This document shows, piece after piece, positions 1 through 64,000 of a stretch of 64,000 bases of DNA. The notes beneath the pieces are model-generated. The model was not told the DNA's origin. It saw only the letters and a program-made list of their open reading frames with translations, and searched no databases. The stretch lies in contig NZ_CAIT01000007.1 of the NCBI RefSeq assembly GCF_000296815.2, positions 558,001-622,000 of the forward strand, written 5' to 3'. The stretch comes from Fibrisoma limi BUZ 3 (GTDB taxonomy: Bacteria > Bacteroidota > Bacteroidia > Cytophagales > Spirosomataceae). Position 1 is the stretch's first letter. Each line of letters starts with the position of its first letter. The translations under genes were made by a program, and so were the position numbers.

Positions 1-1545
1 GTTTGTTCCTACGTAGAGTGTATCGCCCACGGCCGCCAGCGTCCAGACATCGGCGTTTTCGCGAATTCCTTTTACTCGCTCCCAGCTTGCTCCGTTGTTG
101 GTAGACTGAAACATGCCGGCGGCTGAGTAGCCGACGTACAGGGTGTTTTTTACGTTGGAGATGAACGTCGGGCGATTATTGGTAGCCGTAGGTAGCCCAT
201 CGCGTGACAGCGCCCGCCAGACCCGGCCTCCATCCGTTGACCGATAGATACCATCGTTCAGCGTCGCGGCCAGTATGTCGTTGCCACTCACCCAGATCGA
301 CGTCAGAAACACCCCATCCGGAATAGCCAGGGGCTGGTTTACTTTCTGCCAGGTATCGCCATCGTCGGTAGAGCGGTACAGATCCCGATTAGTCAGGTAC
401 AGGGTGTTACCATCACGTTTCATGTCCTGAATCAGTTCGTCGTCGGTCATCTTGTACCGCACAATTTTCCAGGTTTTGCCGCCGTCCAGCGACCGGACTA
501 CGTTCTCGCCCGAAACGCACCAGAGTTTGTTTCCGCTGGTAACGAGCAGTTCCGTATCGGCCAGCAGTCCGGCGTTTGATTCGGTCCAGCTTTGGCCAGC
601 GTTGTCCGTCCGGAACAGCCCTTCACTGTTCGTAGCCGCCAGCAAAGAGTTGCCGATGAACGTAAGGCCGGATATAGTTGCATCGGATGGAAAATTGTCC
701 ATCTGCGCCCAGGTAGTCCCCTTGTTGGTCGAGCGGTAAATACCGGTATCCGTTCCAATGTAGATGACCCCATTTTTCACTTTAATGACATACACAGACG
801 TACCGAAGGGCAGACCGGTGTTTGACGCGGTCCAGGTAGTTCCCTGATCGAGTGAGCGAAAAAAGCCCTGGCCATACGAACCGGCCATGATCGCCCCTTC
901 ACCTTGCTCAAGCGCAAAGACATTCCCTTCCAGCGCGTTACGGCTGGCCGACGTAATCGGCGACCGTACCAATGCCCAGGTTTCGCCGTCGTCGATAGAG
1001 CGGTAAATTCCGAGTCCCGTACCGGCCAGAATAGCCCGGCTGCCCGGAATAGCCACCAGGGAGAAAATACCATCGCGGGTGTAGAGTCCATTGCTGACCT
1101 CGCGCCAGTTGGCCCCATCGTTTGACGAGCGAAAGACGCCCTCGGCCGTGGCGGCATACAGGTACTGACCGACGCGCAGAAAGCCATAGGCCCGGGGCTG
1201 ACCACTGGTCCGCGTTACATCAAACCGACCGCTGGCCATCCAGGTTGCTCCGCCATTGGTTGACTTATACACGCCGGTTCCGCCCGTACCGACCAGAATC
1301 AGCGAATCCGTCACCAACGCAGCCGTAATGGGCGAATTGGGCAGGCCCTGGGTTGTAATCTGCCAGTTTTTACCCCCGTCGGTCGACCGGAAAAAACTAC
1401 CGGTTGGGCCAGAGGCCAGAGTCACCTTCTCGTTCGATTCAAGGATCTCAATCGGCCCGCCATAAGGCCCCAGCGGCTTCCATTGGGCCAACAACCGGAT
1501 TGGCAATAACAGTATAAAGAGGAAGTAGATAGTTGGACGTATCAT
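1..1545 (-). CDS. Secreted BNR/Asp-box beta-propeller protein (3' end outside window)
   Basis: The reading frame is open from an ATG at 1543-1545 down to base 1, so 515 codons are visible and the C-terminus lies outside the window. Residues 1-20 form a Sec signal ending in LLAQ. The rest is a chain of at least eleven Asp-box motifs of the form (S/T)x(D/N)xGxxW, for example STDGGKNW, STNGGATW, SSNDGANW, SIDDGETW and STDDGDTW. Such repeats mark sortilin/Ycf48/exo-sialidase-like beta-propellers. The protein is probably outside the cytoplasm; Cytophagales members of this type often end in a T9SS sorting domain, which cannot be seen here. No catalytic residues can be assigned, so binding or scaffolding is as likely as hydrolysis. 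Confidence 0.85.
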   Translation of the reverse strand, partial: MIRPTIYFLFILLLPIRLLAQWKPLGPYGGPIEILESNEKVTLASGPTGSFFRSTDGGKNWQITTQGLPNSPITAALVTDSLILVGTGGTGVYKSTNGGATWMASGRFDVTRTSGQPRAYGFLRVGQYLYAATAEGVFRSSNDGANWREVSNGLYTRDGIFSLVAIPGSRAILAGTGLGIYRSIDDGETWALVRSPITSASRNALEGNVFALEQGEGAIMAGSYGQGFFRSLDQGTTWTASNTGLPFGTSVYVIKVKNGVIYIGTDTGIYRSTNKGTTWAQMDNFPSDATISGLTFIGNSLLAATNSEGLFRTDNAGQSWTESNAGLLADTELLVTSGNKLWCVSGENVVRSLDGGKTWKIVRYKMTDDELIQDMKRDGNTLYLTNRDLYRSTDDGDTWQKVNQPLAIPDGVFLTSIWVSGNDILAATLNDGIYRSTDGGRVWRALSRDGLPTATNNRPTFISNVKNTLYVGYSAAGMFQSTNNGASWERVKGIRENADVWTLAAVGDTLYVGTN

Positions 1546-1699
1546 AGCGGCACAATAATGCATGATTATGCGAAAGATACGGGTGCCGAACCGCCGGTTG
1601 AAATGTATTTACTAATAGGTACGCCCCGGCGAGCCAGCGGGCGGATTCAGCACCAGCCCCGCCCGCTAATCCAATTGCCGGAAAATTTCGCCAGCGCAG

Positions 1700-2017
1700 C
1701 TAGAGTTTCAGTAGTATCCCCCACAGTAAGTTAAAGCTAGTGGCAGGCCCTGTATATTTTTCAACAAACCTGAACGTCGTTTTATCACCTTTCGAAGGGG
1801 AAAGCCCCATATAACTACCATCGATTACAAGAGACTGCCGTGGGGCAGTTCCTATTTCAAGGCCAAGCCGGGCTTCATGCATGATAAGTTCTGCGAAATA
1901 AAGCCGGAGAAACGATGGAGCGACACTGGAACTGGAGTCAGAGGAGGCAGACTGGGCAGCGGCTACCATGAACGGGAAGGTGACCAGCACCGTACTGAGC
2001 AGGAAGAACTTTCTCAT
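1700..2017 (-). CDS. Small secreted protein, possibly truncated outer-membrane barrel
   Basis: 105 residues with a clear Sec signal (MRKFFLLSTVLVTFPFMVAAAQ region, cleavage near residue 21). The mature part has alternating hydrophobic strands (for example RLGLEIGTAPRQSLVIDGSYMG) resembling the first hairpins of small Bacteroidota outer-membrane barrels, which usually run to about 170-200 residues. It ends early at a TAG, and the same frame downstream shows no stop for about 40 codons, so truncation is possible. I do not recognise a specific family. It shares its strand with the propeller gene 155 bases downstream. Confidence 0.5.
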   Translation of the reverse strand: MRKFFLLSTVLVTFPFMVAAAQSASSDSSSSVAPSFLRLYFAELIMHEARLGLEIGTAPRQSLVIDGSYMGLSPSKGDKTTFRFVEKYTGPATSFNLLWGILLKL

Positions 2018-2211
2018 TTGTGTAAACGTAATTGGGTTTGAGTATGCCCAAAAGTAGGATTCAGGTTTCAGCCCGAAATTCAGAGTTTACGTTCGGCGGG
2101 TCTGGGGTTATATCCGGCAGGTAATGATGGCCTTTTCAAACAATCTGCCTCTTTTCAACTATTTTCGAGCATACCCACCCGTGGCTACGGCCAGTCGATC
2201 GTTCATTCACT

Positions 2212-2895
2212 ATGGTACTATTCCGGCAGAGATTCTGGCTTCTGGCCTGTTCGTTTACGATCTGGTGTTCATCGTGCCTGCTGGCACAAGGGACCGAATC
2301 AAACCGACAGTCAGAGGGCTGGAAACTGGAGAAAGATAAAAACGGCATTCAGGTCTACGCCCGCCAATTGCCCGACAGCCGCCGAAAAGAAGTGAAGGTC
2401 CACTGCGAACTTACCGCTACGGTGTCGCAGTTGGTTGCGTACGTGTCGGGCATTGAGCATTACCGGGAAGTCATGTTCCGGGCTGTAGACGCCTACGTTA
2501 TCCGGCGGGTCAGCGAACAGGAATTGTTTTATTACCATCAGACAGACCTGCCCTGGCCCGCGTCGGATCGGGATGTTGTGATGCACATGGTATTGAGCCA
2601 GGATAAGGCTACCGGCACCGTATCCATCAAAGCCGACAATGTGCCGGGTCTGGTTCCGGAAAAGAAAGGGGTAGTTCGGATACCACGCTGGCGATCACAA
2701 TGGAAAATCCAACAAGTTGACACCAATCGGCTGCGGGTCGACTATTTCTTCGAGGTCGATCCGGGGGGCGATATTCCTGTTTGGCTGACCAACTCGCTGA
2801 TTGCCACGGCACCCTATCAATCGTTTTCCGAAATTGAGAAACACGTGAAGCTGCCGTATTACCAGAACCGCACGTTCAGTTTCTTACAGCCGTAA
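2212..2895 (+). CDS. START-domain lipid-binding protein
   Basis: 227 residues starting at ATG 2212, with a hydrophobic Sec-type leader (residues 5-25, ending LLAQG), so it is probably periplasmic. The body matches the START/SRPBCC helix-grip fold: an N-terminal GWKLEKDKNGIQVYAR strand pair, a central LPWPASDRDVV motif typical of bacterial START proteins, then strands with SQWKIQQVD and the C-terminal helix. START domains bind lipids or sterols in a cavity; the ligand here is unknown. It stands alone on the plus strand and converges with the hydrolase gene. Confidence 0.8.
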   Translation: MVLFRQRFWLLACSFTIWCSSCLLAQGTESNRQSEGWKLEKDKNGIQVYARQLPDSRRKEVKVHCELTATVSQLVAYVSGIEHYREVMFRAVDAYVIRRVSEQELFYYHQTDLPWPASDRDVVMHMVLSQDKATGTVSIKADNVPGLVPEKKGVVRIPRWRSQWKIQQVDTNRLRVDYFFEVDPGGDIPVWLTNSLIATAPYQSFSEIEKHVKLPYYQNRTFSFLQP

Positions 2896-2963
2896 GATGA
2901 CCATCCTGCACGATCCTAAACTCATATCTGTTTCGTTTTAGTACGAAACGCAACGACAAACGG

Positions 2964-3857
2964 TCAGGGACGACGGGCGCTGAGGGCAGGCTGGCGGTAC
3001 AGACTATCGGCCGTATTGAGCAGCAACTGCTCGACCAGGTCGTGGTGCGAACTTGTTATTACGTGCCCGGCGTCGGGCAGATAGATAAACCGGGCGTCGG
3101 TATTGGCCAGTACGCGCCGGGCGAAATCGAAGTTGCCGGGGTCAATAATCCAGTCCTTGCCGCCCTGCATCACCGTAACGGGCATGCAAAGCTGCGTCCA
3201 GCATGGCAGCAGTTGGCGCAGTTCAGCCGCGTGGCTGTACTTCTCGGCCGTTGCAATGTTCAATGATCGGGGCAAAAACACCTTTATGAACGGCATCCGC
3301 CCCCAGCCCGAAAACCAGAAGAACTTTTCCTTGTCGGGGTCAATAGCCGCCGAAACCAGATACAGATGACCAACCCGGTCGGGGTGCAGAGCGGCCAGCC
3401 GCGCGGCAATAGGTGCCCCGTATGATCGCCCCAGCACGACGGCTGGCTTTGTGGAGCAGTTCAGGCTGAGTGCCTGGCTGATACACAAAGCCTGCTGGTT
3501 AATAGACGTAACGGCCCGGCGCCTTTTCCGCGACTTACCGTATCCCGGCCGTTCAATGGATAGGATGTGGTAACGTTGCTGCAACAGGCTGTCGTCCAGC
3601 ATCCGCAGATAACCGTACCAGGCTCCCGGCGCACCGTGAATCAGCAGCAGGGGCGGCAACGTATCAGCCCCGATGCTGGCGACGAACAACTTAGTACTAT
3701 CGGTTTCGAGGGTATGAAACCGGGGCTTCACTGAACGGCCGGCGTAATGCGACCGGATGTCGCGCTCGGTCATCTGAAACCGCCGGAAACATCCCGACAG
3801 CAACAGGCAAAGCAGAATCAGGCAATAAATGGGTTTTATGTCGTTAATCCAGTTCAC
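2964..3857 (-). CDS. Alpha/beta-fold hydrolase, probable lipoprotein
   Basis: I place the start at GTG 3857 (297 residues), because the product then begins with a compact lipoprotein signal, a hydrophobic stretch ending LLLSGC with cysteine as the lipidation site. A longer frame to 4037 would overlap the next gene by 124 bases and bury this signal. Family hallmarks are the oxyanion HG motif (LLLIHGAPGAW), nucleophile elbow GRSYG, acid in GGKDWIID and histidine in DAGHV, so the Ser-Asp-His triad is complete. Substrate unknown; esterase or peptidase activity is plausible. It follows the methyltransferase gene on the same strand with a 56-base gap. Confidence 0.8.
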   Translation of the reverse strand: MNWINDIKPIYCLILLCLLLSGCFRRFQMTERDIRSHYAGRSVKPRFHTLETDSTKLFVASIGADTLPPLLLIHGAPGAWYGYLRMLDDSLLQQRYHILSIERPGYGKSRKRRRAVTSINQQALCISQALSLNCSTKPAVVLGRSYGAPIAARLAALHPDRVGHLYLVSAAIDPDKEKFFWFSGWGRMPFIKVFLPRSLNIATAEKYSHAAELRQLLPCWTQLCMPVTVMQGGKDWIIDPGNFDFARRVLANTDARFIYLPDAGHVITSSHHDLVEQLLLNTADSLYRQPALSARRP

Positions 3858-3913
3858 AGGTCGCGTATAGGGGCTATATTTTCCCGGTTTCGATTCAGGG
3901 AAGCAGTTCCAAG

Positions 3914-4675
3914 TTACGAATTCGCGGTCAGGGATGCACTTGAATTGGCAAATAATCGCTTGATGTGGGGTTTCTCGAACATAAAATAAAACACGTACAT
4001 CAGGCCCTGATTGAGTAACGTCCCGAACAACCCCCACACCGAGCTGTAGTAAAGTGCGGCCCCGTAGGCATTAAACTGCCCGATGCCGTACATCGGATTG
4101 CTGAAATACCTGAACGGGCCACGTACCTCAAACGTACCGACAGCCCGACCCAGAAACATGTCTTTGTAATAATACACATCAATACCGACGATGTACGTTG
4201 CCCAAAGATTGATAACGGATGCACCGACCATGCCAACCAGCGCCAATCCCATTGCCCAGGGCTCCAGCCAAAGGGGGAGCAGCAGGCTATCAGCGGTATA
4301 TTCGACCAGTAAGTTGAAACTGGTGCCCCGGTAGAAAAACAGAAACGCTGTCAGGTTTTCATAGTAACTGTATCCCCGTTTTTCGCCGTAGCGCTGGATG
4401 AGCCACGGTGCCAGTCCTCTCCGCCCGAACGACCCGAACAGCATGGCGTAACGGATCACGAACATGGCTACAAAAAAGATGATGACGGCGTCCAGCGTTA
4501 CCCAATCTTTAAAAAACCAGAGGAACAGAATGTTTGCTGCGATCAGCGCCCAGAGTAACAGCCGCAGGGGGGTGATTCTATCAATTAGAATGCCGGAGAT
4601 GGCGAGAATTAGGTAGATAAATTGTCCAATCCGTTTCCAGATCGACCGTTCTGACCATGAGGTTTCCGAAACCAT
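3914..4675 (-). CDS. PEMT/ICMT-family membrane methyltransferase
   Basis: 253 residues from ATG 4675, with about six hydrophobic membrane segments. The C-terminal GPFRYFSNPMYGIG followed by a membrane helix and FEKPHIKRLF fits the phospholipid/isoprenylcysteine methyltransferase fold, where (R/G)PFRY.xxPMY and a downstream E-x-P/H motif bind S-adenosylmethionine. The expected role is methylation of a lipid head group in the inner membrane. It heads a probable two-gene unit with the alpha/beta hydrolase lipoprotein. Substrate specificity cannot be told from sequence. Confidence 0.75.
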   Translation of the reverse strand: MVSETSWSERSIWKRIGQFIYLILAISGILIDRITPLRLLLWALIAANILFLWFFKDWVTLDAVIIFFVAMFVIRYAMLFGSFGRRGLAPWLIQRYGEKRGYSYYENLTAFLFFYRGTSFNLLVEYTADSLLLPLWLEPWAMGLALVGMVGASVINLWATYIVGIDVYYYKDMFLGRAVGTFEVRGPFRYFSNPMYGIGQFNAYGAALYYSSVWGLFGTLLNQGLMYVFYFMFEKPHIKRLFANSSASLTANS

Positions 4676-4894
4676 GTACCTTCAGATTCAACAGCGAACG
4701 ACAGTCGTACCCGACCAGCAATCATTCGGCCTGTTCGTTGATAAATTGATTCAACAAGGATCAAATCGTCTGCTGGCCGTTTCGTCAGGCAGTCAGTGCA
4801 GCCTCCAGTCGATTCATCGTTCAGGAGGTAACTGCCTGTTTCGTCCGCATGTTTATGTAAGCAACCAAACAACTTGCATTCTGATTATCAGGCC

Positions 4895-5386
4895 CTAAAA
4901 CAAGCTTAATTGCCCGTGTTTTGATGCTGGCAAAGCGCCCTCATGCGTCAGTAACCACTGTTTTCGCCATAGCCCGCCCGCATAGCCCGTCAGGCTGCCA
5001 TCAGAGCCGATGATCCGGTGGCACGGAACGACAATCCACAACGGATTCTTCCCATTGGCAGCCGCTACCGCCCGGATGGCCTTTTCATCGCCAATCCGGC
5101 GGGTCAGTGCCAGGTATGACAACGTAGTGCCGAACGGTACGTCCAGCAGGGCCTGCCAGACCTTTTGCTGAAACGCCGTACCGGCTGGATTGAGGGCAAA
5201 GTTGAAGGTCTGCCGCGTCCCGGCAAAATACTCTTCTAATTGCGTAACAGCCCCCTGCAATGGGTCAGGTACGTCGGGCATGGGGTCCGGGAACGTAACA
5301 TCGACGCAGGAGATGGCTGCTACGCCCAAGTCATCACCGGTGATCCGGACCGGGCCAAGCGGACTGTTCATGTACGCCGTCAGCAT
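4895..5386 (-). CDS. ogt: Methylated-DNA--protein-cysteine S-methyltransferase
   Basis: 163 residues, typical for the Ogt type. It repairs O6-alkylguanine by transferring the alkyl group to its own cysteine. The active-site motif IVPCHRIIG is present with Cys122, followed by the GYAGGLWRKQWLLTHEG helix of the family; the DNA-binding helix containing RAVAAANGKNP precedes it. The N-terminal half is the usual divergent Ada/Ogt ribonuclease-H-like domain. The start codon lies one base downstream of the stop of the S9 peptidase gene, so the two are almost certainly cotranscribed and possibly coupled in translation. Confidence 0.95.
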   Translation of the reverse strand: MLTAYMNSPLGPVRITGDDLGVAAISCVDVTFPDPMPDVPDPLQGAVTQLEEYFAGTRQTFNFALNPAGTAFQQKVWQALLDVPFGTTLSYLALTRRIGDEKAIRAVAAANGKNPLWIVVPCHRIIGSDGSLTGYAGGLWRKQWLLTHEGALPASKHGQLSLF

Positions 5387-5387
5387 C

Positions 5388-7532
5388 TTATTTCTCGCTG
5401 GTTAAGGGTTTTTCCGGTTGATTCATCAACTGCTTTCGAAAGAAGCCATCCAGTGCCTGGTACGTACGAACCCAGTTCTTGTGCAGCAGGAAACTATGCG
5501 CATCGTCCGGAAAGATCAGTACTTCTGTGGGCACGCCCTTGTCACGGAGTTTCTGCACCAGATCGACGGTTTCGGCGAAGGTGACGTTCCGATCGTCGTC
5601 GGCGTGGACGAACAGGCAGGGCGACCGCCAGAAATCGAGGTTGAACGCCGGTGATGATTCAAATGCGACCTTCGCTTCGGCCTCCCCGATGGCCCAGCCG
5701 CCACCGGGCGAGAAGTGATTGCCGCGCCAGGCCCAGTCGTGTACGCCATGAATATCTACCCCACAGGCAAATAGATCGGAGTTGCGGGCCAGCCCGAGGG
5801 CGGTCAGGTAGCCGCCGTATGACCCGCCCCATAGCCCAATTTTTAGTGGATTGACGTCAGACCGGCTCTGGAGGTATTTAGCCGCAGCCAGGATATCCTG
5901 ATACTCCGAAGCGCCACGGGGTCCCTGTCGATCAGCCCGCCGAAACGCGCGACCGTAGCCAATACCCGCCCGGTAGTTCACCGACAGCACGACGTAGCCC
6001 TGACTGGCCAGATACTGATTGATGGCGTATGCGTTAGCGTAGTAACTGCCCCGGTAGTGCCAGCCGAGCAGCATCTGCCGCATGGGGCCACCGTGCATAA
6101 AAATCAGAGCCGGACGAGATATTTGGGTTGTGGAGCCGGGCAGAAAGAGCTGAGCGTGAACCTCCACCCCATCGGCCGCTTTAAAAATCACTTGTTTGGG
6201 CTCTGTCAGCGCCTGAGCCGGAAAACGCGGAGCGGCTTCGGTCGGGAAGAGCAGCGTCTCGCTAGTATCCCCCACCCTACGTTTTGCAATGCCGGTGGAC
6301 CGATTCCAGGAAGCTGACCGGTAAAATAACTGATCGCCAACCACGACCGGGTCGGTTTCTATTCCCGTACCGGTGGTGAGCGGTTCTGGCTGTACGGCTT
6401 CGTTGCCAGTCAGCGCAACCCGCCAGATGTGCCGTCGGTCAATGTCATTGAGATTAGAGCTGTAGTACAGATAGCGGCCATCGGCCGGGACGAATGTCTC
6501 TTCGGCCTCGGCTGCCCCGGGCGTCAGATCCGTGAGCTTACCACCCGTCGGCGGCAGCGCATAGAGGTGCATCCAGCCCTCGTGTTCGGAGAAAAACAGT
6601 AATTTGTTTGTGGTTGTCCACCGCAGCGGCTCAGCGGGATAATCCTGGGCGAAACCGCCATCGTCGGCGGGCGAATGCCAAAGCTCCCGGCCCTCGCCCG
6701 TAGCTACATCAGCTACCCAGATGGCAAATGGGTGTCCGCCCTGTACGTTCTCCATTTCGCCGTGCTTCTTACCCGGCACCCGAATAAAGGCAACCTGCTT
6801 CCCGTCCGGCGACCATACCGGCGCTTGATCGCGGTCGACACCGGGCGCAATCCACGTAATGGCTTTTTGGCTCAGATCGTATACACCGATAAAGTTATGG
6901 TAGCCCCGAACGCTTGAAAACAGGACCCGCCCGCCATCCGGCGACCACCTGAAGTCCGTCTGAAAACCGCGGGCCGTAAAGAGCCGACTGGGCGTAGTAA
7001 TTGGTTTGTCGGTCGACAGACCAGCCAGTTCCACCAGATGCACCTGACCACCCTGCGCGAACAACAGCCGTTTGCCGGTCGGTGAAAAGGCCGGATGATT
7101 ACCGGGCGCTACCCGAATCGGCGCTCGGCTACCATCCGTGGGTACGAGGTAAACTGCCTGCTCGGCCCCGGCTGGATTACTCGTTGGATTTGGGCTTACC
7201 CCTTCGCCATTTTTGGCTCCACCCCGCACAAACGTCAGCCAGCGCCCATCGGCTGAGATATGCAGGTCGCTGATGTCCTGACCATCGTCGGTCTGGTAGT
7301 TCGTGAGTTTCGTTGTCTGACCCGACCGCCCATTATGTATGTATACGGATCGAACGCCCTCCTGTGTGCTGACCCAGCCTATCCGACCGGCCTGCGGTTC
7401 GGCTACCAGGCCCGTGCAGTACGGAGCAGATAGTACGTCTTCGATGGAGTAGCGACCGGGCAGGGAGTTCGACTGTGAAAACGCCAGACCGCCGAGACCG
7501 ACGGTCAGCCAGCCAATAAAAAGTAATTTCAT
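5388..7532 (-). CDS. S9 family prolyl oligopeptidase / acylaminoacyl-peptidase-like
   Basis: 714 residues from ATG 7532; the product then starts MKLLFIGWLTVGLGGLAFSQ, a good Sec signal, whereas the upstream alternative start at 7598 lies inside a transcription terminator. Residues about 30-440 form a WD40-like (PD40) propeller with repeats such as WSPDGGRVLFSS and WSPDGKQVAFIR. The C-terminal alpha/beta hydrolase has nucleophile Ser571 in GGSYGGY, acid in HADDDRNV and histidine in DDAHSF. It is expected to cleave short peptides in the periplasm. The gene is directly followed by ogt. Confidence 0.93.
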   Translation of the reverse strand: MKLLFIGWLTVGLGGLAFSQSNSLPGRYSIEDVLSAPYCTGLVAEPQAGRIGWVSTQEGVRSVYIHNGRSGQTTKLTNYQTDDGQDISDLHISADGRWLTFVRGGAKNGEGVSPNPTSNPAGAEQAVYLVPTDGSRAPIRVAPGNHPAFSPTGKRLLFAQGGQVHLVELAGLSTDKPITTPSRLFTARGFQTDFRWSPDGGRVLFSSVRGYHNFIGVYDLSQKAITWIAPGVDRDQAPVWSPDGKQVAFIRVPGKKHGEMENVQGGHPFAIWVADVATGEGRELWHSPADDGGFAQDYPAEPLRWTTTNKLLFFSEHEGWMHLYALPPTGGKLTDLTPGAAEAEETFVPADGRYLYYSSNLNDIDRRHIWRVALTGNEAVQPEPLTTGTGIETDPVVVGDQLFYRSASWNRSTGIAKRRVGDTSETLLFPTEAAPRFPAQALTEPKQVIFKAADGVEVHAQLFLPGSTTQISRPALIFMHGGPMRQMLLGWHYRGSYYANAYAINQYLASQGYVVLSVNYRAGIGYGRAFRRADRQGPRGASEYQDILAAAKYLQSRSDVNPLKIGLWGGSYGGYLTALGLARNSDLFACGVDIHGVHDWAWRGNHFSPGGGWAIGEAEAKVAFESSPAFNLDFWRSPCLFVHADDDRNVTFAETVDLVQKLRDKGVPTEVLIFPDDAHSFLLHKNWVRTYQALDGFFRKQLMNQPEKPLTSEK

Positions 7533-7576
7533 GTGTCGGAAGGATGAACTTTGTAGGTTGGACAAGTTACGGGTTT

Positions 7577-7610
7577 TAACGCAAAAAAGCCCGACCAATT
7601 CGGCCGGGCT
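7577..7610 (-). terminator. Rho-independent terminator after aldose dehydrogenase gene
   Basis: Read on the minus strand, AGCCCGGCC and GGTCGGGCT pair over nine positions (one G-U) around a GAATT loop and are followed at once by six T residues. It lies 58 bases after the stop of the sugar dehydrogenase gene and before the S9 peptidase start. Confidence 0.85.
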
Positions 7611-7667
7611 CTGGATCTACAAGCTGATTTTAAAACCTAAGCAATCTGAAACGTCTCGCTTTCCAAC

Positions 7668-8879
7668 TCAGTTAGATGTCAGTTTCAGGATTTTCCCACC
7701 ACCGTGATTACAGAGGTATAATTCTTTGTTCTGATCCTCACCAAAAGCCGAGATCGTACCGGCGCGACTGATAATCTCCTGGTTGTTTGTCGCTTCGTTA
7801 CCTTTGGGTGTTAGTGTCCAAACCCGCCCGCTGGCATAATCGGCATATACGTATTTGCCTTTCAGCGAGGGGTTTTGCTGCCCGCGATATACCATACCAC
7901 CCGTCACCGATACGTCGCCGTTGCTGTGAGAGTACTGCCAGACAGGAGCAATGTAATCGGCAGGGGTGTTCTTACTGGTTGATTTAAAGTTCGATTTACC
8001 TTCCTTCACCCGCCAGCCGTAGTTGCCGCCTTTGGTGATGATGTCCACTTCCTCGATCTCATTCTGGCCAACGTCGCCCGCCCACAGCCGGCCTTCGTCG
8101 TCGAAGCTGATCCGCCAGGGATTACGCAGGCCATAGGCGTAAATTTCTTCAAGGAAACCGTCTTTATTGTCTTTAAAGGGATTGTCGGCCGGAATACCGT
8201 AGTTCCCTTTCTCCTTGCTGTTCACATCCACGCGGATCACCTTACCGAGCCAGTTCGTACGGTCCTGGCCGTTATCCTGCGGGTCTCCCCCACTTCCGCC
8301 ATCGCCTGTGGTAACGTACAGATACCCATCCGGCCCGAACAGCACCTTACCGCCGTTATGGTTGGAATATGGCTGCCGGAACTTGAACAGCACCACCTCC
8401 GTAGCCGGATCAACGGTCGCAGCGCCTTTCGGAGCCTGAAACCGACTCACCACCGTTTCGCGGGGGTTGTCTTTTGTGTAATTGACGTAGAAATACCCGT
8501 TCTCGCTGAACTTTGGATGAAAGGCCAGACCGAGCAGGCCCATCTCACCACCATACGCCACCTTGTTCCGAATATCGAGGTATGTACCAGCCGACGACGT
8601 ACTGGCGTTATTATCAAACACCCGGATACGGCCCGGCTGCTCGACCACAAACACGCGGTTTGAGCCGTCGTTGGCGTGGGTAAATTCCACCGGAGCATCA
8701 AATTTAAGTTTGGGGTACGCATCCACCACCCGTACAGCCGCCGGGGCTTCGGTAACGGACCTGGCCGGTGCGGACGTTTCCTTTTCGTTGTCTGAGCGAC
8801 ACGCCCAGGCAACCAGCCAGGAGAAGCCCGATGTGGCCGCCAGCGAAAAAAGTAAAGTTATCAGTGCTTTGCCTAACAT
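7668..8879 (-). CDS. PQQ-type glucose/sorbosone (aldose) dehydrogenase
   Basis: 403 residues with an N-terminal membrane leader ending AWACRSDN, which could be a lipobox. The body is a six-bladed propeller of the GSDH/YliI family: AFHPKFSENGYFYVNYT, NHNGGKVLFGPDGYLYV, a DGGSGGDPQDNGQ calcium/PQQ loop, YGLRNPWRISFD and WAGDVGQNEIEEVD. Members oxidise aldose sugars in the periplasm with pyrroloquinoline quinone. Whether this host makes PQQ is not shown here. It is followed by a strong terminator and is divergent from cysE. Confidence 0.9.
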   Translation of the reverse strand: MLGKALITLLFSLAATSGFSWLVAWACRSDNEKETSAPARSVTEAPAAVRVVDAYPKLKFDAPVEFTHANDGSNRVFVVEQPGRIRVFDNNASTSSAGTYLDIRNKVAYGGEMGLLGLAFHPKFSENGYFYVNYTKDNPRETVVSRFQAPKGAATVDPATEVVLFKFRQPYSNHNGGKVLFGPDGYLYVTTGDGGSGGDPQDNGQDRTNWLGKVIRVDVNSKEKGNYGIPADNPFKDNKDGFLEEIYAYGLRNPWRISFDDEGRLWAGDVGQNEIEEVDIITKGGNYGWRVKEGKSNFKSTSKNTPADYIAPVWQYSHSNGDVSVTGGMVYRGQQNPSLKGKYVYADYASGRVWTLTPKGNEATNNQEIISRAGTISAFGEDQNKELYLCNHGGGKILKLTSN

Positions 8880-9122
8880 GCCTGGTTTATATATTGAGCT
8901 GCTAAAGCGTAAACAAATTCAACGCCAGTTTGAGCGGACGAACTTTGCGGCCTACTTTTTGTTTCAAAATGAAATAATTGCCTCCAACGTATGAAAGAGC
9001 GTATGACGACGGCCAACGAACGATGTTGTTGATCCTCCTCACAACGGGGCACCCGTTCCACTATCGCAAAACGATACGTACAACCTTCTTCGTTCTTCGC
9101 AACGATTTTTTAACACATCCTC
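8880..9122. promoter_or_regulatory. Divergent intergenic region between aldose dehydrogenase gene and cysE
   Basis: 243 bases separating two outward-facing starts, so promoters for both directions must lie here. I see no convincing palindrome or match to the Bacteroidota TTTG / TAnnTTTG pair. Confidence 0.4.
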
Positions 9123-9968
9123 ATGACAACCGATAAGTCGTCTTTTCTGGATCACCTGCTCACTCAGCGTGCGCAGTATCGTTACAAGCTTCCCTCCCGA
9201 CCCGATGCCGGTCGATTCATTGATGAATTGATGCGGCTGCTCTTTCCCGTTACGCAGGAGTGTCAGTCCGTTACGCAACACGTCGGGGAAACGTATCAAA
9301 AGCTATACGACCAGTTCGTCTGCCTGCTACGGCCCCTGTCGGGTCATTTGCCCAACTACCCGGAGGCCATTGCCGATACGTTTTTTGACAGCCTTCCAAC
9401 CATTTATGATCATCTGCTACTGGATGCTCACGCCATTTCGGATAACGACCCGGCCGCTGTGGGCGTCGAAGAAGTGGTTGCCGTTTACCCGGGCTTCTAC
9501 GCCATCGCTGTGTACCGGATTGCACATGAGCTGCTGAACCTAAACGTGCCGCTCCTTCCCCGGATGCTGACCGAGTACGCTCACGGGCATACCGGCATCG
9601 ACATTCACCCGGGTGCTACGATCGGTCGCTCGTTTTTCATCGATCACGGTACGGGCGTAGTCATTGGCGAAACCACCCTCATCGGCGACAACGTGAAAAT
9701 TTACCAGGGCGTTACGCTCGGCGCCACCTACGTAGCCAAGTCGATGGCGCAGAAAAAACGCCACCCAACTATCGAAAACAACGTCGTTATTTACGCCAAC
9801 GCCACCATTCTGGGTGGCCGGACGGTTGTGGGTCACGATTCAGTTATTGGGGGTAACGTCTGGCTGACTGAAAGCGTTGAGCCCTATTCGCTGGTATATA
9901 ATCAGCATCAGACCGAGGTTCGTCTGAAATCCCTGGAAGACTCCGAACCCATCAATTTCGTGATCTAA
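9123..9968 (+). CDS. cysE: Serine O-acetyltransferase
   Basis: 281 residues. It makes O-acetylserine from serine and acetyl-CoA, the first step of cysteine synthesis. The N-terminal about 150 residues are helical, and the C-terminal part is a left-handed beta-helix with hexapeptide repeats: [38 protein letters not shown], then [14 protein letters not shown] and [11 protein letters not shown]. The catalytic D-H pairs lie in GIDIHPGA and FIDHGTG. The length resembles the Bacteroidota/EpsC-type enzymes. It is 59 bases ahead of cysteine synthase, forming a two-gene operon for the two-step pathway. Confidence 0.95.
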
Positions 9969-10027
9969 TCAATCCGGATGCCGGTCAACGAGCTGTTGTA
10001 AACCGGCATCCAACACTTAGTTCCTCA

Positions 10028-10936
10028 ATGAAAGCCAATACTATTTTAGAAACAATCGGCCAGACGCCCCATGTCCGGCTCAATCGGCTGTATCCGGGGT
10101 ATGAGGTCTGGATGAAACTTGAACGCGCCAATCCTGGTGCCAGTATCAAAGACCGCATCGCTCTGGCCATGATCGAAGACGCCGAACAGCGGGGGCTGCT
10201 TACGTCGGACAGCACCATTATTGAACCTACGTCGGGCAACACAGGTATTGGCCTGGCGATGGTCGCGGCCGTAAAGGGCTACAAGCTGATTCTGGTCATG
10301 CCCGAATCGATGTCCATCGAGCGCCGACGGATCATGGCGGCATACGGTGCTGAGTTTGACCTGACCCCCCGCGAACAGGGTATGAAAGGAGCTATCGCGC
10401 GGGCGCATGAACTCCTATCGGCCATGCCTAACGCGTGGATGCCGCAACAGTTCGACAACCCGGCCAACATTGACATTCACAAGCGCACCACGGCCCAGGA
10501 GATCCTCAATGATTTCCCGGATGGGTTCGATGCGCTCATTACGGGTGTGGGTACGGGCGGGCATATTACGGGCGTAGCGGAAGTCCTTAAAGCGCATTTC
10601 CCAAACCTGAAAACCTACGCCGTAGAACCGGAACTGTCGCCTGTCATCAGCGGGGGCGCAGCCGGTCCGCACCCCATTCAGGGCATCGGGGCCGGATTCA
10701 TCCCCAATAATCTGCATACCGATGTTCTTGACGGCACGGTCCAGGTGAGCAAGGAGGAAGCGTTTGCCTGGGCGCAGCGGGCGGCTAAAGAAGAAGGTAT
10801 CTTCATTGGAATTTCGTCAGGGGCCTCGCTGGCGGCTGTACACAAGAAACTTCCGGACATTCCGACTGGCAGCCGCATCCTGACCTTCTGCTACGATACC
10901 GGCGAACGGTATTTATCAATCGAGGGGTTGTACTGA
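10028..10936 (+). CDS. cysK: Cysteine synthase (O-acetylserine sulfhydrylase)
   Basis: 302 residues, standard for the family. It converts O-acetylserine and sulfide to cysteine using pyridoxal phosphate. The PLP lysine is in GASIKDRIA, the substrate loop is [12 protein letters not shown], the phosphate-binding glycine loop is [10 protein letters not shown], and the C-terminal SSGASLAA is intact. It lies downstream of cysE, whose product supplies its substrate. CysK versus CysM cannot be decided firmly from sequence alone. Confidence 0.95.
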
Positions 10937-10952
10937 CCCCGTACAGTGAGCT

Positions 10953-11822
10953 TTACACTTGTTTTGCAAACTGCTCGATGGTTGTTCGGGGTTCGCCCAG
11001 ATCGGCCCAGGTAGTTCCGGCTTCAAACTCTTCAGGGTACTTGTTCAGAGCCTCGGTGATATGGGCACCGTAGTTCATCTGCTGTGAGAATTTACCCGCT
11101 ACGCGCATAATCCAGTGCGGAGCCGTCGTAACCGTCAGCTTTTCCTTCGGGTAGGCGGCTACAAAGCGTTCGGCGGCTTCGTGCTGGGTCATGGGTTCGG
11201 GCCCCTGAATCACGTACTCCTGATGCTGCCCCTCCTGAGCGATCTGAAACGCCTTCGCCACCTGCCTGCCATAATCGATCCCCGCTACGTACCACGGCCG
11301 CACCGGCGACCGGCCCGCCATCAGAATACGACTTCCCTGTTTCTGGGTGTAAAACAGGCTATCCATGAAGCACGACGGGTAAAAAATACTGTACGGCAGG
11401 CCGGATTCTTTAATCAGCCGCACGGCCTCGTGCTTGATGTCGAACACCCACCAGTGGAACCCATCCATGCCCTGGTACCGCATAATAATCGACGACAGGT
11501 AGCCAATACGTTTCACACCCACCTGCCTGGCAACCTGAATCAAATTGATTAGCCCGTCGGTTTCAGTGTGGAAATCAGTAGGTTTCTCGTCTTGTTTTAC
11601 AGATAGGTTCAGATAAACCGCGTCTGTACCCTGCAATGCCTCGTTCAGACTGGCAGGCTTCGCCAGATCGCCAAAAACGACCTCGGCCCCTGAAAACTGC
11701 GTTCGGGTTCTGGCAACATCACGAGCTACGATACGTACTGCAAACCCGGCTTTTATTAACTGCTCGGTAACGGGTCTGCCAAGCATCCCGGTAGCTCCGA
11801 TTATGGCGATGGTAGATAGCAT
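10953..11822 (-). CDS. NmrA/NAD(P)H-binding family protein
   Basis: 289 residues. The N-terminus IAIIGATGMLGRPVTEQL is the Rossmann GxxGxxG nucleotide loop of atypical short-chain dehydrogenases. The middle SYLSSIIMRYQG and the C-terminal part fit NmrA-like NAD(P)H-binding proteins, many of which are redox sensors or lack catalysis. It converges with cysK (16 bases between stops) and diverges from the xylanase gene. Specific function unknown. Confidence 0.8.
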   Translation of the reverse strand: MLSTIAIIGATGMLGRPVTEQLIKAGFAVRIVARDVARTRTQFSGAEVVFGDLAKPASLNEALQGTDAVYLNLSVKQDEKPTDFHTETDGLINLIQVARQVGVKRIGYLSSIIMRYQGMDGFHWWVFDIKHEAVRLIKESGLPYSIFYPSCFMDSLFYTQKQGSRILMAGRSPVRPWYVAGIDYGRQVAKAFQIAQEGQHQEYVIQGPEPMTQHEAAERFVAAYPKEKLTVTTAPHWIMRVAGKFSQQMNYGAHITEALNKYPEEFEAGTTWADLGEPRTTIEQFAKQV

Positions 11823-12165
11823 GTGAAGGAAGCGACAGGTAATGTCTTATTGCCTGTCAAATGTAATCAGCATTCAAATACACCAACTGCCTTTCCTGTT
11901 AACTAGCCACTGAAGTATAATTTTTAAACAAATTTTTATTTTAAATTTTATGCAATCGATTGCAAATAAACAATTCATATGATACCTTTAAAACGCTTTA
12001 AATCACCCTCTTTTTTACGTATCAACCCTTACTAATCGGCTGGAGTACAATGCTTGCCTGGTTGATTCTTGCTACGGATTGCATCGATCTTCTCGGGTTT
12101 TCTCTCTACATCCTGTGATTAAAAAGGGAATCTCAACGTGCAACTCTTTATTTCCTATACCGCTT
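11823..12165. promoter_or_regulatory. Regulatory region upstream of the xylanase gene
   Basis: 343 bases without a gene, clearly AT-richer than its surroundings. It contains the perfect palindrome at 11951-11964 and, 20 bases after the TTG in its right half (11960-11962), a TACCTTTA at 11983-11990 close to the Bacteroidota -7 consensus TAnnTTTG. The operator would then overlap the -33 box. The remaining about 175 bases to the xylanase start form a long 5' leader with no recognisable riboswitch. Confidence 0.55.
11951..11964. promoter_or_regulatory. LacI-type operator, xylanase gene
   Basis: Perfect 14-bp palindrome TGCAATCGATTGCA with the central CG typical of LacI-family operators. Identical copies occur at 44063 and 48017, with imperfect ones at 44340 and 43087, all around the locus that contains a lacI-type gene. 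It lies 202 bases before the xylanase start and overlaps the candidate -33 element. Confidence 0.8.
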
Positions 12166-14571
12166 ATGTTAAGAAAAACTACGTTACTAACCCTGGGGCT
12201 GATGACCAGCCTCTCCTTTGCTGCCCTGGCTCAGAATGAGCCGGTTATCGTGCAGGCGGAGTCCGGTGCTATTCCACCGGCTGATCCGCCGATTTTTGAG
12301 AACATCACTGAATCCGGTGTTCAGTTCCTGCGCGTCCAGGCCGACTTTGCCGCTACGCAGAATCCAGGCACAGCCAGCCGGGTAATTTCGTACACCGTTA
12401 CGTTTCCTGCGGCTGGTACGTATGAGCTTTACGCCCGGTTACGAGTAGGCCCCGGTAATTTTAACGACGACAGTTTCTACCAGGCTACTTCGTTTGGTAC
12501 TAAGTCAGCGACAAACAACAGCGACTGGGCGCTGGCCAATGGTCTGGCATCGGGGGGCTTCACGGCGCTAACAGCCTACGTAGAAGGAAATGGTACCGCA
12601 GGCAATAATACCTGGAAGTGGGTGCGACTCTCCGACTTCACGGGTGTTCGCCTTACAGTACCAGCCGGCAACCTGACGCAGACATTCCAGATTGGTAGTC
12701 GCGAAAACGGCCTGGACTTCGATAAGTTGGCCTTTGGCCCGGTGGGCGTTCGCTACACCGTAGCTAATCTCGACAACGGCCAACCGGGTACGACGAATCC
12801 TCCGCCCCCGCCATTCACTCCGACGGGTCCGCCGATTGCAACGGGAAAGCCTAAGACACTGGGGGGCGTCTACAGTACCCCGCAAATCCCCAACTTTACG
12901 GCCTACTGGAACCAGGTCGTTCCTGAAAATGCCGGTAAATGGGGATCGGTCGAAGCGACGCGGGATGTCATGAACTGGACGGAACTCGACGCGGCCTACA
13001 AGCTGGCCAAAGACAACGGTTATCCGTTCCGTTTCCACGTACTGGTCTGGGGCAATCAGCAACCGTCCTGGATTGAGAACCTGCCGCCTGCTGAGCAATT
13101 GGAGGAGATCAAGGAGTGGTTTGCGGCCGTGGCCCAGCGCTATCCCGCCATTGACTTCCTGGAAGTCGTTAACGAACCGACCAATGACCCACCCAGCCAG
13201 CCGGGTAGCGGAGGTGGTAATTACATCAATGCCCTCGGCGGTAACGGCTCAACCGGCTGGGACTGGATTTTGACCTCTTTCCGGCTGGCCCGCGAGTATT
13301 TCCCGAAGACCACCAAGCTGATGCTCAACGACTATAACGTTGAAACCAACAACGCCAACAGCCAACGGTATCTGACTATAGTGAACCTACTGAGAGCCGA
13401 GAACCTGATCGATGCCATCGGTATGCAGGGCCACGCGTTTTCGACCCGTTTCGCGTCGGCCGATGCACTTCGGGCTAACCTCAACGTGTTTGCGGCAACC
13501 GGCCTACCCATCTATATCACCGAGTTTGACATCGATGGTGCAACGGATGAAATCCAACTGCAGGAATACCAGCGCGTTTTTCCAATTTTCTGGGAGCACC
13601 CGGCCGTGAAAGGCGTAACGCTGTGGGGCTATCGGCCTGGCCACTGGCGAACGGCTCAGGGCGCCTTCATTGCCTACGAAAACGGTGCCGAACGTCCTGC
13701 ACTGGTCTGGTTGAGAAATTACGTGCAGAATGCCTCGCTGCTCGCCATTACCAGCTTCAACTGTAAATACACGGGTTCAGTGCTGTCGGGCGTTGACTTT
13801 GTGGTCGGCAACAAAGACGGCTCCTATACGCCTGGTGTCCCCCCGCTGTTTATCAACGGTGTAACGGCAAATGGCCAGTTAGGCACACCCTATACGTACT
13901 CGTTTGATGCAAACCAAAGCACGCTGGCAATTCAGGATCAGGCAACCCGTACAACTTATGCCGTCTGGGATTTCCGCCAGGCCTGCGCAACCGGCCCTAC
14001 GCCTACGCCTTCCGGTACATTTGCCATCACGGCTGTAACGGGTGTGAGTTGCACCACGGTGACGCCTTACCAACGTATTGTCACGTTTACGCCCCAGTAT
14101 TCGGGCCTGAACGGGCAGGCTATTACGTTCTCCGTTGTGAATGAAACGTTGCCGACCACGGAACCAGGACCGTATACGCTGACACTGTACACCGACAACC
14201 CGACCGTAACCCTGCGGGCCGAGCAGGCCGGTACAGCAGGAGCCACTACGTACCCATTCAACTGGGTTGCGGCCTGTCCGAGCGCTAATGCGCGAAGAGG
14301 TGCGGCTGAGCAGGAATTGCCCTTGAGCCTGTCTATTCTGGGTAATCCAACACTTTCTGAAACGGTGCAGGTTGACGTGCGGGGAGCCGCCGGCCAATCG
14401 GTCCGACTTCAGTCACTCAACAGCCAGGGACAGCCGTTGAGCGAAGTTACCATCCATGCAGCCACATCATCCGAACGCGCGACGCTGAAACTCGGCCAGT
14501 CGGCAGGTATGTATTTCCTGAAAGCCACTACGTCGACGCAGCAGCAAGTGATTAAGGTGATGAAGCAGTAG
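12166..14571 (+). CDS. T9SS-secreted GH10 endo-beta-1,4-xylanase with N-terminal CBM
   Basis: 801 residues from ATG 12166, chosen because the Sec signal (residues 1-22, ending ALAQ) starts there. Residues about 25-195 form a CBM6/35-like beta-sandwich (VIVQAESGA, PAAGTYELYARLRVG, NGLDFDKLAFGP), then a proline-rich linker, then a GH10 barrel (about 225-550) with acid/base Glu337 in VVNEPT and nucleophile Glu453 in YITEFDID. A further beta-domain and a T9SS type A sorting domain (last about 75 residues, AGMYFLKATT and QVIKVMKQ) follow. It cuts the xylan backbone at the cell surface or outside. A LacI operator upstream links it to the GH43/xylA locus 30 kb away, and a strong terminator follows. 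Confidence 0.95.
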   Translation: MLRKTTLLTLGLMTSLSFAALAQNEPVIVQAESGAIPPADPPIFENITESGVQFLRVQADFAATQNPGTASRVISYTVTFPAAGTYELYARLRVGPGNFNDDSFYQATSFGTKSATNNSDWALANGLASGGFTALTAYVEGNGTAGNNTWKWVRLSDFTGVRLTVPAGNLTQTFQIGSRENGLDFDKLAFGPVGVRYTVANLDNGQPGTTNPPPPPFTPTGPPIATGKPKTLGGVYSTPQIPNFTAYWNQVVPENAGKWGSVEATRDVMNWTELDAAYKLAKDNGYPFRFHVLVWGNQQPSWIENLPPAEQLEEIKEWFAAVAQRYPAIDFLEVVNEPTNDPPSQPGSGGGNYINALGGNGSTGWDWILTSFRLAREYFPKTTKLMLNDYNVETNNANSQRYLTIVNLLRAENLIDAIGMQGHAFSTRFASADALRANLNVFAATGLPIYITEFDIDGATDEIQLQEYQRVFPIFWEHPAVKGVTLWGYRPGHWRTAQGAFIAYENGAERPALVWLRNYVQNASLLAITSFNCKYTGSVLSGVDFVVGNKDGSYTPGVPPLFINGVTANGQLGTPYTYSFDANQSTLAIQDQATRTTYAVWDFRQACATGPTPTPSGTFAITAVTGVSCTTVTPYQRIVTFTPQYSGLNGQAITFSVVNETLPTTEPGPYTLTLYTDNPTVTLRAEQAGTAGATTYPFNWVAACPSANARRGAAEQELPLSLSILGNPTLSETVQVDVRGAAGQSVRLQSLNSQGQPLSEVTIHAATSSERATLKLGQSAGMYFLKATTSTQQQVIKVMKQ

Positions 14572-14583
14572 CCAACAATACAG

Positions 14584-14630
14584 AACGGCGCGCCGATCTT
14601 TCGTTAGATCGGCGCGCCGTTTCCTTATTC
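14584..14630 (+). terminator. Strong hairpin terminator after the xylanase gene
   Basis: A perfect 16-bp stem (AACGGCGCGCCGATCT at 14584-14599 with its complement at 14606-14621) around a TTCGTT loop, followed by TTCCTTATT. It begins 12 bases after the xylanase stop. Confidence 0.85.
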
Positions 14631-14671
14631 GGCCTACAAAAGCCATTCACCATCAGGAAGCAACAGATGCG

Positions 14672-15139
14672 TTAGGACTGCTGAGGCATCAAGATTGTCA
14701 TGCCATGCTCGGCAAAGATCTCGACGATTCGGGCCATGTCGGGCTCCCCCGGTGGCAAGGCTGCCAGCTTTTCAAAAAACTCTTCAAAACTGCCCCCTGG
14801 CACCACCGTAAATATGGCTTTGACGGCTTTACTCCCTGCATTCTGGAAACCATGAGGCACAAATCGGGGGAAGAAGATTCGATCTCCCGCCTTAGCCACA
14901 AACTGTTGATCTCCCAGCATGACTTCCAACTCACCCTCCAGTACGTAAATTAGCTCATCTTCACGTTCGTGAACGTGGGGCGGTAAGCTCAGACCCGGTG
15001 GGGTGATCAGTTCAAAGACGTAGTAATTGCCCTCAGTAGTATGTTGGGTAAAGAGTGCCGTGATGGCATGGCCCAGCACGTTGAATTGTTTGCCTTCGCC
15101 CTGGCGAACCACCCCGCCGGTAGTAGTCATTGATTGCAT
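14672..15139 (-). CDS. Cupin-domain protein (paralogue A)
   Basis: 155 residues (or 152 from ATG 15130). A single cupin barrel with metal motif 1 PPHVHEREDELIYVLEGE (two His, one Glu) and motif 2 FVPHGFQN. Such small cupins bind a metal and may be dioxygenases or quercetinase-like, or sensors. The C-terminal tail FAEHGMTIL resembles the tail of the second cupin at 16479, which is a paralogue. It lies just downstream of a decayed Crp-type regulator remnant, mirroring the intact regulator-cupin pair 2 kb away. Confidence 0.85.
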   Translation of the reverse strand: MQSMTTTGGVVRQGEGKQFNVLGHAITALFTQHTTEGNYYVFELITPPGLSLPPHVHEREDELIYVLEGELEVMLGDQQFVAKAGDRIFFPRFVPHGFQNAGSKAVKAIFTVVPGGSFEEFFEKLAALPPGEPDMARIVEIFAEHGMTILMPQQS

Positions 15140-15223
15140 AGTTTTGGTTCGTTTACTTGAAGAAAAGGTATTGATTACTGGACAAAGCTATCGGGACGAG
15201 TACCCGCAAAACGTTCACCTAGG

Positions 15224-15334
15224 TTAAGAAATCAGGACAGCCCCCTAATTTTCTTGTAGATATAGTTCCGCAATGGAGACTTGACGCCGAAAAAAGATGA
15301 CCAGGCAGAGCTGTAGTTATTGGATAAAGCGCAC
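15224..15334 (-). pseudogene. Decayed 3' fragment of a Crp/Fnr-family regulator gene
   Basis: On the minus strand this stretch aligns with the last about 35 codons of the intact regulator at 16981 (IASYFGIKPQSLSRIRRKI versus SSAWSSFFGVKSPLRNYIYKKI here), including the bases around the stop and about 15 bases beyond it (shared AACGTTTT block at 15208 and 16965). It contains an in-frame stop upstream and a one-base deletion near the end, and the 5' three quarters of the gene are missing. The order regulator then cupin is kept. Non-functional. Confidence 0.6.
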
Positions 15335-15397
15335 AATCCTATCTGATTCCCTATTTAGCGACGTTTAGTGACGCCTTGTATCAGGTCAGCTATCTGA

Positions 15398-16408
15398 TTA
15401 AAACGTCACTTTCAGAAGCGTACCATCCCCCAGGCTGGTTACATAAGCCGTATGGTTGTTGGCTATCTTGAGGTCGGTTGGCATATTCAGCTTGTCAAGC
15501 AATACATCACTGGTCGTGCCTTTGGCCCGTAGCAAGCGCCCTGTGTTTTTCATGAAGCCTGTGGGTCCAAATACGGCATGTTCCAGTACGAGGTAATTAC
15601 CACTTCCATCATTTTCTACATCCACCAGACTATTAAAAGCTTGTTGGAACACACTAAGATTCCCTTGCAGGTCCATCCGGTACAGTAGGGCTTTACCAGC
15701 CGGAAACGGGAAGCCTAACAAGGTGCTAATGGCGAATTGCTTACCATCGTAGGTAATGCCGGTAGGCACGGATTCGATGACGGGTGGGCCCGGCGGAGGA
15801 CCGGCTGGGTTCGGATTCTGGATACCAGGCACTTCTGTAACAATGCTAAACTGACCAGCAGGAGAGCGACGAACGATTGCATTGGCACCCGCATCGGTAA
15901 AGTAAAGAGCACCATCCGGCCCGAGCGTCATGTTGTACGGGTGCGATTCGCCGGTTTTAGTTGTAGGCTGCGCCAGTACAAACTGCTGAATTGGTTCAGG
16001 CGTCAGGGTAGCAGCCGAAATAGCTGGATCACCCGTTTTGAACGATGCCAGATTCAGCTTGTACAGTCCTTTGGCATTCAACACGTAGAGCACACCATTT
16101 GCCATCAGGAGGTGGTCTGTAGCATCCAGTTCGTTATCCGGGCGTTTAAAGGAGTACAGACCCGTAATGACCGGATGAACCTTTCCATCGGAGGTAATTT
16201 CGGATACCCGGCCGTCGTTTTGACCGGTTCCCTGCTCGCTGACGAAGACACGTCCGGAAGCATCCGTTTCGACGCCAATAGGAGCTACTAAACCCGTAGC
16301 GAACGTAGTGGCAGTTGGGGTGACAGCCGGAACGTTTTGGTGATCCTGGCAGCTAGTGATTAATCCTCCAGCTAGTAGTACGCCTAGCGTAAGTTGTCGA
16401 GTAAACAT
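15398..16408 (-). CDS. ScyD/ScyE-family propeller lipoprotein
   Basis: 336 residues with lipoprotein signal ending GLITSC. The body is an NHL/SMP-30-like propeller: ATGLVAPIGVETDASGRVFV, SHPYNMTLGPDGALYFTD, PTGITYDGKQFAIST and a C-terminal VTSLGDGTLLKV. This arrangement matches the ScyD/ScyE family, named from cyanobacterial scytonemin clusters but widespread in other phyla with unknown role. It probably faces the periplasm or outer membrane. It sits between two cupin/regulator cassettes, with no evidence that it is functionally tied to either. Confidence 0.8.
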   Translation of the reverse strand: MFTRQLTLGVLLAGGLITSCQDHQNVPAVTPTATTFATGLVAPIGVETDASGRVFVSEQGTGQNDGRVSEITSDGKVHPVITGLYSFKRPDNELDATDHLLMANGVLYVLNAKGLYKLNLASFKTGDPAISAATLTPEPIQQFVLAQPTTKTGESHPYNMTLGPDGALYFTDAGANAIVRRSPAGQFSIVTEVPGIQNPNPAGPPPGPPVIESVPTGITYDGKQFAISTLLGFPFPAGKALLYRMDLQGNLSVFQQAFNSLVDVENDGSGNYLVLEHAVFGPTGFMKNTGRLLRAKGTTSDVLLDKLNMPTDLKIANNHTAYVTSLGDGTLLKVTF

Positions 16409-16478
16409 GAATGTATGATTAAATTTAATTTTTGCTACTTGTCAATAAAAATTGTATTCAGTACATCGCTTGAATGAG

Positions 16479-16919
16479 CTAACTAGCCTTTACCGGTTCC
16501 AGCCCATGCTGCTTCATGATGGCTAGAACCCGTTGCATATCCGGTGGACCACCCGCATTGATCACCTCGGCTAGTTCGCGGAAGTAGGTAGGGCCAATTG
16601 TAGCCGGTGATAGTGCGCAAAGCACGCGGGCAGTCTGAGGGTGATTGTTGGTAAATCCATGCACCAGTCCACGCTTAATAAATAACTTGTCACCGGGGTT
16701 CAGGAGTCGTGTATCGGCGCCGTGCAGCATTGTCAACGTCCCTTCCAGCACATATAGCGTTTCGTCGACATCTACATGAAAGTGTGGAGCTGGTACTCGG
16801 GCATTGGACGGAACCAGCATTTCAAACATCACCAGACTCCCGTCGGTGTCCTGGCCATCGACCAAGAAGTTCAACTGCAAACTCCCAATTGTAATCTGCT
16901 CTTTAAAGAAGGGGAACAT
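16479..16919 (-). CDS. Cupin-domain protein (paralogue B)
   Basis: 146 residues. The cupin core has metal residues in PAPHFHVDVDETLYVLEG and the second motif GLVHGFTNN. The tail (PDMQRVLAIMKQHGLEPV) parallels that of the cupin at 14672 (PDMARIVEIFAEHGMTIL), which supports an ancient duplication. It begins 61 bases after the stop of the intact Crp-type regulator on the same strand and is probably its target or operon partner. Confidence 0.85.
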   Translation of the reverse strand: MFPFFKEQITIGSLQLNFLVDGQDTDGSLVMFEMLVPSNARVPAPHFHVDVDETLYVLEGTLTMLHGADTRLLNPGDKLFIKRGLVHGFTNNHPQTARVLCALSPATIGPTYFRELAEVINAGGPPDMQRVLAIMKQHGLEPVKAS

Positions 16920-16980
16920 AGGACTGATGTTTTATTAGGCAAAAGTGGCGGGGCAGCGGAGTTCAAAACGTTCACCTATG

Positions 16981-17592
16981 TTAACAAATCAGGGCAGGCA
17001 GCATGATTTTCCTACGAATGCGGCTCAACGACTGGGGCTTGATGCCGAAATAGGAGGCTATGTAGTGCTGCGGAATACGTTGCACGATGTCCGGAGCGTC
17101 TTCATGGAGTTTGAGGTATTTCTCCTCGGCCGACTGGGTTTGCCATTCAATGAGCTTGCGCTGGGCCGCTTCGAGCGTTCGGCGGGAGTGAACCCGATAC
17201 CAGGCTTCAAGCGCCGGAATCTGCTCCATAGCTTCCTCCCAGCCATCCTTATCGAAGTAAACAATTTCGGAATCTTCCAGCGCGTGAATGCTGTAACTGG
17301 AAGGCCGGTTGGAATATAAACTGGTTTTATCGCCCGCCCACATGCCGGGAAAGGCAAAGAACACGGTAAATTCATCTCCGGCATCATTGGTATGAAAAGC
17401 CCGCAGACAGCCCCGATTGACGTAAGCAACCAGGTGGGCATGCTCGTTTTGGAGGTTAAAGAATTCCTTTCTCCTGAGCTTTTTTACCCCCAGATAACCG
17501 ATTAATTGCTTAAACTCATCGTCGGTGAAGATGTGATTACCCGTCGTGTCAAGAGTACGTCGCAGGGAGAGAAACTTCTCGTAGTTTTCCAT
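16981..17592 (-). CDS. Crp/Fnr-family transcriptional regulator
   Basis: 203 residues from ATG 17592. The N-terminal half is a cyclic-nucleotide-binding-type barrel (YVNRGCLRAFHTNDAGDEFTV, FAFPGMWAGDKTSLYSNRPS), and the C-terminal half a winged helix ending ASYFGIKPQSLSRIRRKI, the recognition helix typical of Bacteroidota Crp-like regulators. It lacks the cysteine cluster of Fnr, so it is not an iron-sulfur sensor. It precedes a cupin gene, and a decayed copy of the same arrangement lies at 15224. Confidence 0.88.
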   Translation of the reverse strand: MENYEKFLSLRRTLDTTGNHIFTDDEFKQLIGYLGVKKLRRKEFFNLQNEHAHLVAYVNRGCLRAFHTNDAGDEFTVFFAFPGMWAGDKTSLYSNRPSSYSIHALEDSEIVYFDKDGWEEAMEQIPALEAWYRVHSRRTLEAAQRKLIEWQTQSAEEKYLKLHEDAPDIVQRIPQHYIASYFGIKPQSLSRIRRKIMLPALIC

Positions 17593-17716
17593 AAAATAGA
17601 CAGTTGAAGCGGTCAAACGTTATTTTGCGCAGGCCATTTACTTAGCCTTAAACCTTCTCCACAAGTCTACTAGGATGCGTCTACAAACAGGTGGACTCCT
17701 GTTCGAAAAAGGTGGA

Positions 17717-20700
17717 CTATTGTTCGGATTGAACGGAACGACGAAAATTAGCAGGCGAAGCACCGAATTCTTCCGAAAATACCCGACTGAAATACTTGGG
17801 ATCCTCAAAACCCACGGCGTAGGCAATCTGGGAAATATTGAGCCCCGACGAAACAAGCAGTTCCTTAGCTTTACCCAGCCGGAGCATCCGGATATAGCGC
17901 GAAATCGACATACCCGTCAGGGCCACCAGCTTCGAATGGAGCGTAGTCCGGCTCATGCCCATCTGATGGCAGAGTTCATCAATTGACAGGTCGGTATTGG
18001 TCAGTTGCTCTTCCAGCGCCGACCGCAGCTTTAGTAAAAAGATGTCTTCCAGTGAGGCAGTTTCCTCCGGAAGTGGCAAATCGGACGGTGCAGTTGCCAG
18101 CGCTAGCTGACTATAGTGCTGCTGGAGTATACGCCGGGACTGAAGTAGGTTGCTCAGCACCACCTGTAATTCCTCCCGGTGAAAGGGTTTGGTCAGGTAA
18201 GCGTCGGCTCCGCGTCGAAGTCCGGCAATACGGTCGCTGGCTGCGGCTTTGGCCGTCAACAATACGATGGGGATGTGGCTGGTACGCGGATCGTTTTTCA
18301 GTTCGTCGCATAACTGAAAACCGTCTTTTTGGGGCATCATCACATCACTCAGAATCAAGTCCGGTATTTTGTCGAGCGCCAGCTCAACGCCCGCCTGACC
18401 GTTTTCGGCCCGAATGATCTGATAATTAGCCTGGACGCAGGAAACTATATAACTGGCTACGTCCTCATTGTCTTCTACCAGCAGCAGAACCGGTTTTTCC
18501 TCATTGGTATCAGGCATCGGCTGGACCGCGTCCTGCGTATCCAGATGCGTGCTAGTAGGCCCGGCAACAGGTATCAGCGCCACCGGAGCCTGCTGGGTAT
18601 GGGGCAACCGGATTATAAACTCAGCTCCCTCACCCGGTCGGCTCCGTACCGCCAGTCCACCGTGCATTAGCACCACCAGTTCACGCACCAGCGAGAGTCC
18701 GATACCGGTTCCGCCAGTTTCCGGAATCGGCTGCATACGATCTGCATCAGCAGTCCGCTGATAGAATCGGTCGAAAATATGCGGGAGGTCATGGGCGTCG
18801 ATGCCAGGGCCTGTATTGCGTACACCAACAGAAATCCAGGGTTCCTCGCGGTGTTGCGTCGGGGAAACGGCTTCATAGTAGCTCTCCCCCAACGGGCTCC
18901 ATTTCTCATGGGTGGTCAGTTGAAAGGAAACGTGTCCACCGGCGGGTGTAAATTTGAGGGCGTTGGTTAGTAGGTTGGACAGGATATCCTGAAGTTTGTC
19001 CTTATCGAAATCGGCCTCAAGTGCTTTTTCATCAGACTGAAAATGTAATTGAATCCCCTTCACAGCGGCCATCGTGTGGAACGACTCGGTCAGATAGCGG
19101 GTAAAATCGGCCAGATCGGCCTGGATGGGTTGCAGATACATCTCCCCTGCTTCAAGTTTGGAGAGATCCAGAATCTGGTTGATGAGCCGCAGCAGGTTGC
19201 GCCCGTTGCGTTCGATCAGTTCCGACGACCGTTGAACCCGCCGTGTCAGTTCATCCGGCTCATAGCGTTTCAGCTCCGAGGTTATACCCAGAATAACCGT
19301 CAGCGGGGTACGGAATTCGTGCGAAATATTGGCAAAGAACCGCGATTTCGCTTCGTTGAGCCGATGAAGCAATTGAGCTTGTTCCGCGATGAGTTCTTTG
19401 TCCTGCTCAATTTGGGCAGTGGCCTGACGGATTTCTGTCTGTAGCCGTACTTCTACTTGCTGATGCGACCAGATGCGCCACTGCATCCAGGCCCAGATTC
19501 CGCCCATCAACGCCAGAGCGGCCAGAATCAAAAACCAGATCTGCAGATAAAAAGGCCGCTTGACCTCGACCTGAATCGTTAGCGTATTAGCCGACCATTG
19601 CCCATTGGAAGCCTGCCCCTTAATCAGCAACTGGTGGGTGCCATAGGGCAGATTACTCAGCCGCAACGATGATTCGGTCTGTTGCGTCCATGCTGCGTCC
19701 AGGTCCTTGAACTGATAGGCGTAGACATTTTTCTCGGCGTCGGTATAGTTCAGCAGCGCAAAATCCAGCACCGCGGTCTGGTCGTCGGGACGGATAGTTA
19801 TGGTTTGGGTTTTCGCTACGTCCTCGGTTTTATCAACAAGCTGCCGAAGGTCCTGATCGAACTGCCGAAACGAAACCATGCGCATCAGCAGCGGAGCGGA
19901 TGGTCTTTCGGATTCGAAATTCCGGGGATCGAAGGCCGTAATGCCGTTCAGTCCTCCGAAATAAATCTGGCCGTCCTTGTCCTGAAAATGCGAAACTCGA
20001 TTGAACTCGTTGTGCGTAATGCCATCCTGCACAAAATAGGTTTGGGTCGTTTGCCGGACCGGATCGAACCGCATAATCCCGTAGTCACTGCTCATCCACA
20101 GATTGCCCCGCCGGTCGGGGTAAACCGCGTAGATATTATCGTTCGATAAGCCCTCGGTACGCCGAAACTGCCGGTACTGGTTCTGTTGGCGGTCCCAGCG
20201 AATCAAACCCGCATTAGCAGTAGCCAGCCAGTAAATACCTTTCGAATCCTGGTAAAAATGCTGATAACTATCAGCAGGCAGGTGAAAACCGTTATGGCCA
20301 CCTGTCCAGTAACGGGCCGTAATGCCTTTTTGCGGGTCGAGCGTATATAAACCGGTAGTTGCACAAACCCATAACGTACCTCGACGGTCGGGCGCCATAT
20401 GGAGTATATGCCCCTGAGCGAGTTCGGTAAACTGGTTATACTTGGTAAAGGAGGTACCCCGTCCGGTTCGGGTATTTATCCATGTAAGCCCTTTCTGACT
20501 TCCAGCCAACCATTGATCGGGGCCAAACGGGTGGAAGGTCCAGATCGCAGACCCGTCGGGCAGCTTTATGGTGGAATACGTACCGGCCGACGGGTTGTAG
20601 TGGACTACGTGCTCAGCGTTGCCCGCATAGATCTGTCCCTGTGCATCATGGGCTATCCCGTAGGCAAAGACACTGTTTCCGTACAGCTTTTGGGGTTCTC

Positions 20701-21850
20701 CGCCCCGCTGGGGGATACGGTAGAGCCCAAATTTTTCCAGGTTCGCAAATACCTGATCGCCCAGGGCAGTAATGCCCCGAATCGCAGCTCCCTGTTCTCC
20801 TTTGTTGTTCTCCTGGTACGCTAATCGCTGAAAGTGATTCTGAATCAGTTTGACCTGATAGACGCCAAAACTGGTTCCTAACCATAGCAGACCATTCCGG
20901 TCGCGGTAAAAGCTCCGGTTCTCGATGGTTTCTCCGGCTGTCTGCCCGGCAATAGTCAGGACGGTCCGGTTCGCGGAGTCTCGCAGACTAATGCCATCCC
21001 AGAGTAGACCGGTTCGGTCAACGGGGTAGCAAACCGGGCCCATGTACCGTTTCATCGACTCCAAAAGGGCCGATGGCCACTCCCGCCGACGCCCCAGTTC
21101 ATCGACACTATAAAATGTGTGGTGCTCTGTGTTAGCCGGATTATACACTGTATAGAAAAACTCAATTCCGGCGTTTCGCTGGCCCAAACACCAGCTAACA
21201 ATATCCTTCCCGTGCGAAAATTGGTGCAGAACACGGCCGTCGGCGGTCAGTTCAACAATGCGGTTTTCATCGGCAAGGGCCCATACGGTATTCCGGGCAG
21301 TAGCCCGAAAGGTACCCAGCGTCTTAAATTGCGGTAGAGAAACCGAACGCAAACCCGATCTCGGGTGGTACGTAATCAGCGTAGCAGGCCGGTAGTTTGT
21401 CAGGAAGATGGTACCGTTATCCGAGCTTAACAGGCCCTGAAGATCGTTGGATAGGACTGAAGGAAGCTGTCCCTCGAACTTTTCCTTAAAGGATACTACC
21501 TTACCCGCCAGTGGATTAAAGAGTATAATCTGAGATTGTCCCGTTGAGCCTCCAAGCCATAAGTTGCCATCGGCATCCTGGGCAATGGAATGAATATCAT
21601 CAAAATGAAGCCCGTTGCGTTCCTTGGTGAAGTTGGTGAATGTCTTGCCATCGAAGCGGTTAAGGCCAAACTTGGTACCGAACCACATAAACCCCTGCCG
21701 ATCCTGAAAAATAGCGTTGATTTCACGATGCGACAGACCGTTTTCCGGTCCGTAGTGTTTCACCCAGGCTACGTAGGGCTGCGCTGTTGCCAACGGCAGA
21801 AAACACAGCCAGAGAAGCATATTGATTAGAGGACGTAGCGTTATCACCAT
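17717..21850 (-). CDS. Hybrid two-component sensor/regulator (HTCS)
   Basis: 1377 residues from ATG 21850 (a GTG two codons upstream is possible). Order: signal peptide; Reg_prop two-propeller periplasmic sensor (about 25-680, repeats such as DRQGFMWFGTKFGLNRFDG and DRRGNLWMSSDYGIMRFD); Y_Y_Y domain; membrane helix near 770-795; HisKA with His844 in NISHEFRTPL; HATPase_c with GGTGIGLSLV; receiver with Asp1169 in LILSDVMMPQKDG; AraC-type HTH at the end (AYAVGFEDPKYFSRVFSEEFG). All key residues are present. HTCS proteins sense oligosaccharides and activate nearby polysaccharide loci, and this one lies directly downstream of the glucuronoxylan operon on the same strand, so it is a likely activator of it. 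Confidence 0.95.
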   Translation of the reverse strand: MVITLRPLINMLLWLCFLPLATAQPYVAWVKHYGPENGLSHREINAIFQDRQGFMWFGTKFGLNRFDGKTFTNFTKERNGLHFDDIHSIAQDADGNLWLGGSTGQSQIILFNPLAGKVVSFKEKFEGQLPSVLSNDLQGLLSSDNGTIFLTNYRPATLITYHPRSGLRSVSLPQFKTLGTFRATARNTVWALADENRIVELTADGRVLHQFSHGKDIVSWCLGQRNAGIEFFYTVYNPANTEHHTFYSVDELGRRREWPSALLESMKRYMGPVCYPVDRTGLLWDGISLRDSANRTVLTIAGQTAGETIENRSFYRDRNGLLWLGTSFGVYQVKLIQNHFQRLAYQENNKGEQGAAIRGITALGDQVFANLEKFGLYRIPQRGGEPQKLYGNSVFAYGIAHDAQGQIYAGNAEHVVHYNPSAGTYSTIKLPDGSAIWTFHPFGPDQWLAGSQKGLTWINTRTGRGTSFTKYNQFTELAQGHILHMAPDRRGTLWVCATTGLYTLDPQKGITARYWTGGHNGFHLPADSYQHFYQDSKGIYWLATANAGLIRWDRQQNQYRQFRRTEGLSNDNIYAVYPDRRGNLWMSSDYGIMRFDPVRQTTQTYFVQDGITHNEFNRVSHFQDKDGQIYFGGLNGITAFDPRNFESERPSAPLLMRMVSFRQFDQDLRQLVDKTEDVAKTQTITIRPDDQTAVLDFALLNYTDAEKNVYAYQFKDLDAAWTQQTESSLRLSNLPYGTHQLLIKGQASNGQWSANTLTIQVEVKRPFYLQIWFLILAALALMGGIWAWMQWRIWSHQQVEVRLQTEIRQATAQIEQDKELIAEQAQLLHRLNEAKSRFFANISHEFRTPLTVILGITSELKRYEPDELTRRVQRSSELIERNGRNLLRLINQILDLSKLEAGEMYLQPIQADLADFTRYLTESFHTMAAVKGIQLHFQSDEKALEADFDKDKLQDILSNLLTNALKFTPAGGHVSFQLTTHEKWSPLGESYYEAVSPTQHREEPWISVGVRNTGPGIDAHDLPHIFDRFYQRTADADRMQPIPETGGTGIGLSLVRELVVLMHGGLAVRSRPGEGAEFIIRLPHTQQAPVALIPVAGPTSTHLDTQDAVQPMPDTNEEKPVLLLVEDNEDVASYIVSCVQANYQIIRAENGQAGVELALDKIPDLILSDVMMPQKDGFQLCDELKNDPRTSHIPIVLLTAKAAASDRIAGLRRGADAYLTKPFHREELQVVLSNLLQSRRILQQHYSQLALATAPSDLPLPEETASLEDIFLLKLRSALEEQLTNTDLSIDELCHQMGMSRTTLHSKLVALTGMSISRYIRMLRLGKAKELLVSSGLNISQIAYAVGFEDPKYFSRVFSEEFGASPANFRRSVQSEQ

Positions 21851-21955
21851 CGGCACTTCAAGCCTCCATAAGGCAGACTTGCATTATTCCCCAAACAGGC
21901 TGCATACGGATAGATGGGTTGTCGCCCTCCTGGAAAACCCTATAAATTAAGAATA

Positions 21956-22011
21956 GTACGGTCAGGAAATGCGCTACATACTGTCATGCGTCGCGCATTT
22001 CCTGACCGTAC
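21956..22011. repeat. 19-bp perfect inverted repeat between SDR and HTCS genes
   Basis: GTACGGTCAGGAAATGCGC at 21956-21974 and its exact complement at 21993-22011, with an 18-base spacer. It starts 57 bases beyond the stop of the last gene of the long operon. On the minus strand it is followed by an AT-rich stretch without a clean T run, so it may end or stabilise the operon transcript. Confidence 0.6.
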
Positions 22012-22067
22012 CGTCATATTCAACTAATTACCCCCGCGTTCGCCGTGCCTTTATAGCTCATACTAAT

Positions 22068-22877
22068 TTAGAACCCAATGGAGTTCCCGCCATCCACGGG
22101 CAGCGACGCACCCGTGATGTAGCGGGCTGCATCAGAAGCCAGGAACACGGCCGCCCAGCCAATATCCTCGGGCTTGCCGAACTTCCCCATCGGTGTCCGG
22201 CGCATAGCCCGGGCAAACCGGTCGGGGTCACCACTCATGGCCGTTTTACTCATGGCCGTTTCGATGAACCCGGGCGCTATTGAATTTACCCGTACGCCCT
22301 GCCCCGACCACTCCGACGCCAGCACTTTTACCATGCCTTCGACGGCTGACTTTGAAGCCGCATAGGCTGCCACCCGGTCGATACCGTAATAGGCCGCCAT
22401 CGACGAAATCATGATAATAGAGCCGCTTTGCCGTTCAACCATCCGCTGCGCACAGGCCCGTGTCAGACTGAACACCGAGTTCAGGTTGGTGTGTACAATA
22501 CGGTCAAAATCCTCGTCGGAAACTTCCAACGCTGGCTTCTTCATGTTAATCCCAGCATTGTTAACCAGAATATCGATGGGTCCATACGTAGCTTCGATGG
22601 TTTCGACCAGCCCGTCGAGCGACTCGCGAACGGTTACGTCATTGACCAGGTAATGCGCCCGGTCGCCCAGGCTTTCAGTAGCCTCCTGGAGCGGTTGTTC
22701 ACGTCGGCCCGTAATCACAACATTGGCCCCGGATTGTACCATGCAACGGGCAATATCGAAGCCGATGCCGCTGCCTCCACCCGTAATTAAGGCCAATTTA
22801 CCTTCGAGCGAGAACGCGGTGGCGTGGGTTGGCATTTCCGTAAGCTGTCCGTTGGTTTTTGTTTCTATCTGTTCCAT
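22068..22877 (-). CDS. SDR-family oxidoreductase, candidate fructuronate reductase
   Basis: 269 residues from ATG 22877. Classical short-chain dehydrogenase: cofactor loop ITGGGSGIG, NNAG, catalytic Ser in IMISSMAA and YAASKSA for Tyr/Lys, and C-terminal GKPEDIGWAAVFLASD with ITGASLPVDGG. It is most like gluconate 5-dehydrogenase-type enzymes, which include the SDR-type D-mannonate oxidoreductase known from Bacillus. The operon has UxaC and UxuA but no long-chain UxuB for the step between them, so this cytoplasmic enzyme, last gene of the operon, is the best candidate. That specific role is inference. Confidence 0.85.
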   Translation of the reverse strand: MEQIETKTNGQLTEMPTHATAFSLEGKLALITGGGSGIGFDIARCMVQSGANVVITGRREQPLQEATESLGDRAHYLVNDVTVRESLDGLVETIEATYGPIDILVNNAGINMKKPALEVSDEDFDRIVHTNLNSVFSLTRACAQRMVERQSGSIIMISSMAAYYGIDRVAAYAASKSAVEGMVKVLASEWSGQGVRVNSIAPGFIETAMSKTAMSGDPDRFARAMRRTPMGKFGKPEDIGWAAVFLASDAARYITGASLPVDGGNSIGF

Positions 22878-22960
22878 TGTACTAATTAAATCTAACCCAG
22901 GCTCCGGCTTATTTTGGCAAAAAAGCACAGACTAAAGCCGACCGGGTCCGTCCTGTGCTG

Positions 22961-23815
22961 CTATTGGATGGGTGTATCTCGTGAATCGGCGTAGGCTTTG
23001 CTGAAATCTATCTTTTTCACCTGACCCACGACGTAGCGAATACCCTGAAATATGTGCTGCACAAAAGTAGGGTCTTCATAATCCTTTTTGTGATGACCGA
23101 GCGTTGTACACCAGGTGTATCCGCCGTCGAAGTTGTAGTACCAGGCCGAAGGATAGAGTTGCGTGTATGTACCGCCGAACATTTTGATCTTTTCCGGTTC
23201 TCCCTGATTCAGCGACGTCAGGTCGTTCGCCATGATAATCGTCGGCCCCGGCGACATCTCTTTCGAAAAATAGAACTCATCCTCCTTCTCCCATACCTTC
23301 GGCAACCCCGCCATCGACGGATGTTTCGTGTCAATTACGTTGATCCGGATCTTCTGGAAAGGTGGGTGCCAGGCAAAGGTGCCGCCAATCATGCGTTTGA
23401 ACCATGACCAGTTACGTTCGGTACCCATCACGGAGTGAATCCCGACGAACCCGCCCCCCGCTTCGATGTAGCGCCGAAACGCCAGCCGCTGCGCATCCGT
23501 ATCGAACACATCGTTATTGGTGCTCGGGAAAATCAGCGTGGTATACTGCTTCAGATTATCCTCCGTAAAAACAGTTGGCTGGTCTGACACATCGACTTTA
23601 AAGCCATACTGCTGCCCAAGTCGTTGGATGCACTGCACCGCGTTTGGAATGTTGTCGTGGACGTAGCCCTTCCCGTTTTTGGTGTAGACCAGGACCTTCA
23701 CTTTTTTCCAGTTCACGTCGTCCTTCGACCAGCCGACGGTTATGGTTGTCAGCCAAAGGAACACGAAACCCAGTAACGCGGAATTAGATCGGCTCATCAG
23801 CGTAGCAAACGTCAT
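22961..23815 (-). CDS. ThuA-like domain protein, exported
   Basis: 284 residues with a Sec signal (about residues 1-30, ending VGWSK). The ThuA-like flavodoxin-type fold is visible: VKVLVYTKNGKGYVHDNI, LIFPSTNNDVFD, GGGFVGIHSVMG, IGGTFAWHPPFQ, EDEFYFSKEMSP and TWCTTLGHHKKDY. ThuA was first linked to trehalose use together with a Gfo/Idh/MocA dehydrogenase (ThuB). Here the gene overlaps the stop of such a dehydrogenase by four bases (ATGA), so the two are translated together. It probably acts on a modified sugar in the periplasm; the substrate is unknown. Confidence 0.88.
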   Translation of the reverse strand: MTFATLMSRSNSALLGFVFLWLTTITVGWSKDDVNWKKVKVLVYTKNGKGYVHDNIPNAVQCIQRLGQQYGFKVDVSDQPTVFTEDNLKQYTTLIFPSTNNDVFDTDAQRLAFRRYIEAGGGFVGIHSVMGTERNWSWFKRMIGGTFAWHPPFQKIRINVIDTKHPSMAGLPKVWEKEDEFYFSKEMSPGPTIIMANDLTSLNQGEPEKIKMFGGTYTQLYPSAWYYNFDGGYTWCTTLGHHKKDYEDPTFVQHIFQGIRYVVGQVKKIDFSKAYADSRDTPIQ

Positions 23816-24972
23816 ACTTTTAAATCAAGGCGCTTGGCCTGTTTCTGCGCTTTCAGGGCCAGTTCGGTTGCCAGGAAGCAGTGCTCCTGCGACATGGCAG
23901 TTTCCGTGCGGTTAAGGACGTCGTTCACTAGTTGTTCACCATACGGCAGCGGCTCCTTACTGCAATCAATGTAGCGGGTTTCTTTATTGTCCGTCAGGAA
24001 CAGGTGGTTACCGCCATCCCGTCCACCAGGATCGATATTCTTTCGAAGTTCAATGAATCCATCCGTGCCGAGGATGGTTAGTCGGCCGTCTCCCCACGAT
24101 TTCAGGCCGTCGGGGGTGAACCAGTCGACCCGGATGTAGCCGGTGCCGCCGTCGCCCCGCAGCATCACATCGCCGAAATCCTCGAAATTAGGGTACTGCG
24201 GATAATGGACGTTCCCGACCTGCGAAGCCACCACTTCGGCTTTGGTCGACCCCGTGAAATACAGAAACTGGTCAAACTGGTGGGAAGCAATGTCGCAGAT
24301 GATCCCACCGAACCGCTTCTTGTCAAAAAACCAGTCCGGTCGGGTCTTGGGATTCATCCGGTGCGGTCCGAGCCCTACGGTCTGAATTACTTTCCCAATT
24401 GTGCCCGACTTCACCAGTTCTCCTGCCTTAACGGTCGCGCGGTTCTCCAGGCGTTCGCTGTACAGGATCGAGTAGATACGTTTGGTCTCTTTCTGCACTT
24501 TGCGGACTTCGGCCAGTTGCTCCAGCGTCGTGATGCCGGGTTTATCGACCATGTAATCCTTGCCCGCCTTCATCACCCGGATACCCAGCGGTGCCCGCTC
24601 ATCCGGAATGATGGAACTCAGCACGAGCTGAATGGAGGTATCATCCAGGATTTCCTGTTCACTCCGGGCGGCTTTCGCCTGCGGGTACCGTTTGGCAAAC
24701 TCGGCAGCCAGATCCGGCTCCTTGGCGTAAAAGGAAACCAGCTCCCCTCCACCCCGAATCACCGCGCCAACCTGCCCATAAATATGCCCGTGATTTACTC
24801 CGATAACAGAGAAACGGATACGGGGTGCTGCGTTTTGTTTCGAACTGAGTATGGCTGGGCTTTCAATAGCCGGTTTTGATGCTGTCAGAAGCTCGTTCGG
24901 AATAGCCGGCGCTACGACTAAGCCAGCCGCCGTTTTGATAAAATTCCGTCGATTTGCGTGTGAGTCGTTCAT
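23812..24972 (-). CDS. Gfo/Idh/MocA-family oxidoreductase, exported (Tat-like signal)
   Basis: 386 residues. The N-terminus NRRNFIKTAAGLVVAPAIP has the twin-arginine pattern of a Tat signal, which fits export with bound NAD(P). Then comes a Rossmann domain (RFSVIGVNHGHIYGQVGA, with an atypical glycine loop), the EKP-type motif as MVDKPGITT, and a C-terminal substrate domain with ICDIASHQFDQFLYFTG. Its stop overlaps the start of the ThuA-like gene (ATGA), and a repeat-rich spacer separates it from the preceding oxidoreductase gene. The sugar substrate is not known. Confidence 0.88.
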   Translation of the reverse strand: MNDSHANRRNFIKTAAGLVVAPAIPNELLTASKPAIESPAILSSKQNAAPRIRFSVIGVNHGHIYGQVGAVIRGGGELVSFYAKEPDLAAEFAKRYPQAKAARSEQEILDDTSIQLVLSSIIPDERAPLGIRVMKAGKDYMVDKPGITTLEQLAEVRKVQKETKRIYSILYSERLENRATVKAGELVKSGTIGKVIQTVGLGPHRMNPKTRPDWFFDKKRFGGIICDIASHQFDQFLYFTGSTKAEVVASQVGNVHYPQYPNFEDFGDVMLRGDGGTGYIRVDWFTPDGLKSWGDGRLTILGTDGFIELRKNIDPGGRDGGNHLFLTDNKETRYIDCSKEPLPYGEQLVNDVLNRTETAMSQEHCFLATELALKAQKQAKRLDLKV

Positions 24973-24975
24973 TGT

Positions 24976-25125
24976 TTAAAGAGTGAATGAGCGAAAGAGT
25001 CAAAGAGCGAAAGAGCGAATCAATTTACCGAAGCGGAGTAGGTGAGCCAAATAACGAACCAACTCCACTACAACCCAAGAACCTAATTCACTCTTTCGCT
25101 CTTTCACTCATTCGCTCTTTGGTTG
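24976..25125. repeat. Octamer-rich inverted repeat between two oxidoreductase genes
   Basis: Left arm at about 24976-25020 is built from repeats of GAGCGAAA and GAGTGAAT; right arm at 25088-25125 carries the same units in the opposite orientation, so the spacer can fold into a long imperfect hairpin. The right arm runs into the 3' end of the neighbouring gene and encodes its last about ten residues. Confidence 0.7.
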
Positions 25126-26497
25126 ACTTGGCCATCTCCAGCGCCTGGGTCGTGGTGTAATACTTGGCGATCATGTTGGGCACTTCCCACTCGGGCAGTT
25201 TGCCAGCTTTCAGATAGCTTAGGTAATTCTCGGTTACGCGACCAAAATGCGCTTCGTGACCTTCCTTATACTTTTCAGGAATGACCACTTCCCAGCCGGT
25301 TTTCAGCTTTTTCAACTCAACACCAGGAAACTGTTGCTGAACGGTTTTCATGGCGGCTGTCAGACTGGATTCAAGAGCTGCATTTTCAGCAACGGGTTCG
25401 ATGTACAGCGTCGGCTTGTACTGCTGCTCTGCGCCCTGCCGGATGATCAGGTTCGCTTTTGTCCCGCGCATGATGGAGTAATGCGTATCGCCAGCGCCCT
25501 CCGGTGCTTTGAAGGCCCAGGTAACGGATACTTTGGCGTGAACACCGCGAAGCTGATAGTTAATCTCTCCGTTGCTGTACACTTTTAGTAGGGTATCATT
25601 GACCACATCCTTCTTCAGATACGCCGGGAAAGTAGGCTGATTGGTGATCGTCTGAAACTGGCTACGGGTCATATCGGTTGTCCACCGGCGGGCCGTATTC
25701 AGGCGAATGTCTTTTTTGTAGTCAATCACCTGATTCGGGAAGCATTCCCACTGCACGAGGTCAACCAGGTGGGTCGTGACGTCGACGATACCTTCGCCCT
25801 GCTGCGCTACGTCCATGAACCAGGCCGGCCGCTGAAGCACGCTACCCGATACGTACTTGTAGAAGTGATGAACGCTTTCTTTCGTAACAGCCGGGTTGTC
25901 GGGCGTACCCTTTTCGAGCGTACCGAAGACAGTTGGCAGCCTGGAGAACTCCCGCTGCAACATCGTCGTGATTTCGAAGCGCTCAGTCATGATGTCGTAC
26001 AGCAGTACGTTCTTTTTGGCCGCAGCGGCAAACGCGTCTTTTAGCTGGTCGAAATTCCGGGCATCGATCACCATAGGTTTGTCAGCCAGTACGTTAAAGC
26101 CCGCGTCGACCGCTTTTTTAATGTACTCCGTTTTCTTTTGGTTATTCCCGGCAATCACCACAACGTTCCCCTTTTTTTCCGCCAGCATCTTTTCGAGGTA
26201 ATCATTGCCAGTGTACACCTTCTCATCCCAGCGCGTCGGGTTTTCGGGTCGTTTGTTATACGACTGAATCCGATCCAGATGCAGTTTGACATCGGGGCCA
26301 GCCGGGGCATACACATGTACTACCGGGCTTACCTCCGGGTACATACTTTTCTGCACCAGAGCCGCATGAAAGTGGCCGGGATCTAACGTAACCAGTTGAA
26401 ACGCGGCTTTCTTTTGAGCATCCTGCGCTGAAGCAGAGGTAGCTGCAACCATGAGCATGGGCAAAAAACAGCGGTGAACAGTAGCAAAAACCTTCAT
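25088..26497 (-). CDS. Gfo/Idh/MocA-family oxidoreductase with putative oxidoreductase C-terminal domain, exported
   Basis: 469 residues from ATG 26497, beginning with a Sec signal (residues 1-25, ending SASAQD). The N-terminal nucleotide domain is divergent (FQLVTLDPGHFHAALVQKS) but keeps the VLADKPMVID motif. The C-terminal half (WFMDVAQQGEGIVDVTTHLVDLVQ region through HYSIMRGTKANLII and HFGRVTENYLSYL) matches the Bacteroidota-specific oxidoreductase C-terminal domain. The last residues (KERMSERAKE) are encoded by a repetitive intergenic element. Substrate unknown; acts outside the cytoplasm if the signal is used. Confidence 0.85.
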   Translation of the reverse strand: MKVFATVHRCFLPMLMVAATSASAQDAQKKAAFQLVTLDPGHFHAALVQKSMYPEVSPVVHVYAPAGPDVKLHLDRIQSYNKRPENPTRWDEKVYTGNDYLEKMLAEKKGNVVVIAGNNQKKTEYIKKAVDAGFNVLADKPMVIDARNFDQLKDAFAAAAKKNVLLYDIMTERFEITTMLQREFSRLPTVFGTLEKGTPDNPAVTKESVHHFYKYVSGSVLQRPAWFMDVAQQGEGIVDVTTHLVDLVQWECFPNQVIDYKKDIRLNTARRWTTDMTRSQFQTITNQPTFPAYLKKDVVNDTLLKVYSNGEINYQLRGVHAKVSVTWAFKAPEGAGDTHYSIMRGTKANLIIRQGAEQQYKPTLYIEPVAENAALESSLTAAMKTVQQQFPGVELKKLKTGWEVVIPEKYKEGHEAHFGRVTENYLSYLKAGKLPEWEVPNMIAKYYTTTQALEMAKSTKERMSERAKE

Positions 26498-26728
26498 TTT
26501 TTGAGTCAATTATTGAGCACAGTTTGAGCAAACCCAAAACCCTAACGGGGCGGCTTGTCAATAGAAAAAAGTTACCCGTTCTATTCCATAAGCGCCGTAG
26601 GGGTGGCCTTTGTGTATCACCAATATTAGGTCGCACCTATGGCGGTTTAGATTGGGACGCACACCAACGGTTCCATTAACAGAACGGGCCTACAGCCTTA
26701 TTAACAACAGACCGTAGGCCAGCACTCA

Positions 26729-28138
26729 CTACCGCCCTTTGTTGCTGGCGTACATCTTAATGGCGTACTCCTTCCGCTGGGGGCGCGACAATAGCTTGTT
26801 AGCCTCCGGGTCGTTCTTGAACTGTTCGGTTTTGGGATTCCAGTACAGCTTACGGTTTAGCTTCATAGCCGCGTGGTGCAGCAGACAGGCCGTACATGAC
26901 CGGTGGCCAATCTCAGCCGGTGCAATCGGTTCTTTCCGGCTGATGACGCTCTCCAGCCAGTTGCCGTGGTGCTCTTTGCTGACCGGCAAATGCGTTTCGT
27001 TCGGACCAATAACCGACGTTAGCAGTTTGGCGTCGCTGGCATCCAGCTTCTTGGCTGCGTTCTGCTTGGCGATTGGGTCGCTGGCCGTAACGGATGCATC
27101 GCCACGCGATACGAAGATCCAGCCGTCAGTACCCTCGAACTTGATGCCGTTGGGTAGTTCGTTGCTGACGATCATTCGAACGCCGTTTTCGTACAGGGCT
27201 TCCGTACGAAAGATGCCGTGCACATCCCACAGACCACTTTTCGGAAAATCGGCTTTGCCCCAGATTTCAACCGGGCCGGTATATTCGGTATTCATGGCCC
27301 AGTGGGCGCAGTCGATGTGGTGCGACCCCCAGCCGGTGATCATGCCTGCGCCGAACTGTTCGCAACGTAACCAGCCGGGCCGATCATAGCCTACCTGCGG
27401 GTGCACCCGCTTTTCGGTGTAGTACACCTCCGGCGTCGTGCCCAGCCACATATCATAATTCAGGTTCTTCGGCACGGGCATTTCGGTCTCTTCATCGCCA
27501 GACGGATCGCCGGGTAAGCCAACGTACACTGTTTTAAGCTGCCCGATTCGACCGTTACGCACCAGCTCAGCGGCATAGCGGAACTGCTCCGACGACCGCT
27601 GCTGACTACCGACCTGTACGATCCGGCCGGACTGCTTGACGGCATCGGCCATCATCCGACCTTCGGAGATCGTGAGCGACGCCGGCTTCTGCATGTACAC
27701 GTCCTTCTTAGCCCGTACCGCGTCAATCACGATGGGCGCATGCCAGTGGTCGGGTGTACTGATCAATACCGCGTCTATATCTTTGTTATTGAGTAGTTCG
27801 CGGTAGTCGGTATAAACACTAACTCCGTCGTACTCCTTCCCTGTCTTTTTTGAATAATAGCCATTTACCAGCTTTTTGGCATCCTCGGCCCGTTTGCTGT
27901 CCACGTCGCATACGGCCATGATCAGGGCGTTATCGTATTGCCAGACACCCGGCATATCATGCCCCCGTGAGATACGACCAGTACCAATCGCGCCGACGTT
28001 AATCCGATTACTCGGTGCATGTTTACCAAACACCGATGCCGGTACAATCGTAGGAAAACCGCTGATGACTGCCGTAGTCAGGGCGCTCGTCTTCAGAAAA
28101 TTTCGTCTCGACACGGCTGATTCGTCTACTTTGTTCAT
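26729..28138 (-). CDS. Gfo/Idh/MocA-family oxidoreductase, Tat-exported
   Basis: 469 residues with a twin-arginine signal (SRRNFLKTSALTTAVISG). Rossmann domain with NVGAIGTGRISRGHDMPG, then STPDHWHAPI and VYMQKPASLT (EKP-type motif), then GWGSHHIDCAHWAMNTEYTG carrying the conserved histidines of the catalytic domain. The layout matches the large Bacteroidota and Planctomycetes group of secreted Gfo/Idh/MocA proteins of mostly unknown sugar specificity. It lies 50 bases after the GH67 gene in the same transcription direction; a weak hairpin (GGCCTAC arms) follows in the 231-base spacer. Confidence 0.88.
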   Translation of the reverse strand: MNKVDESAVSRRNFLKTSALTTAVISGFPTIVPASVFGKHAPSNRINVGAIGTGRISRGHDMPGVWQYDNALIMAVCDVDSKRAEDAKKLVNGYYSKKTGKEYDGVSVYTDYRELLNNKDIDAVLISTPDHWHAPIVIDAVRAKKDVYMQKPASLTISEGRMMADAVKQSGRIVQVGSQQRSSEQFRYAAELVRNGRIGQLKTVYVGLPGDPSGDEETEMPVPKNLNYDMWLGTTPEVYYTEKRVHPQVGYDRPGWLRCEQFGAGMITGWGSHHIDCAHWAMNTEYTGPVEIWGKADFPKSGLWDVHGIFRTEALYENGVRMIVSNELPNGIKFEGTDGWIFVSRGDASVTASDPIAKQNAAKKLDASDAKLLTSVIGPNETHLPVSKEHHGNWLESVISRKEPIAPAEIGHRSCTACLLHHAAMKLNRKLYWNPKTEQFKNDPEANKLLSRPQRKEYAIKMYASNKGR

Positions 28139-28188
28139 GGCTTTTGGGTTTAGGATTATATGTATAAGTTTTTAGCCGTCAATACCTA

Positions 28189-30300
28189 CTACCGCATCAG
28201 GTAGATATTGACCAGTTGCTTCACATCTTCCAGCGTACGGTCCGGCTTTTTAAAGGGGGCCGGAATCGGTTGCCGAGCGTATTCCTGTAAGTATAGTACC
28301 CAGGCATCGCGCCACCAGATGGCTTCCCGTTGCTGCGTCGCCAGCCGCCCGGCTACGTCGGCATGAAAGACCGGGTCAATGGCAGGTTTAACCTGCGTCC
28401 ATTCCTGCTGCATCCACCGCACCGAATCGGCTCCGGTGTAGAAGCGCGTACAAAGTTCATCCCAGAGCGAGCGGCCCGTCGACAGCTTTTTGGTCCAGGG
28501 TACGTGATGAAACCAAAGCAGATACGGCAGCGGACAAGTCTCCGGATTAGCCCATTGCTGACGTACCTCGGGTTGATACTGTGCCAGGGCGTTGCTGCCG
28601 CTGGCTGTTCGGTCGAAACCTATACCAATCGAGTCGGCACGGTGGTAATACACCGCCGTCCAATCCGGCCGGGGGCTTTTGCTTTGCCAGGGCTCAGGAG
28701 CGAAGTGAACACCTGCCCACGGCCGTGACAGCCCCATCGGCGTGTTATAGTCGACGTAAATGTCGCGCGACTTCAGCAGCAGATTCGTGATACGTTTCAC
28801 GGCCGTCGGCTCCCGCGTCAGCGTCATCTTCACCCACTCATCGGCGATCACTTCCGAGGTGAGCGTATGGTCCCAGGCTAGCCGTCCGAACGCATACCAG
28901 TTCGACTGTGCCATCGGGTGCCCTGTCCAGTTGCGGTCGGAGCCGGTGTTGGCAACCCCCGCCATGAGCGTGTGTGTATAGCCATGCAAACTACCGTCTA
29001 CCACCTTCGCAACGGTGGACCCTTTCCCCTTCACATACGTATCAGCGTCCAGGCATTCCTTAAACAGGGGAGCTTCGTAGACCAGGTGCGTGGCAAACCC
29101 AAGGTATTCCTGCGTCAATTGAAACTCTATACCCAGCGGAGTTTTAGGCATGTTGCCGAACAACGGGGAAAACGGTTCGCGGGGCTGGAAATCAATCGGG
29201 CCATTTTTTACCTGCACAATCACCTTCGGATCAAACTGACCATCGAGGGGAGTAAACTCTTCGTAGGCCGCTTTAAACCGGTCAGCTTTCGGATCCGCTT
29301 TGTAGACGAATGCCCGCCAGATCACGACGCCGTTGTACGGTTTCATGGCTTCGGCCAGCATGTTGGCTCCGTCGGCGTGGGTACGGCCGTAGTCCTGGGG
29401 ACCGGGCTCCCCCTCTGAGTTGGCTTTTACCAGAAAGCCGCCGAAATCGGGTATGTATTGGTGAATTTCCTTTGTCTTATCGGCCCACCACTGCCGCACC
29501 TGCGGATCAAGCGGATCGGAGGTTTTTAGGCCGGGCCGCGTTCGGTCGCCCAGTGTTTTGGGTGCCGCGAAATAAACAGACAGATACACCTTGATTCCAT
29601 ACGGCCGGAACACATCAGCCAGAGCAGCCACCTTTTGCAGGTACTCGCCCGTCAGTAGACGCGGGCTGGCGTTGACGTTGTTAACAACAGTGCCGTTGAT
29701 GCCCAGCGACGCATTGGCCCGGGCGTAGTCCTTGTAGCGGGGATCAATGGTTTCGGGTAGCTCGTACCACTTCCAGAGCGACCCACCCGCGTAACCCCGT
29801 TCGATGGTGCCGTTCGGATTATCCCAGTGGTTGAGCATCCGGAGCTTTACCTTGGGACTGCTTGCCAACGTAAGTTGCTCAATGGGCTGGCCGGTTTGCA
29901 GGTGACGTAGCAGTGCAAACGCTCCATACAGCACACCCGCATCAGTTTTAGCCGAAATCACGATGTTGTTCTGCCGTTTCGCAATCCGGTAGCCTTCCTC
30001 GTTTATTTCCGGCGTATTGGCTGTAACTTCCAGCAAAATCCCACCGGTTCGGTTTCCAGCTCCAGTCAACACCGGTACCGATTTTCCCAGTAATCCCTGC
30101 AAACCCATCTGCAACTCGTCGGTAGCGGATTTTATAATCGGCGAGGTTTTGTTGGCCGCGATAAACTGCGCCGACCTGGAGTAGGCATCCCGTTGCGACG
30201 TATTAGCAATCGGGTCGTACTTCAGCCACAACCGGTAGCCGTCGTCGGCATAGGTTAGTTGGGCAACAACTAATAAAAAACAGATAAGCAATCGGTTCAT
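28189..30300 (-). CDS. GH67 alpha-glucuronidase
   Basis: 703 residues with Sec signal (1-18, ending TYADD), so periplasmic. It removes 4-O-methyl-glucuronic acid from the non-reducing-end xylose of xylo-oligosaccharides. The N-terminal domain (residues 20-140, GYRLWLKYDPI) is the family's hexosaminidase-like domain. The barrel shows RMLNHWDNPNGTIERGYAG, the catalytic acid region KANSEGEPGPQDYGR, and the base pair region KVIVQVKNGPIDFQPREPFSPLFG in parts. Length is as expected (about 680-720). It lies in the uronate operon together with the internal-acting GH115. Confidence 0.96.
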   Translation of the reverse strand: MNRLLICFLLVVAQLTYADDGYRLWLKYDPIANTSQRDAYSRSAQFIAANKTSPIIKSATDELQMGLQGLLGKSVPVLTGAGNRTGGILLEVTANTPEINEEGYRIAKRQNNIVISAKTDAGVLYGAFALLRHLQTGQPIEQLTLASSPKVKLRMLNHWDNPNGTIERGYAGGSLWKWYELPETIDPRYKDYARANASLGINGTVVNNVNASPRLLTGEYLQKVAALADVFRPYGIKVYLSVYFAAPKTLGDRTRPGLKTSDPLDPQVRQWWADKTKEIHQYIPDFGGFLVKANSEGEPGPQDYGRTHADGANMLAEAMKPYNGVVIWRAFVYKADPKADRFKAAYEEFTPLDGQFDPKVIVQVKNGPIDFQPREPFSPLFGNMPKTPLGIEFQLTQEYLGFATHLVYEAPLFKECLDADTYVKGKGSTVAKVVDGSLHGYTHTLMAGVANTGSDRNWTGHPMAQSNWYAFGRLAWDHTLTSEVIADEWVKMTLTREPTAVKRITNLLLKSRDIYVDYNTPMGLSRPWAGVHFAPEPWQSKSPRPDWTAVYYHRADSIGIGFDRTASGSNALAQYQPEVRQQWANPETCPLPYLLWFHHVPWTKKLSTGRSLWDELCTRFYTGADSVRWMQQEWTQVKPAIDPVFHADVAGRLATQQREAIWWRDAWVLYLQEYARQPIPAPFKKPDRTLEDVKQLVNIYLMR

Positions 30301-30309
30301 ATATGTGTT

Positions 30310-30566
30310 GACCTCACCCCCAGCCCCTCTCCTTCAAAAGGAGAGGGGAGCAAGATGAACTCGTTATCCTGTTTTTACTAACTTTTGACTATCTGACTGA
30401 TTGAGTGCTCAAAAGTGGCCATTTCCATCTCTCCCTCTTAATGAGAGGGGTAAGATGATTGTTGCTCTCTTTTATAAGTTTTTGCTACCTGACTGATTGA
30501 GCGACCGAAAGCTGGCCATTTCCACCTCCCCTCTCCTTCTGAAGGAGAGGGGCTGGGGGTGAGGTC
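30310..30566. repeat. Composite inverted/direct repeat at the uxuA 3' end
   Basis: 27-bp inverted repeats lie at 30310-30336 and 30540-30566 (outer end GACCTCACCCCCAGCCCC). Each is followed inward by a short CCCCTCTCCTTC hairpin. Between them two diverged direct copies of about 70 bases (30383-30450 and 30477-30552) share CTGACTGATTGAG and TGGCCATTTCCA. The second copy lies inside the uxuA frame. This type of CCCCAGCCCCTCTCC element is common between genes in several phyla. Confidence 0.8.
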
Positions 30567-31771
30567 ATTTCCTCCAGCGCCCGCGTAATTCCCAGTTCCA
30601 ATCCGCGTAGTTCGGCCAGTCCGCGCAGACGACCAATGGCCGAGTAACCGGGATACGTTTTCTTGTGCAAATCGTCGAGCATCTGGTGGCCGTGGTCGGG
30701 ACGCATGGGAATCGACGTTTCCCCTACCCCAATCCGCACCCGCCGATGCTGCTCCATTACCAGCGCTTTCACAACGGCATACATGTCCACATCACCGGCC
30801 AGATGGTCGGCTTCGTGGAAGTTACGGGGGTCTTCCTCCCGCTTGGTGGTCCGTAAATGGATGAAGTGAATACGTTCGCCAAACCGCTGAATCATGCCCG
30901 GCAGATCATTGTCCGCCCGAACGCCTAACGAACCCGTACAGAACGTAATACCGTTGGCCGTTACGTCGCAGGCCGCCATGAGCTGCGCCAGATCGGCTTC
31001 AGTACTCACGACTCGCGGCAATCCCAGCAACGGCCGCGGGGGGTCGTCGGGGTGGATGCAGAGATTGACACCGACTTCCTGGGCCACTGGTGCCACCTCC
31101 TGAATGAAGAAGTACAGATTCTCACGGAGTTCAGCATCGCCAATGTAGGCATACTCGTTCAGCAGGTCCTGAAACGTATCCATTGTGAAGCTTTCTTCCG
31201 ACCCTGGCAAGCCAAGCAACACAATGGCCGACAGTTCCAGCACCCGTTCGGGCGTCATCTGCGCAAATTTCTCGCGGGCCGATTCAATGATTTCCGGTTC
31301 GTAATCTGCTTCTGCGCCGGGCCGTTTCAGGATGTACAGATCGAATACGGCAAAGTCCTCCCAAACGAACCGCAGTGCCCGCGAACCGTCGGGCATCTCA
31401 TACGTAAGATTCGTCCGCGACCAGTCCAGCACCGGCATGAAGTTGTAGCAAACCGTTCGGATGCCGCAGGCTGCGAGGTTCCGAATCGACTGCTTGTAAT
31501 TCTCGATGTAGACGGCCCGCTCCGGTTGCCCCTTCTTGATGGCTTCGTGTACGGGCAGACTTTCCACCACCGACCAGCACAGGGGTGAGTAGCGGTCGTT
31601 GTCAGCCTCGACGAGCTGTTTCCGTTTTTCAATCTCCTCCACCGACCAGACTTCGCCGACCGGAAGCTGATGCAGCGCGGTTACAACGCCCGAACAACCC
31701 GCCTGCCGAATGTCCATCAGCGAAACCGGATCGTTTGGACCAAACCAACGCATCGTTTGTAGCATACTCAT
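30485..31771 (-). CDS. uxuA: Mannonate dehydratase with repeat-derived C-terminal tail
   Basis: 428 residues from ATG 31771. It dehydrates D-mannonate to 2-keto-3-deoxygluconate in the cytoplasm. Family signs: [19 protein letters not shown] at the start, [59 protein letters not shown] and [12 protein letters not shown], covering the metal-binding His, Cys and Asp. The family part ends at about residue 402 ([10 protein letters not shown]); the last about 26 residues ([15 protein letters not shown] and on) are encoded by an intergenic repeat that has overrun the stop. The gene starts four bases after the stop of the sodium symporter gene. Confidence 0.96.
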
Positions 31772-31775
31772 ATTC

Positions 31776-33416
31776 TTAGAAAAACACAATCCACAAGACC
31801 AGCAGCATCACCCCCAGAATGGCCGATGCGACCAGATTCTGTCGGCGGTGTGCTGGTCGTTCAATTTTATAATCTTCGTTCAGGTCAACATTGCGGGCGT
31901 ACGCGAACGTCATGCCGTCGAGCTTTTCCTGCGTCGGGCGTTCGGTCGCCAGACTGACGATAATCAGCAGCAGGATGGAAATGATGAACAACAGAATGGC
32001 AAAGTGCATGAAGTTCATCTCGATCAGCGTCCGCAGGAAAGGGTTTGTGAACGGCGACGATTTGTGAATCACCTCCAGCACGAACCGAAGCAGCCCCAGC
32101 ACAAAGCCCGTCCACAACACCACGGCAGCCCCTTTCGCATTAGCCCGTGGCCAGAGAAGCCCAACCAGAAACACACAGGCAATCGGCGGACTGATGTAGC
32201 CCTGCACACTTTGCAGATAGACGTACAACTGATCCGACAGTACCGATACCAGCGGCACCCAGAGCAGGCTCACCGCCACAAGCACGACCGTTGAGATTCG
32301 GCCGAAGTTTACCAGGCTTTTCTCCGACGCTTCCGGCCGGAACTTCTGGTACACGTCGATAGTCATCAGCGTGGAGGCACTATTGAATACGGCCGCCAGC
32401 GACGCCATCAGTGCCGCCAGCAACGACGCCACCACCAGCCCCCGGAAACCCGACGGCAGCAGGGTTTTCACCATGACCGGATACACGTCGTTCGGGCTGA
32501 TTTTCTGACCGGGCAGGAGCAACCCTTTCTGTTGCAGCGCGTAGGCAATCAGGCCCGGCAACACCAGGATAAACACCGGCAGAATTTTCAGGAAGCCCGC
32601 CATCACCGTACCGGATTTGGCGTGGTCAATATTCTTGGCGGCCAGAACGCGTTGCACAATACTCTGGTCCGTGCACCAGTACCAGATCCCCACGATATAG
32701 GGCGCAATGATTACCCCAGTCCATGGAAATTCCGGATCGCTCATGGGCTTGAACATCTCGAAGTGGCCTTCCGGTACGTTAGCGACCAGTTCGCTCCAGC
32801 CACCAACTTTGTCCAGCCCAATCCAGGTCAGCGCGATAGCTCCAACCAGCAAAATGAACGTTTGAATCAATTCCGTGTAGATTACGGCACTCATGCCACC
32901 GGCAATGGTGTAGATGCCCGTCACGACTACCAGCAGGATAGACGATGTGTAGATGTCCCAGCCCATGACCTGCTTCAATAAAATACCGGCTGCGAACAGA
33001 TGCACCGATATTTTGGTCAGGATGTAGGCGATAATTGACACCGAGCTCAGGTACCAGCGGCTGGCAGACGAGTAGCGCCGTTCCAGAAACTCCGGCATGG
33101 TGAATACGCCCGATTTCAGGTAAAACGGCACAAACACCCAACCCAGAATCAGCAGACAAATACTGGCCGACCATTCGAAGTTACCCGTTGCCAGACCTGA
33201 CACGTAGCCCGTTCCCGACAGACCAATGAAGTGCTCGGTGGAGATGTTGGAAGCAAACAACGACGCCCCTACCGCAAACCAGCCGACATGCCGCCCGGCC
33301 AGAAAATACTCGGTGGATGAACGCTCCTGACGAGCGAAATAGAAGCCGATGGCAAAGACAATCAGGAAGTAAGCTCCGATGATAGCGTAATCAAGAAAAC
33401 TGAATTCAAGATTCAT
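31776..33416 (-). CDS. Sodium:solute symporter (SSS/SGLT-like)
   Basis: 546 residues and about 14 membrane helices. The SSS family core is clear: [24 protein letters not shown] near the start, [18 protein letters not shown] in helix 5-6, [17 protein letters not shown] and [17 protein letters not shown] (the sodium-site region). The nearest known relatives are the SGLT-type sugar symporters of Bacteroidota. It is between the hexuronate MFS gene and uxuA, so a released sugar such as xylose, a uronate or an aldobiouronate is the likely cargo, but this is inferred only from context. Confidence 0.9.
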
Positions 33417-33450
33417 GAAGTAGAGCGAATATGGGGGTTATAGATAGATG

Positions 33451-34734
33451 CTACGTGGATTCATTACGTTTAGCGGCATGACGGAAGACGAAGGCGTACA
33501 GCAGACCCCAGGCCACCAGATAGGCCAGTCCGGCCACGTAAAACAGAATGTAGTACCCTTCCGATAATTGGTTGAGCGCTTTGTAGTGGTCAAGAATCCG
33601 CCCGACGATGATAGGGAAGATGACCCCGCCGAGCGTACCGGCCATCGTACCCAGCCCCACGACCCGGCTCAGCACCTGCTTGGGAAACTGGTCGGCAGCT
33701 ACGGTAAAGATGTTTGCCGACCACGCCTGGTGAGCAGCTACGGCCAGGGACAAAATGGCAATTACGGGCCACATACTACCCATCTGGCTGATCAGCATGA
33801 CCGGTGTAACGCACAGCGCAAACAACGCCATGGCGACCTGCCGGGCCCGCGTCGGTTGCCAGCCGATGTGAATCAGGCGCGACGACAGCCAACCACCTCC
33901 AACACTACCGATAGTCGCGGCCAGGTAGATGATCATCAACGGGGCACCCAGCTTTTTCAGGTCAAGGTTATAGATGTTGGCCAGGTACGACGGCAACCAG
34001 AACAGAAAGAACCACCAGATCGGGTCGGTCAGGAGTTTGCCACCCATGAACCCCCAAATGGCTTTATTGGCAAAAATTGGGTAGCGCGTAGAGGTTTCAT
34101 CTTCGGCAATGATGTCTGTTGATGCGGCATCAGACGTAATGTAGGCCAGTTCGGAAGGGCTAACCCGCCGATGACGGGCAGGCACTTCGTAGTAAATCCA
34201 CCAGGCAATGATCCAGATGAAGCCTAGTGCGCCCGTTACAATAAAGGCCATTTGCCAGCCGCCAATCAGCGCCAGCCAGGGTACCACGGCCGGAGCCGCT
34301 ACGGCACCAATGTTGGCACCCGAATTGAAGATACCAACGGCCAGCGCCCGTTCTTTCTTCGGGAACCACTCGGCAACCGTCTTGATCGACGCCGGAAAGT
34401 TCCCCGCTTCGCCAAAGCCCAGCAGCGCCCGCGCCACCATGAACCCAAACGTACCGCCCGCCAGCGCGTGCCCCATAGCGGCCAGGCTCCATACGAAAAT
34501 GGCCCCGATATAGCCGATTTTCGTACCAATCTTATCGATCAGGTAGCCTACGAACAGCGTACTGCCGCCGTAGAAAAAAGTGAATACCGTCACAATGTTG
34601 GCGTAGTCGGATTCGGTCCAGCTAAATTCTTTTTCCAGAATTGGTTTCAGCAGGCTGATTACCTGCCGATCAAGGTAATTGATCGTCGTAGCAAAAAACA
34701 GGAGAGCCACGATGAACCACCGGTAATTACTCAT
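33451..34734 (-). CDS. exuT: MFS hexuronate transporter (ExuT-like anion:cation symporter)
   Basis: 427 residues from ATG 34734; a TTG at 34830 that overlaps the uxaC stop would add 32 low-complexity residues. The start MSNYRWFIVALLFFATTINYLDRQV is that of the ACS subfamily of MFS carriers. GFGEAGNFPASIKTVAEWFPKKERALA (in parts) is the signature loop between helices 4 and 5 shared by hexuronate carriers. Twelve membrane segments are visible. It should import glucuronate or galacturonate with protons across the inner membrane, directly feeding UxaC, whose gene precedes it. Confidence 0.9.
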   Translation of the reverse strand: MSNYRWFIVALLFFATTINYLDRQVISLLKPILEKEFSWTESDYANIVTVFTFFYGGSTLFVGYLIDKIGTKIGYIGAIFVWSLAAMGHALAGGTFGFMVARALLGFGEAGNFPASIKTVAEWFPKKERALAVGIFNSGANIGAVAAPAVVPWLALIGGWQMAFIVTGALGFIWIIAWWIYYEVPARHRRVSPSELAYITSDAASTDIIAEDETSTRYPIFANKAIWGFMGGKLLTDPIWWFFLFWLPSYLANIYNLDLKKLGAPLMIIYLAATIGSVGGGWLSSRLIHIGWQPTRARQVAMALFALCVTPVMLISQMGSMWPVIAILSLAVAAHQAWSANIFTVAADQFPKQVLSRVVGLGTMAGTLGGVIFPIIVGRILDHYKALNQLSEGYYILFYVAGLAYLVAWGLLYAFVFRHAAKRNEST

Positions 34735-34813
34735 GCCGCTTGTTTGGCCAATGCCGGAAGCCTGGCTTCCGCCCGTGACCGTGCCGTGGGGTGCAGTACC
34801 GTTCGGCGAGGAG

Positions 34814-36253
34814 TTAGTTTTCCCAATCAAAGTAATTAGTGACGTTATGGTAAGCGATGTTGGCTGCCAATTGCCCCAGCCAATTGAGGTCTTTAGGTAA
34901 AAGACCGTTTTCTACATCCCTACCGATGAGACGGCACAGAATTCGCCGAAAATACTCGTGACGGGAAAACGACAGAAAGCTCCGGGAGTCGGTCACCATG
35001 CCGATAAACCGGCTCAGCAATCCCATATTAGACAAAATGTTAAGCTGGTTTTCCATACCATCTTTCTGATCGAGGAACCACCAGGCCGAGCCCCACTGGA
35101 TCTTGCCGGCTACGCTCCCATCCTGAAAATTGCCCGTCATCGTAGCGAAGACATCGTTATCAGCCGGATTCAGGTTATACAGCACCGTTTTGGCAAGCTG
35201 GTCGGTTTTATCCAGCGCGTCCAGGAAAAGCGCCAGGCGGTTGGCCTGGGGTAAATCGCCCATCGAGTCGACGCCTACGTTGATGCCGAGTTGCCGGGTA
35301 ATCCGCGTGTTGACCTGCCGCAAGGCACCGAGGTGAAACTGCTGCACCCACCCGTGCTGGTGATACATCCGGCACAGTTCGAGCAGTACGTAGCCGGTTA
35401 GTTGCTCCAACTGCGTCGGGTCAATAGTCAACTGACCGGCCAGCAACTGTTTAAAAGCACTGTCCAGTTCGGTTGTCCGATCAACGACGGGAGGCATCTG
35501 GGCCAATCCGTGGTCGGCAGCCCGGCAACCGGTGTCATGGAAGAACTGAACCCGCTGGCCTAGCGCCTGCACGAACGAATCCAGATCGGTGATGGCGATA
35601 CCGCTGATGGTCGACAGCTGCTCGACCCGCTCGCGCCATTGCGTCGTAGCGACCGGGAACAGCGCGTCGGGCCGGAAGGTAGGCAGCATCTTCAGATCGC
35701 CCTTATAGGTGGCAAACTGCTGGTGATACCGCAGATCGTCGGTGGGCTCGTCGGTGGTGCAGACTACTTTGACGTTATGATACTGAAGCAGCGAACGAGC
35801 CGACCATTGGTTCTGTAGCTGTTCATTGCATTGGGCATAGATGTCCTGACTGCTCGTTTCGTTCAGCAATTGATTGATACCAAACGGCTTTTTTAGCTCC
35901 ATGTGCGTCCAGTGGTACAGCGGATTGCGCATGGTATAAGGAACGGTCTGCGCCCAGGCCCGAAACTTCTCAGCGTTGCTGGCGTCGCCCGTAATCAACC
36001 GCTCCGGGATGCCGTTTGCCCGCATAGCCCGCCATTTGTAGTGGTCACCTTTGAGCCACAACTCCGTCATGTCGACGTAACGTTTGTCCATCGCGACCTC
36101 ATCGGGTGGCAAGTGGTTGTGGTAATCTACAATAGGCAAATTCTGTACGAACTCAACGTATAGATAACGGGCGGTTTCGCTGTCTAGTACGAAGTTTTCG
36201 TTCAGAAAATTATCGCTGGCCGACGGATTATACTCTATGTCAATGGTTTGCAT
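34814..36253 (-). CDS. uxaC: Glucuronate (uronate) isomerase
   Basis: 479 residues from ATG 36253; a GTG at 36283 overlaps the CE15 stop (GTGA) and could be used instead through coupling. It isomerises D-glucuronate to D-fructuronate in the cytoplasm. The amidohydrolase-like metal motif PIVDYHNHLPPDEVA lies near the start, followed by LWLKGDHYKWRAMRANG and VVCTTDEPTDDLRYH; the C-terminal GMVTDSRSFLSFSRHEYFRR is diagnostic of UxaC. Length fits the family (about 465-480). It links extracellular glucuronate release to UxuA in the same operon. Confidence 0.96.
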   Translation of the reverse strand: MQTIDIEYNPSASDNFLNENFVLDSETARYLYVEFVQNLPIVDYHNHLPPDEVAMDKRYVDMTELWLKGDHYKWRAMRANGIPERLITGDASNAEKFRAWAQTVPYTMRNPLYHWTHMELKKPFGINQLLNETSSQDIYAQCNEQLQNQWSARSLLQYHNVKVVCTTDEPTDDLRYHQQFATYKGDLKMLPTFRPDALFPVATTQWRERVEQLSTISGIAITDLDSFVQALGQRVQFFHDTGCRAADHGLAQMPPVVDRTTELDSAFKQLLAGQLTIDPTQLEQLTGYVLLELCRMYHQHGWVQQFHLGALRQVNTRITRQLGINVGVDSMGDLPQANRLALFLDALDKTDQLAKTVLYNLNPADNDVFATMTGNFQDGSVAGKIQWGSAWWFLDQKDGMENQLNILSNMGLLSRFIGMVTDSRSFLSFSRHEYFRRILCRLIGRDVENGLLPKDLNWLGQLAANIAYHNVTNYFDWEN

Positions 36254-36279
36254 GTCAACTGATTTGTCGTGTCTTTCCG

Positions 36280-37686
36280 TCACTTACTGCCCCGTTTGGC
36301 GGTTTCGCCCTTTACCCGCATGTACCGATCCGCAAATTGCAGGAAGGTCGGCCAGTTAGGGCCGGTCGTATGGCCGCCACTGTGCTGCCGGAACGCAATG
36401 TCCCCGCCGATGAGCGCCGTTTCAATGGGCGGAAACTCCATCGTTCCGAGTCCTTTTTTGCCGAGCAGTTCGTAAACCGGGCCGGCATACGCGCCCCCCA
36501 GAAACATGCCCTTTGCATCGACCCACTGCCCTTCTACTTTGGGCGACCCTGAACTGATAAATACCGGACGTGGAGCGCAAAGCGCTACCAGTTCATGCGC
36601 GTCAACGGGCAGATCATTCGGTGTCAACGGCCCGGCGTATTTGATAAAATTACCGGCCATCCAGTGGTATTCGGCCGACGACGCTACGTTCTCGACCTGC
36701 TCGCCAAAAGTGCGCCGGTGAATTTTAACGCCCCCCTCGCCGGATGAGCCAATAAAGCCAATGGCGATACGTGGTTCGTAGGCCATCGTCACCGCAGCCG
36801 CTTTCCCGTAGCGCGACAGGCCCTCAATGCCGACCTGTCTGGCGTCAACGGCCTTGTCGGTTTCGAAATAATCCAGGGCACGGCTGGCACCCCAGGCCCA
36901 GGCTCGCAGTGCCCCCCAGTCGTCGGGTTTACGGGGCTGGCCTTTGTTGACTAAGCCAATAATTCCTTCGGTCAAACCGGCGCCGTTGTCGGCCTGGTAA
37001 GTGGTGGGGTAAATCACGGCATACCCCCAGCCTTTGTCCAGCAGTTGCTGCTGCCAGGTGAGTGCTGCCGGGGCCGTAGTGGACGACGGTGGCTGCGGGG
37101 GCCGAAAACCGGCCGGGAACCGGAAGCCGTAACTCATCATGACGGGCACCGGGCCGGTCGCATTAGCGGGGGTTGCCAGGGTGAGTTCAATATCGACCTT
37201 GATGGCCGGATACACCGAATTATCGACGTGGCCGAGCAGTTGCTTTAGCTTGATTGGGTAGCTGCCATTGACGGTATCTTTCGAACTGACCACCTCCCAC
37301 GTGACTTTTGGCGTGTTGGCCGGCATACGTCCGTACACCTCCCGGTCAAAGTCTTCTACGATTTCGGGCCGCCGTTTCTGCCACCATTCTTTGGCCGTAG
37401 TAACCTTTTTACCGTTTTTCAGTGTCAGCGGATCGGGTAGTGACGTATAAGTTGTCGCCTTGCTTTCGTCGACATTGGCTGCGTTTGGTGCCTGCGGATT
37501 CCCCGACGGCCCCGGCCGCAATTCTTTGATGTTCAGGGCGGCCATCATGGCGCGGTGGTCGGCCTGTGTTTTGCGCTGCTGCCGGGCAAACAGGCTGTCC
37601 TGTTCGGGCGTCCGGGGACCAAACTGCGCCAAGCCAACAACCGGTACGGCCAGCATTAAACCATAAATGAGTGCAGTTGTACGCAT
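36280..37686 (-). CDS. CE15 glucuronoyl esterase
   Basis: 468 residues with a Sec signal (ending VVGLAQ). It cleaves esters between glucuronic acid of xylan and lignin alcohols. The alpha/beta-hydrolase has the family nucleophile motif GLSRYGKAA (usual form GCSRxGK, here Leu for Cys), an acidic residue in GSSGEGG and histidine in HSGGHTTGPNW. The N-terminal about 60 residues are a charged non-conserved leader region. Its stop overlaps a possible GTG start of uxaC. The neighbours GH115 and GH67 act on the same side-chain sugar, which supports the assignment. Confidence 0.93.
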   Translation of the reverse strand: MRTTALIYGLMLAVPVVGLAQFGPRTPEQDSLFARQQRKTQADHRAMMAALNIKELRPGPSGNPQAPNAANVDESKATTYTSLPDPLTLKNGKKVTTAKEWWQKRRPEIVEDFDREVYGRMPANTPKVTWEVVSSKDTVNGSYPIKLKQLLGHVDNSVYPAIKVDIELTLATPANATGPVPVMMSYGFRFPAGFRPPQPPSSTTAPAALTWQQQLLDKGWGYAVIYPTTYQADNGAGLTEGIIGLVNKGQPRKPDDWGALRAWAWGASRALDYFETDKAVDARQVGIEGLSRYGKAAAVTMAYEPRIAIGFIGSSGEGGVKIHRRTFGEQVENVASSAEYHWMAGNFIKYAGPLTPNDLPVDAHELVALCAPRPVFISSGSPKVEGQWVDAKGMFLGGAYAGPVYELLGKKGLGTMEFPPIETALIGGDIAFRQHSGGHTTGPNWPTFLQFADRYMRVKGETAKRGSK

Positions 37687-37705
37687 GATGGTCAGGGATT
37701 AAGGG

Positions 37706-40609
37706 TCAGTTTGTGTAAGGCTTGCTCAGGTCGCTCAGCGATGGCGAGTGAAACCGTTCGGGCGGACCGAGGTAACTTGGTTTAACGCCACCCCGGTCGA
37801 TGACAAGCTTTTGCACAACCACCGCCGGATCAACCATCCAGAACTTCAATACGTGTTCGCCGGGTTTGCTGAGCGAATGCCGGGATGTCAGCACGCGGAT
37901 GTTGTTAGCCACCGATTGTTCCCAGACACGGTTCGTTTCGTTCGCGTGGATGTTGATGATCTGGGGTGCTTCGTCGTCGAAGGAGATCGCGTACCGCAGT
38001 CCTTTGTTGTCGTTGAAGTTAAGTGTCGGCGACAGATACGTCTGCACCTGAACCGTTCCGCTATCGGCTACGTACACGCGGTACTCCAGTCGGGGAGAAT
38101 CACCAGCCGGTTTTTCCTGACTCGGCGCCGTAACGGGTGACACCATTATACCATCCCCCGTTCGGCCAATATCCGGGATTCGCTGCCATTTGATGGCTGC
38201 GGTTTCGACAGCACGGCTGTAATGCCCGGCATCCATAGCTACGTAGCCGTTGCTTTCCACAAATCCGTTTCCATCGCCGGGCTTTGGTGATGCAGGGTTG
38301 CTGACGGTTACCTGAATCACCGCCCGACTGCCATTGGGGCCAGTTATCGTAATGGGAGCTTTGTTCGTACCCGTTGGTGCCTTCGCCCAGTCGACGCTCA
38401 CCCAGAGTCGCTGCTCTTTATCGATCGTTCCGGTGGGTGTGGTTAGTTTCAGCCAGGGAGCACCGGCTTCAGCCGTGTAAGTGAAGGCCCCCTCCCCCCG
38501 ATTGAACAGGTCGATGTAATACGTTGGTCGCTGGTAGACACTAAACATGGGCAACGCCAATTCGTCTTTGATGCCCGGAAACCATGTTTCAGAACCATCT
38601 ACGGCCACCCCCATGTCGGCCGCAGCGGGCACCGTGATCGTTTCCACCTTTGGCATGGCGTTCTTCTCCGGTTGCTGCCAGTACGTGTAGCCGATGTGCG
38701 TCTGGTCCATCATATGGCTCCATTTGCCACTGGCCAGCGTATCGTTGTAGAAGCGGGTAATCTGCGCGTCCTTCTCGAACAACTGCTTCACGCGTTCGGC
38801 CAGATCGTTGGTCGCAGCCCGACCCTGCCTGGCGTACAGCCGGTTTTTGGCCGTTGTTACGTACAGTTCATTCAGGTTGGCGCAGGCTTTTACGGGATGG
38901 AGTACCAACTGAAAAAAAGCGTCCTGATACGTAGCCGGCAGTTCCCTGGCAATCGACTCAGCCTCGGCCAGTAACTGGTTGTAGTCAGCCACGATCGTTT
39001 CAGCTTCCCGATAGTTGGTCAGGCTGTACGTATCGGGCGACAGCAGCTCCGGCTTCCGGCGGGCGTTGTACTGTGTGTATCTGGTCAGGATGTTGGCAAT
39101 GCGAGCTGCGTGTTTGCTGCCAAACTGCTTCTCAGCCCACAGACGTGTATAGTCGCTCAGCTTGTTGGCAGGCCATTTGTCCGGGTTCCAGGCAAAATCC
39201 AGAAAGAACTCAATCGGAAATTCCATCGGCTTAATGTCCCCTACGTTCACGATCCAGATCTGGTCGACGCCGTACCGGTATGCCAGATTCATCTGCTCCC
39301 AGGTGCGGGCGATAGGATTGGTGTTCAACCACTTGTAGTTACGCGGACCACCGACGTAATCGAAGTGATAATAAATGCCGTACCCGCCTTTGCGCTTCGG
39401 CGCATTGATAGCCGGGAGTTTTCGGATATTTCCCCAGTTGTCGTCGCAGAGCAGCAGCGTTACGTCGTCGGGAACGCGCATGCCTTTGTCGTAGTAGTCC
39501 TGCACTTCCTTGTAGAGCGCCCAGAGCTGAGGGGTTGCTGATGCATCTTTACCGGTTACTTCCGTTATGATTTTCCGCTGATCGGCCACGATACGTTCCA
39601 GCAGTGCAATGTTACTTTCGCGGCTCATGGGCTCGTCGCCGTCGCCCCGCATGCCAATGCTGACGATGCTTTCGTTGGTGCCCATCCGCTGAATACTGCT
39701 TTTCCAGAAAACACGTAACGTTGAGTCGTTTTTCTGGTAATTCCAGGGACCTTTGTCTTTACCGTAGCGTCGCCACTCGTCGTGCGCCCGCATCAGCGGC
39801 TCGTGGTGCGAGGTACCAATGACCACACCGTATTCATCGGCTAGTTTGGGGTTCAGCGGGTCATCGTCGTAGAACGCATTCCCCCACATAGCGGGCCAGA
39901 GGTAATTGCCCTTCAGACGCAGGATCAGCTCGAAAACGTGTTCGTAGAATTTGTGGTTGAAGCCCCCGAATTTCTCTTTTGTCCAGCCCGAGAGGGCCGG
40001 TGCTTCGTCGTTGATGAAAATGCCCCGATACTTCACCGCCGGTGTTCCCTGCGTGTGTCGACCAGGTAATATGTACAAATTGGCTTGCTGCGCAACCGGT
40101 ACGTCGGCCCACCAGTTCCAGGGCGAAACTCCGATCTGCGCCGAGAGGTCGTAGATTCCGTAGATCGTACCGCGTTTGTCGCTACCGGCAATGACCAGCG
40201 CCCGGTCAACGCCCGGCAGTGGTTTTTCGACGGTCTGAATGAGGAACGTTTCCCACTTACCCGCTACGGTTGACACGTCAAGCTTGCGGGCTTTTACCAA
40301 CTGGTCGATCAGCGGGCTTTTTCCGATCGTACCAATCAGTACGATCTGCTTACCGGCTGCCTGTTGGCTCGTGACCAATGTCGGTTCGGCGTTGGTCACC
40401 CGCTTAATGTCGGCCTGTAGATTTCTGACGGCCCGCGTTACGCCTGCATAATCGACGTTGCTCACGACCAGCGGTGCCGACGTCCCTCCCTCCGACAACA
40501 CGAACCGCCCCTTACCTTTCTGGCTGGAAACGTAGGTATCAGGGTCAATGGCGAAGGTAGCCGCTGATCCTGTTCCAATCATGAGCAATAAAAGCAGTAC
40601 GTATTTCAT
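37706..40609 (-). CDS. GH115 xylan alpha-1,2-glucuronidase
   Basis: 967 residues from ATG 40609 with Sec signal (MKYVLLLLLMIGTGSAATFA). GH115 enzymes remove (methyl)glucuronic acid from internal and terminal xylose units of polymeric xylan. Visible hallmarks: GSDKRGTIYGIYDLSAQIGV, PWNWWADVPV, KYRGIFINDEAPALSGW, YLWPAMWGNAFYDDDP, VIGTSHHEPLMRAH and SIGMRGDGDEPMS. The C-terminal third holds the beta-rich accessory domain. It complements GH67, which needs the glucuronosyl unit at the non-reducing end. It is preceded by a hairpin-type repeat. Confidence 0.96.
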   Translation of the reverse strand: MKYVLLLLLMIGTGSAATFAIDPDTYVSSQKGKGRFVLSEGGTSAPLVVSNVDYAGVTRAVRNLQADIKRVTNAEPTLVTSQQAAGKQIVLIGTIGKSPLIDQLVKARKLDVSTVAGKWETFLIQTVEKPLPGVDRALVIAGSDKRGTIYGIYDLSAQIGVSPWNWWADVPVAQQANLYILPGRHTQGTPAVKYRGIFINDEAPALSGWTKEKFGGFNHKFYEHVFELILRLKGNYLWPAMWGNAFYDDDPLNPKLADEYGVVIGTSHHEPLMRAHDEWRRYGKDKGPWNYQKNDSTLRVFWKSSIQRMGTNESIVSIGMRGDGDEPMSRESNIALLERIVADQRKIITEVTGKDASATPQLWALYKEVQDYYDKGMRVPDDVTLLLCDDNWGNIRKLPAINAPKRKGGYGIYYHFDYVGGPRNYKWLNTNPIARTWEQMNLAYRYGVDQIWIVNVGDIKPMEFPIEFFLDFAWNPDKWPANKLSDYTRLWAEKQFGSKHAARIANILTRYTQYNARRKPELLSPDTYSLTNYREAETIVADYNQLLAEAESIARELPATYQDAFFQLVLHPVKACANLNELYVTTAKNRLYARQGRAATNDLAERVKQLFEKDAQITRFYNDTLASGKWSHMMDQTHIGYTYWQQPEKNAMPKVETITVPAAADMGVAVDGSETWFPGIKDELALPMFSVYQRPTYYIDLFNRGEGAFTYTAEAGAPWLKLTTPTGTIDKEQRLWVSVDWAKAPTGTNKAPITITGPNGSRAVIQVTVSNPASPKPGDGNGFVESNGYVAMDAGHYSRAVETAAIKWQRIPDIGRTGDGIMVSPVTAPSQEKPAGDSPRLEYRVYVADSGTVQVQTYLSPTLNFNDNKGLRYAISFDDEAPQIINIHANETNRVWEQSVANNIRVLTSRHSLSKPGEHVLKFWMVDPAVVVQKLVIDRGGVKPSYLGPPERFHSPSLSDLSKPYTN

Positions 40610-40635
40610 GCGCTTTGGGTTATTTCTCAACGTTT

Positions 40636-40724
40636 ACCTCACCGGATCGCCGGACCGCCCCTGCCCCTCTCCTTCAAAAGATAGGGGGATAGGACGATCC
40701 GGCGGTCCGGTGATCCGGAGAGGT
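40636..40724. repeat. 24-bp inverted repeat with internal CCCCTCTCC element
   Basis: Arms at 40636-40659 and 40701-40724 match at 22 of 24 positions (core GGCGGTCCGG). The loop contains CCCCTCTCCTTC AAAAGA, related to the repeat at 30324. It lies between the dehydratase stop (40726) and the GH115 start (40609) and could act as an mRNA hairpin within the operon. Confidence 0.75.
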
Positions 40725-40725
40725 T

Positions 40726-42033
40726 TTACACAAAAAATGGCACGTCTTTGGTCGCGTATTTACGCATTCCTTCTTCGTTGATCTCGACGCCGATGCCCGG
40801 CTTCTCAGACAGCGGAATGAAGCCATCCTTCACCATCGGCCCATCGAACGTCACGATTTCTTTGAACATCGGATCTTCGTGGAAGTAAATCTGCCACTCC
40901 AGAATCATGAAGTTTGGCACCGACGCACAGACGTGGCTCGACGCCATAGCCCCCAGGTACGATGCTACCATGTGTGGTGCAAATGGTACGTAGTATAGGC
41001 TAGCCAGGTTGGCAATCCGCTGGCCTTCGCCCAGTCCGCCGGCCTTCTGCAAATCCGGCATAATGATGTCCACCGCGCCGATTTCGAGCATCCGCCGGAA
41101 GCCATGCGCCAGGTAGTGGTTCTCGCCCGCGCAGATCGGCGTATTGGTATTCTCGCGGATTTGCCGGTAGGCTTCCGGATTCTCGGCCGGGATGGGTTCT
41201 TCCAGAAACATCAGGTTCAGCGGCTCCATCATCTTCGCCACGCGTCGGCCAGTCGTTACGTCATAGCGGCCGTGCATATCCACGCAGATGTCGATTTTTG
41301 GTCCAACAGCCTTCCGTACAGCCGCGATCTGGTTGTACATCCGATCTAACTCGCCGGGGCTGGCCGTCCAGTTGTAGGCATCGTATTTGTTTGGGTCGTT
41401 ACGTTCATCAATGTCGAACTTCACGGCCGTAAAGCCCATATCAACGGCACGTTTGGCACTTTTACCAAATGAATCAGGGCTGGTGTCAGTCTCGCGGTAG
41501 GCTCCCGTATCGCAGTATACCCGGATTTTATCGCGGTACTTCCCACCCAGAAGCTGATAAACCGGTAAGCCAAGCGCTTTACCGACCAGATCCCAGAGGG
41601 CCGTTTCGACCGCCGACAGTACCCCGATGTATATGCCTGACTGGGCTCCTTCAAAGAAGCCCGACTTGCGGACATCCTCAAAAAGCCGGTTGACATTCAG
41701 GGGGCTTTTCCCCTTAATCCGCTGGCCCATCATCTTCACGAGGTGGTACGTACCCGGCGTGGCGTCAACGGCTTCACCGCAACCCCAAATGCCCTGGTTG
41801 GTGTGTACTTTTACAAACAGGCTGTGCCCATTCCGGATGTAGCCGCATTTGATGTCCGTAATTTTCAGATCCGACGGTGCCGACGACTGCGGAGTACGAT
41901 CAAGAGCCGTTTCCAGCCCTTCGCCGAATGACAACATCGAGGTAGTCGCCAACGCACTGGCTAAGGCACTTTTGGTTAAAAACGAACGCCGGCCTAATGA
42001 TTTGGTTTCCGGCTGGTAAGTAGTCGATTTCAT
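40726..42033 (-). CDS. Mandelate racemase/enolase-superfamily acid-sugar dehydratase, Tat-exported
   Basis: 435 residues. An unusual Tat-type signal (GRRSFLTKSALASALATTSM) is followed by the enolase capping domain and barrel. Metal ligands appear as Asp in ICVDMHGRYD, Glu in MFLEEPIPAENPEAY and Glu in PICAGENHYL; His in VDMHG and in VPFAPHM suggests the galactonate/gluconate/mannonate dehydratase group. It should dehydrate a sugar acid to a 2-keto-3-deoxy acid. Export of such an enzyme is odd, because known homologues are cytoplasmic. It is the second gene of the operon after the RraA-like gene, with a 28-base gap. Confidence 0.9.
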   Translation of the reverse strand: MKSTTYQPETKSLGRRSFLTKSALASALATTSMLSFGEGLETALDRTPQSSAPSDLKITDIKCGYIRNGHSLFVKVHTNQGIWGCGEAVDATPGTYHLVKMMGQRIKGKSPLNVNRLFEDVRKSGFFEGAQSGIYIGVLSAVETALWDLVGKALGLPVYQLLGGKYRDKIRVYCDTGAYRETDTSPDSFGKSAKRAVDMGFTAVKFDIDERNDPNKYDAYNWTASPGELDRMYNQIAAVRKAVGPKIDICVDMHGRYDVTTGRRVAKMMEPLNLMFLEEPIPAENPEAYRQIRENTNTPICAGENHYLAHGFRRMLEIGAVDIIMPDLQKAGGLGEGQRIANLASLYYVPFAPHMVASYLGAMASSHVCASVPNFMILEWQIYFHEDPMFKEIVTFDGPMVKDGFIPLSEKPGIGVEINEEGMRKYATKDVPFFV

Positions 42034-42061
42034 GGTTTTATGGAGGGTTTAGGTAGCTTAC

Positions 42062-43012
42062 TTACCAGGTACGGGTTTTTAAGAATTCCTGAATCTGCTC
42101 TTTCGGAACGGGCAGTTTATCGATATACGTATTGAGCCACTGCGAGAAATCCTTCTCGATTTCGGGCGACCAACGGGTATCGATTTGCCCGGAGGTGTAT
42201 TTCTGCTCACGCAGCCGCTGGTGGCTGAACATATCCCGCAACCGGACAATTTCAGATGTTTTCACCACCTTCTCGGCCAGATGGGGCGGAATGAAGATTA
42301 CGCCCCCATCGCGACCCAGTACGATATCACCGGGCATCACCATCACCTTCCCGATTCGCGTCGGATGGTTGATACTGACCAGGGTGGTGTTCAGCGCCCC
42401 ACCGGGATCATTGAGGTGGTGGGATGGGTGATACGACCGAAAAAAGGACGTAAACCCGCCTAGTTCTTTCAGTCCGTCGATGTCGCGAATAGCGCCCTCG
42501 TACACAATACCGTTGCCGGTTTTGGTGTAAATGTCGTTGCCGAGGTTATCGCCGATGGTCGGCCCATCTTCGTGCATCCCGAACTGATCCACTACGTACA
42601 CGTCGCCTTTGGTGAGCAAGGCGATCGGCCAGGTGTTCTGCGCCTTCACACGACCATCTTTCTCGTGGCCCTTCTTATCCAGAAAGCGGTGAACGTCCGG
42701 CCGACCGGGCATGAACGTTGCCGTAACGGCCCGGCCGACCAGCACACTGTCCGGATTGATGGTTTTCCAGCCATCGGCGTACTGGTATTTGAAGTTCTCG
42801 TTGCGGAGCACAGCCCAGGCCTCCTCGTGGGTTACGAGTTTCATCCGCTTCAGGATTGAGTCGGGCACCTTCGGGCGACCATCGGGATAGCGCTCACCTT
42901 TCCATTCCGGCGTCATTGCGATCAGTTCATCGCGGGAAATCTGTTGTCCCAGCGATACCGTCAAGCTACCAATCAGGCAGAGTAAACTTGCTGTAACGAA
43001 TGCCAGCTTCAT
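42062..43012 (-). CDS. RraA-like (HMG/CHA aldolase-type) protein with signal peptide
   Basis: 316 residues with a Sec signal (residues 1-22, ending VSLGQQ). The RraA fold occupies residues about 90-260: GRAVTATFMPGRPD, VYVVDQFGMHEDGPTIGDNLG, VYEGAIRDIDGLKELG with the R-D pair of the pyruvate aldolase/oxaloacetate decarboxylase site, and PGDIVLGRDGGVIFIPP. True RraA inhibits RNase E, but exported, extended homologues next to sugar-acid genes are more likely lyases. It is the first gene of the 21-kb operon; an operator-like site lies 75 bases upstream. Confidence 0.85.
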   Translation of the reverse strand: MKLAFVTASLLCLIGSLTVSLGQQISRDELIAMTPEWKGERYPDGRPKVPDSILKRMKLVTHEEAWAVLRNENFKYQYADGWKTINPDSVLVGRAVTATFMPGRPDVHRFLDKKGHEKDGRVKAQNTWPIALLTKGDVYVVDQFGMHEDGPTIGDNLGNDIYTKTGNGIVYEGAIRDIDGLKELGGFTSFFRSYHPSHHLNDPGGALNTTLVSINHPTRIGKVMVMPGDIVLGRDGGVIFIPPHLAEKVVKTSEIVRLRDMFSHQRLREQKYTSGQIDTRWSPEIEKDFSQWLNTYIDKLPVPKEQIQEFLKTRTW

Positions 43013-43086
43013 ACAATCTGTAATGAATTTAGGGTTTAGAACTTTATGTGAATAAGCAAGTTGATTCTGGGTTCTACCCTATTATA

Positions 43087-43100
43087 TGCAATCGGTTTAC
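43087..43100. promoter_or_regulatory. Imperfect LacI-type operator candidate
   Basis: TGCAATCGGTTTAC: the left half equals the palindrome found at 11951, 44063 and 48017, while the right half differs at four positions. It is 75 bases upstream of the first gene of the long operon, where an operator would be expected. The weak match makes this a candidate only. Confidence 0.4.
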
Positions 43101-43136
43101 GGAATACTGCTAAAGACGTTGTGTTCTCGGAATTGA

Positions 43137-43171
43137 TAAAACACACTCCCTGCCGAATGTCAGGGAGTGTG
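43137..43171 (-). terminator. Terminator after the SusC/SusD remnant
   Basis: On the minus strand CACACTCCCTG and CAGGGAGTGTG form an 11-bp stem with an 8-base loop, followed by TTTTATC. It lies 58 bases after the remnant stop, separating it from the long operon. Confidence 0.75.
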
Positions 43172-43228
43172 CGCACTACAAACCTATGATTAAGCACTTT
43201 CTTGCCCCTGTTTCCGTCAGCGCGCCGG

Positions 43229-43935
43229 TTAATACCCCGGGTTCTGCGGAAACTTCGGTCCAGTGGTCGTCAGGTCAATCTGCCACTGCGGAATGAGCCG
43301 CAGCACGTGGAAATCCCGGAAGCCCGGTGTTGGGTTGTATCGTTCCAGCCGGGTCTTCAGCGTCTGCGTCCGAACCAGTTCCTGCCAGCGAACGTATTCG
43401 CCGTACAATTCACGCGTGCGTTCATCAAGCAGGAAGTCAACCGTGGCCTGCGCCGGCGTGATGGTCAGAGCTGCGGCTGCCGCTGTGTTCTGCGCGGCCG
43501 TGTTGGTCGACCGATACGCGGCCCGCTGCCGGATGGCGTTGATCAGCGCGGCCGCTTCGGCGGGTTTGTTATCTTCGTTCAACTGGTTGTTGGCCGGGGT
43601 AAGCTGTACACGTAACTCCTCGGCAAGATTACCGATTGTCACCTCCTGGCTGGCATAGCTAACCAGCGACAGCACCAGCGTGTTTCCCCGTTCAGCGGCA
43701 ATAGAGAACCGGCCGTCTGCATCGGCTGCCTACCCCGTTGGGTATTCTTAACAAGGATGCTGACGCCTGGCAACGGTTGGTTGGTTTCGTCAAGAACTAC
43801 CCCTTTCACCTGAGCCGTCCGGGCGTGCGCCACCACGCTACAGAAGCAGAAAAACAGTAAGGATACGATTTGCTTCGCAGATCCAGTTATTCGGACCGGC
43901 CAAGCAGTTAGAGTTTGTTGAGGTAAAATCTTCAT
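43229..43935 (-). pseudogene. Collapsed SusC/SusD (TonB-dependent receptor / RagB) remnant
   Basis: From ATG 43935 the product begins as a SusC: signal peptide, then carboxypeptidase-regulatory-like domain (QVKGVVLDETNQPLPGVSIL). At 43730/43731 one base is missing; restoring it gives QRGTAADADGRFSIAAERG, then LVLSLVSYASQEVTIGN and VQLTPANNQLNE, where SusC would go on to its plug. There the sequence jumps into a SusD C-terminus (KPAEAAALINAIRQRAA, DERTRELYGEYVRWQELVRT, end FPQNPGY). About 4 kb of receptor and SusD are therefore gone. A perfect LacI operator is 128 bases upstream, so this was once the xylan-oligosaccharide importer pair of the locus. Confidence 0.85.
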
Positions 43936-44062
43936 AATTAATCGATCAGCATTGGTTAGTTAATTTTTACCCGTAGCATGAATGCATCAGGAGTTCAGGC
44001 AAACTTGTTGTATGAACATCGCCCGTGATTGGAGTCTAAAAATCCTGCAAATTTTCCTGCTT

Positions 44063-44076
44063 TGCAATCGATTGCA
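44063..44076. promoter_or_regulatory. LacI-type operator upstream of SusC/D remnant
   Basis: Perfect TGCAATCGATTGCA, identical to sites at 11951 and 48017, located 128 bases upstream of the remnant's start codon on the minus strand. Confidence 0.8.
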
Positions 44077-44339
44077 TAAAAATTTTAGATTTTCGTTTCA
44101 TTTTTTAATGAAAAAAGCCTTTTCAGGCCAATTTTATAAAGATGAACTAAGTCAAGGAGCCACGCATTTTAGACAGAAGCATTATTCTTCATGGCTGATC
44201 TACTAAGCGTATTGCATCACAATTGATTGATAATAGTCAAATTATAGGAGCCTGGCATAATCATTCTGTGAAAAGAGAGATAGAACTTCATGAATAGCTT
44301 AAATAAATACGTACTTTGGAAGTACATTCAATAAGTACT

Positions 44340-44353
44340 ATCAATCGATTGCA
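44340..44353. promoter_or_regulatory. LacI-type operator at the regulator's own promoter
   Basis: ATCAATCGATTGCA matches the consensus palindrome at 12 of 14 positions, with the inner ten bases intact. It ends 44 bases before the start of the LacI-type gene, as expected for autoregulation. Confidence 0.65.
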
Positions 44354-44397
44354 TTTTTTGTGCTATACCTTGCTCCAAAACGACGGCTCACAACTCC

Positions 44398-45426
44398 ATG
44401 GAAAAAGAGATAACCATATATGATATTGCGAAACGGCTCAAGTTGTCGCCTGCTACGGTCAGCCGGGCGTTGAATGACCACCCGGCTATCAATAGCGATA
44501 CCAAAACGTTGATTACCGCCATGGCCCGACAGATGGGCTATCGCACTAATACCTTTGCCAGCAACCTGCGTCGGCAACGAACCAATACAATTGGCGTCAT
44601 TGTACCCCGCCTGAATAGTAACTTCATGTCTACCGTCCTGGCCGGCATGGAGAAAGTGGCAAATGAGGCTTCCTATAACCTGATCATCAGCCAATCGCTG
44701 GAGTCGGTTAAGAAGGAAATTGCCAACGCGAAAACCATGTTCAACAGTCGCGTTGATGGGCTGCTGGTATCTGTGGCTTACGACACGGACAAGATTGATC
44801 ACTTTGAGGCTTTTATCAAGAAAGGAATACCGCTGCTGTTTTTCGACCGAGTCATCGAACACAAGCAATGCACCAGCATTGTCATCGATAATGTTAAAGC
44901 AGGCTACGATGCGGTAACCCATCTGATTGAACAGGGCTGCCGACGGATTATGCATGTGACAGGTAACCTGAAGCGGAACGTATATGCCGACCGGCTGGCT
45001 GGTTACCAGCAGGCGTTGCGGCAGCATGGACTGCCGTACGACGAATCGCTCGTGATGGTTACCGATCTCAGCCAGGAAGCCGGCACCGAAGCAGCAAGGC
45101 GTATTCAAAACATGCCCGAGCGACCGGACGGCGTTTTTGTGACCAACGATTTCTGCGCGGTCTGCTGCCTGATCACGTTAAAGAAGCTGGGTTTTTCGGT
45201 TCCCGACGATATTGCCGTAGTAGGATTCAACGATGACCCCGTGTCGCAGGTAGTAGAGCCGGATCTGACCACCATCCATTACCCCGGCGCAAAAATGGGC
45301 GAAGTAGCGGCCCAGAGTTTAATTAACCACCTGAACGGGCTGCTTGACATCCAGACAACCAACAAAATTATCCTCCATTCTGAGCTGGTGGTTCGCCACT
45401 CGTCGTTAAAAAGCAGTAGCTACTAA
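44398..45426 (+). CDS. LacI-family transcriptional regulator of the xylan locus
   Basis: 342 residues from ATG 44398. The N-terminal HTH is ITIYDIAKRLKLSPATVSRALN (residues 5-26, in parts), followed by the hinge helix region ASNLRRQRTNTIGVIVP and a periplasmic-binding-like effector domain (FMSTVLAGMEKVANEASYN, RLAGYQQAL, DIAVVGFNDDP). As in other LacI proteins it should release DNA on binding a sugar, here perhaps xylose, a xylo-oligosaccharide or a uronate intermediate. Four to five copies of a LacI-type palindrome flank the neighbouring xylan genes, including one at its own promoter. Confidence 0.95.
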   Translation: MEKEITIYDIAKRLKLSPATVSRALNDHPAINSDTKTLITAMARQMGYRTNTFASNLRRQRTNTIGVIVPRLNSNFMSTVLAGMEKVANEASYNLIISQSLESVKKEIANAKTMFNSRVDGLLVSVAYDTDKIDHFEAFIKKGIPLLFFDRVIEHKQCTSIVIDNVKAGYDAVTHLIEQGCRRIMHVTGNLKRNVYADRLAGYQQALRQHGLPYDESLVMVTDLSQEAGTEAARRIQNMPERPDGVFVTNDFCAVCCLITLKKLGFSVPDDIAVVGFNDDPVSQVVEPDLTTIHYPGAKMGEVAAQSLINHLNGLLDIQTTNKIILHSELVVRHSSLKSSSY

Positions 45427-45428
45427 AC

Positions 45429-45486
45429 CACCGATGCCCGCGCCAGCCTTTGTGTCTCAAGGTCAGCCCGGGCATCGGTGTTTTAT
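45429..45486 (+). terminator. Terminator after the LacI-type gene
   Basis: CACCGATGCCCG (45429-45440) pairs with CGGGCATCGGTG (45469-45480) across a 28-base loop and is followed by TTTTATT. It starts three bases after the regulator's stop and sits between convergent genes, so it may also work for xylA on the other strand. Confidence 0.75.
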
Positions 45487-45509
45487 TCACTTATTCGTAA
45501 TCTGCTTCC

Positions 45510-46856
45510 TCAGATATACTGGTTGATGATGGTCTCAAACAGCTCCTGCTTGCCGCTGATCTGTTTGGGCTCGCCATTGTCCATAGCATACGCACGCAGG
45601 TCAGCCAGCGTCAGCTCACCCCGCTCAAAACGGGCCCCCTCACCACTGTCATAACTCGCATACCGATCCGACCGCAGCTTCCGGTACGGCGACTTCTCCA
45701 GAATGGCCTCCGCCACGATCGCGGCCCTGGCAAAAGCGTCCATCCCACCAATGTGGGCAATGAACAAGTCCTCCAGGTCAGTCGAGTTCCTCCGCGTCTT
45801 GGCATCAAAGTTCACCCCGCCCGACTTCAGACCGCCCGCTTCCAGAATCACCAGCATCGCTTCGGTCAGCTCATAAAGGTCCATCGGGAACTGATCCGTG
45901 TCCCAGCCGTTCTGGTAGTCACCCCGGTTGGCATCAATCGAGCCCAGCATGTTAGCATCGGCCGCTACCTGCAGCTCATGGGCAAAGGTGTGGTTGGCCA
46001 GCGTGGCGTGGTTGGTCTCGATGTTCAGCTCAAAGTCATCCTGCAACCCATGCCGGTTGAGAAAGCCCACCACCGTGGCCGCATCAAAGTCGTACTGGTG
46101 CTTGGAGGGCTCCATGGGCTTGGGCTCGATGTAGAAGGCCCCCTGAAAGCCCTGCTGGCGGGCGTAGTCCCGGGCCATCTGCAAAAAGCGCCCCAGGTGC
46201 TCGGTCTCCCGCTTCATGTTGGTGTTCAACAGCGACATGTAGCCTTCCCGCCCTCCCCAGAAGGTGTAGCCTGAGCCGCCCAGCTCGATGGTGGCATCGA
46301 TGGCGTTCTTGACCTGCCAGCCCCCGTGGGCCAGCACGTGGAAGTCGGGGTTGGTCGAGGCTCCGTTCATGTAGCGCTCATGCGAAAAGAGGTTGGCCGT
46401 GCCCCACAGCAGCTTGACGCCACTGGCGGCCTGCTTCTGCTTGGCGTAGTCGACGATGGCGCGGAAGTTGCGCTCGAAGTCGGCATTGGAATGGCCTTCA
46501 GGGGCGACATCGACATCATGGAAGCAGTAGAACTCGATGCCCATCTTGGTGATGAACTCGAAGGCAGCATCCATCTTGTGGTGGGCGGCCGCCAGGGGAT
46601 CGGAGGTGGCCAGCTCATCCCAGGGGGAGTGCTTGGTGCCGGGTCCGAAGGGGTCGTTGCCGGTGCCGCAGAAGGAGTGCCAGTAGGCGACGGCGAATCG
46701 GAAGAGGTCCTTCATGGGCCTGCCCAGGATGGTTCGGTCGGCCTGGTAGAACTTAAAGGCGAGAGGGTTGTCGGAGTCACGTCCCTCGAAGGCGATGGGC
46801 TTGTCGACAAAGGGGAAGTAGGTCTTCTGGCCCAGGGTAAGCTTGATGTCTGACAT
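45510..46856 (-). CDS. xylA: Xylose isomerase
   Basis: 448 residues, class II length. It converts D-xylose to D-xylulose in the cytoplasm using divalent metal. Signatures: [10 protein letters not shown] with the catalytic His and Asp, [25 protein letters not shown] with metal Glu, [11 protein letters not shown], and [17 protein letters not shown] with the metal Asp cluster. The 5' half of the gene uses strongly C/G-ending codons (TCC, CTG, GAG, AAG), unlike most neighbours. It is downstream of GH43 (38-base gap) and probably cotranscribed from the operator-bearing promoter. No xylulokinase gene is in the window. Confidence 0.97.
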
Positions 46857-46894
46857 GGTATTCAGGTTGATTAATTAATTCGTTGGGTTACGCA

Positions 46895-47959
46895 CTATTT
46901 GGCTGGATAGTTAATAGTTACAAAGGAGCCATCCGGTTTCCGCGTTAGTTCGGTCACTTTGACGTTACGCAGGTGCGTCTTCCCCGACAGTTCAGTATCA
47001 TGATAGAACAGATACCACTTTCCATTGAACTCGATGATGGAATGGTGCGTCGTCCAGCCCTGCACCGGCGTCAGAATAACGCCCTGGTACGTAAACGGTC
47101 CGTAAGGCGACGTACCGGTTGCATACGCCAAAAAGTGCGTATCACCGGTGGAGTATGAGAAATAGTATTTGTCTTTGTATTTATGCATCCAGCCACCTTC
47201 AAAGAAACGGCGTTTATTGTCGCCAGCCAGCAGTGGCTTACCTGCTTTATCAAGAATCTTGATCTCTTTTACGGGCTCATCGAATTGCAGCATGTTTTTG
47301 CTCAGACGGGCTACTTTAGGTCCCAGGGCGGGTTCATTGGTGGCTGGTTCTTTCCCATTCGGATTATACTGACCACTTCTCCAGCGCTGGAGCTGTCCAC
47401 CCCAGATTCCCCCAATATACATGTACGTTTGTCCGTCAGTATCGGTAAATACAGCCGGATCAATGCTTAGACTTCCTTTCATCGGGGCTGATTCGGCCTT
47501 GAACGGCCCGGTTGGCGATTTGCTGGTTGCCACGCCGATGCGAAATACGCCCTGTTTGTCCTTGACGGGGAAATATAGATAATACGTACCGTTCTTATAA
47601 GCGGCATCAGGGGCCCATAACTGCTTGCCAGCCCAGGGTATATTCTTAATATCCAGGGCAACGCCATGGTCCGTGACTTTTCCATTTATGCGGTCCATCG
47701 ACAACACGTGGTAATCGCGCATGGCAAAGTGACTGCCCAGATCATCTTCCGGTACCCCAGCTTCATAGTCGTGAGATGGGTAGATGTAGATCCTACCGTT
47801 GAAAACATGCGCCGAGGGGTCGGCCGTGTAGATGTGACTGACTAGTGGCTTTGATAAGAGTTTAGGAGCAGTTTCGGCGCGTTGCTGCCCAAAGCCGGAA
47901 ACAGTTCCGAGGAGGGTTAAACCCAGCGCCGGAACGATGTAATTGATCTTTCCAATCAT
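46895..47959 (-). CDS. GH43 beta-xylosidase/alpha-L-arabinofuranosidase
   Basis: 354 residues from ATG 47959 with a Sec signal (ending SGFGQQ). Five-bladed GH43 propeller with base Asp in YTADPSAHVFNGR, pKa-setting Asp in LSIDPAVFTDTD and acid Glu in RRFFEGGWMHK; LWAPDAAYKNGTYYLYF is the typical blade-2 stretch. It should free xylose or arabinose from xylo-oligosaccharides in the periplasm. Which of the two activities dominates cannot be told. A perfect LacI operator lies 58 bases upstream, with a TAATATTG -7-like element (47990-47997) 21 bases beyond the operator's TTG. xylA follows. Confidence 0.93.
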   Translation of the reverse strand: MIGKINYIVPALGLTLLGTVSGFGQQRAETAPKLLSKPLVSHIYTADPSAHVFNGRIYIYPSHDYEAGVPEDDLGSHFAMRDYHVLSMDRINGKVTDHGVALDIKNIPWAGKQLWAPDAAYKNGTYYLYFPVKDKQGVFRIGVATSKSPTGPFKAESAPMKGSLSIDPAVFTDTDGQTYMYIGGIWGGQLQRWRSGQYNPNGKEPATNEPALGPKVARLSKNMLQFDEPVKEIKILDKAGKPLLAGDNKRRFFEGGWMHKYKDKYYFSYSTGDTHFLAYATGTSPYGPFTYQGVILTPVQGWTTHHSIIEFNGKWYLFYHDTELSGKTHLRNVKVTELTRKPDGSFVTINYPAK

Positions 47960-48016
47960 ACGAGGATACGTCCACAAATTGTACAAAGGCAATATTAGCT
48001 AAATAAAAGTATATGT

Positions 48017-48030
48017 TGCAATCGATTGCA
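48017..48030. promoter_or_regulatory. LacI-type operator upstream of GH43-xylA
   Basis: Perfect TGCAATCGATTGCA, 58 bases upstream of the GH43 start. Read on the minus strand its right half supplies TTG, 21 bases before TAATATTG, the same operator/-33 overlap as at the xylanase promoter. Confidence 0.8.
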
Positions 48031-48072
48031 GCTATTTAGACAAACAACCATCGTCAGCGAAGCCTTGACCTG

Positions 48073-48714
48073 TCAGGTCGTCGTTATCTGCTCAACAGCC
48101 GCTTCCAGTCGTTCGTAGGGCACGTAGCCGCGCGCAATAAGGTACAGTTTGTTACCGGTGTCAAAAATAACAGAAGGAAATCCATTAATACCATATTGCG
48201 CCACCAGGTTGAATTCACCCCAGGTCTGTTCTTTAATGGCCTGATCCGTAATATGGGCTACGAACTCATCGGGGTCTACGCCAAACGGTTCAACCAGCGG
48301 GCCATAATTTGTATCAATGTTCAGATCGATACCGTCGTGGTAAAGCGCTTTTTGCAGTGTTCCGGCAAACTCCAGTTGTCGGCCGGTTTGCAGGGCTTTA
48401 AAAAGCGTCATTGCCATGCCCGGTTTCTCTGAGTCGGACAAGTAAGTGCCAGGCTGCAAAATATTGTCCAGATAAGCCTCACCAAACCGCACACCCGTAT
48501 GCTCTTCGACCACTTTATACGCCTGCTCAATGTATGCCATTGACGCAGCGATGGGCTGAACACGGGGCCCGGTCATCATACCACCACTCAGCACGTCGAA
48601 GTCGTACGTATCAGCGTACGTATCGTAGAAGCGACGGATAACGGGACTGAAGCCATAACACCAGCCACAGAGAGCATCATAGATGTAAATGACGCGTGGT
48701 TTTTGTGTAGTCAT
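48073..48714 (-). CDS. DsbA-family (thioredoxin-fold) protein
   Basis: 213 residues from ATG 48714; a longer frame upstream has no conserved content and runs into the TetR gene. The N-terminus RVIYIYDALCGWCYGFSP carries the CxxC redox pair (CGWC), then a long helical insertion, and NLVAQYGINGFPSVIFD holds the cis-proline loop. There is no signal peptide, so it belongs to the cytoplasmic DsbA-like/FrnE group rather than the periplasmic oxidases. Immediately downstream of a TetR-type gene, probably cotranscribed and controlled by it. Confidence 0.85.
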   Translation of the reverse strand: MTTQKPRVIYIYDALCGWCYGFSPVIRRFYDTYADTYDFDVLSGGMMTGPRVQPIAASMAYIEQAYKVVEEHTGVRFGEAYLDNILQPGTYLSDSEKPGMAMTLFKALQTGRQLEFAGTLQKALYHDGIDLNIDTNYGPLVEPFGVDPDEFVAHITDQAIKEQTWGEFNLVAQYGINGFPSVIFDTGNKLYLIARGYVPYERLEAAVEQITTT

Positions 48715-48800
48715 ACGTTGTGTATTATCTGTCTGAAAAAGCAAAGCGCACCGAAACAGTTCAGTGCGCTCAATAGGTACGTTTATCATGCCGGTTCGGG

Positions 48801-49394
48801 TTACCGCAGTCCCCGCACAAACCGACGTATGGTATCGCGATACACCTGCTCCGACTGCTCGATCGGCTGCTGGTCTTTCAACAACATCGTAAGCATGATC
48901 ATGCCGTGTGAAATAGACCACCACTCAAAATAAAGCTTGCGAATGCTCTCTTTCGATTTCGGAATAAAAGAGAAGATAATATCGCTGACAATGTCGCTGA
49001 CGGCCTGCATTTCGCACGATTGATACACAGGCAACGTACAATACGCACCATCCAGGTTATACATCACCTGATAAATCTCCGGCTGCCGACGGGCAAACTC
49101 CCATTGAATGAGTGAAATTTCATAGAGCCGCTTTTCAGGGTCGCGGTACAGTTTCAGAATCCGCTCATACTCCTGCCGCAGGTGGCGAAACCCTTCGCTC
49201 CGGATTTCATCCAGCAGAACATCCTTGCTATCGAAATATTCATACACAATAGGCGCACTGTATTCAATAGCATCGGCAATTTTACGGATTGAAACGGCCT
49301 GCCAGCCTTCCCGGCGGGCAATGTCTTTTGCCGTTAAGACAATTCCGGAACGGGTTTGCTCCCGGCTGCGTGGTTTTCGCTCGATAGCTTCCAT
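48801..49394 (-). CDS. TetR/AcrR-family transcriptional regulator
   Basis: 197 residues. The N-terminal HTH reads ARREGWQAVSIRKIADAIEY followed by SAPIVYEYFDSKDVLLDEI, the standard TetR DNA-binding pattern. The C-terminal ligand domain is helical with WWSISHGMIML, typical of the WHG/TetR_C groups. It is 86 bases upstream of the DsbA-like gene on the same strand. The 208-base region upstream (49395-49602) is AT-rich and should contain the promoter and perhaps its operator; I see no clear palindrome. Confidence 0.9.
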   Translation of the reverse strand: MEAIERKPRSREQTRSGIVLTAKDIARREGWQAVSIRKIADAIEYSAPIVYEYFDSKDVLLDEIRSEGFRHLRQEYERILKLYRDPEKRLYEISLIQWEFARRQPEIYQVMYNLDGAYCTLPVYQSCEMQAVSDIVSDIIFSFIPKSKESIRKLYFEWWSISHGMIMLTMLLKDQQPIEQSEQVYRDTIRRFVRGLR

Positions 49395-49602
49395 TCAGTA
49401 TGGGTTATCAGTATGAGTTAACGGTGTTAAATTGGCTGAAAACTACTTATTTAAGTCGGCAATCGCTACCCTTTATACGGTGTTTCGTGAAAAAGTCATC
49501 ATAAATACCTTAAATAATTTAGCTAATTATCTGTTTTATAAACAGTTGCCCCTAATACAATGCGCAAAATTTTAACTGAATTTTAAATAAAGCTCAGGCG
49601 CA

Positions 49603-50343
49603 TCACTGTTTCTCGGCCAAGAGCCACACACCCTCATCCCCGAGTTCAAACGGCGAACCATCAACCGTTCCATAAGCCTCAAGTACCGTCAGACCAGCCT
49701 CCGCAAATACCTGTATCAGTTCAGCTAGCGTGAAGATGTACTGCTCGGCGGTCCTGGTCTGCGTCTCCCCGTTTCGGATGTATGTCAGATGCGAATCGAT
49801 TCGGCTTTCGAGTGGATGGTACTCGTTCTCGACCAGAAACAGAATCTCGTCGCCAACCGGCAACCAATTCCGCTCCTGGTAGTCGGGCAGAACAACCTCA
49901 GCAATCATACCCGAATGCGCCAGAAACCGGCCGCCCGGCCGCAGCAACCCGGCAATACGCGCCAGGAACGCCTGCATCCCGGGCCGGGGAAAGAAACTAA
50001 AACTATTACCCAGGCAATAGGCAGCATCAAACTCTCCCTCAATGGGTACCGTCAGGAAATCAGCGCAAATAGCTTCAACGGGCAAGCGGCCATCCGCTGC
50101 CCTGGCCTGTAACTCATCAATGTATTCGGCGGATATATCGACGCCCGTTACGTGTGCGCCCATCTGGGCCAAAGGCAGTGCATGACGGCCATAGCCGCAG
50201 AAAACATCCAGCAGGCGGTCGCCCGGACCGAATTCGAGTGTTTCGACCAGAAGCTCAAGATCGAGTTGCGTCGCTTCGTCCGACTGGGCTGCCCGCCAGG
50301 CATCCTGCGGCAGGCCGTAGAAAAAATGATAGTACCAGGCCAT
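49603..50343 (-). CDS. SAM-dependent class I methyltransferase
   Basis: 246 residues from ATG 50343 (a GTG 14 codons upstream is possible). Motif I is LLDVFCGYGRHALPLAQMG, followed by VTGVDIS with the acidic residue that binds the ribose, a DFLTVPIEGEFDAAYCLGNSFSFF stretch in parts and LLRPGGRFLAH. The C-terminal half (RTAEQYIFTLAELIQVF) matches small-molecule methyltransferases of the Methyltransf_25 type. Substrate unknown. It follows the peroxiredoxin gene by 56 bases on the same strand. Confidence 0.88.
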   Translation of the reverse strand: MAWYYHFFYGLPQDAWRAAQSDEATQLDLELLVETLEFGPGDRLLDVFCGYGRHALPLAQMGAHVTGVDISAEYIDELQARAADGRLPVEAICADFLTVPIEGEFDAAYCLGNSFSFFPRPGMQAFLARIAGLLRPGGRFLAHSGMIAEVVLPDYQERNWLPVGDEILFLVENEYHPLESRIDSHLTYIRNGETQTRTAEQYIFTLAELIQVFAEAGLTVLEAYGTVDGSPFELGDEGVWLLAEKQ

Positions 50344-50399
50344 TGTGCAGTGGCATTGGACAGTGGTCTCCGTCTGGTGATCCACTGCCCGGTAGATAG

Positions 50400-50870
50400 T
50401 TACTTGATTGATTGCAGGGCGTCCTGTACGGCCTGAAAATTGGGAATCTTACCGGGATTCTCCAGCACCTCGACGTAGCGAATCACGCCCTCCCGATCAA
50501 TGACGAAAGCGGCCCGTTTGCTGACACCCCGCATGTTGTAGGAAAACGTTTCGTGCAGGGCACCGTAGGCCGTCGATACGTCCTTATTGAAATCAGAAAG
50601 CAGTTGGAAAGGCAGGTGCTGATCGTCTTTGAACCGGGCCAGCGTATAGGGTGAGTCTACGGAGATTGCCACTACGTCGGCATCTAAACTGCCATAAGTA
50701 CTGATGTTATCCCGCATTTCGCAGAGTTCGGCAGTACACACGCTGGAGAAAGCCAATGGAAAAAACAGTACCACCAGCTTACGGCCGGCATAACTATCTA
50801 AAGTAACTTCTTTCTTGTCGCTGTTGAAGAGCGTAAAATCAGGGGCTTTTTGTCCGTTCTGAAGTGCCAT
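50400..50870 (-). CDS. Peroxiredoxin (AhpC/TSA family, AhpE/Bcp-like)
   Basis: 156 residues. Reduces peroxides in the cytoplasm. The peroxidatic site is FFPLAFSSVCTAELCEMRD: the conserved cysteine sits in SSVCTAELC, with a second cysteine four residues later that may resolve the disulfide. GVSKRAAFVIDREGVIRYV supplies the conserved arginine. The size and the close second cysteine fit the one-cysteine AhpE or Bcp-like groups. It precedes a methyltransferase gene and diverges from the ROK kinase gene. Confidence 0.92.
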   Translation of the reverse strand: MALQNGQKAPDFTLFNSDKKEVTLDSYAGRKLVVLFFPLAFSSVCTAELCEMRDNISTYGSLDADVVAISVDSPYTLARFKDDQHLPFQLLSDFNKDVSTAYGALHETFSYNMRGVSKRAAFVIDREGVIRYVEVLENPGKIPNFQAVQDALQSIK

Positions 50871-51023
50871 ATTGTGGGTTACCTAAGGTATAACTGGCTG
50901 CAAAAATAGGGAAATGTCGGCTGGCAACGAAACGAACGCCCGGCACTCCCTAAGAGACCTGCGCTCAACCGGGCGAGGGGTAAAAAAAAGTAATATCTTT
51001 CCGCCCAAAACTCTTTTTTCCGC

Positions 51024-51944
51024 ATGCAGACATACTGGGGCATTGACTTAGGCGGCACCAAGATTGAAGGCGCTATTTTATCAGCGCCATCGCCCGACGC
51101 TGTCATTATCCGCAAACGTATTGATACAGAAGCTCATCTGGGCTACGACCACATTCTGTCCCGCGTGGGCATACTGATTGATCAGCTTAAAGCAGAAACC
51201 GGGTACCAACCCGACCGAATTGGCTTTGGAACGCCGGGTACCTTCGATCCATCGCTGCAGGTGATGAAGGGCTGCAACACGACTTCCCTCAACGGCAAGC
51301 CCATGAAACAGGACCTGGCCCGGTTGCTGGGTGTTCCAGTCGAGGTAGCCAACGATGCCAACTGCTTTGCGCTGGCCGAGGCAACGCTGGGTATCGTACC
51401 GGACGTAGTACCCGATTACCGCACCGTTTTCGGCGTCATCATGGGCACGGGCGTCGGCGGGGGGATTGTGCTCCGCGGTAAGGATAACCAGCCCTTTGTC
51501 GTAAATGGCTTGCACGGCATCGGTGGCGAATGGGGACACAATATCCTTGAGGAGAATGGATACCCGTGTTTCTGCGGTAAACAGGGCTGCGTGGAGCAGG
51601 TACTGTCGGGGCCGGCTTTACAGCGGTATTATAAAGAGATCAGCGGTGAGGAACGAAAGCTGCCGGACATCGTTGCCCGACACAAAGCGGGCGTCGACCC
51701 GTTCGCATCACAAACGGTCGATCGCCTGCTCGAATATTTCGGACGCGGCATTTCCGTCATCATCAACATCCTCGATCCCGACGCTATTGTGCTGGGCGGG
51801 GGTGTCGGTAACATCGAACTGCTCTATACAGAAGGCGTTGAGCGAGCGAAGAAATACGTGTTCAATAACGGCGTTGTGAATACCCGCTTTCTAAAACCAA
51901 AACTCGGTGACAGTGCCGGCGTGTTTGGGGCCGCCATGCTATAA
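51024..51944 (+). CDS. ROK-family sugar kinase
   Basis: 306 residues. ATP-binding motif GIDLGGTKIEGAIL at the N-terminus, VANDANCFALAEA with the catalytic Asp, MGTGVGGGIV, GIGGEWGHN, and the zinc-type CFCGKQGCVEQ ROK signature. These kinases phosphorylate glucose, fructose, mannose or N-acetylhexosamines; the sequence does not fix which. It stands alone and converges with the outer-membrane barrel gene. There is no evidence that it serves the uronate pathway. Confidence 0.92.
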   Translation: MQTYWGIDLGGTKIEGAILSAPSPDAVIIRKRIDTEAHLGYDHILSRVGILIDQLKAETGYQPDRIGFGTPGTFDPSLQVMKGCNTTSLNGKPMKQDLARLLGVPVEVANDANCFALAEATLGIVPDVVPDYRTVFGVIMGTGVGGGIVLRGKDNQPFVVNGLHGIGGEWGHNILEENGYPCFCGKQGCVEQVLSGPALQRYYKEISGEERKLPDIVARHKAGVDPFASQTVDRLLEYFGRGISVIINILDPDAIVLGGGVGNIELLYTEGVERAKKYVFNNGVVNTRFLKPKLGDSAGVFGAAML

Positions 51945-51987
51945 AAAAAGTCAGGCAGTGGGAAGATGCGCTCCCCACTGCCTGACT
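51943..51987 (-). terminator. Terminator after outer-membrane barrel gene
   Basis: On the minus strand AGTCAGGCAGTGGG pairs with CCCACTGCCTGACT (14-bp perfect stem, ten-base loop) and is followed by seven T residues. It lies 24 bases after the barrel gene's stop and directly abuts the ROK kinase stop, so it may slow both. Confidence 0.9.
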
Positions 51988-52011
51988 GCTTAGTTACGTG
52001 TCTGGGTAACC

Positions 52012-54729
52012 TTATCTGGATCTGGGCCGACCACCGCCACCTCCGCGGTTACCACCTCCGCCACCGGGGGCACCACCGCCCGGCGCACCACCCTGCGGCT
52101 GACCACCACCGTTGTCGTTGCCGCCTTCTTCCTTCAGGTCGTCATTACCACCGTTGCGACGGCGACGGCCCTGCTGCTGGTCGAAGCTCAGCTTACCAAA
52201 GCGATAACTGAAGTTGGCGCGGATACCGGCGTTGTACAGGCTGGTTATACTGCGCTGCGAGAAAATCGGCGACGACGATTCCGACCGAACTATAAACGGA
52301 TTGTTGAAGAAGTTTTCCCCGGCAATACCGAAGCTACCCCGCTTGTTCTTGAAGTCTTTCTTCACCCCCAGGCTGTAGAAACCAAAACCACCGCGGTAGC
52401 CCTGCAACTGAATTTCGCGGCCCCGCATGAAGCCAAAGCCCTGCACACCCCAGCCATTTTTCAAGCTTAGGCTCGTGAACAGTCGGCCCGTTACGACCCA
52501 GCCCGAGTTGGTTGCGTTGTAGATCTGGATGGAACTGTTGTTGGTCAGGTACGAATAGAACAGATCGAAGCCACCACCAATCTGCCATTTTGAGAACAGC
52601 GTAGCGTTTCCAAAGATATTGACACCGTACGCTTCCTGACGACCAATGTTGGCGTAGGTTGTACGGATCGGGCGAGCGAGAGTCGGGTTTGTAACATCGG
52701 CGCTGCTGATTGTGTCCCGAATGCTTTCGATCGAGTTGTTGGTACGGCGGTAGAACAACGTACCGTTGACGTACACACTCTTGATGTAGGCACTGCTGCT
52801 GAACTCCAGGTTGTCGGTCAGTTCCGGCGACAGAGTCGGGTTACCCTGCGTAATGTTGAGCGGGTTAGCTGCATTGACGTTCGGGTTCAGGAACTGGATA
52901 CCCGGCCGCTGCAACCGGCGGTTGTAGGCCAGCTTAATTGTCCGGCCTCCTTTCAGCGCCTTCGAAATGTTAACACTCGGTACTACGTTCGTGTAATCGG
53001 GAATGTCGAGCGTACTGCCGGTCGTGGTCGACAAGCTGTTGGGTTGCTCAATTTGCTGCGGCCGGTTGAAGTTTGCGTTGATAACCGTATGTTCAACGCG
53101 TACCCCGGCTTTGATCGTGTACTTATTCTTTGTTGTCAGCGTATAGGACAGATACCCGGCCGCAATGTTCTGGTCATAGTTCAGGGTGTTGCCCTGGCGC
53201 GTCAGATCCTGCTGAAACGGTTCGTTCGGACCGTTGGCGTAGTTATACCGGAAACTACTCTCTACCTGCCGAAAAATTCCTTTACCGCCAAATTCGAACA
53301 ACTGGTTGTTTTTTACCGGCGTCTGATAATCAGCCTGAAGAGTGGTTTCCTGGTTATAGCTGTCGTTCAGGTTCTGCTGCCGGGCGATGATCGACGTCAG
53401 GTTACCTCCGTTCAGGATTTCGGCTGTGAAATCGTTGTTCCGATTGTTACGGCTATATTGGGCCGAAACGCTCAGTTCCTGCTGCGGCTTATACGTTTTC
53501 GTGTAATCGATGTTCGCATCGACTGTACCCGACAGGTCTTTGGTTTTCACGTCGCGGGCATTGATACGTGGGAAGAAATCCGTCGGACCGAGCGTCCGCG
53601 TCAGCAGGTTATCCTGCGTTTGAATGTTGTTTCGCGTACCGTAGCGCAAGCTGGCCGTTATCGCGCTGTTTTTGCTGAGATCGTAGTCCCAGCCGAGCGT
53701 ATACTGACCGAAGATGCCCTGATTCCGACTATTCGCGATCTGCGTGGTCGTGGTGGTACCCCGGCTGTCGAAGGTCTGTTGTTCGTTTTCGAAAGCGCCC
53801 CGCACGTTGTAGTTGCTGCGGCCGAAACCATTCAGACTAAAGCCCATTTTACCCGTCCGCAGGTTACCGCTCAGCCCCAGGTTAGCGCCCCGGTTACCGA
53901 CGCCCGAATCCAGGTTCAGCGTAAAGCCCTGCAGGGTATTCTTCTTCGTAATGATGTTGATGATACCGGCAGACCCTTCGGCATCGTACTTGGCCGACGG
54001 GCTGGTGATCACTTCCACCGACTTGATCATGTCGGCCGGAATTTGCTTCAGCGCATCCGCTACGCTGCTGGCCACAATGGTCGACGGCTTGTTGTTGATC
54101 AGTACCCGTACGTTCTGGCTTCCCCGGAGCGATACGTTCCCATCAAGGTCAACCGACAGCAGCGGTACTTTGCGCATCACGTCCGTCGCGTCACCGCCTT
54201 TGTTGGTAACGTCCTTATCGGCGTTATACACCAGCCGGTCCACTTTTTCTTCGACCATGGCTGCCTGCCCAACCACTTCCACTTCTTTAAGCGTCCGAAT
54301 GTCGGGCGACACGACGATAGTACCCAGGTCCAGATCGGCCCCTTTCCGGTCGAGTTTAAGGCCGGTAAGGGTTTTGTTACGGTAGCCTACAAACGAAATG
54401 AGCAGGTTGAACTCACCCTGAGGCAGTTTATTGAGTGTAAAGCGACCTTTTTCGTCACAGACCGTACCATCGATCGGTTTCTTTGTCTGAGGATTGATCA
54501 GCGCAACACTTGCAAATTCGATGGGTTTATTGGTTGTCGAATCAACCACAACACCCGTCATCTTTGCATTACCACGGGGCGTATCGTCGGTTGCGGTTCC
54601 GGGAATCGCCGGGGGCGTGTTCTGGCGTTGGCCCCCTCCCCCCGGAAACGAAGGAAACTGCGCCTGAGCATCATTCGGAATCAGAACCGTTGATGTACCC
54701 AGAAGCAGCGTAAGTAGTAAATTTTTCAT
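52012..54729 (-). CDS. Outer-membrane beta-barrel (TonB-receptor-like) protein with Gly-rich tail
   Basis: 905 residues. Sec signal (1-23), short Gly/Gln-rich stretch, carboxypeptidase-regulatory-like domain (TGVVVDSTTNKPIEFASVAL to GEFNLLISFVGYRN), plug-like domain (VMRKVPLLSVDLDGNVSLRGS, IINIITKKN), then a long barrel of the OMP_b-brl_3 type ending in YRFGKLSF. The C-terminus is an unusual about 60-residue tail rich in Arg, Asn and Gly (QQQGRRRRNGGNDD then Gly/Pro/Gln repeats). No SusD partner is nearby, so it is not a SusCD importer; such proteins are common in Cytophagales and may carry siderophores, peptides or unknown cargo. Confidence 0.88.
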   Translation of the reverse strand: MKNLLLTLLLGTSTVLIPNDAQAQFPSFPGGGGQRQNTPPAIPGTATDDTPRGNAKMTGVVVDSTTNKPIEFASVALINPQTKKPIDGTVCDEKGRFTLNKLPQGEFNLLISFVGYRNKTLTGLKLDRKGADLDLGTIVVSPDIRTLKEVEVVGQAAMVEEKVDRLVYNADKDVTNKGGDATDVMRKVPLLSVDLDGNVSLRGSQNVRVLINNKPSTIVASSVADALKQIPADMIKSVEVITSPSAKYDAEGSAGIINIITKKNTLQGFTLNLDSGVGNRGANLGLSGNLRTGKMGFSLNGFGRSNYNVRGAFENEQQTFDSRGTTTTTQIANSRNQGIFGQYTLGWDYDLSKNSAITASLRYGTRNNIQTQDNLLTRTLGPTDFFPRINARDVKTKDLSGTVDANIDYTKTYKPQQELSVSAQYSRNNRNNDFTAEILNGGNLTSIIARQQNLNDSYNQETTLQADYQTPVKNNQLFEFGGKGIFRQVESSFRYNYANGPNEPFQQDLTRQGNTLNYDQNIAAGYLSYTLTTKNKYTIKAGVRVEHTVINANFNRPQQIEQPNSLSTTTGSTLDIPDYTNVVPSVNISKALKGGRTIKLAYNRRLQRPGIQFLNPNVNAANPLNITQGNPTLSPELTDNLEFSSSAYIKSVYVNGTLFYRRTNNSIESIRDTISSADVTNPTLARPIRTTYANIGRQEAYGVNIFGNATLFSKWQIGGGFDLFYSYLTNNSSIQIYNATNSGWVVTGRLFTSLSLKNGWGVQGFGFMRGREIQLQGYRGGFGFYSLGVKKDFKNKRGSFGIAGENFFNNPFIVRSESSSPIFSQRSITSLYNAGIRANFSYRFGKLSFDQQQGRRRRNGGNDDLKEEGGNDNGGGQPQGGAPGGGAPGGGGGNRGGGGGRPRSR

Positions 54730-54878
54730 AAAAGCGATCTGTCGGAGAAACTTATTTTAGCGGTGCGAATCGATGTACTCGTACACTAAAAAACACAATT
54801 GATTTAACGTTAAAATTAATTAAAGCACGATTTATCCTGAAAATTTACACAAACAGCCGAAACGGAAGTATTCAGGTA

Positions 54879-55652
54879 TCAGGCAAACAACTCAGGCTTG
54901 TCGGCCAATTCCGCATACGTTGAGGGAGCCAGTACTTCGGGCACGTCGCTGGGCTCCGTTCGCGACGTAATGCGCTTGCTGATGCTGTGGCTATGCATTC
55001 GGCTGGCGGGGTATGCCCTGGCCAGCAGGTCCAGTACGTCTTTCTCGCTCAGCTCCTCATGAAGCCAGACCTGTTCGGCCTCCGGCGTCAGCACACAGGG
55101 CATTCGCTGTTTGGTGTTGTGAATAGCTGCCAGCAACGGATTCGCATCGGTTGTCAGCATCGTGTAGGTCGGAATGATTTCACCCGTATCGGGATCAGCC
55201 CATTCGTCATACAGGCCGGCAATCGAAAAGATCGGCTGATCCTTCAGATTGATGTAAAATGGAAATTTCTTACTGCCGATTGTGTGCCACTCGTAAAAGC
55301 CCGTCGACGGAATCAAACACCGATTACCGGCCTGCGCAGCCGACCGAAACGATGGTTTCTCATAGATACTTTCCGAGCGGGCGTTGATTGTTTTACTCCG
55401 GATATCGTCGGCGTTTTCGGTACTTTTCGCCCAGCGTGGAATCAGCCCCCAATGGTACAACCGTAGTGTATTTGGTTTTTGCCGCGTTACAATCGGCCAG
55501 GCAGGAAACTGATATGCATTCGCGTGATAGACAGGCAGAAAGCCAGCTTTTGGGCCTGAACCGGCAGCCGACGACCCGCCCGCTTCCAGCTTTGCTTTAA
55601 AGCGGTTTTCCAGTTCAGGTTGATCAACGGCCAGCGAAATATGGTAGCACAT
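54879..55652 (-). CDS. SOS response-associated peptidase (SRAP, YedK/HMCES family)
   Basis: 257 residues. SRAP proteins form a covalent link to abasic sites in single-stranded DNA through Cys2. Here MCYHIS gives Cys2; NARSESIYEKPSFRSAAQ, RCLIPSTGFYEWHT (with the conserved Glu) and HNTKQRMPCVL (with the conserved His) complete the active site. The family is genome-protective. It is divergent from the PNPOx-like gene and 149 bases from the barrel gene. Confidence 0.94.
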   Translation of the reverse strand: MCYHISLAVDQPELENRFKAKLEAGGSSAAGSGPKAGFLPVYHANAYQFPAWPIVTRQKPNTLRLYHWGLIPRWAKSTENADDIRSKTINARSESIYEKPSFRSAAQAGNRCLIPSTGFYEWHTIGSKKFPFYINLKDQPIFSIAGLYDEWADPDTGEIIPTYTMLTTDANPLLAAIHNTKQRMPCVLTPEAEQVWLHEELSEKDVLDLLARAYPASRMHSHSISKRITSRTEPSDVPEVLAPSTYAELADKPELFA

Positions 55653-55767
55653 CAGGGGTAGCGGTGTCGTGTCCAGACCGAACGTTCTCCACCGAATTGA
55701 TAACTACAAACTTACATCGGCGGTTGTAGATCGTACAGCATTACCGACGAACTCCCTGAATTTATCT

Positions 55768-56403
55768 ATGAACCCCAACAATCAACCGACCGTTGTTATC
55801 GACACTATCCCCCAAACACTTGCTGACCTCGAACGCGATACCTGGAAGCAACTGGTATCAGCGCCTACCCGCAAGAAAGGGGCAGGTTTTAAAACACTAA
55901 CCCTAGCCACCCGGTCGGATGAGGGTGCCGACGCCCGAACCGTTGTGCTACGGCAGGCCGATGAGGTTCAGAAGCGTATCTGGTTCCATACTGACCGACG
56001 CGCCGTTAAAGTAATCCAGTTACAGGCCCACCCGCAGGCCACGCTGTTGTTCTGGGACGACGCCCGCCAAATCCAGCTCCGGCTGGTGGTCCGGACAACC
56101 ATCCACATCAGCGATGACGTAGCCGATGAGCAGTGGCAGCAACTCTGGGTCGGTGGTCGCAAAACGTACCTGTCGGAGCAGCAACCGGGCAGCGAACAAC
56201 CCGGTCCTTATCCTGGCTTCCCGGAACGGCTCGGCGAAGATCTTCCGGGTCAGGAAGAAAGCGAAGCAGGACGTATCAACTTTGCCGTAGTGGAATGTCA
56301 GGCGCTTTCGATGGACTACCTGCACCTGAGCCGCGCCGGGCAGACCCGGGCACGATTTACGTACCATGGCGACGAGACAACCATGCAATGGCTGGCCCCG
56401 TAA
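55768..56403 (+). CDS. Pyridoxamine 5'-phosphate oxidase-like FMN-binding protein
   Basis: 211 residues from ATG 55768, chosen over an upstream frame at 55669 that would run into the SRAP gene's promoter. The split-barrel FMN fold is shown by FKTLTLATRSDEGADARTVVLR, IWFHTDRRAVKVIQLQ and ATLLFWDDARQIQLRLVV. The C-terminus is unlike true PdxH (no RxE/W-x-x-R pyridoxal motif), so it is a general flavin-binding homologue of the Alr4036 type. Function unknown. Confidence 0.85.
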   Translation: MNPNNQPTVVIDTIPQTLADLERDTWKQLVSAPTRKKGAGFKTLTLATRSDEGADARTVVLRQADEVQKRIWFHTDRRAVKVIQLQAHPQATLLFWDDARQIQLRLVVRTTIHISDDVADEQWQQLWVGGRKTYLSEQQPGSEQPGPYPGFPERLGEDLPGQEESEAGRINFAVVECQALSMDYLHLSRAGQTRARFTYHGDETTMQWLAP

Positions 56404-56512
56404 TTCCTATCAGGTTACTGATACACCCGCAAACAATAGTTGATACATTTATCATGCTTGTAAAAGTTTATTATCTAATTTTCGCGCAATGCTTGATCTG
56501 TTCACACCGCAT

Positions 56513-59500
56513 ATGCGCTTTCTTTTTTTTACACTACTCCTGATTCAATCCGGCTCTCTAAGTTTTGCTCAACAGCTCTATATCAGCAGTGTCGGCCGGG
56601 CTTGCCGCAACCAGCCGATTCGGTTGGATCTTGAAACAAAAAATGAATTTGCCGCCAGTAATCAATTCACTGTTCAGGTAAGTACTGATGGGGCAAACTG
56701 GCAATCGCTCAGTAGCCGCTTTGTAGCCGCAGCCACCCTCGAAACAACCCTCCCCGGCAGTTTACCGGCTGAACGCAAAGCGTCCCTTCGGGTCCTTACC
56801 ACTAACCCGATGCTAACCTCTAATATTATCGAGGTTGATGTACTTAGTTTGCCAACCGCTGGCCTGATCAGTGCCAGCACAGAAGGACTACAACAAAGCC
56901 CGTTGTACCCAAACGGGATCAGCCTAGACAGCCTGCAATTAAACCCGTCAAGCGCACTCAAGTTTCAACTGCAACTCAGCGGAGGCAGCCCATATCAGGT
57001 TACGCTCAACGATAGCAGCACCCATACTATTCATGACTTCTCAAAAGAGATTACGCGATTAGCTGAGAAGTCGTTTACTTACCAAATCAGCCAGGTATCG
57101 AATCAATGCGGCATCGGCAACGTATCACCAAAAACCTTCGCTGCTGTTGTTAATCCAATTGCTGTTCACATCCTCCAATTTGGCACAACCTACGTTTGTG
57201 CTGGTAAGCCTTTTTCAATCAAACTAGTCACTGAGAGACCCCTACCCGCTACAATCACGTTGTATGCCGTACTAACTCCAACTATGGGATCGACCGGCCA
57301 GTCATACCGGGCCTCGGTTTCGCCAACATCGTCGGTGGGTATATTCGATGTAATGGCTCCGGGTACGATTCAACCTGGAAAGTATCACGTTTCCATCCGA
57401 TCTGACTCCCCCAAATTACGCGCCGATATTCCAGGTAATGATTTTGTGCAGGTTACCCGAACAAACACCTTTTCCATCAGTAATCCGGTTCAAACAATTC
57501 CGTATGGTGGCCGGGCTATTTTAGGTGGCACCTATGACGCTCTGTATGCGCGAATGGTATTTGAGGATGGGTACATCGCCGAAAATGATCCTTACCCGTC
57601 AGCAGGTCCCATCAGTCGGGTGGTCTACCCAACACAACACACAGTTTACACAATACGTACTGTTCAGTCTGCTATTTGCGGATTTGCTGCGATTGATGGA
57701 CCAGTCAGTTACACGGTAAACGTTCGCCCCGGTATCATCCTTGATTCGCTGAGCAGCTACGAAGCCTGCACGGGAGCATCAGTTACGGCTTATTACCACG
57801 CCAACTTTCTCATAGCTACTGGCTCAACAATCCCCCTGCTCCTGGGCACAACCAGTGTTACGGCCACCATTCTGGACGGGCAACGTTTGCGCTTACAGAT
57901 ACCTCCTTCTTTCAAACCGGGGGCTTACTCTCTGGCCGCTATTACGGATGGACTGGCAGGCCGTTCCTCTACCTTTTCGCTGACAATCAAAGCCCCACCT
58001 GTTGCCCGTTTGAAAATTAGTGAGCCTTACTCGACTCAACTAGCCAGTTACACCTATGACAGGCCGGGCGTGCGCATTCTGGCACTTGAAACAGCTACCA
58101 CATCCAGCCAGTTTGTCGCTACGTTGTCTGACGGCCAGTCTGTTCAGCTACGTACACGTGCTGGTGAAGATGAATTCGTATACGTGTGTGCAGACAAGGC
58201 AAGCAATATGTACAGCTTAACATCGGTTCGCAACGAATGCGGGGTTGGCTCGATAGCGGGCGGGGTTGAACTCCGCGTCAGGCAACCAACAGCTTCTGTG
58301 CTGGCCCTGCAGTTGCCCACCTTCTATGCACAGACTACGTCAGCCGACTATTGCCCGGGGGATTCGATACGAGTTAGTATCCGCGCCACAAATCTGGCCG
58401 ATACTCCCTCCTACCGCATCGAATATTCAGCCCAGGAAGGCGTTTGGTCAGATACGTATCTGACCGGTTCCGTACGGCCGGGGCAACTTGGCCTGAAACT
58501 TCCCGCTCAATCAGGGGTATATTGGCTGAGGGTCCGGTCAACGGCAACAGGCCAGACCAGTTCACCAGTTCGCGTAGCCATAACCGGCCGTACGGCGGTT
58601 TCTTTATCGTATTCAGAAAATAGCTACCCTGATCAACCTATCACACTAATTGTTCGCTTTTCCGAAAGCCGTCCTCCGTTTTCCTTCCGACTCTCCAACG
58701 GACTGGAAGGTACCAGTAATACGTACGAAACCAATGTGTTCGTATCAAATCAAACCCCTGCCTCGTATAGCCTGGTGTCGGCCTCCGGTGGTTGCAACGT
58801 AGCCGTTGTTCTTCCGAGCTCGCCTATATTGATTCCCAGAAAGTTAGCGCAGGCTGATATGAAACCCGAAATCCTGTCAGCTGGTGACCTGTCAGCACGT
58901 TCTCAGCGCCATATCCTCTGCGAAGGCGCCATTTTGCGATTACCTTATGTACAACGCGGTAATTTCCCGGCCGCGGCCCGGATGGAAGCCCGACTGATTG
59001 GCCCCGGGAGAAAGGTCCTGCACAAACTTACCGTCCTGGACCCGGTCTCTCCAGCCACCATCCGGGTTGATTCGGTGCCCAATCCTACTGGTCAGTATAG
59101 TGTGCAACTGGTTATGATGCTGGGCGATTCGGTTCTGTCTGCAACATCAGATGTTGAATACTCCATATTTATCAATAAAGTAGGCCGCGTTCGACTTACG
59201 GGCGGTATTGATGGCAAGTTGCAAATTGATCGGAGCAGGGATGAAGGTAATGGAACAGTGGCCCTTACAGAGGGAGCCCGACCTGCTATAATCTGGCTAA
59301 ACAATGGGACAGTCCTTTCTTCCTACAATCAATCTGAAGGTACGGTGAACGTACCATTCTATCAGGCCGGCGTTTTTACTGTACGGCAAGCCGTGAGTGC
59401 CTGCGGGTACATGCCGGCCGAGGGACGCGTGGAGGTTAGTTTTCAACCCGCTATCAAGCAATTTTCGCTGGATAATAATCCACTTTGCCGTAACCGTACC

Positions 59501-60844
59501 ATGCGGCTAAACTATAAAACCGTTGGCGAGTTTGCCGCTGACAATGTGTTTACATTTGTTTTTCGTTCGTTCCCCTATGGCGACACTTATGTGCTTGCCA
59601 AGACCAAACAACTGCAGGGCCCACTTACCTTTACCCTGCCGACGACGATGCCGACGCTCGTGTCCGGATCGATTACGATGACCTCTTCAAATCCGGCTTT
59701 GCGGTATGACATTGACAATACAGCAACAGCACAATTACCCCAGGCTCAGATCATTCCAAGCACCACCACGATCTACCCAGGCCAATCTGCCTACATCCCG
59801 ATAGTTGTATCGGGTGGAGGCTTCGAAAGAAGTGTTCAATTCTCGAATGGCCAGCTAATCAAAGGTTTTTTTGAGACAGGCACAGTAGAAGTTAAGCCAA
59901 CACAGACGACCACCTACCGCTTGAACATGGTTTCGAACCAATGCGGCAATGGGACTGTTTCGGGCGAAGCCACTGTGGTTGTTACACCACGTACCAACCC
60001 GTCAATCGACATCGACTACACAAGCAACTTCAATACGTTATGCGCTGCAAAAGAATCCATCGTAAGCTTTAAACCAATTGGGAGTTTCAACGCCGATAAT
60101 GTTTTCGCCCTGCAATTATCTGACTCGACGGGTCAGAATTACCAAACCATAGTCACTAACCCCCCGGGTGCTCGTCCAGAATTCCGTTTTACGCTACCCG
60201 CTAATCAGTCAACCGGTCGTACGTACCGAATGCGAGTCACTTCGAGCAGTCCAGCGGTAGTGGGTTCGTCAACGGCCTACCCTATTGCGATCTCTCCACC
60301 CGTAACGGCCTTCATCAGTAGTGCTGATCAGAAGCTTAACAAAGGCGATTCAGCAACTATAGTGATCAATTTTACAGGAATTCCACCGTTTCGGTACGCC
60401 TTGGCCAGCGCCTACTTCAGCGTCGTGGACGGCTTCGGCGCTCCCACTACGACGCATGTGATACGCCCGCAGGTAGACACCTCTCAGCAATACTGTTTGC
60501 TGGATGTGTATACACCGACCTGCGGCTATGGCACCATTGTTCCTGGTAAAGCCAAGATGACCGTTGAAGTTTTCGGGCAGTCTTATGATGAAACGGTACT
60601 GGAAGCCGTCGTATTTCCAAATCCAACCAGCGATAATATTCGGGTGAGTGTGTTTGCCTGCGAAGCGGATACCCTTTCATTAACGCTGACAAACATAAAT
60701 GGCCAGTACATACTTCAACAGGAAACGCCAATCAAAAATGCAGGTACCCGCATTATCCCGATGGCATCCTATCCGGCCGGAGTCTACATTCTCAAGGCGC
60801 AAGCCGGCAACAGAAAACGAACCTTTCGAATAATCAAGCAATAG
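56513..60844 (+). CDS. Giant T9SS-secreted repeat protein (Ig-like modules)
   Basis: 1443 residues from ATG 56513 (another ATG eight codons upstream is possible). Sec signal ending LSFAQQ. About seven modules of 185-200 residues follow, each closing with a cysteine motif such as NQCGIGNVS (about 198), AICGFAA (about 387), NECGVGSIAGG (about 575), SACGYMPAEG (about 962), NQCGNGTVSG (about 1143) and PTCGYGTIVPG (about 1336). Modules begin with variants of CxGxxxxIxxxxxGxFxxxNxFxxQ. The last about 75 residues (VVFPNPTSDNIRV to FRIIKQ) are a T9SS type A sorting domain. Probably a surface adhesin or matrix protein; no catalytic domain seen. Confidence 0.85.
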   Translation: MRFLFFTLLLIQSGSLSFAQQLYISSVGRACRNQPIRLDLETKNEFAASNQFTVQVSTDGANWQSLSSRFVAAATLETTLPGSLPAERKASLRVLTTNPMLTSNIIEVDVLSLPTAGLISASTEGLQQSPLYPNGISLDSLQLNPSSALKFQLQLSGGSPYQVTLNDSSTHTIHDFSKEITRLAEKSFTYQISQVSNQCGIGNVSPKTFAAVVNPIAVHILQFGTTYVCAGKPFSIKLVTERPLPATITLYAVLTPTMGSTGQSYRASVSPTSSVGIFDVMAPGTIQPGKYHVSIRSDSPKLRADIPGNDFVQVTRTNTFSISNPVQTIPYGGRAILGGTYDALYARMVFEDGYIAENDPYPSAGPISRVVYPTQHTVYTIRTVQSAICGFAAIDGPVSYTVNVRPGIILDSLSSYEACTGASVTAYYHANFLIATGSTIPLLLGTTSVTATILDGQRLRLQIPPSFKPGAYSLAAITDGLAGRSSTFSLTIKAPPVARLKISEPYSTQLASYTYDRPGVRILALETATTSSQFVATLSDGQSVQLRTRAGEDEFVYVCADKASNMYSLTSVRNECGVGSIAGGVELRVRQPTASVLALQLPTFYAQTTSADYCPGDSIRVSIRATNLADTPSYRIEYSAQEGVWSDTYLTGSVRPGQLGLKLPAQSGVYWLRVRSTATGQTSSPVRVAITGRTAVSLSYSENSYPDQPITLIVRFSESRPPFSFRLSNGLEGTSNTYETNVFVSNQTPASYSLVSASGGCNVAVVLPSSPILIPRKLAQADMKPEILSAGDLSARSQRHILCEGAILRLPYVQRGNFPAAARMEARLIGPGRKVLHKLTVLDPVSPATIRVDSVPNPTGQYSVQLVMMLGDSVLSATSDVEYSIFINKVGRVRLTGGIDGKLQIDRSRDEGNGTVALTEGARPAIIWLNNGTVLSSYNQSEGTVNVPFYQAGVFTVRQAVSACGYMPAEGRVEVSFQPAIKQFSLDNNPLCRNRTMRLNYKTVGEFAADNVFTFVFRSFPYGDTYVLAKTKQLQGPLTFTLPTTMPTLVSGSITMTSSNPALRYDIDNTATAQLPQAQIIPSTTTIYPGQSAYIPIVVSGGGFERSVQFSNGQLIKGFFETGTVEVKPTQTTTYRLNMVSNQCGNGTVSGEATVVVTPRTNPSIDIDYTSNFNTLCAAKESIVSFKPIGSFNADNVFALQLSDSTGQNYQTIVTNPPGARPEFRFTLPANQSTGRTYRMRVTSSSPAVVGSSTAYPIAISPPVTAFISSADQKLNKGDSATIVINFTGIPPFRYALASAYFSVVDGFGAPTTTHVIRPQVDTSQQYCLLDVYTPTCGYGTIVPGKAKMTVEVFGQSYDETVLEAVVFPNPTSDNIRVSVFACEADTLSLTLTNINGQYILQQETPIKNAGTRIIPMASYPAGVYILKAQAGNRKRTFRIIKQ

Positions 60845-60868
60845 CTCTGTAGCGGCACTTGCTACGTT

Positions 60869-61408
60869 TCACGAAATATCCAGCACCGTAAACCGCTCGA
60901 ACGCTACGTTGAAACCCCGGCCATCGGGCGCGGCTGCCATCAGGCCGATCTGCACCGGAATGGTGGGCGGGAAATAGGCCATCCGAAGCATGTGGTACAC
61001 AAAGTCATCGAACGAATAATCGATGCGGACGGCATCGCCCTGCCGGGTCAGGCGCAGGTAAACAGTTGGCGGATTGTGGTCCTGCGGACTGACCGACCAG
61101 TCGGAGAATTCGCGGGTTACAACAGCGCTCACGTTCTGGCGTTCTTCAACGTATTCGATGCCGGTTTTGATCCACTGCTGTTCGTCAAGCCGGAGCATTA
61201 ATCCAGCCTGATCGTAGAGGTCGGCATACTGACCGGTCACTTTCACGCTGGCCACAAAATCGCCGGCTTGTTCTTTGTAGTAAAAATGGCCGTTGTGGCG
61301 AACGAAGTCATAGTGGGTAATGCGCCAGAAGTCGGTGCCGCCCTCAACCCGTACCTGCACCACATCACCCTCTTCCGACCAGTTCGCCGGTTCGTTATGC
61401 CAGATCAT
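60869..61408 (-). CDS. DUF1349 concanavalin-like protein
   Basis: 179 residues without a signal peptide. DUF1349/YesU-like jelly-roll fold: DFWRITHYDFVRHNGHFYY, AGDFVASVKVTGQYADLYDQAGLMLR (in parts), WIKTGIEYVEERQNVSAVVTR and VQIGLMAAAPDGRGFNV. The family relates to the laminarin/beta-glucanase lectin fold and is often cytoplasmic and of unknown role. It converges with the giant repeat protein gene and diverges from the DUF4385 gene. Confidence 0.88.
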   Translation of the reverse strand: MIWHNEPANWSEEGDVVQVRVEGGTDFWRITHYDFVRHNGHFYYKEQAGDFVASVKVTGQYADLYDQAGLMLRLDEQQWIKTGIEYVEERQNVSAVVTREFSDWSVSPQDHNPPTVYLRLTRQGDAVRIDYSFDDFVYHMLRMAYFPPTIPVQIGLMAAAPDGRGFNVAFERFTVLDIS

Positions 61409-61476
61409 ACCGCTTTGTTTTTGACGAAAGTTACCAAACTTAGTTTATCATACGAACAATTCGTCCGCAACGACCT

Positions 61477-61983
61477 ATGGCAAACGCTAATGCTGATAAA
61501 GCTTTCAACTATAATCTCGACTACCGGAGCCTGAATTTGCGCGAGCATCCTGAGTTATACCGCGTTGGGAAAGGCGAACAGGGTGTACTGCTCGTAGAGC
61601 CCTATAAGTCAGAAATACTACCGTACTGGAAATTCAAAACGCCCGAAATTGCCCGGGAGTCATCCGAAAAAATCTACGAGCTTTTTCTGAGTTATAAGGG
61701 CAATGGCGACTTCATCGGTATGGACATGGCCAGGAAATTTCTGCAAATGGGATACACCCGCTCCAGGCGCTACGCCAACCACCGAACCGGCCAGAAATAC
61801 GACGGCCCCGTACCCGCCGATCAGAAGGGTCGTTCCGGAGCGCACGGCCGTGACCAGCTCCCTCGGGATGAAGACCCCGTCAAGGCCGAAAGCGCCCGGA
61901 TTTTCTACGGTAAGTACCTGCAGGCGCGGGAAGATGCCGATTACAAGCGAATGAAAAAGGAGTGGCAGGAAAAGTATGGGTAG
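61477..61983 (+). CDS. DUF4385-family protein
   Basis: 168 residues. NYNLDYRSLNLREHPELYRVGKGEQGVLLVEPYK (in parts) and ILPYWKFKTPEIARES, then DFIGMDMARKFLQMGYTRSRRYANH and the basic C-terminus match DUF4385, a conserved bacterial and phage family of unknown function. Cytoplasmic by lack of any signal. It precedes folD by about 100 bases that contain a repeat. Confidence 0.85.
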   Translation: MANANADKAFNYNLDYRSLNLREHPELYRVGKGEQGVLLVEPYKSEILPYWKFKTPEIARESSEKIYELFLSYKGNGDFIGMDMARKFLQMGYTRSRRYANHRTGQKYDGPVPADQKGRSGAHGRDQLPRDEDPVKAESARIFYGKYLQAREDADYKRMKKEWQEKYG

Positions 61984-61991
61984 TTTCCAAT

Positions 61992-62054
61992 CCTTTGCGA
62001 CCTTTGCGCCATCCTTCGCGTCTTGGCGGTGAAAACGTTTTACCGCAAGACGCG
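61992..62054. repeat. Tandem CTTTGCG units and imperfect palindrome upstream of folD
   Basis: CCTTTGCG occurs twice, then CCTTCGCG and CTTGGCGG, followed by a near-palindrome (CGCGTCTTGGCGGTGAAAAC against GTTTTACCGCAAGACGCG, 62017-62054). Elements of this kind are frequent between genes in several bacterial phyla. It ends 31 bases before the folD start. Confidence 0.65.
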
Positions 62055-62085
62055 ACGATTTCGCTACGAACGCAACGACATACTC

Positions 62086-62972
62086 ATGCAGCTCCTCGAC
62101 GGCAAACTACTTTCAGCACAGATTAAACAGGAAATCGCGGCCGAAGTCGCACAGATTCGCGAACAGGGCGGCAAAATTCCGCACCTCGTCGCCATACTGG
62201 TCGGTACCCTCGGCCGCAGCGAAACCTACGTCGCCAGCAAGATGAAAAGCTGCGAGGAAGTAGGCATGAAATCGACCCTGATTCGCTTTGACGATACGGT
62301 TTCAGAAGACGAGCTGCTCAACGCAGTGCGCGAAGTGAACGACAACCCCGATATGGACGGGCTGATCGTGCAGCTTCCCCTCCCCGATCACATCTCCGCC
62401 GACAAGGTGATGGAAACCATTCACCCGGCCAAAGACGTCGACGGATTTCACCCAATCAACATTGGTCGCATGGCGAAGGGGCTACCCGCTTATATCTCGG
62501 CCACGCCACAGGGAATTCTGGAAATGCTGAAGCGCTACGACATCAAAACGGCCGGTAAGCATTGCGTTGTGGTGGGCCGCAGTCAGATTGTCGGTCTGCC
62601 GATGTCCATTCTGATGCAACGTAACACGTATCCAGGCAACTGCACCGTTACGATCACGCATAGCCGGACGCAGAACCTGCCCGACATCTGCCGTTCTGCC
62701 GACATTCTGATTGCCGCCCTTGGGCGTCCGGAGTTCATTACGGCCGATATGGTAAAAGAAGGTGCGGTGGTGATCGATGTAGGGCTCGAACGCGTACCGG
62801 ATGCCACCAAGAAGAGTGGTTTTGCCCTCAAAGGCGATGTTAAATTCGACGAAGTAGCGCCAAGGACCAGCTACATTACGCCCGTTCCGGGGGGGTTGGG
62901 CTGATGACGATCTGCTCGCTGATGCAGAACACCGTAAAGGCCGCACGGGGAGAGGTGTACGCAGCGAATTAA
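62086..62972 (+). pseudogene. folD: folD (methylenetetrahydrofolate dehydrogenase/cyclohydrolase), frameshifted near 3' end
   Basis: From ATG 62086 the product is a normal bifunctional Fol[17 protein letters not shown] with the catalytic lysine, [38 protein letters not shown] for NADP and ITPVPGG. At a run of seven G (62889-62895) the frame ends as GGLG and stop at 62904. With eight G it would continue [20 protein letters not shown] and stop at 62972, the expected C-terminus. FolD is usually essential, so a sequencing or assembly error in the G-run is at least as likely as a true mutation. A terminator follows. Confidence 0.9.
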
Positions 62973-63000
62973 GCAGTCCTGAGCCTTAACAAACTTTAAC

Positions 63001-63035
63001 AGCCCCCACCTGCCCGGCGGGGGCTTTCTTTTGTT
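63001..63035 (+). terminator. Terminator after folD
   Basis: AGCCCCC (63001-63007) pairs with GGGGGCT (63019-63025) around an 11-base loop, followed by TTTCTTTTG. It lies 28 bases after the true folD stop at 62972, supporting that reading of the gene's end. Confidence 0.85.
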
Positions 63036-63088
63036 AATTTTGGGCAATGTTTATACTACGATAGCCTTCGTTTAACTATTTTATCTGT

Positions 63089-64000
63089 ATGCAATCATTC
63101 CAACGCCTGAACACCCTCACAGGCTGGTTTACCTTCGCGGTGGCGCTGCTGACCTACGCCATGACCGTTGAACCAACGGCCAGTTTCTGGGACTGCGGTG
63201 AGTTCATTGCGTGTGCGTTCAAGCTTCAGGTACCGCACCCTCCAGGAGCGCCGTTCTTCCTGCTGCTCGGACGAGTTATCTCTCTGATGTCTCTCGGCGA
63301 TCTGGCCAAAGTAGCGTTCTGGGTCAACATGGCGTCTGTTCTGGCGAGTGCCTTTACGATCCTGTTCCTGTGCTGGACCATTACGATGCTGGCTCAGAAA
63401 CTGCTGGGCAAAGCTGAAGACGACTACACGCTGGCGGATAAAATCATCGTCATTGGCTCCGGTGCCGTTGGGGCGCTGTCCTATACGTTTTCCGATACGT
63501 TCTGGTTCTCGGCGGTCGAAGCCGAAGTGTACGGGATGTCGTCGTTCTTCACGGCCATCGTCGTGTGGGCCGCCTTCCGCTGGGAGCGCATCACGGACGA
63601 AGCAGCCGCTAACCGCTGGCTGATTTTCATCGCTTACCTAACGGGTCTGTCCATCGGTGTCCACTTACTGAACCTGGTAACGCTGCCTGCACTGGCGCTG
63701 ATCTATTATTTCAAGAAGACAGCCAAGCCAACCTTCTGGGGGGGAGCCATTGCCTTTGGAATTGGTCTCGTCGTATTGGGTATCATCAACTCCGGCATCA
63801 TTCCGGGTCTGCCCAGTATGGCCTTCGCGGTAGAGCGGCTCTTTGTCAATACGTTCGGGCTGCCGTTCAACTCCGGTATGACATTTTTCATTGTCGTATT
63901 CCTGGCCGCCGTAGCCTACGGCATCATCTGGTCAGTACGTCAGAAGCGGGCCATCCTGAACACCTCGCTGCTGGCGCTGGCGTTCGTGCTGATCGGCTAT
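63089..64000 (+). CDS. DUF2723 membrane protein (3' end outside window)
   Basis: 304 codons from ATG 63089 are open to the right edge. A multi-spanning membrane protein starting FNRLNTLTG-like (QSFQRLNTLTGWFTF) with PTASFWDCGEFIA and KLQVPHPPGAPFFLLLGR, the conserved first loop of DUF2723. The acidic residues there recall the DE motif of GT-C glycosyltransferases (O-mannosyltransferase-like), so a lipid-linked sugar transferase is likely. Bacteroidota members run to about 1000 residues, so most of the gene is missing here. Confidence 0.92.
   Translation, partial: MQSFQRLNTLTGWFTFAVALLTYAMTVEPTASFWDCGEFIACAFKLQVPHPPGAPFFLLLGRVISLMSLGDLAKVAFWVNMASVLASAFTILFLCWTITMLAQKLLGKAEDDYTLADKIIVIGSGAVGALSYTFSDTFWFSAVEAEVYGMSSFFTAIVVWAAFRWERITDEAAANRWLIFIAYLTGLSIGVHLLNLVTLPALALIYYFKKTAKPTFWGGAIAFGIGLVVLGIINSGIIPGLPSMAFAVERLFVNTFGLPFNSGMTFFIVVFLAAVAYGIIWSVRQKRAILNTSLLALAFVLIGY

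Follow-up and report, generated by a model that had tools for sequence, protein, structure and literature searches.

The window, the whole 64,000-nucleotide stretch of Fibrisoma limi BUZ 3 DNA that we analysed, contains genes for xylan and uronate use together with a candidate regulator. A GH10 xylanase with a T9SS sorting domain is encoded at 12166–14571 on the plus strand (PF00331, E 9.9e-59; TIGR04183, 26.3 bits, cut-off 23); we read its ATG at 12166, and the protein is presumably secreted. A run of 14 genes on the minus strand (22068–43012), which we presume to be an operon, encodes, promoter end first, an RraA-like protein, an MR/MLE dehydratase, GH115, a glucuronoyl-esterase-like protein, UxaC, an MFS transporter, a sodium symporter, UxuA, GH67, three GFO/IDH/MocA oxidoreductases, ThuA and an SDR. 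Beyond this run lie a susC-susD deletion pseudogene (43232–43935, minus strand), a lacI gene (44398–45426, plus strand) and a presumed minus-strand unit composed of a GH43 glycoside hydrolase gene (46895–47959; PF04616, E 7.1e-28) followed by xylA, encoding xylose isomerase (45510–46856; TIGR02630, 658 bits, cut-off 533).

Scanning the window confirmed the original prediction of a 14-letter palindrome, TGCAATCGATTGCA, present exactly at 11951–11964, 44063–44076 and 48017–48030, and with 12 of 14 letters at 44340–44353 (ATCAATCGATTGCA). The proposal that each exact copy precedes a xylan gene or the regulator also held: the copy at 11951 is upstream of the GH10 gene, that at 48017 is 57 bp before the ATG of the GH43 gene, and that at 44063 lies 127 bp before the ATG of the susC remnant, in the interval separating this remnant from lacI. 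All three are predicted operators, and the 44340 site, 44 bp before the lacI ATG, is a predicted autoregulatory one. A further position, 43087–43100, 74 bp before the RraA-like gene, had been read as the left half of the palindrome only. The site is indeed weak, but it is not a bare half site; its letters, TGCAATCGGTTTAC, differ from the strict palindrome at four positions and from the degenerate consensus TGCAAYCGRTTGCA at three (11/14), and those three are outer bases of a single arm. In the sister genome, the letters at 43087 and 44340 are identical and the sites at 11951 and 48017 are conserved (L048:9213 and L046:16689, respectively). All four exact copies in the F. limi genome, one of which lies outside the window, have counterparts there, three of them exact and one as TGCAATCGGTTGCA.

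This last variant, the counterpart of the 44063 site, precedes an intact susC in the sister locus L047, where SusC has 1039 and SusD 580 amino acids. Comparison with that locus reveals that the pseudogene joins SusC codons 1–121 to SusD codons 466–580 at a junction near 43573, and that the SusC part changes frame near codon 68. The 44063 site today therefore fronts a susCD deletion pseudogene. As candidates for a replacement SusC, 20 relatives in this genome reach E 1e-100 or better, and the closest (C11:627717) is 51% identical. None of the six of these 20 loci that were scanned has a site within one mismatch, and the whole-genome exact search returned just the four copies reported.

The 342-residue protein encoded at 44398–45426 has the domain plan of the LacI family, an N-terminal LacI helix-turn-helix (PF00356, 40.2 bits, cut-off 27) followed by a periplasmic-binding-protein-like ligand domain (PF13377, 112 bits, cut-off 26.5), and alignment places its recognition helix at SPATVSRALN. 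Its best profile matches among solved chains are CcpA, a global carbon regulator, and PurR, a purine regulator, with which it has the family's domain plan in common, although the circuit described here has different targets.

Given that short palindromes can arise by chance or belong to genomic repeats, we compared the number of copies with expectation. The 7.63-Mb genome contains four exact copies of TGCAATCGATTGCA, three in the window and one outside, compared with 0.024–0.042 expected from Markov models of order 0–4 trained on 156 kb of DNA from the same genome; this is an excess of about 100-fold, and the reversed pattern has no exact copy in the genome. The argument of the original prediction against a chance origin is thus borne out for the exact copies. 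Weaker matches behave differently. Within the window, six matches at up to three mismatches compare with a shuffle mean of 3.2, and 12 of 100 shuffles reach six; across the genome, allowing up to two mismatches yields 36 places with the palindrome and 24 with its reversed control, and when at most one mismatch to the degenerate pattern is tolerated there are seven places, compared with ten for the reversed form of that pattern. Matches with two or three mismatches are near background and are meaningless on their own. We believe the 44340 and 43087 sites because of their position and conservation, and not because of their score. Explaining the exact copies as chance or repeats, for which only these near-background matches speak, is already refuted, and we regard it as vanishingly improbable: the exact copies front genes of one pathway, far exceed expectation and have counterparts across genera.

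Had the palindrome been a general genomic feature, many copies unrelated to sugar genes might have been found, and this is not so; all four exact copies lie at xylan genes or between the susC remnant and lacI. The fourth, on another contig, is upstream of an acetylesterase-like gene, behind which comes a second gene for a GH10 xylanase; this copy is retained in the sister species, where about 1 kb around it gave no megablast alignment. The regulon thus has at least one further unit beyond the window. Other places were not accepted as members. Those with two or three mismatches were rejected as near background; we inspected all 30 places that have two mismatches and lie beyond the window, and 24 of them fall inside open reading frames of more than 150 codons on either strand, which are not proven genes, and six do not. 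Three places that differ from the degenerate consensus by a single letter were likewise left out: C1:72952 sits between genes that, from their translations, we take to be conjugation-like, C9:1071696 is inside an HlyD-like gene, and C9:462150 lies 101 bp before a TonB-receptor-like gene.

Orthologues of the LacI protein (at least 52% identity) occur in 85 of 222 family genomes. As expected of an autoregulated local LacI regulon, the 600 bp before lacI contain a conserved match to TGCAAYCGRTTGCA, with at most one mismatch, in 78 of 82 family loci (four have none; the 82 include the window itself and the sister, and leave out six orthologue matches), and also at 69 of 80 named Bacteroidota orthologue loci, with 11 lacking one. 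After de-replication, 129 of 142 upstream regions have a site, compared with an average of 0.017 over 60 shuffles, and the 8-, 10- and 12-mers shared by the largest number of regions upstream of the orthologues are pieces of the motif. The regulator and the motif also occur together. The exact degenerate motif is present in 59 and absent from 26 of the 85 orthologue-bearing family genomes, whereas it is present in nine and absent from 128 of the 137 others (Fisher p 1.3e-23); the reversed pattern is found in 4/85 and 5/137, respectively. Among genomes sampled from the rest of the phylum, beyond the family, the motif occurs in 11 of 13 genomes with an orthologue and 30 of 378 without (p 3e-10).

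We examined 31 exact-site loci, comprising listed places away from lacI or with an unknown neighbour together with G201 and G217; the set does not extend to genomes later in the series, G207 for instance. Among the matches listed, 22 exact-site loci belong to orthologue-bearing relatives, and 15 of these have a gene for a specific xylan or uronate enzyme nearby, five have only SusC/SusD homologues, and two (L075 and L089) have no reference gene.

Operators of the LacI family are described, in the portions of PMC4052901 that we drew on, as even palindromes with a central CG pair, usually of 16–22 nt and mostly 140–30 bp before the start codon. The 14-bp core has this form, being even and centred on CG, and is shorter than usual. 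Among 168 sites upstream of lacI, chosen beforehand at no more than one mismatch, the central pair is C in 96% and G in 98%, and 107 of them start 21–160 bp before lacI; the 11951 and 44063 sites are among those further from their genes than the typical range. No clear preferred distance to the promoter element TAnnTTTG emerged from 87 proximal sites, with at most three at any one distance, and position therefore cannot decide between repression and activation. For the 58 spacings between paired sites, the Rayleigh p at a period of 10.5 bp was about 0.007; because the genomes are related, the spacings are not independent of one another, and we make no claim of DNA looping.

That the neighbouring LacI protein reads the palindrome had earlier been assumed; it is now supported by the conserved autoregulatory sites, the co-occurrence of protein and motif, and the distinct helices of its paralogues. 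The genome encodes four LacI-domain proteins, and the recognition helix carries PA in the 44398–45426 protein versus KS, IS and TA in the other three, whose 12-kb loci contain no site within one mismatch. It is thus very unlikely that a paralogue is the true reader and the adjoining lacI a coincidence, particularly as motif presence across genomes tracks the orthologue. Nevertheless, among the matches listed, exact palindromes stand before other LacI genes in G141, G100 and G217 (32, 31 and 38% identical, respectively). The palindrome is therefore not private to this protein, and related paralogues may read it. A different challenge comes from the hybrid two-component gene at 17717–21856, which could control the same genes; it shares the strand of the uronate run, which it follows, and encodes a sensor propeller, a kinase, a receiver and a helix-turn-helix of AraC type. 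Excerpts of PMC12125979 report beta-1,4-xylan systems with either LacI regulators or hybrid two-component systems. Were this the main xylan regulator, with the palindromes in a minor or different role, the conserved palindrome and its co-occurrence with the LacI protein would be left unexplained, and we consider the idea improbable. The two regulators could act together.

We thus favour the reading that the palindrome is the operator of the 44398–45426 protein and coordinates the glucuronoxylan genes in one ligand-released circuit, which, judged from the sequence comparisons, is highly likely. Site positions, conservation, co-occurrence and gene content support the proposed grouping of the xylanase, the lost SusCD, GH43-xylA and lacI, and the LacI protein and its 14-letter mark very probably form one conserved circuit in this bacterial group. 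The uronate operon, originally only a possible member, probably belongs as well. At 43087 both species of the genus have a weak site, and perfect sites lie at a similar distance from uronate genes in two relatives (L076 and L085); these full sites near the 43087 position are the reason for the higher grade. In the model that we infer, the LacI protein, probably a dimer, would bind TGCAAYCGRTTGCA sites upstream of lacI itself, of both GH10 xylanase genes (one of which follows the acetylesterase-like gene), of the GH43-xylA unit, of what was once susCD and of the uronate run with its 14 genes, and would repress these units. Breakdown products of glucuronoxylan entering the cell would supply a small ligand that frees the protein, whereupon all units would be transcribed together.

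The gene neighbourhoods bear on what this ligand may be. At least one gene of the glucuronate branch (UxuA, UxaC, GH67, GH115 or glucuronoyl esterase) is near lacI in 66 of 82 family loci, and XylA in seven; the length of DNA covered around lacI varies among these loci. The usual family partner is the glucuronate branch and not xylose isomerase, and the inducer may therefore be glucuronate-derived. In 37 of the 82 loci uxuA is the divergent neighbour of lacI, with sites before lacI, which describes position and is not proof of control; in Dyadobacter (g8), uxuA-SDR-ThuA-MocA1 are the sole reference genes near lacI in 27 of 29 loci, and the remaining two add GH67. These neighbourhoods speak against xylose or a xylo-oligosaccharide as inducer of the same protein at the same operators. 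To that alternative we give rather less than an even chance; it would resemble the Caulobacter and Xanthomonas XylR, a LacI-type repressor freed by xylose according to the passages available from PMC10380989, and it draws on the exact site that precedes the GH43-xylA unit, on an exact site before xylA in G110 (L082), and on the 15 of 80 named loci, some of them in family members, where xylA is close to lacI. A glucuronate-branch compound or an aldouronic acid would be the most likely inducer, with xylose less likely. More tentatively, and at not quite an even chance, an ancestral uxuA regulator may sense the glucuronate side chain instead of the xylose backbone and may have brought xylanases, esterases, SusCD pairs and xylose isomerase under its control lineage by lineage, so that the sugar acid reports the whole polymer; the circuit here would be losing parts, with susCD deleted and the uronate operator decayed.

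The circuit is a clear case of a familiar type of control and not a new type. XylR of Xanthomonas and Caulobacter is likewise LacI-type and governs xylan and xylose genes through an operator box, as described in part of PMC10380989. In this comparison, made by description only, the Fibrisoma targets add a SusCD pair, now broken, and a long run of glucuronate genes, and many relatives have uxuA, not xylA, as partner. Within the same phylum, Bacteroides UxuR, UxaR and KdgR are also LacI regulators, of glucuronate and galacturonate catabolism (excerpts of PMC3878776 and PMC4052901); compared by description with these sugar-acid regulators, the Fibrisoma circuit adds xylanases, GH43, an esterase and susCD. 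The predicted XylR of Bacteroides belongs to the NrtR family in the portion of PMC3878776 consulted. In Gramella flava, the locus figure legend of the xylan utilization loci places lacI alongside a xylanase, alpha-glucuronidase, xylA and susCD; the likeness is one of gene content, and the passages at hand from that source contain no operator or regulon (PMC5306329).

A literature search that had most subscription journals outside its scope returned no match to the four 14-letter forms of the motif and, by title or the start of the abstract, no paper on this regulon among those on LacI with xylan, hexuronate or glucuronoxylan in Bacteroidetes and related groups. The predicted TGCAAYCGRTTGCA operator and its regulator offer a tight, testable pair for glucuronoxylan use in environmental Bacteroidota, and a clean case in which to ask whether bacterial sensing of a polymer can work through its side chain. 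The operator also offers a means of finding unlinked xylan genes in other genomes, just as it led here to the esterase-like gene and second GH10 gene on another contig.

The palindrome TGCAATCGATTGCA, proposed operator of the LacI-family regulator gene lacI (44398-45426, + strand), occurs exactly at 11951, 44063 and 48017 and with two mismatches at 44340 on scanning the window, in agreement with the original prediction; the letters at 43087 are TGCAATCGGTTTAC. That prediction also held three copies to be beyond chance, and the whole genome (7.63 Mb, in which the window is C8:558001-622000) bears this out: it contains four exact copies, three of them inside the window, against 0.024–0.042 expected under Markov models of order 0–4 trained on 156 kb of sequence from the same genome. 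With up to one mismatch, TGCAAYCGRTTGCA matched seven places genome-wide versus ten for the reversed control pattern, and thus exactness holds the signal while weak matches do not.

The window copies stand, as had been claimed, upstream of xylan genes or the regulator itself. Site 11951 precedes a gene for a GH10 xylanase that carries a T9SS domain, site 48017 lies 57 bp before a GH43 gene followed by xylA, and sites 44063 and 44340 occupy the interval from lacI to a susC start. Outside the window, the remaining exact copy (C11:731738) precedes a carbohydrate acetylesterase-domain gene and then a second GH10 gene. The sister species (G115) has exact GH10 and GH43 sites, a susC site reading TGCAATCGGTTGCA, and a retained site before the acetylesterase-domain gene, around which about 1 kb shows no megablast alignment.

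Across the source family, which we infer to include Spirosoma, Dyadobacter and Fibrivirga, 85 of 222 genomes carry a lacI orthologue (at least 52% identity; the next matches shown reach at most 42%). The 600 bp preceding lacI at 82 family orthologue loci contain a perfect site in 46 cases, one mismatch in 32, two in 2 and none in 2; the same classes number 38, 31, 4 and 7 at 80 named Bacteroidota loci (Spirosoma, Dyadobacter, Pontibacter, Chitinophagaceae, Mucilaginibacter, Echinicola and others), some of whose genomes are shared with the family loci. Once duplicates and short regions were taken out, 129 of 142 upstream regions had a site with at most one mismatch, versus a mean of 0.017 in 60 dinucleotide shuffles, and the commonest shared 8-, 10- and 12-mers were pieces of the motif. 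The exact degenerate motif was found in 59 of 85 family genomes with the orthologue versus 9 of 137 without (Fisher p=1.3e-23) and, in an even sample of 395 genomes of the phylum, in 11 of 13 genomes outside the family with the orthologue versus 30 of 378 without (p=3e-10), p values that are descriptive only because related genomes are not independent. The reversed pattern occurred in 4 of the 85 and 5 of the 137 family genomes. These comparisons argue that regulator and motif belong together.

At 15 of 22 exact-site loci from orthologue-bearing genomes, a gene for a specific xylan or uronate enzyme lies close by (GH43, GH10, XylA, UxaC, UxuA, RraA-MR/MLE or esterase). SusC/SusD homologues, common in these genomes, are all that five further loci show, and the last two, L075 and L089, have no reference gene nearby. 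Nine exact-site loci lie in genomes without the orthologue; at six of them the reference genes are absent or represented by nothing but a 23% SDR match, and at L100 weak homologues of RraA and MR/MLE stand about 4–5 kb off. Two such genomes (G100, G217) carry the exact palindrome between susC and another LacI gene, and in G141 it also occurs at a further LacI gene that is 32% identical and close to xylA, so the motif is shared with some paralogues elsewhere and the operator seems common to some of them. The source genome encodes four LacI-domain proteins, the other three with KS, IS and TA versus PA in the recognition helix, and their 12-kb loci contain no site with at most one mismatch.

The three other LacI genes just named as having exact palindromes (loci L087, L080 and L090) are 31–38% identical, with helices VS, IS and TS, the one near xylA being that of L087. 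Tandem pairs of LacI genes of the type studied here, about 1 kb apart, occur mostly in Chitinophagaceae (L191, L197, L198, L200, L203, L204, L215, L222, L230 and others). Within the source genome, L103 (C10:123001-135000) has a LacI paralogue transcribed divergently from susC, with the palindrome CGGGAACGTTCCCG upstream and an open frame that places a cysteine-pair stretch, which we take to be zinc-ribbon-like, before the LacI helix-turn-helix; at L104 (C11:346001-358000), TGCAAACGTT and AAGCGTTTGCA stand closely spaced before another LacI gene as a candidate distinct operator.

Fourteen same-strand genes run from 43012 down to 22068 and presumably form one operon. By profile and sequence matches they encode RraA-like, MR/MLE dehydratase, GH115, glucuronoyl-esterase-like, UxaC, two transporter, UxuA and GH67 products, together with three MocA-type oxidoreductases, ThuA and an SDR. 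The 43087 site sits 74 bp upstream of the run's first gene and reads the same in the sister. In G048 and G138 the distance from the start of a perfect site to the RraA-like orthologue is 82 and 65 bp, versus 88 bp in the window, and at five loci (L053-L056, L062), where lacI is directly divergent to that gene, the intervening DNA holds one to three sites. Among 17 RraA upstream regions (400 bp), ten have a site with at most one mismatch and three a site with two; the pair from the window's genus carry three mismatches, and two regions contain no site. What had been put forward as a possible inclusion of the uronate genes can be strengthened: given the relatives' sites, they probably belong to the LacI circuit, with 43087 a probably decayed site here.

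Gene neighbourhoods bear on the ligand. At 37 of the 82 family loci the divergent neighbour of lacI within 1.5 kb is uxuA, at 11 it is susC and at 7 RraA. A gene of the glucuronate branch lies near lacI at 66 of these loci and xylA at 7, with absences soft as the fetched DNA varies in length. Counting family members, 15 of the 80 named loci have xylA close to lacI. Of 29 Dyadobacter (genus g8) loci, 27 have only uxuA-SDR-ThuA-MocA1 as reference genes near lacI and the remaining two have GH67 in addition. Provided that the ligand has been conserved in evolution, a glucuronate-derived one would best fit the uxuA-only arrangements.

We envisage that the LacI-type protein, probably as a dimer, would occupy the palindromes until a glucuronoxylan breakdown product released it, so that extracellular hydrolysis, side-chain removal, both catabolic branches and, formerly, uptake would all be switched on together. 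Repression is assumed by analogy with the LacI family; the position of sites relative to promoters favoured neither repression nor activation. Where the sister carries full-length genes for SusC (1039 aa) and SusD (580 aa) between lacI and the RraA-like gene, the window at 43232-43935 has only SusC codons 1-121, shifting frame near codon 68, which run into SusD codons 466-580. About 4.2 kb is gone at one junction near 43573, a deletion absent from the sister species, so the predicted operator at 44063, still intact, now fronts a pseudogene. Elsewhere in the genome the closest SusC shows 51% identity, and its fetched locus contains no site with at most one mismatch.

Such a circuit would be of a familiar sort, well supported by comparison. 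LacI-type XylR with a xyl-box is described as controlling xylose genes in both Xanthomonas and Caulobacter and, in the former, xylan genes as well (PMC10380989); accounts of Bacteroides place sugar acids under LacI-type UxuR, UxaR and KdgR and predict a XylR of the NrtR family (PMC3878776, PMC4052901); and the legend to a Gramella flava xylan-locus figure names a lacI gene (PMC5306329). The likeness to the XylR, UxuR/UxaR/KdgR and Gramella flava systems is one of function. Our literature search, at the level of titles and abstract openings, found no description of this regulon. A hybrid two-component regulator (17717-21856, − strand) with sensor propeller, kinase, receiver and AraC-type helix-turn-helix adjoins the end of the uronate run and may act in parallel as a co-regulator.
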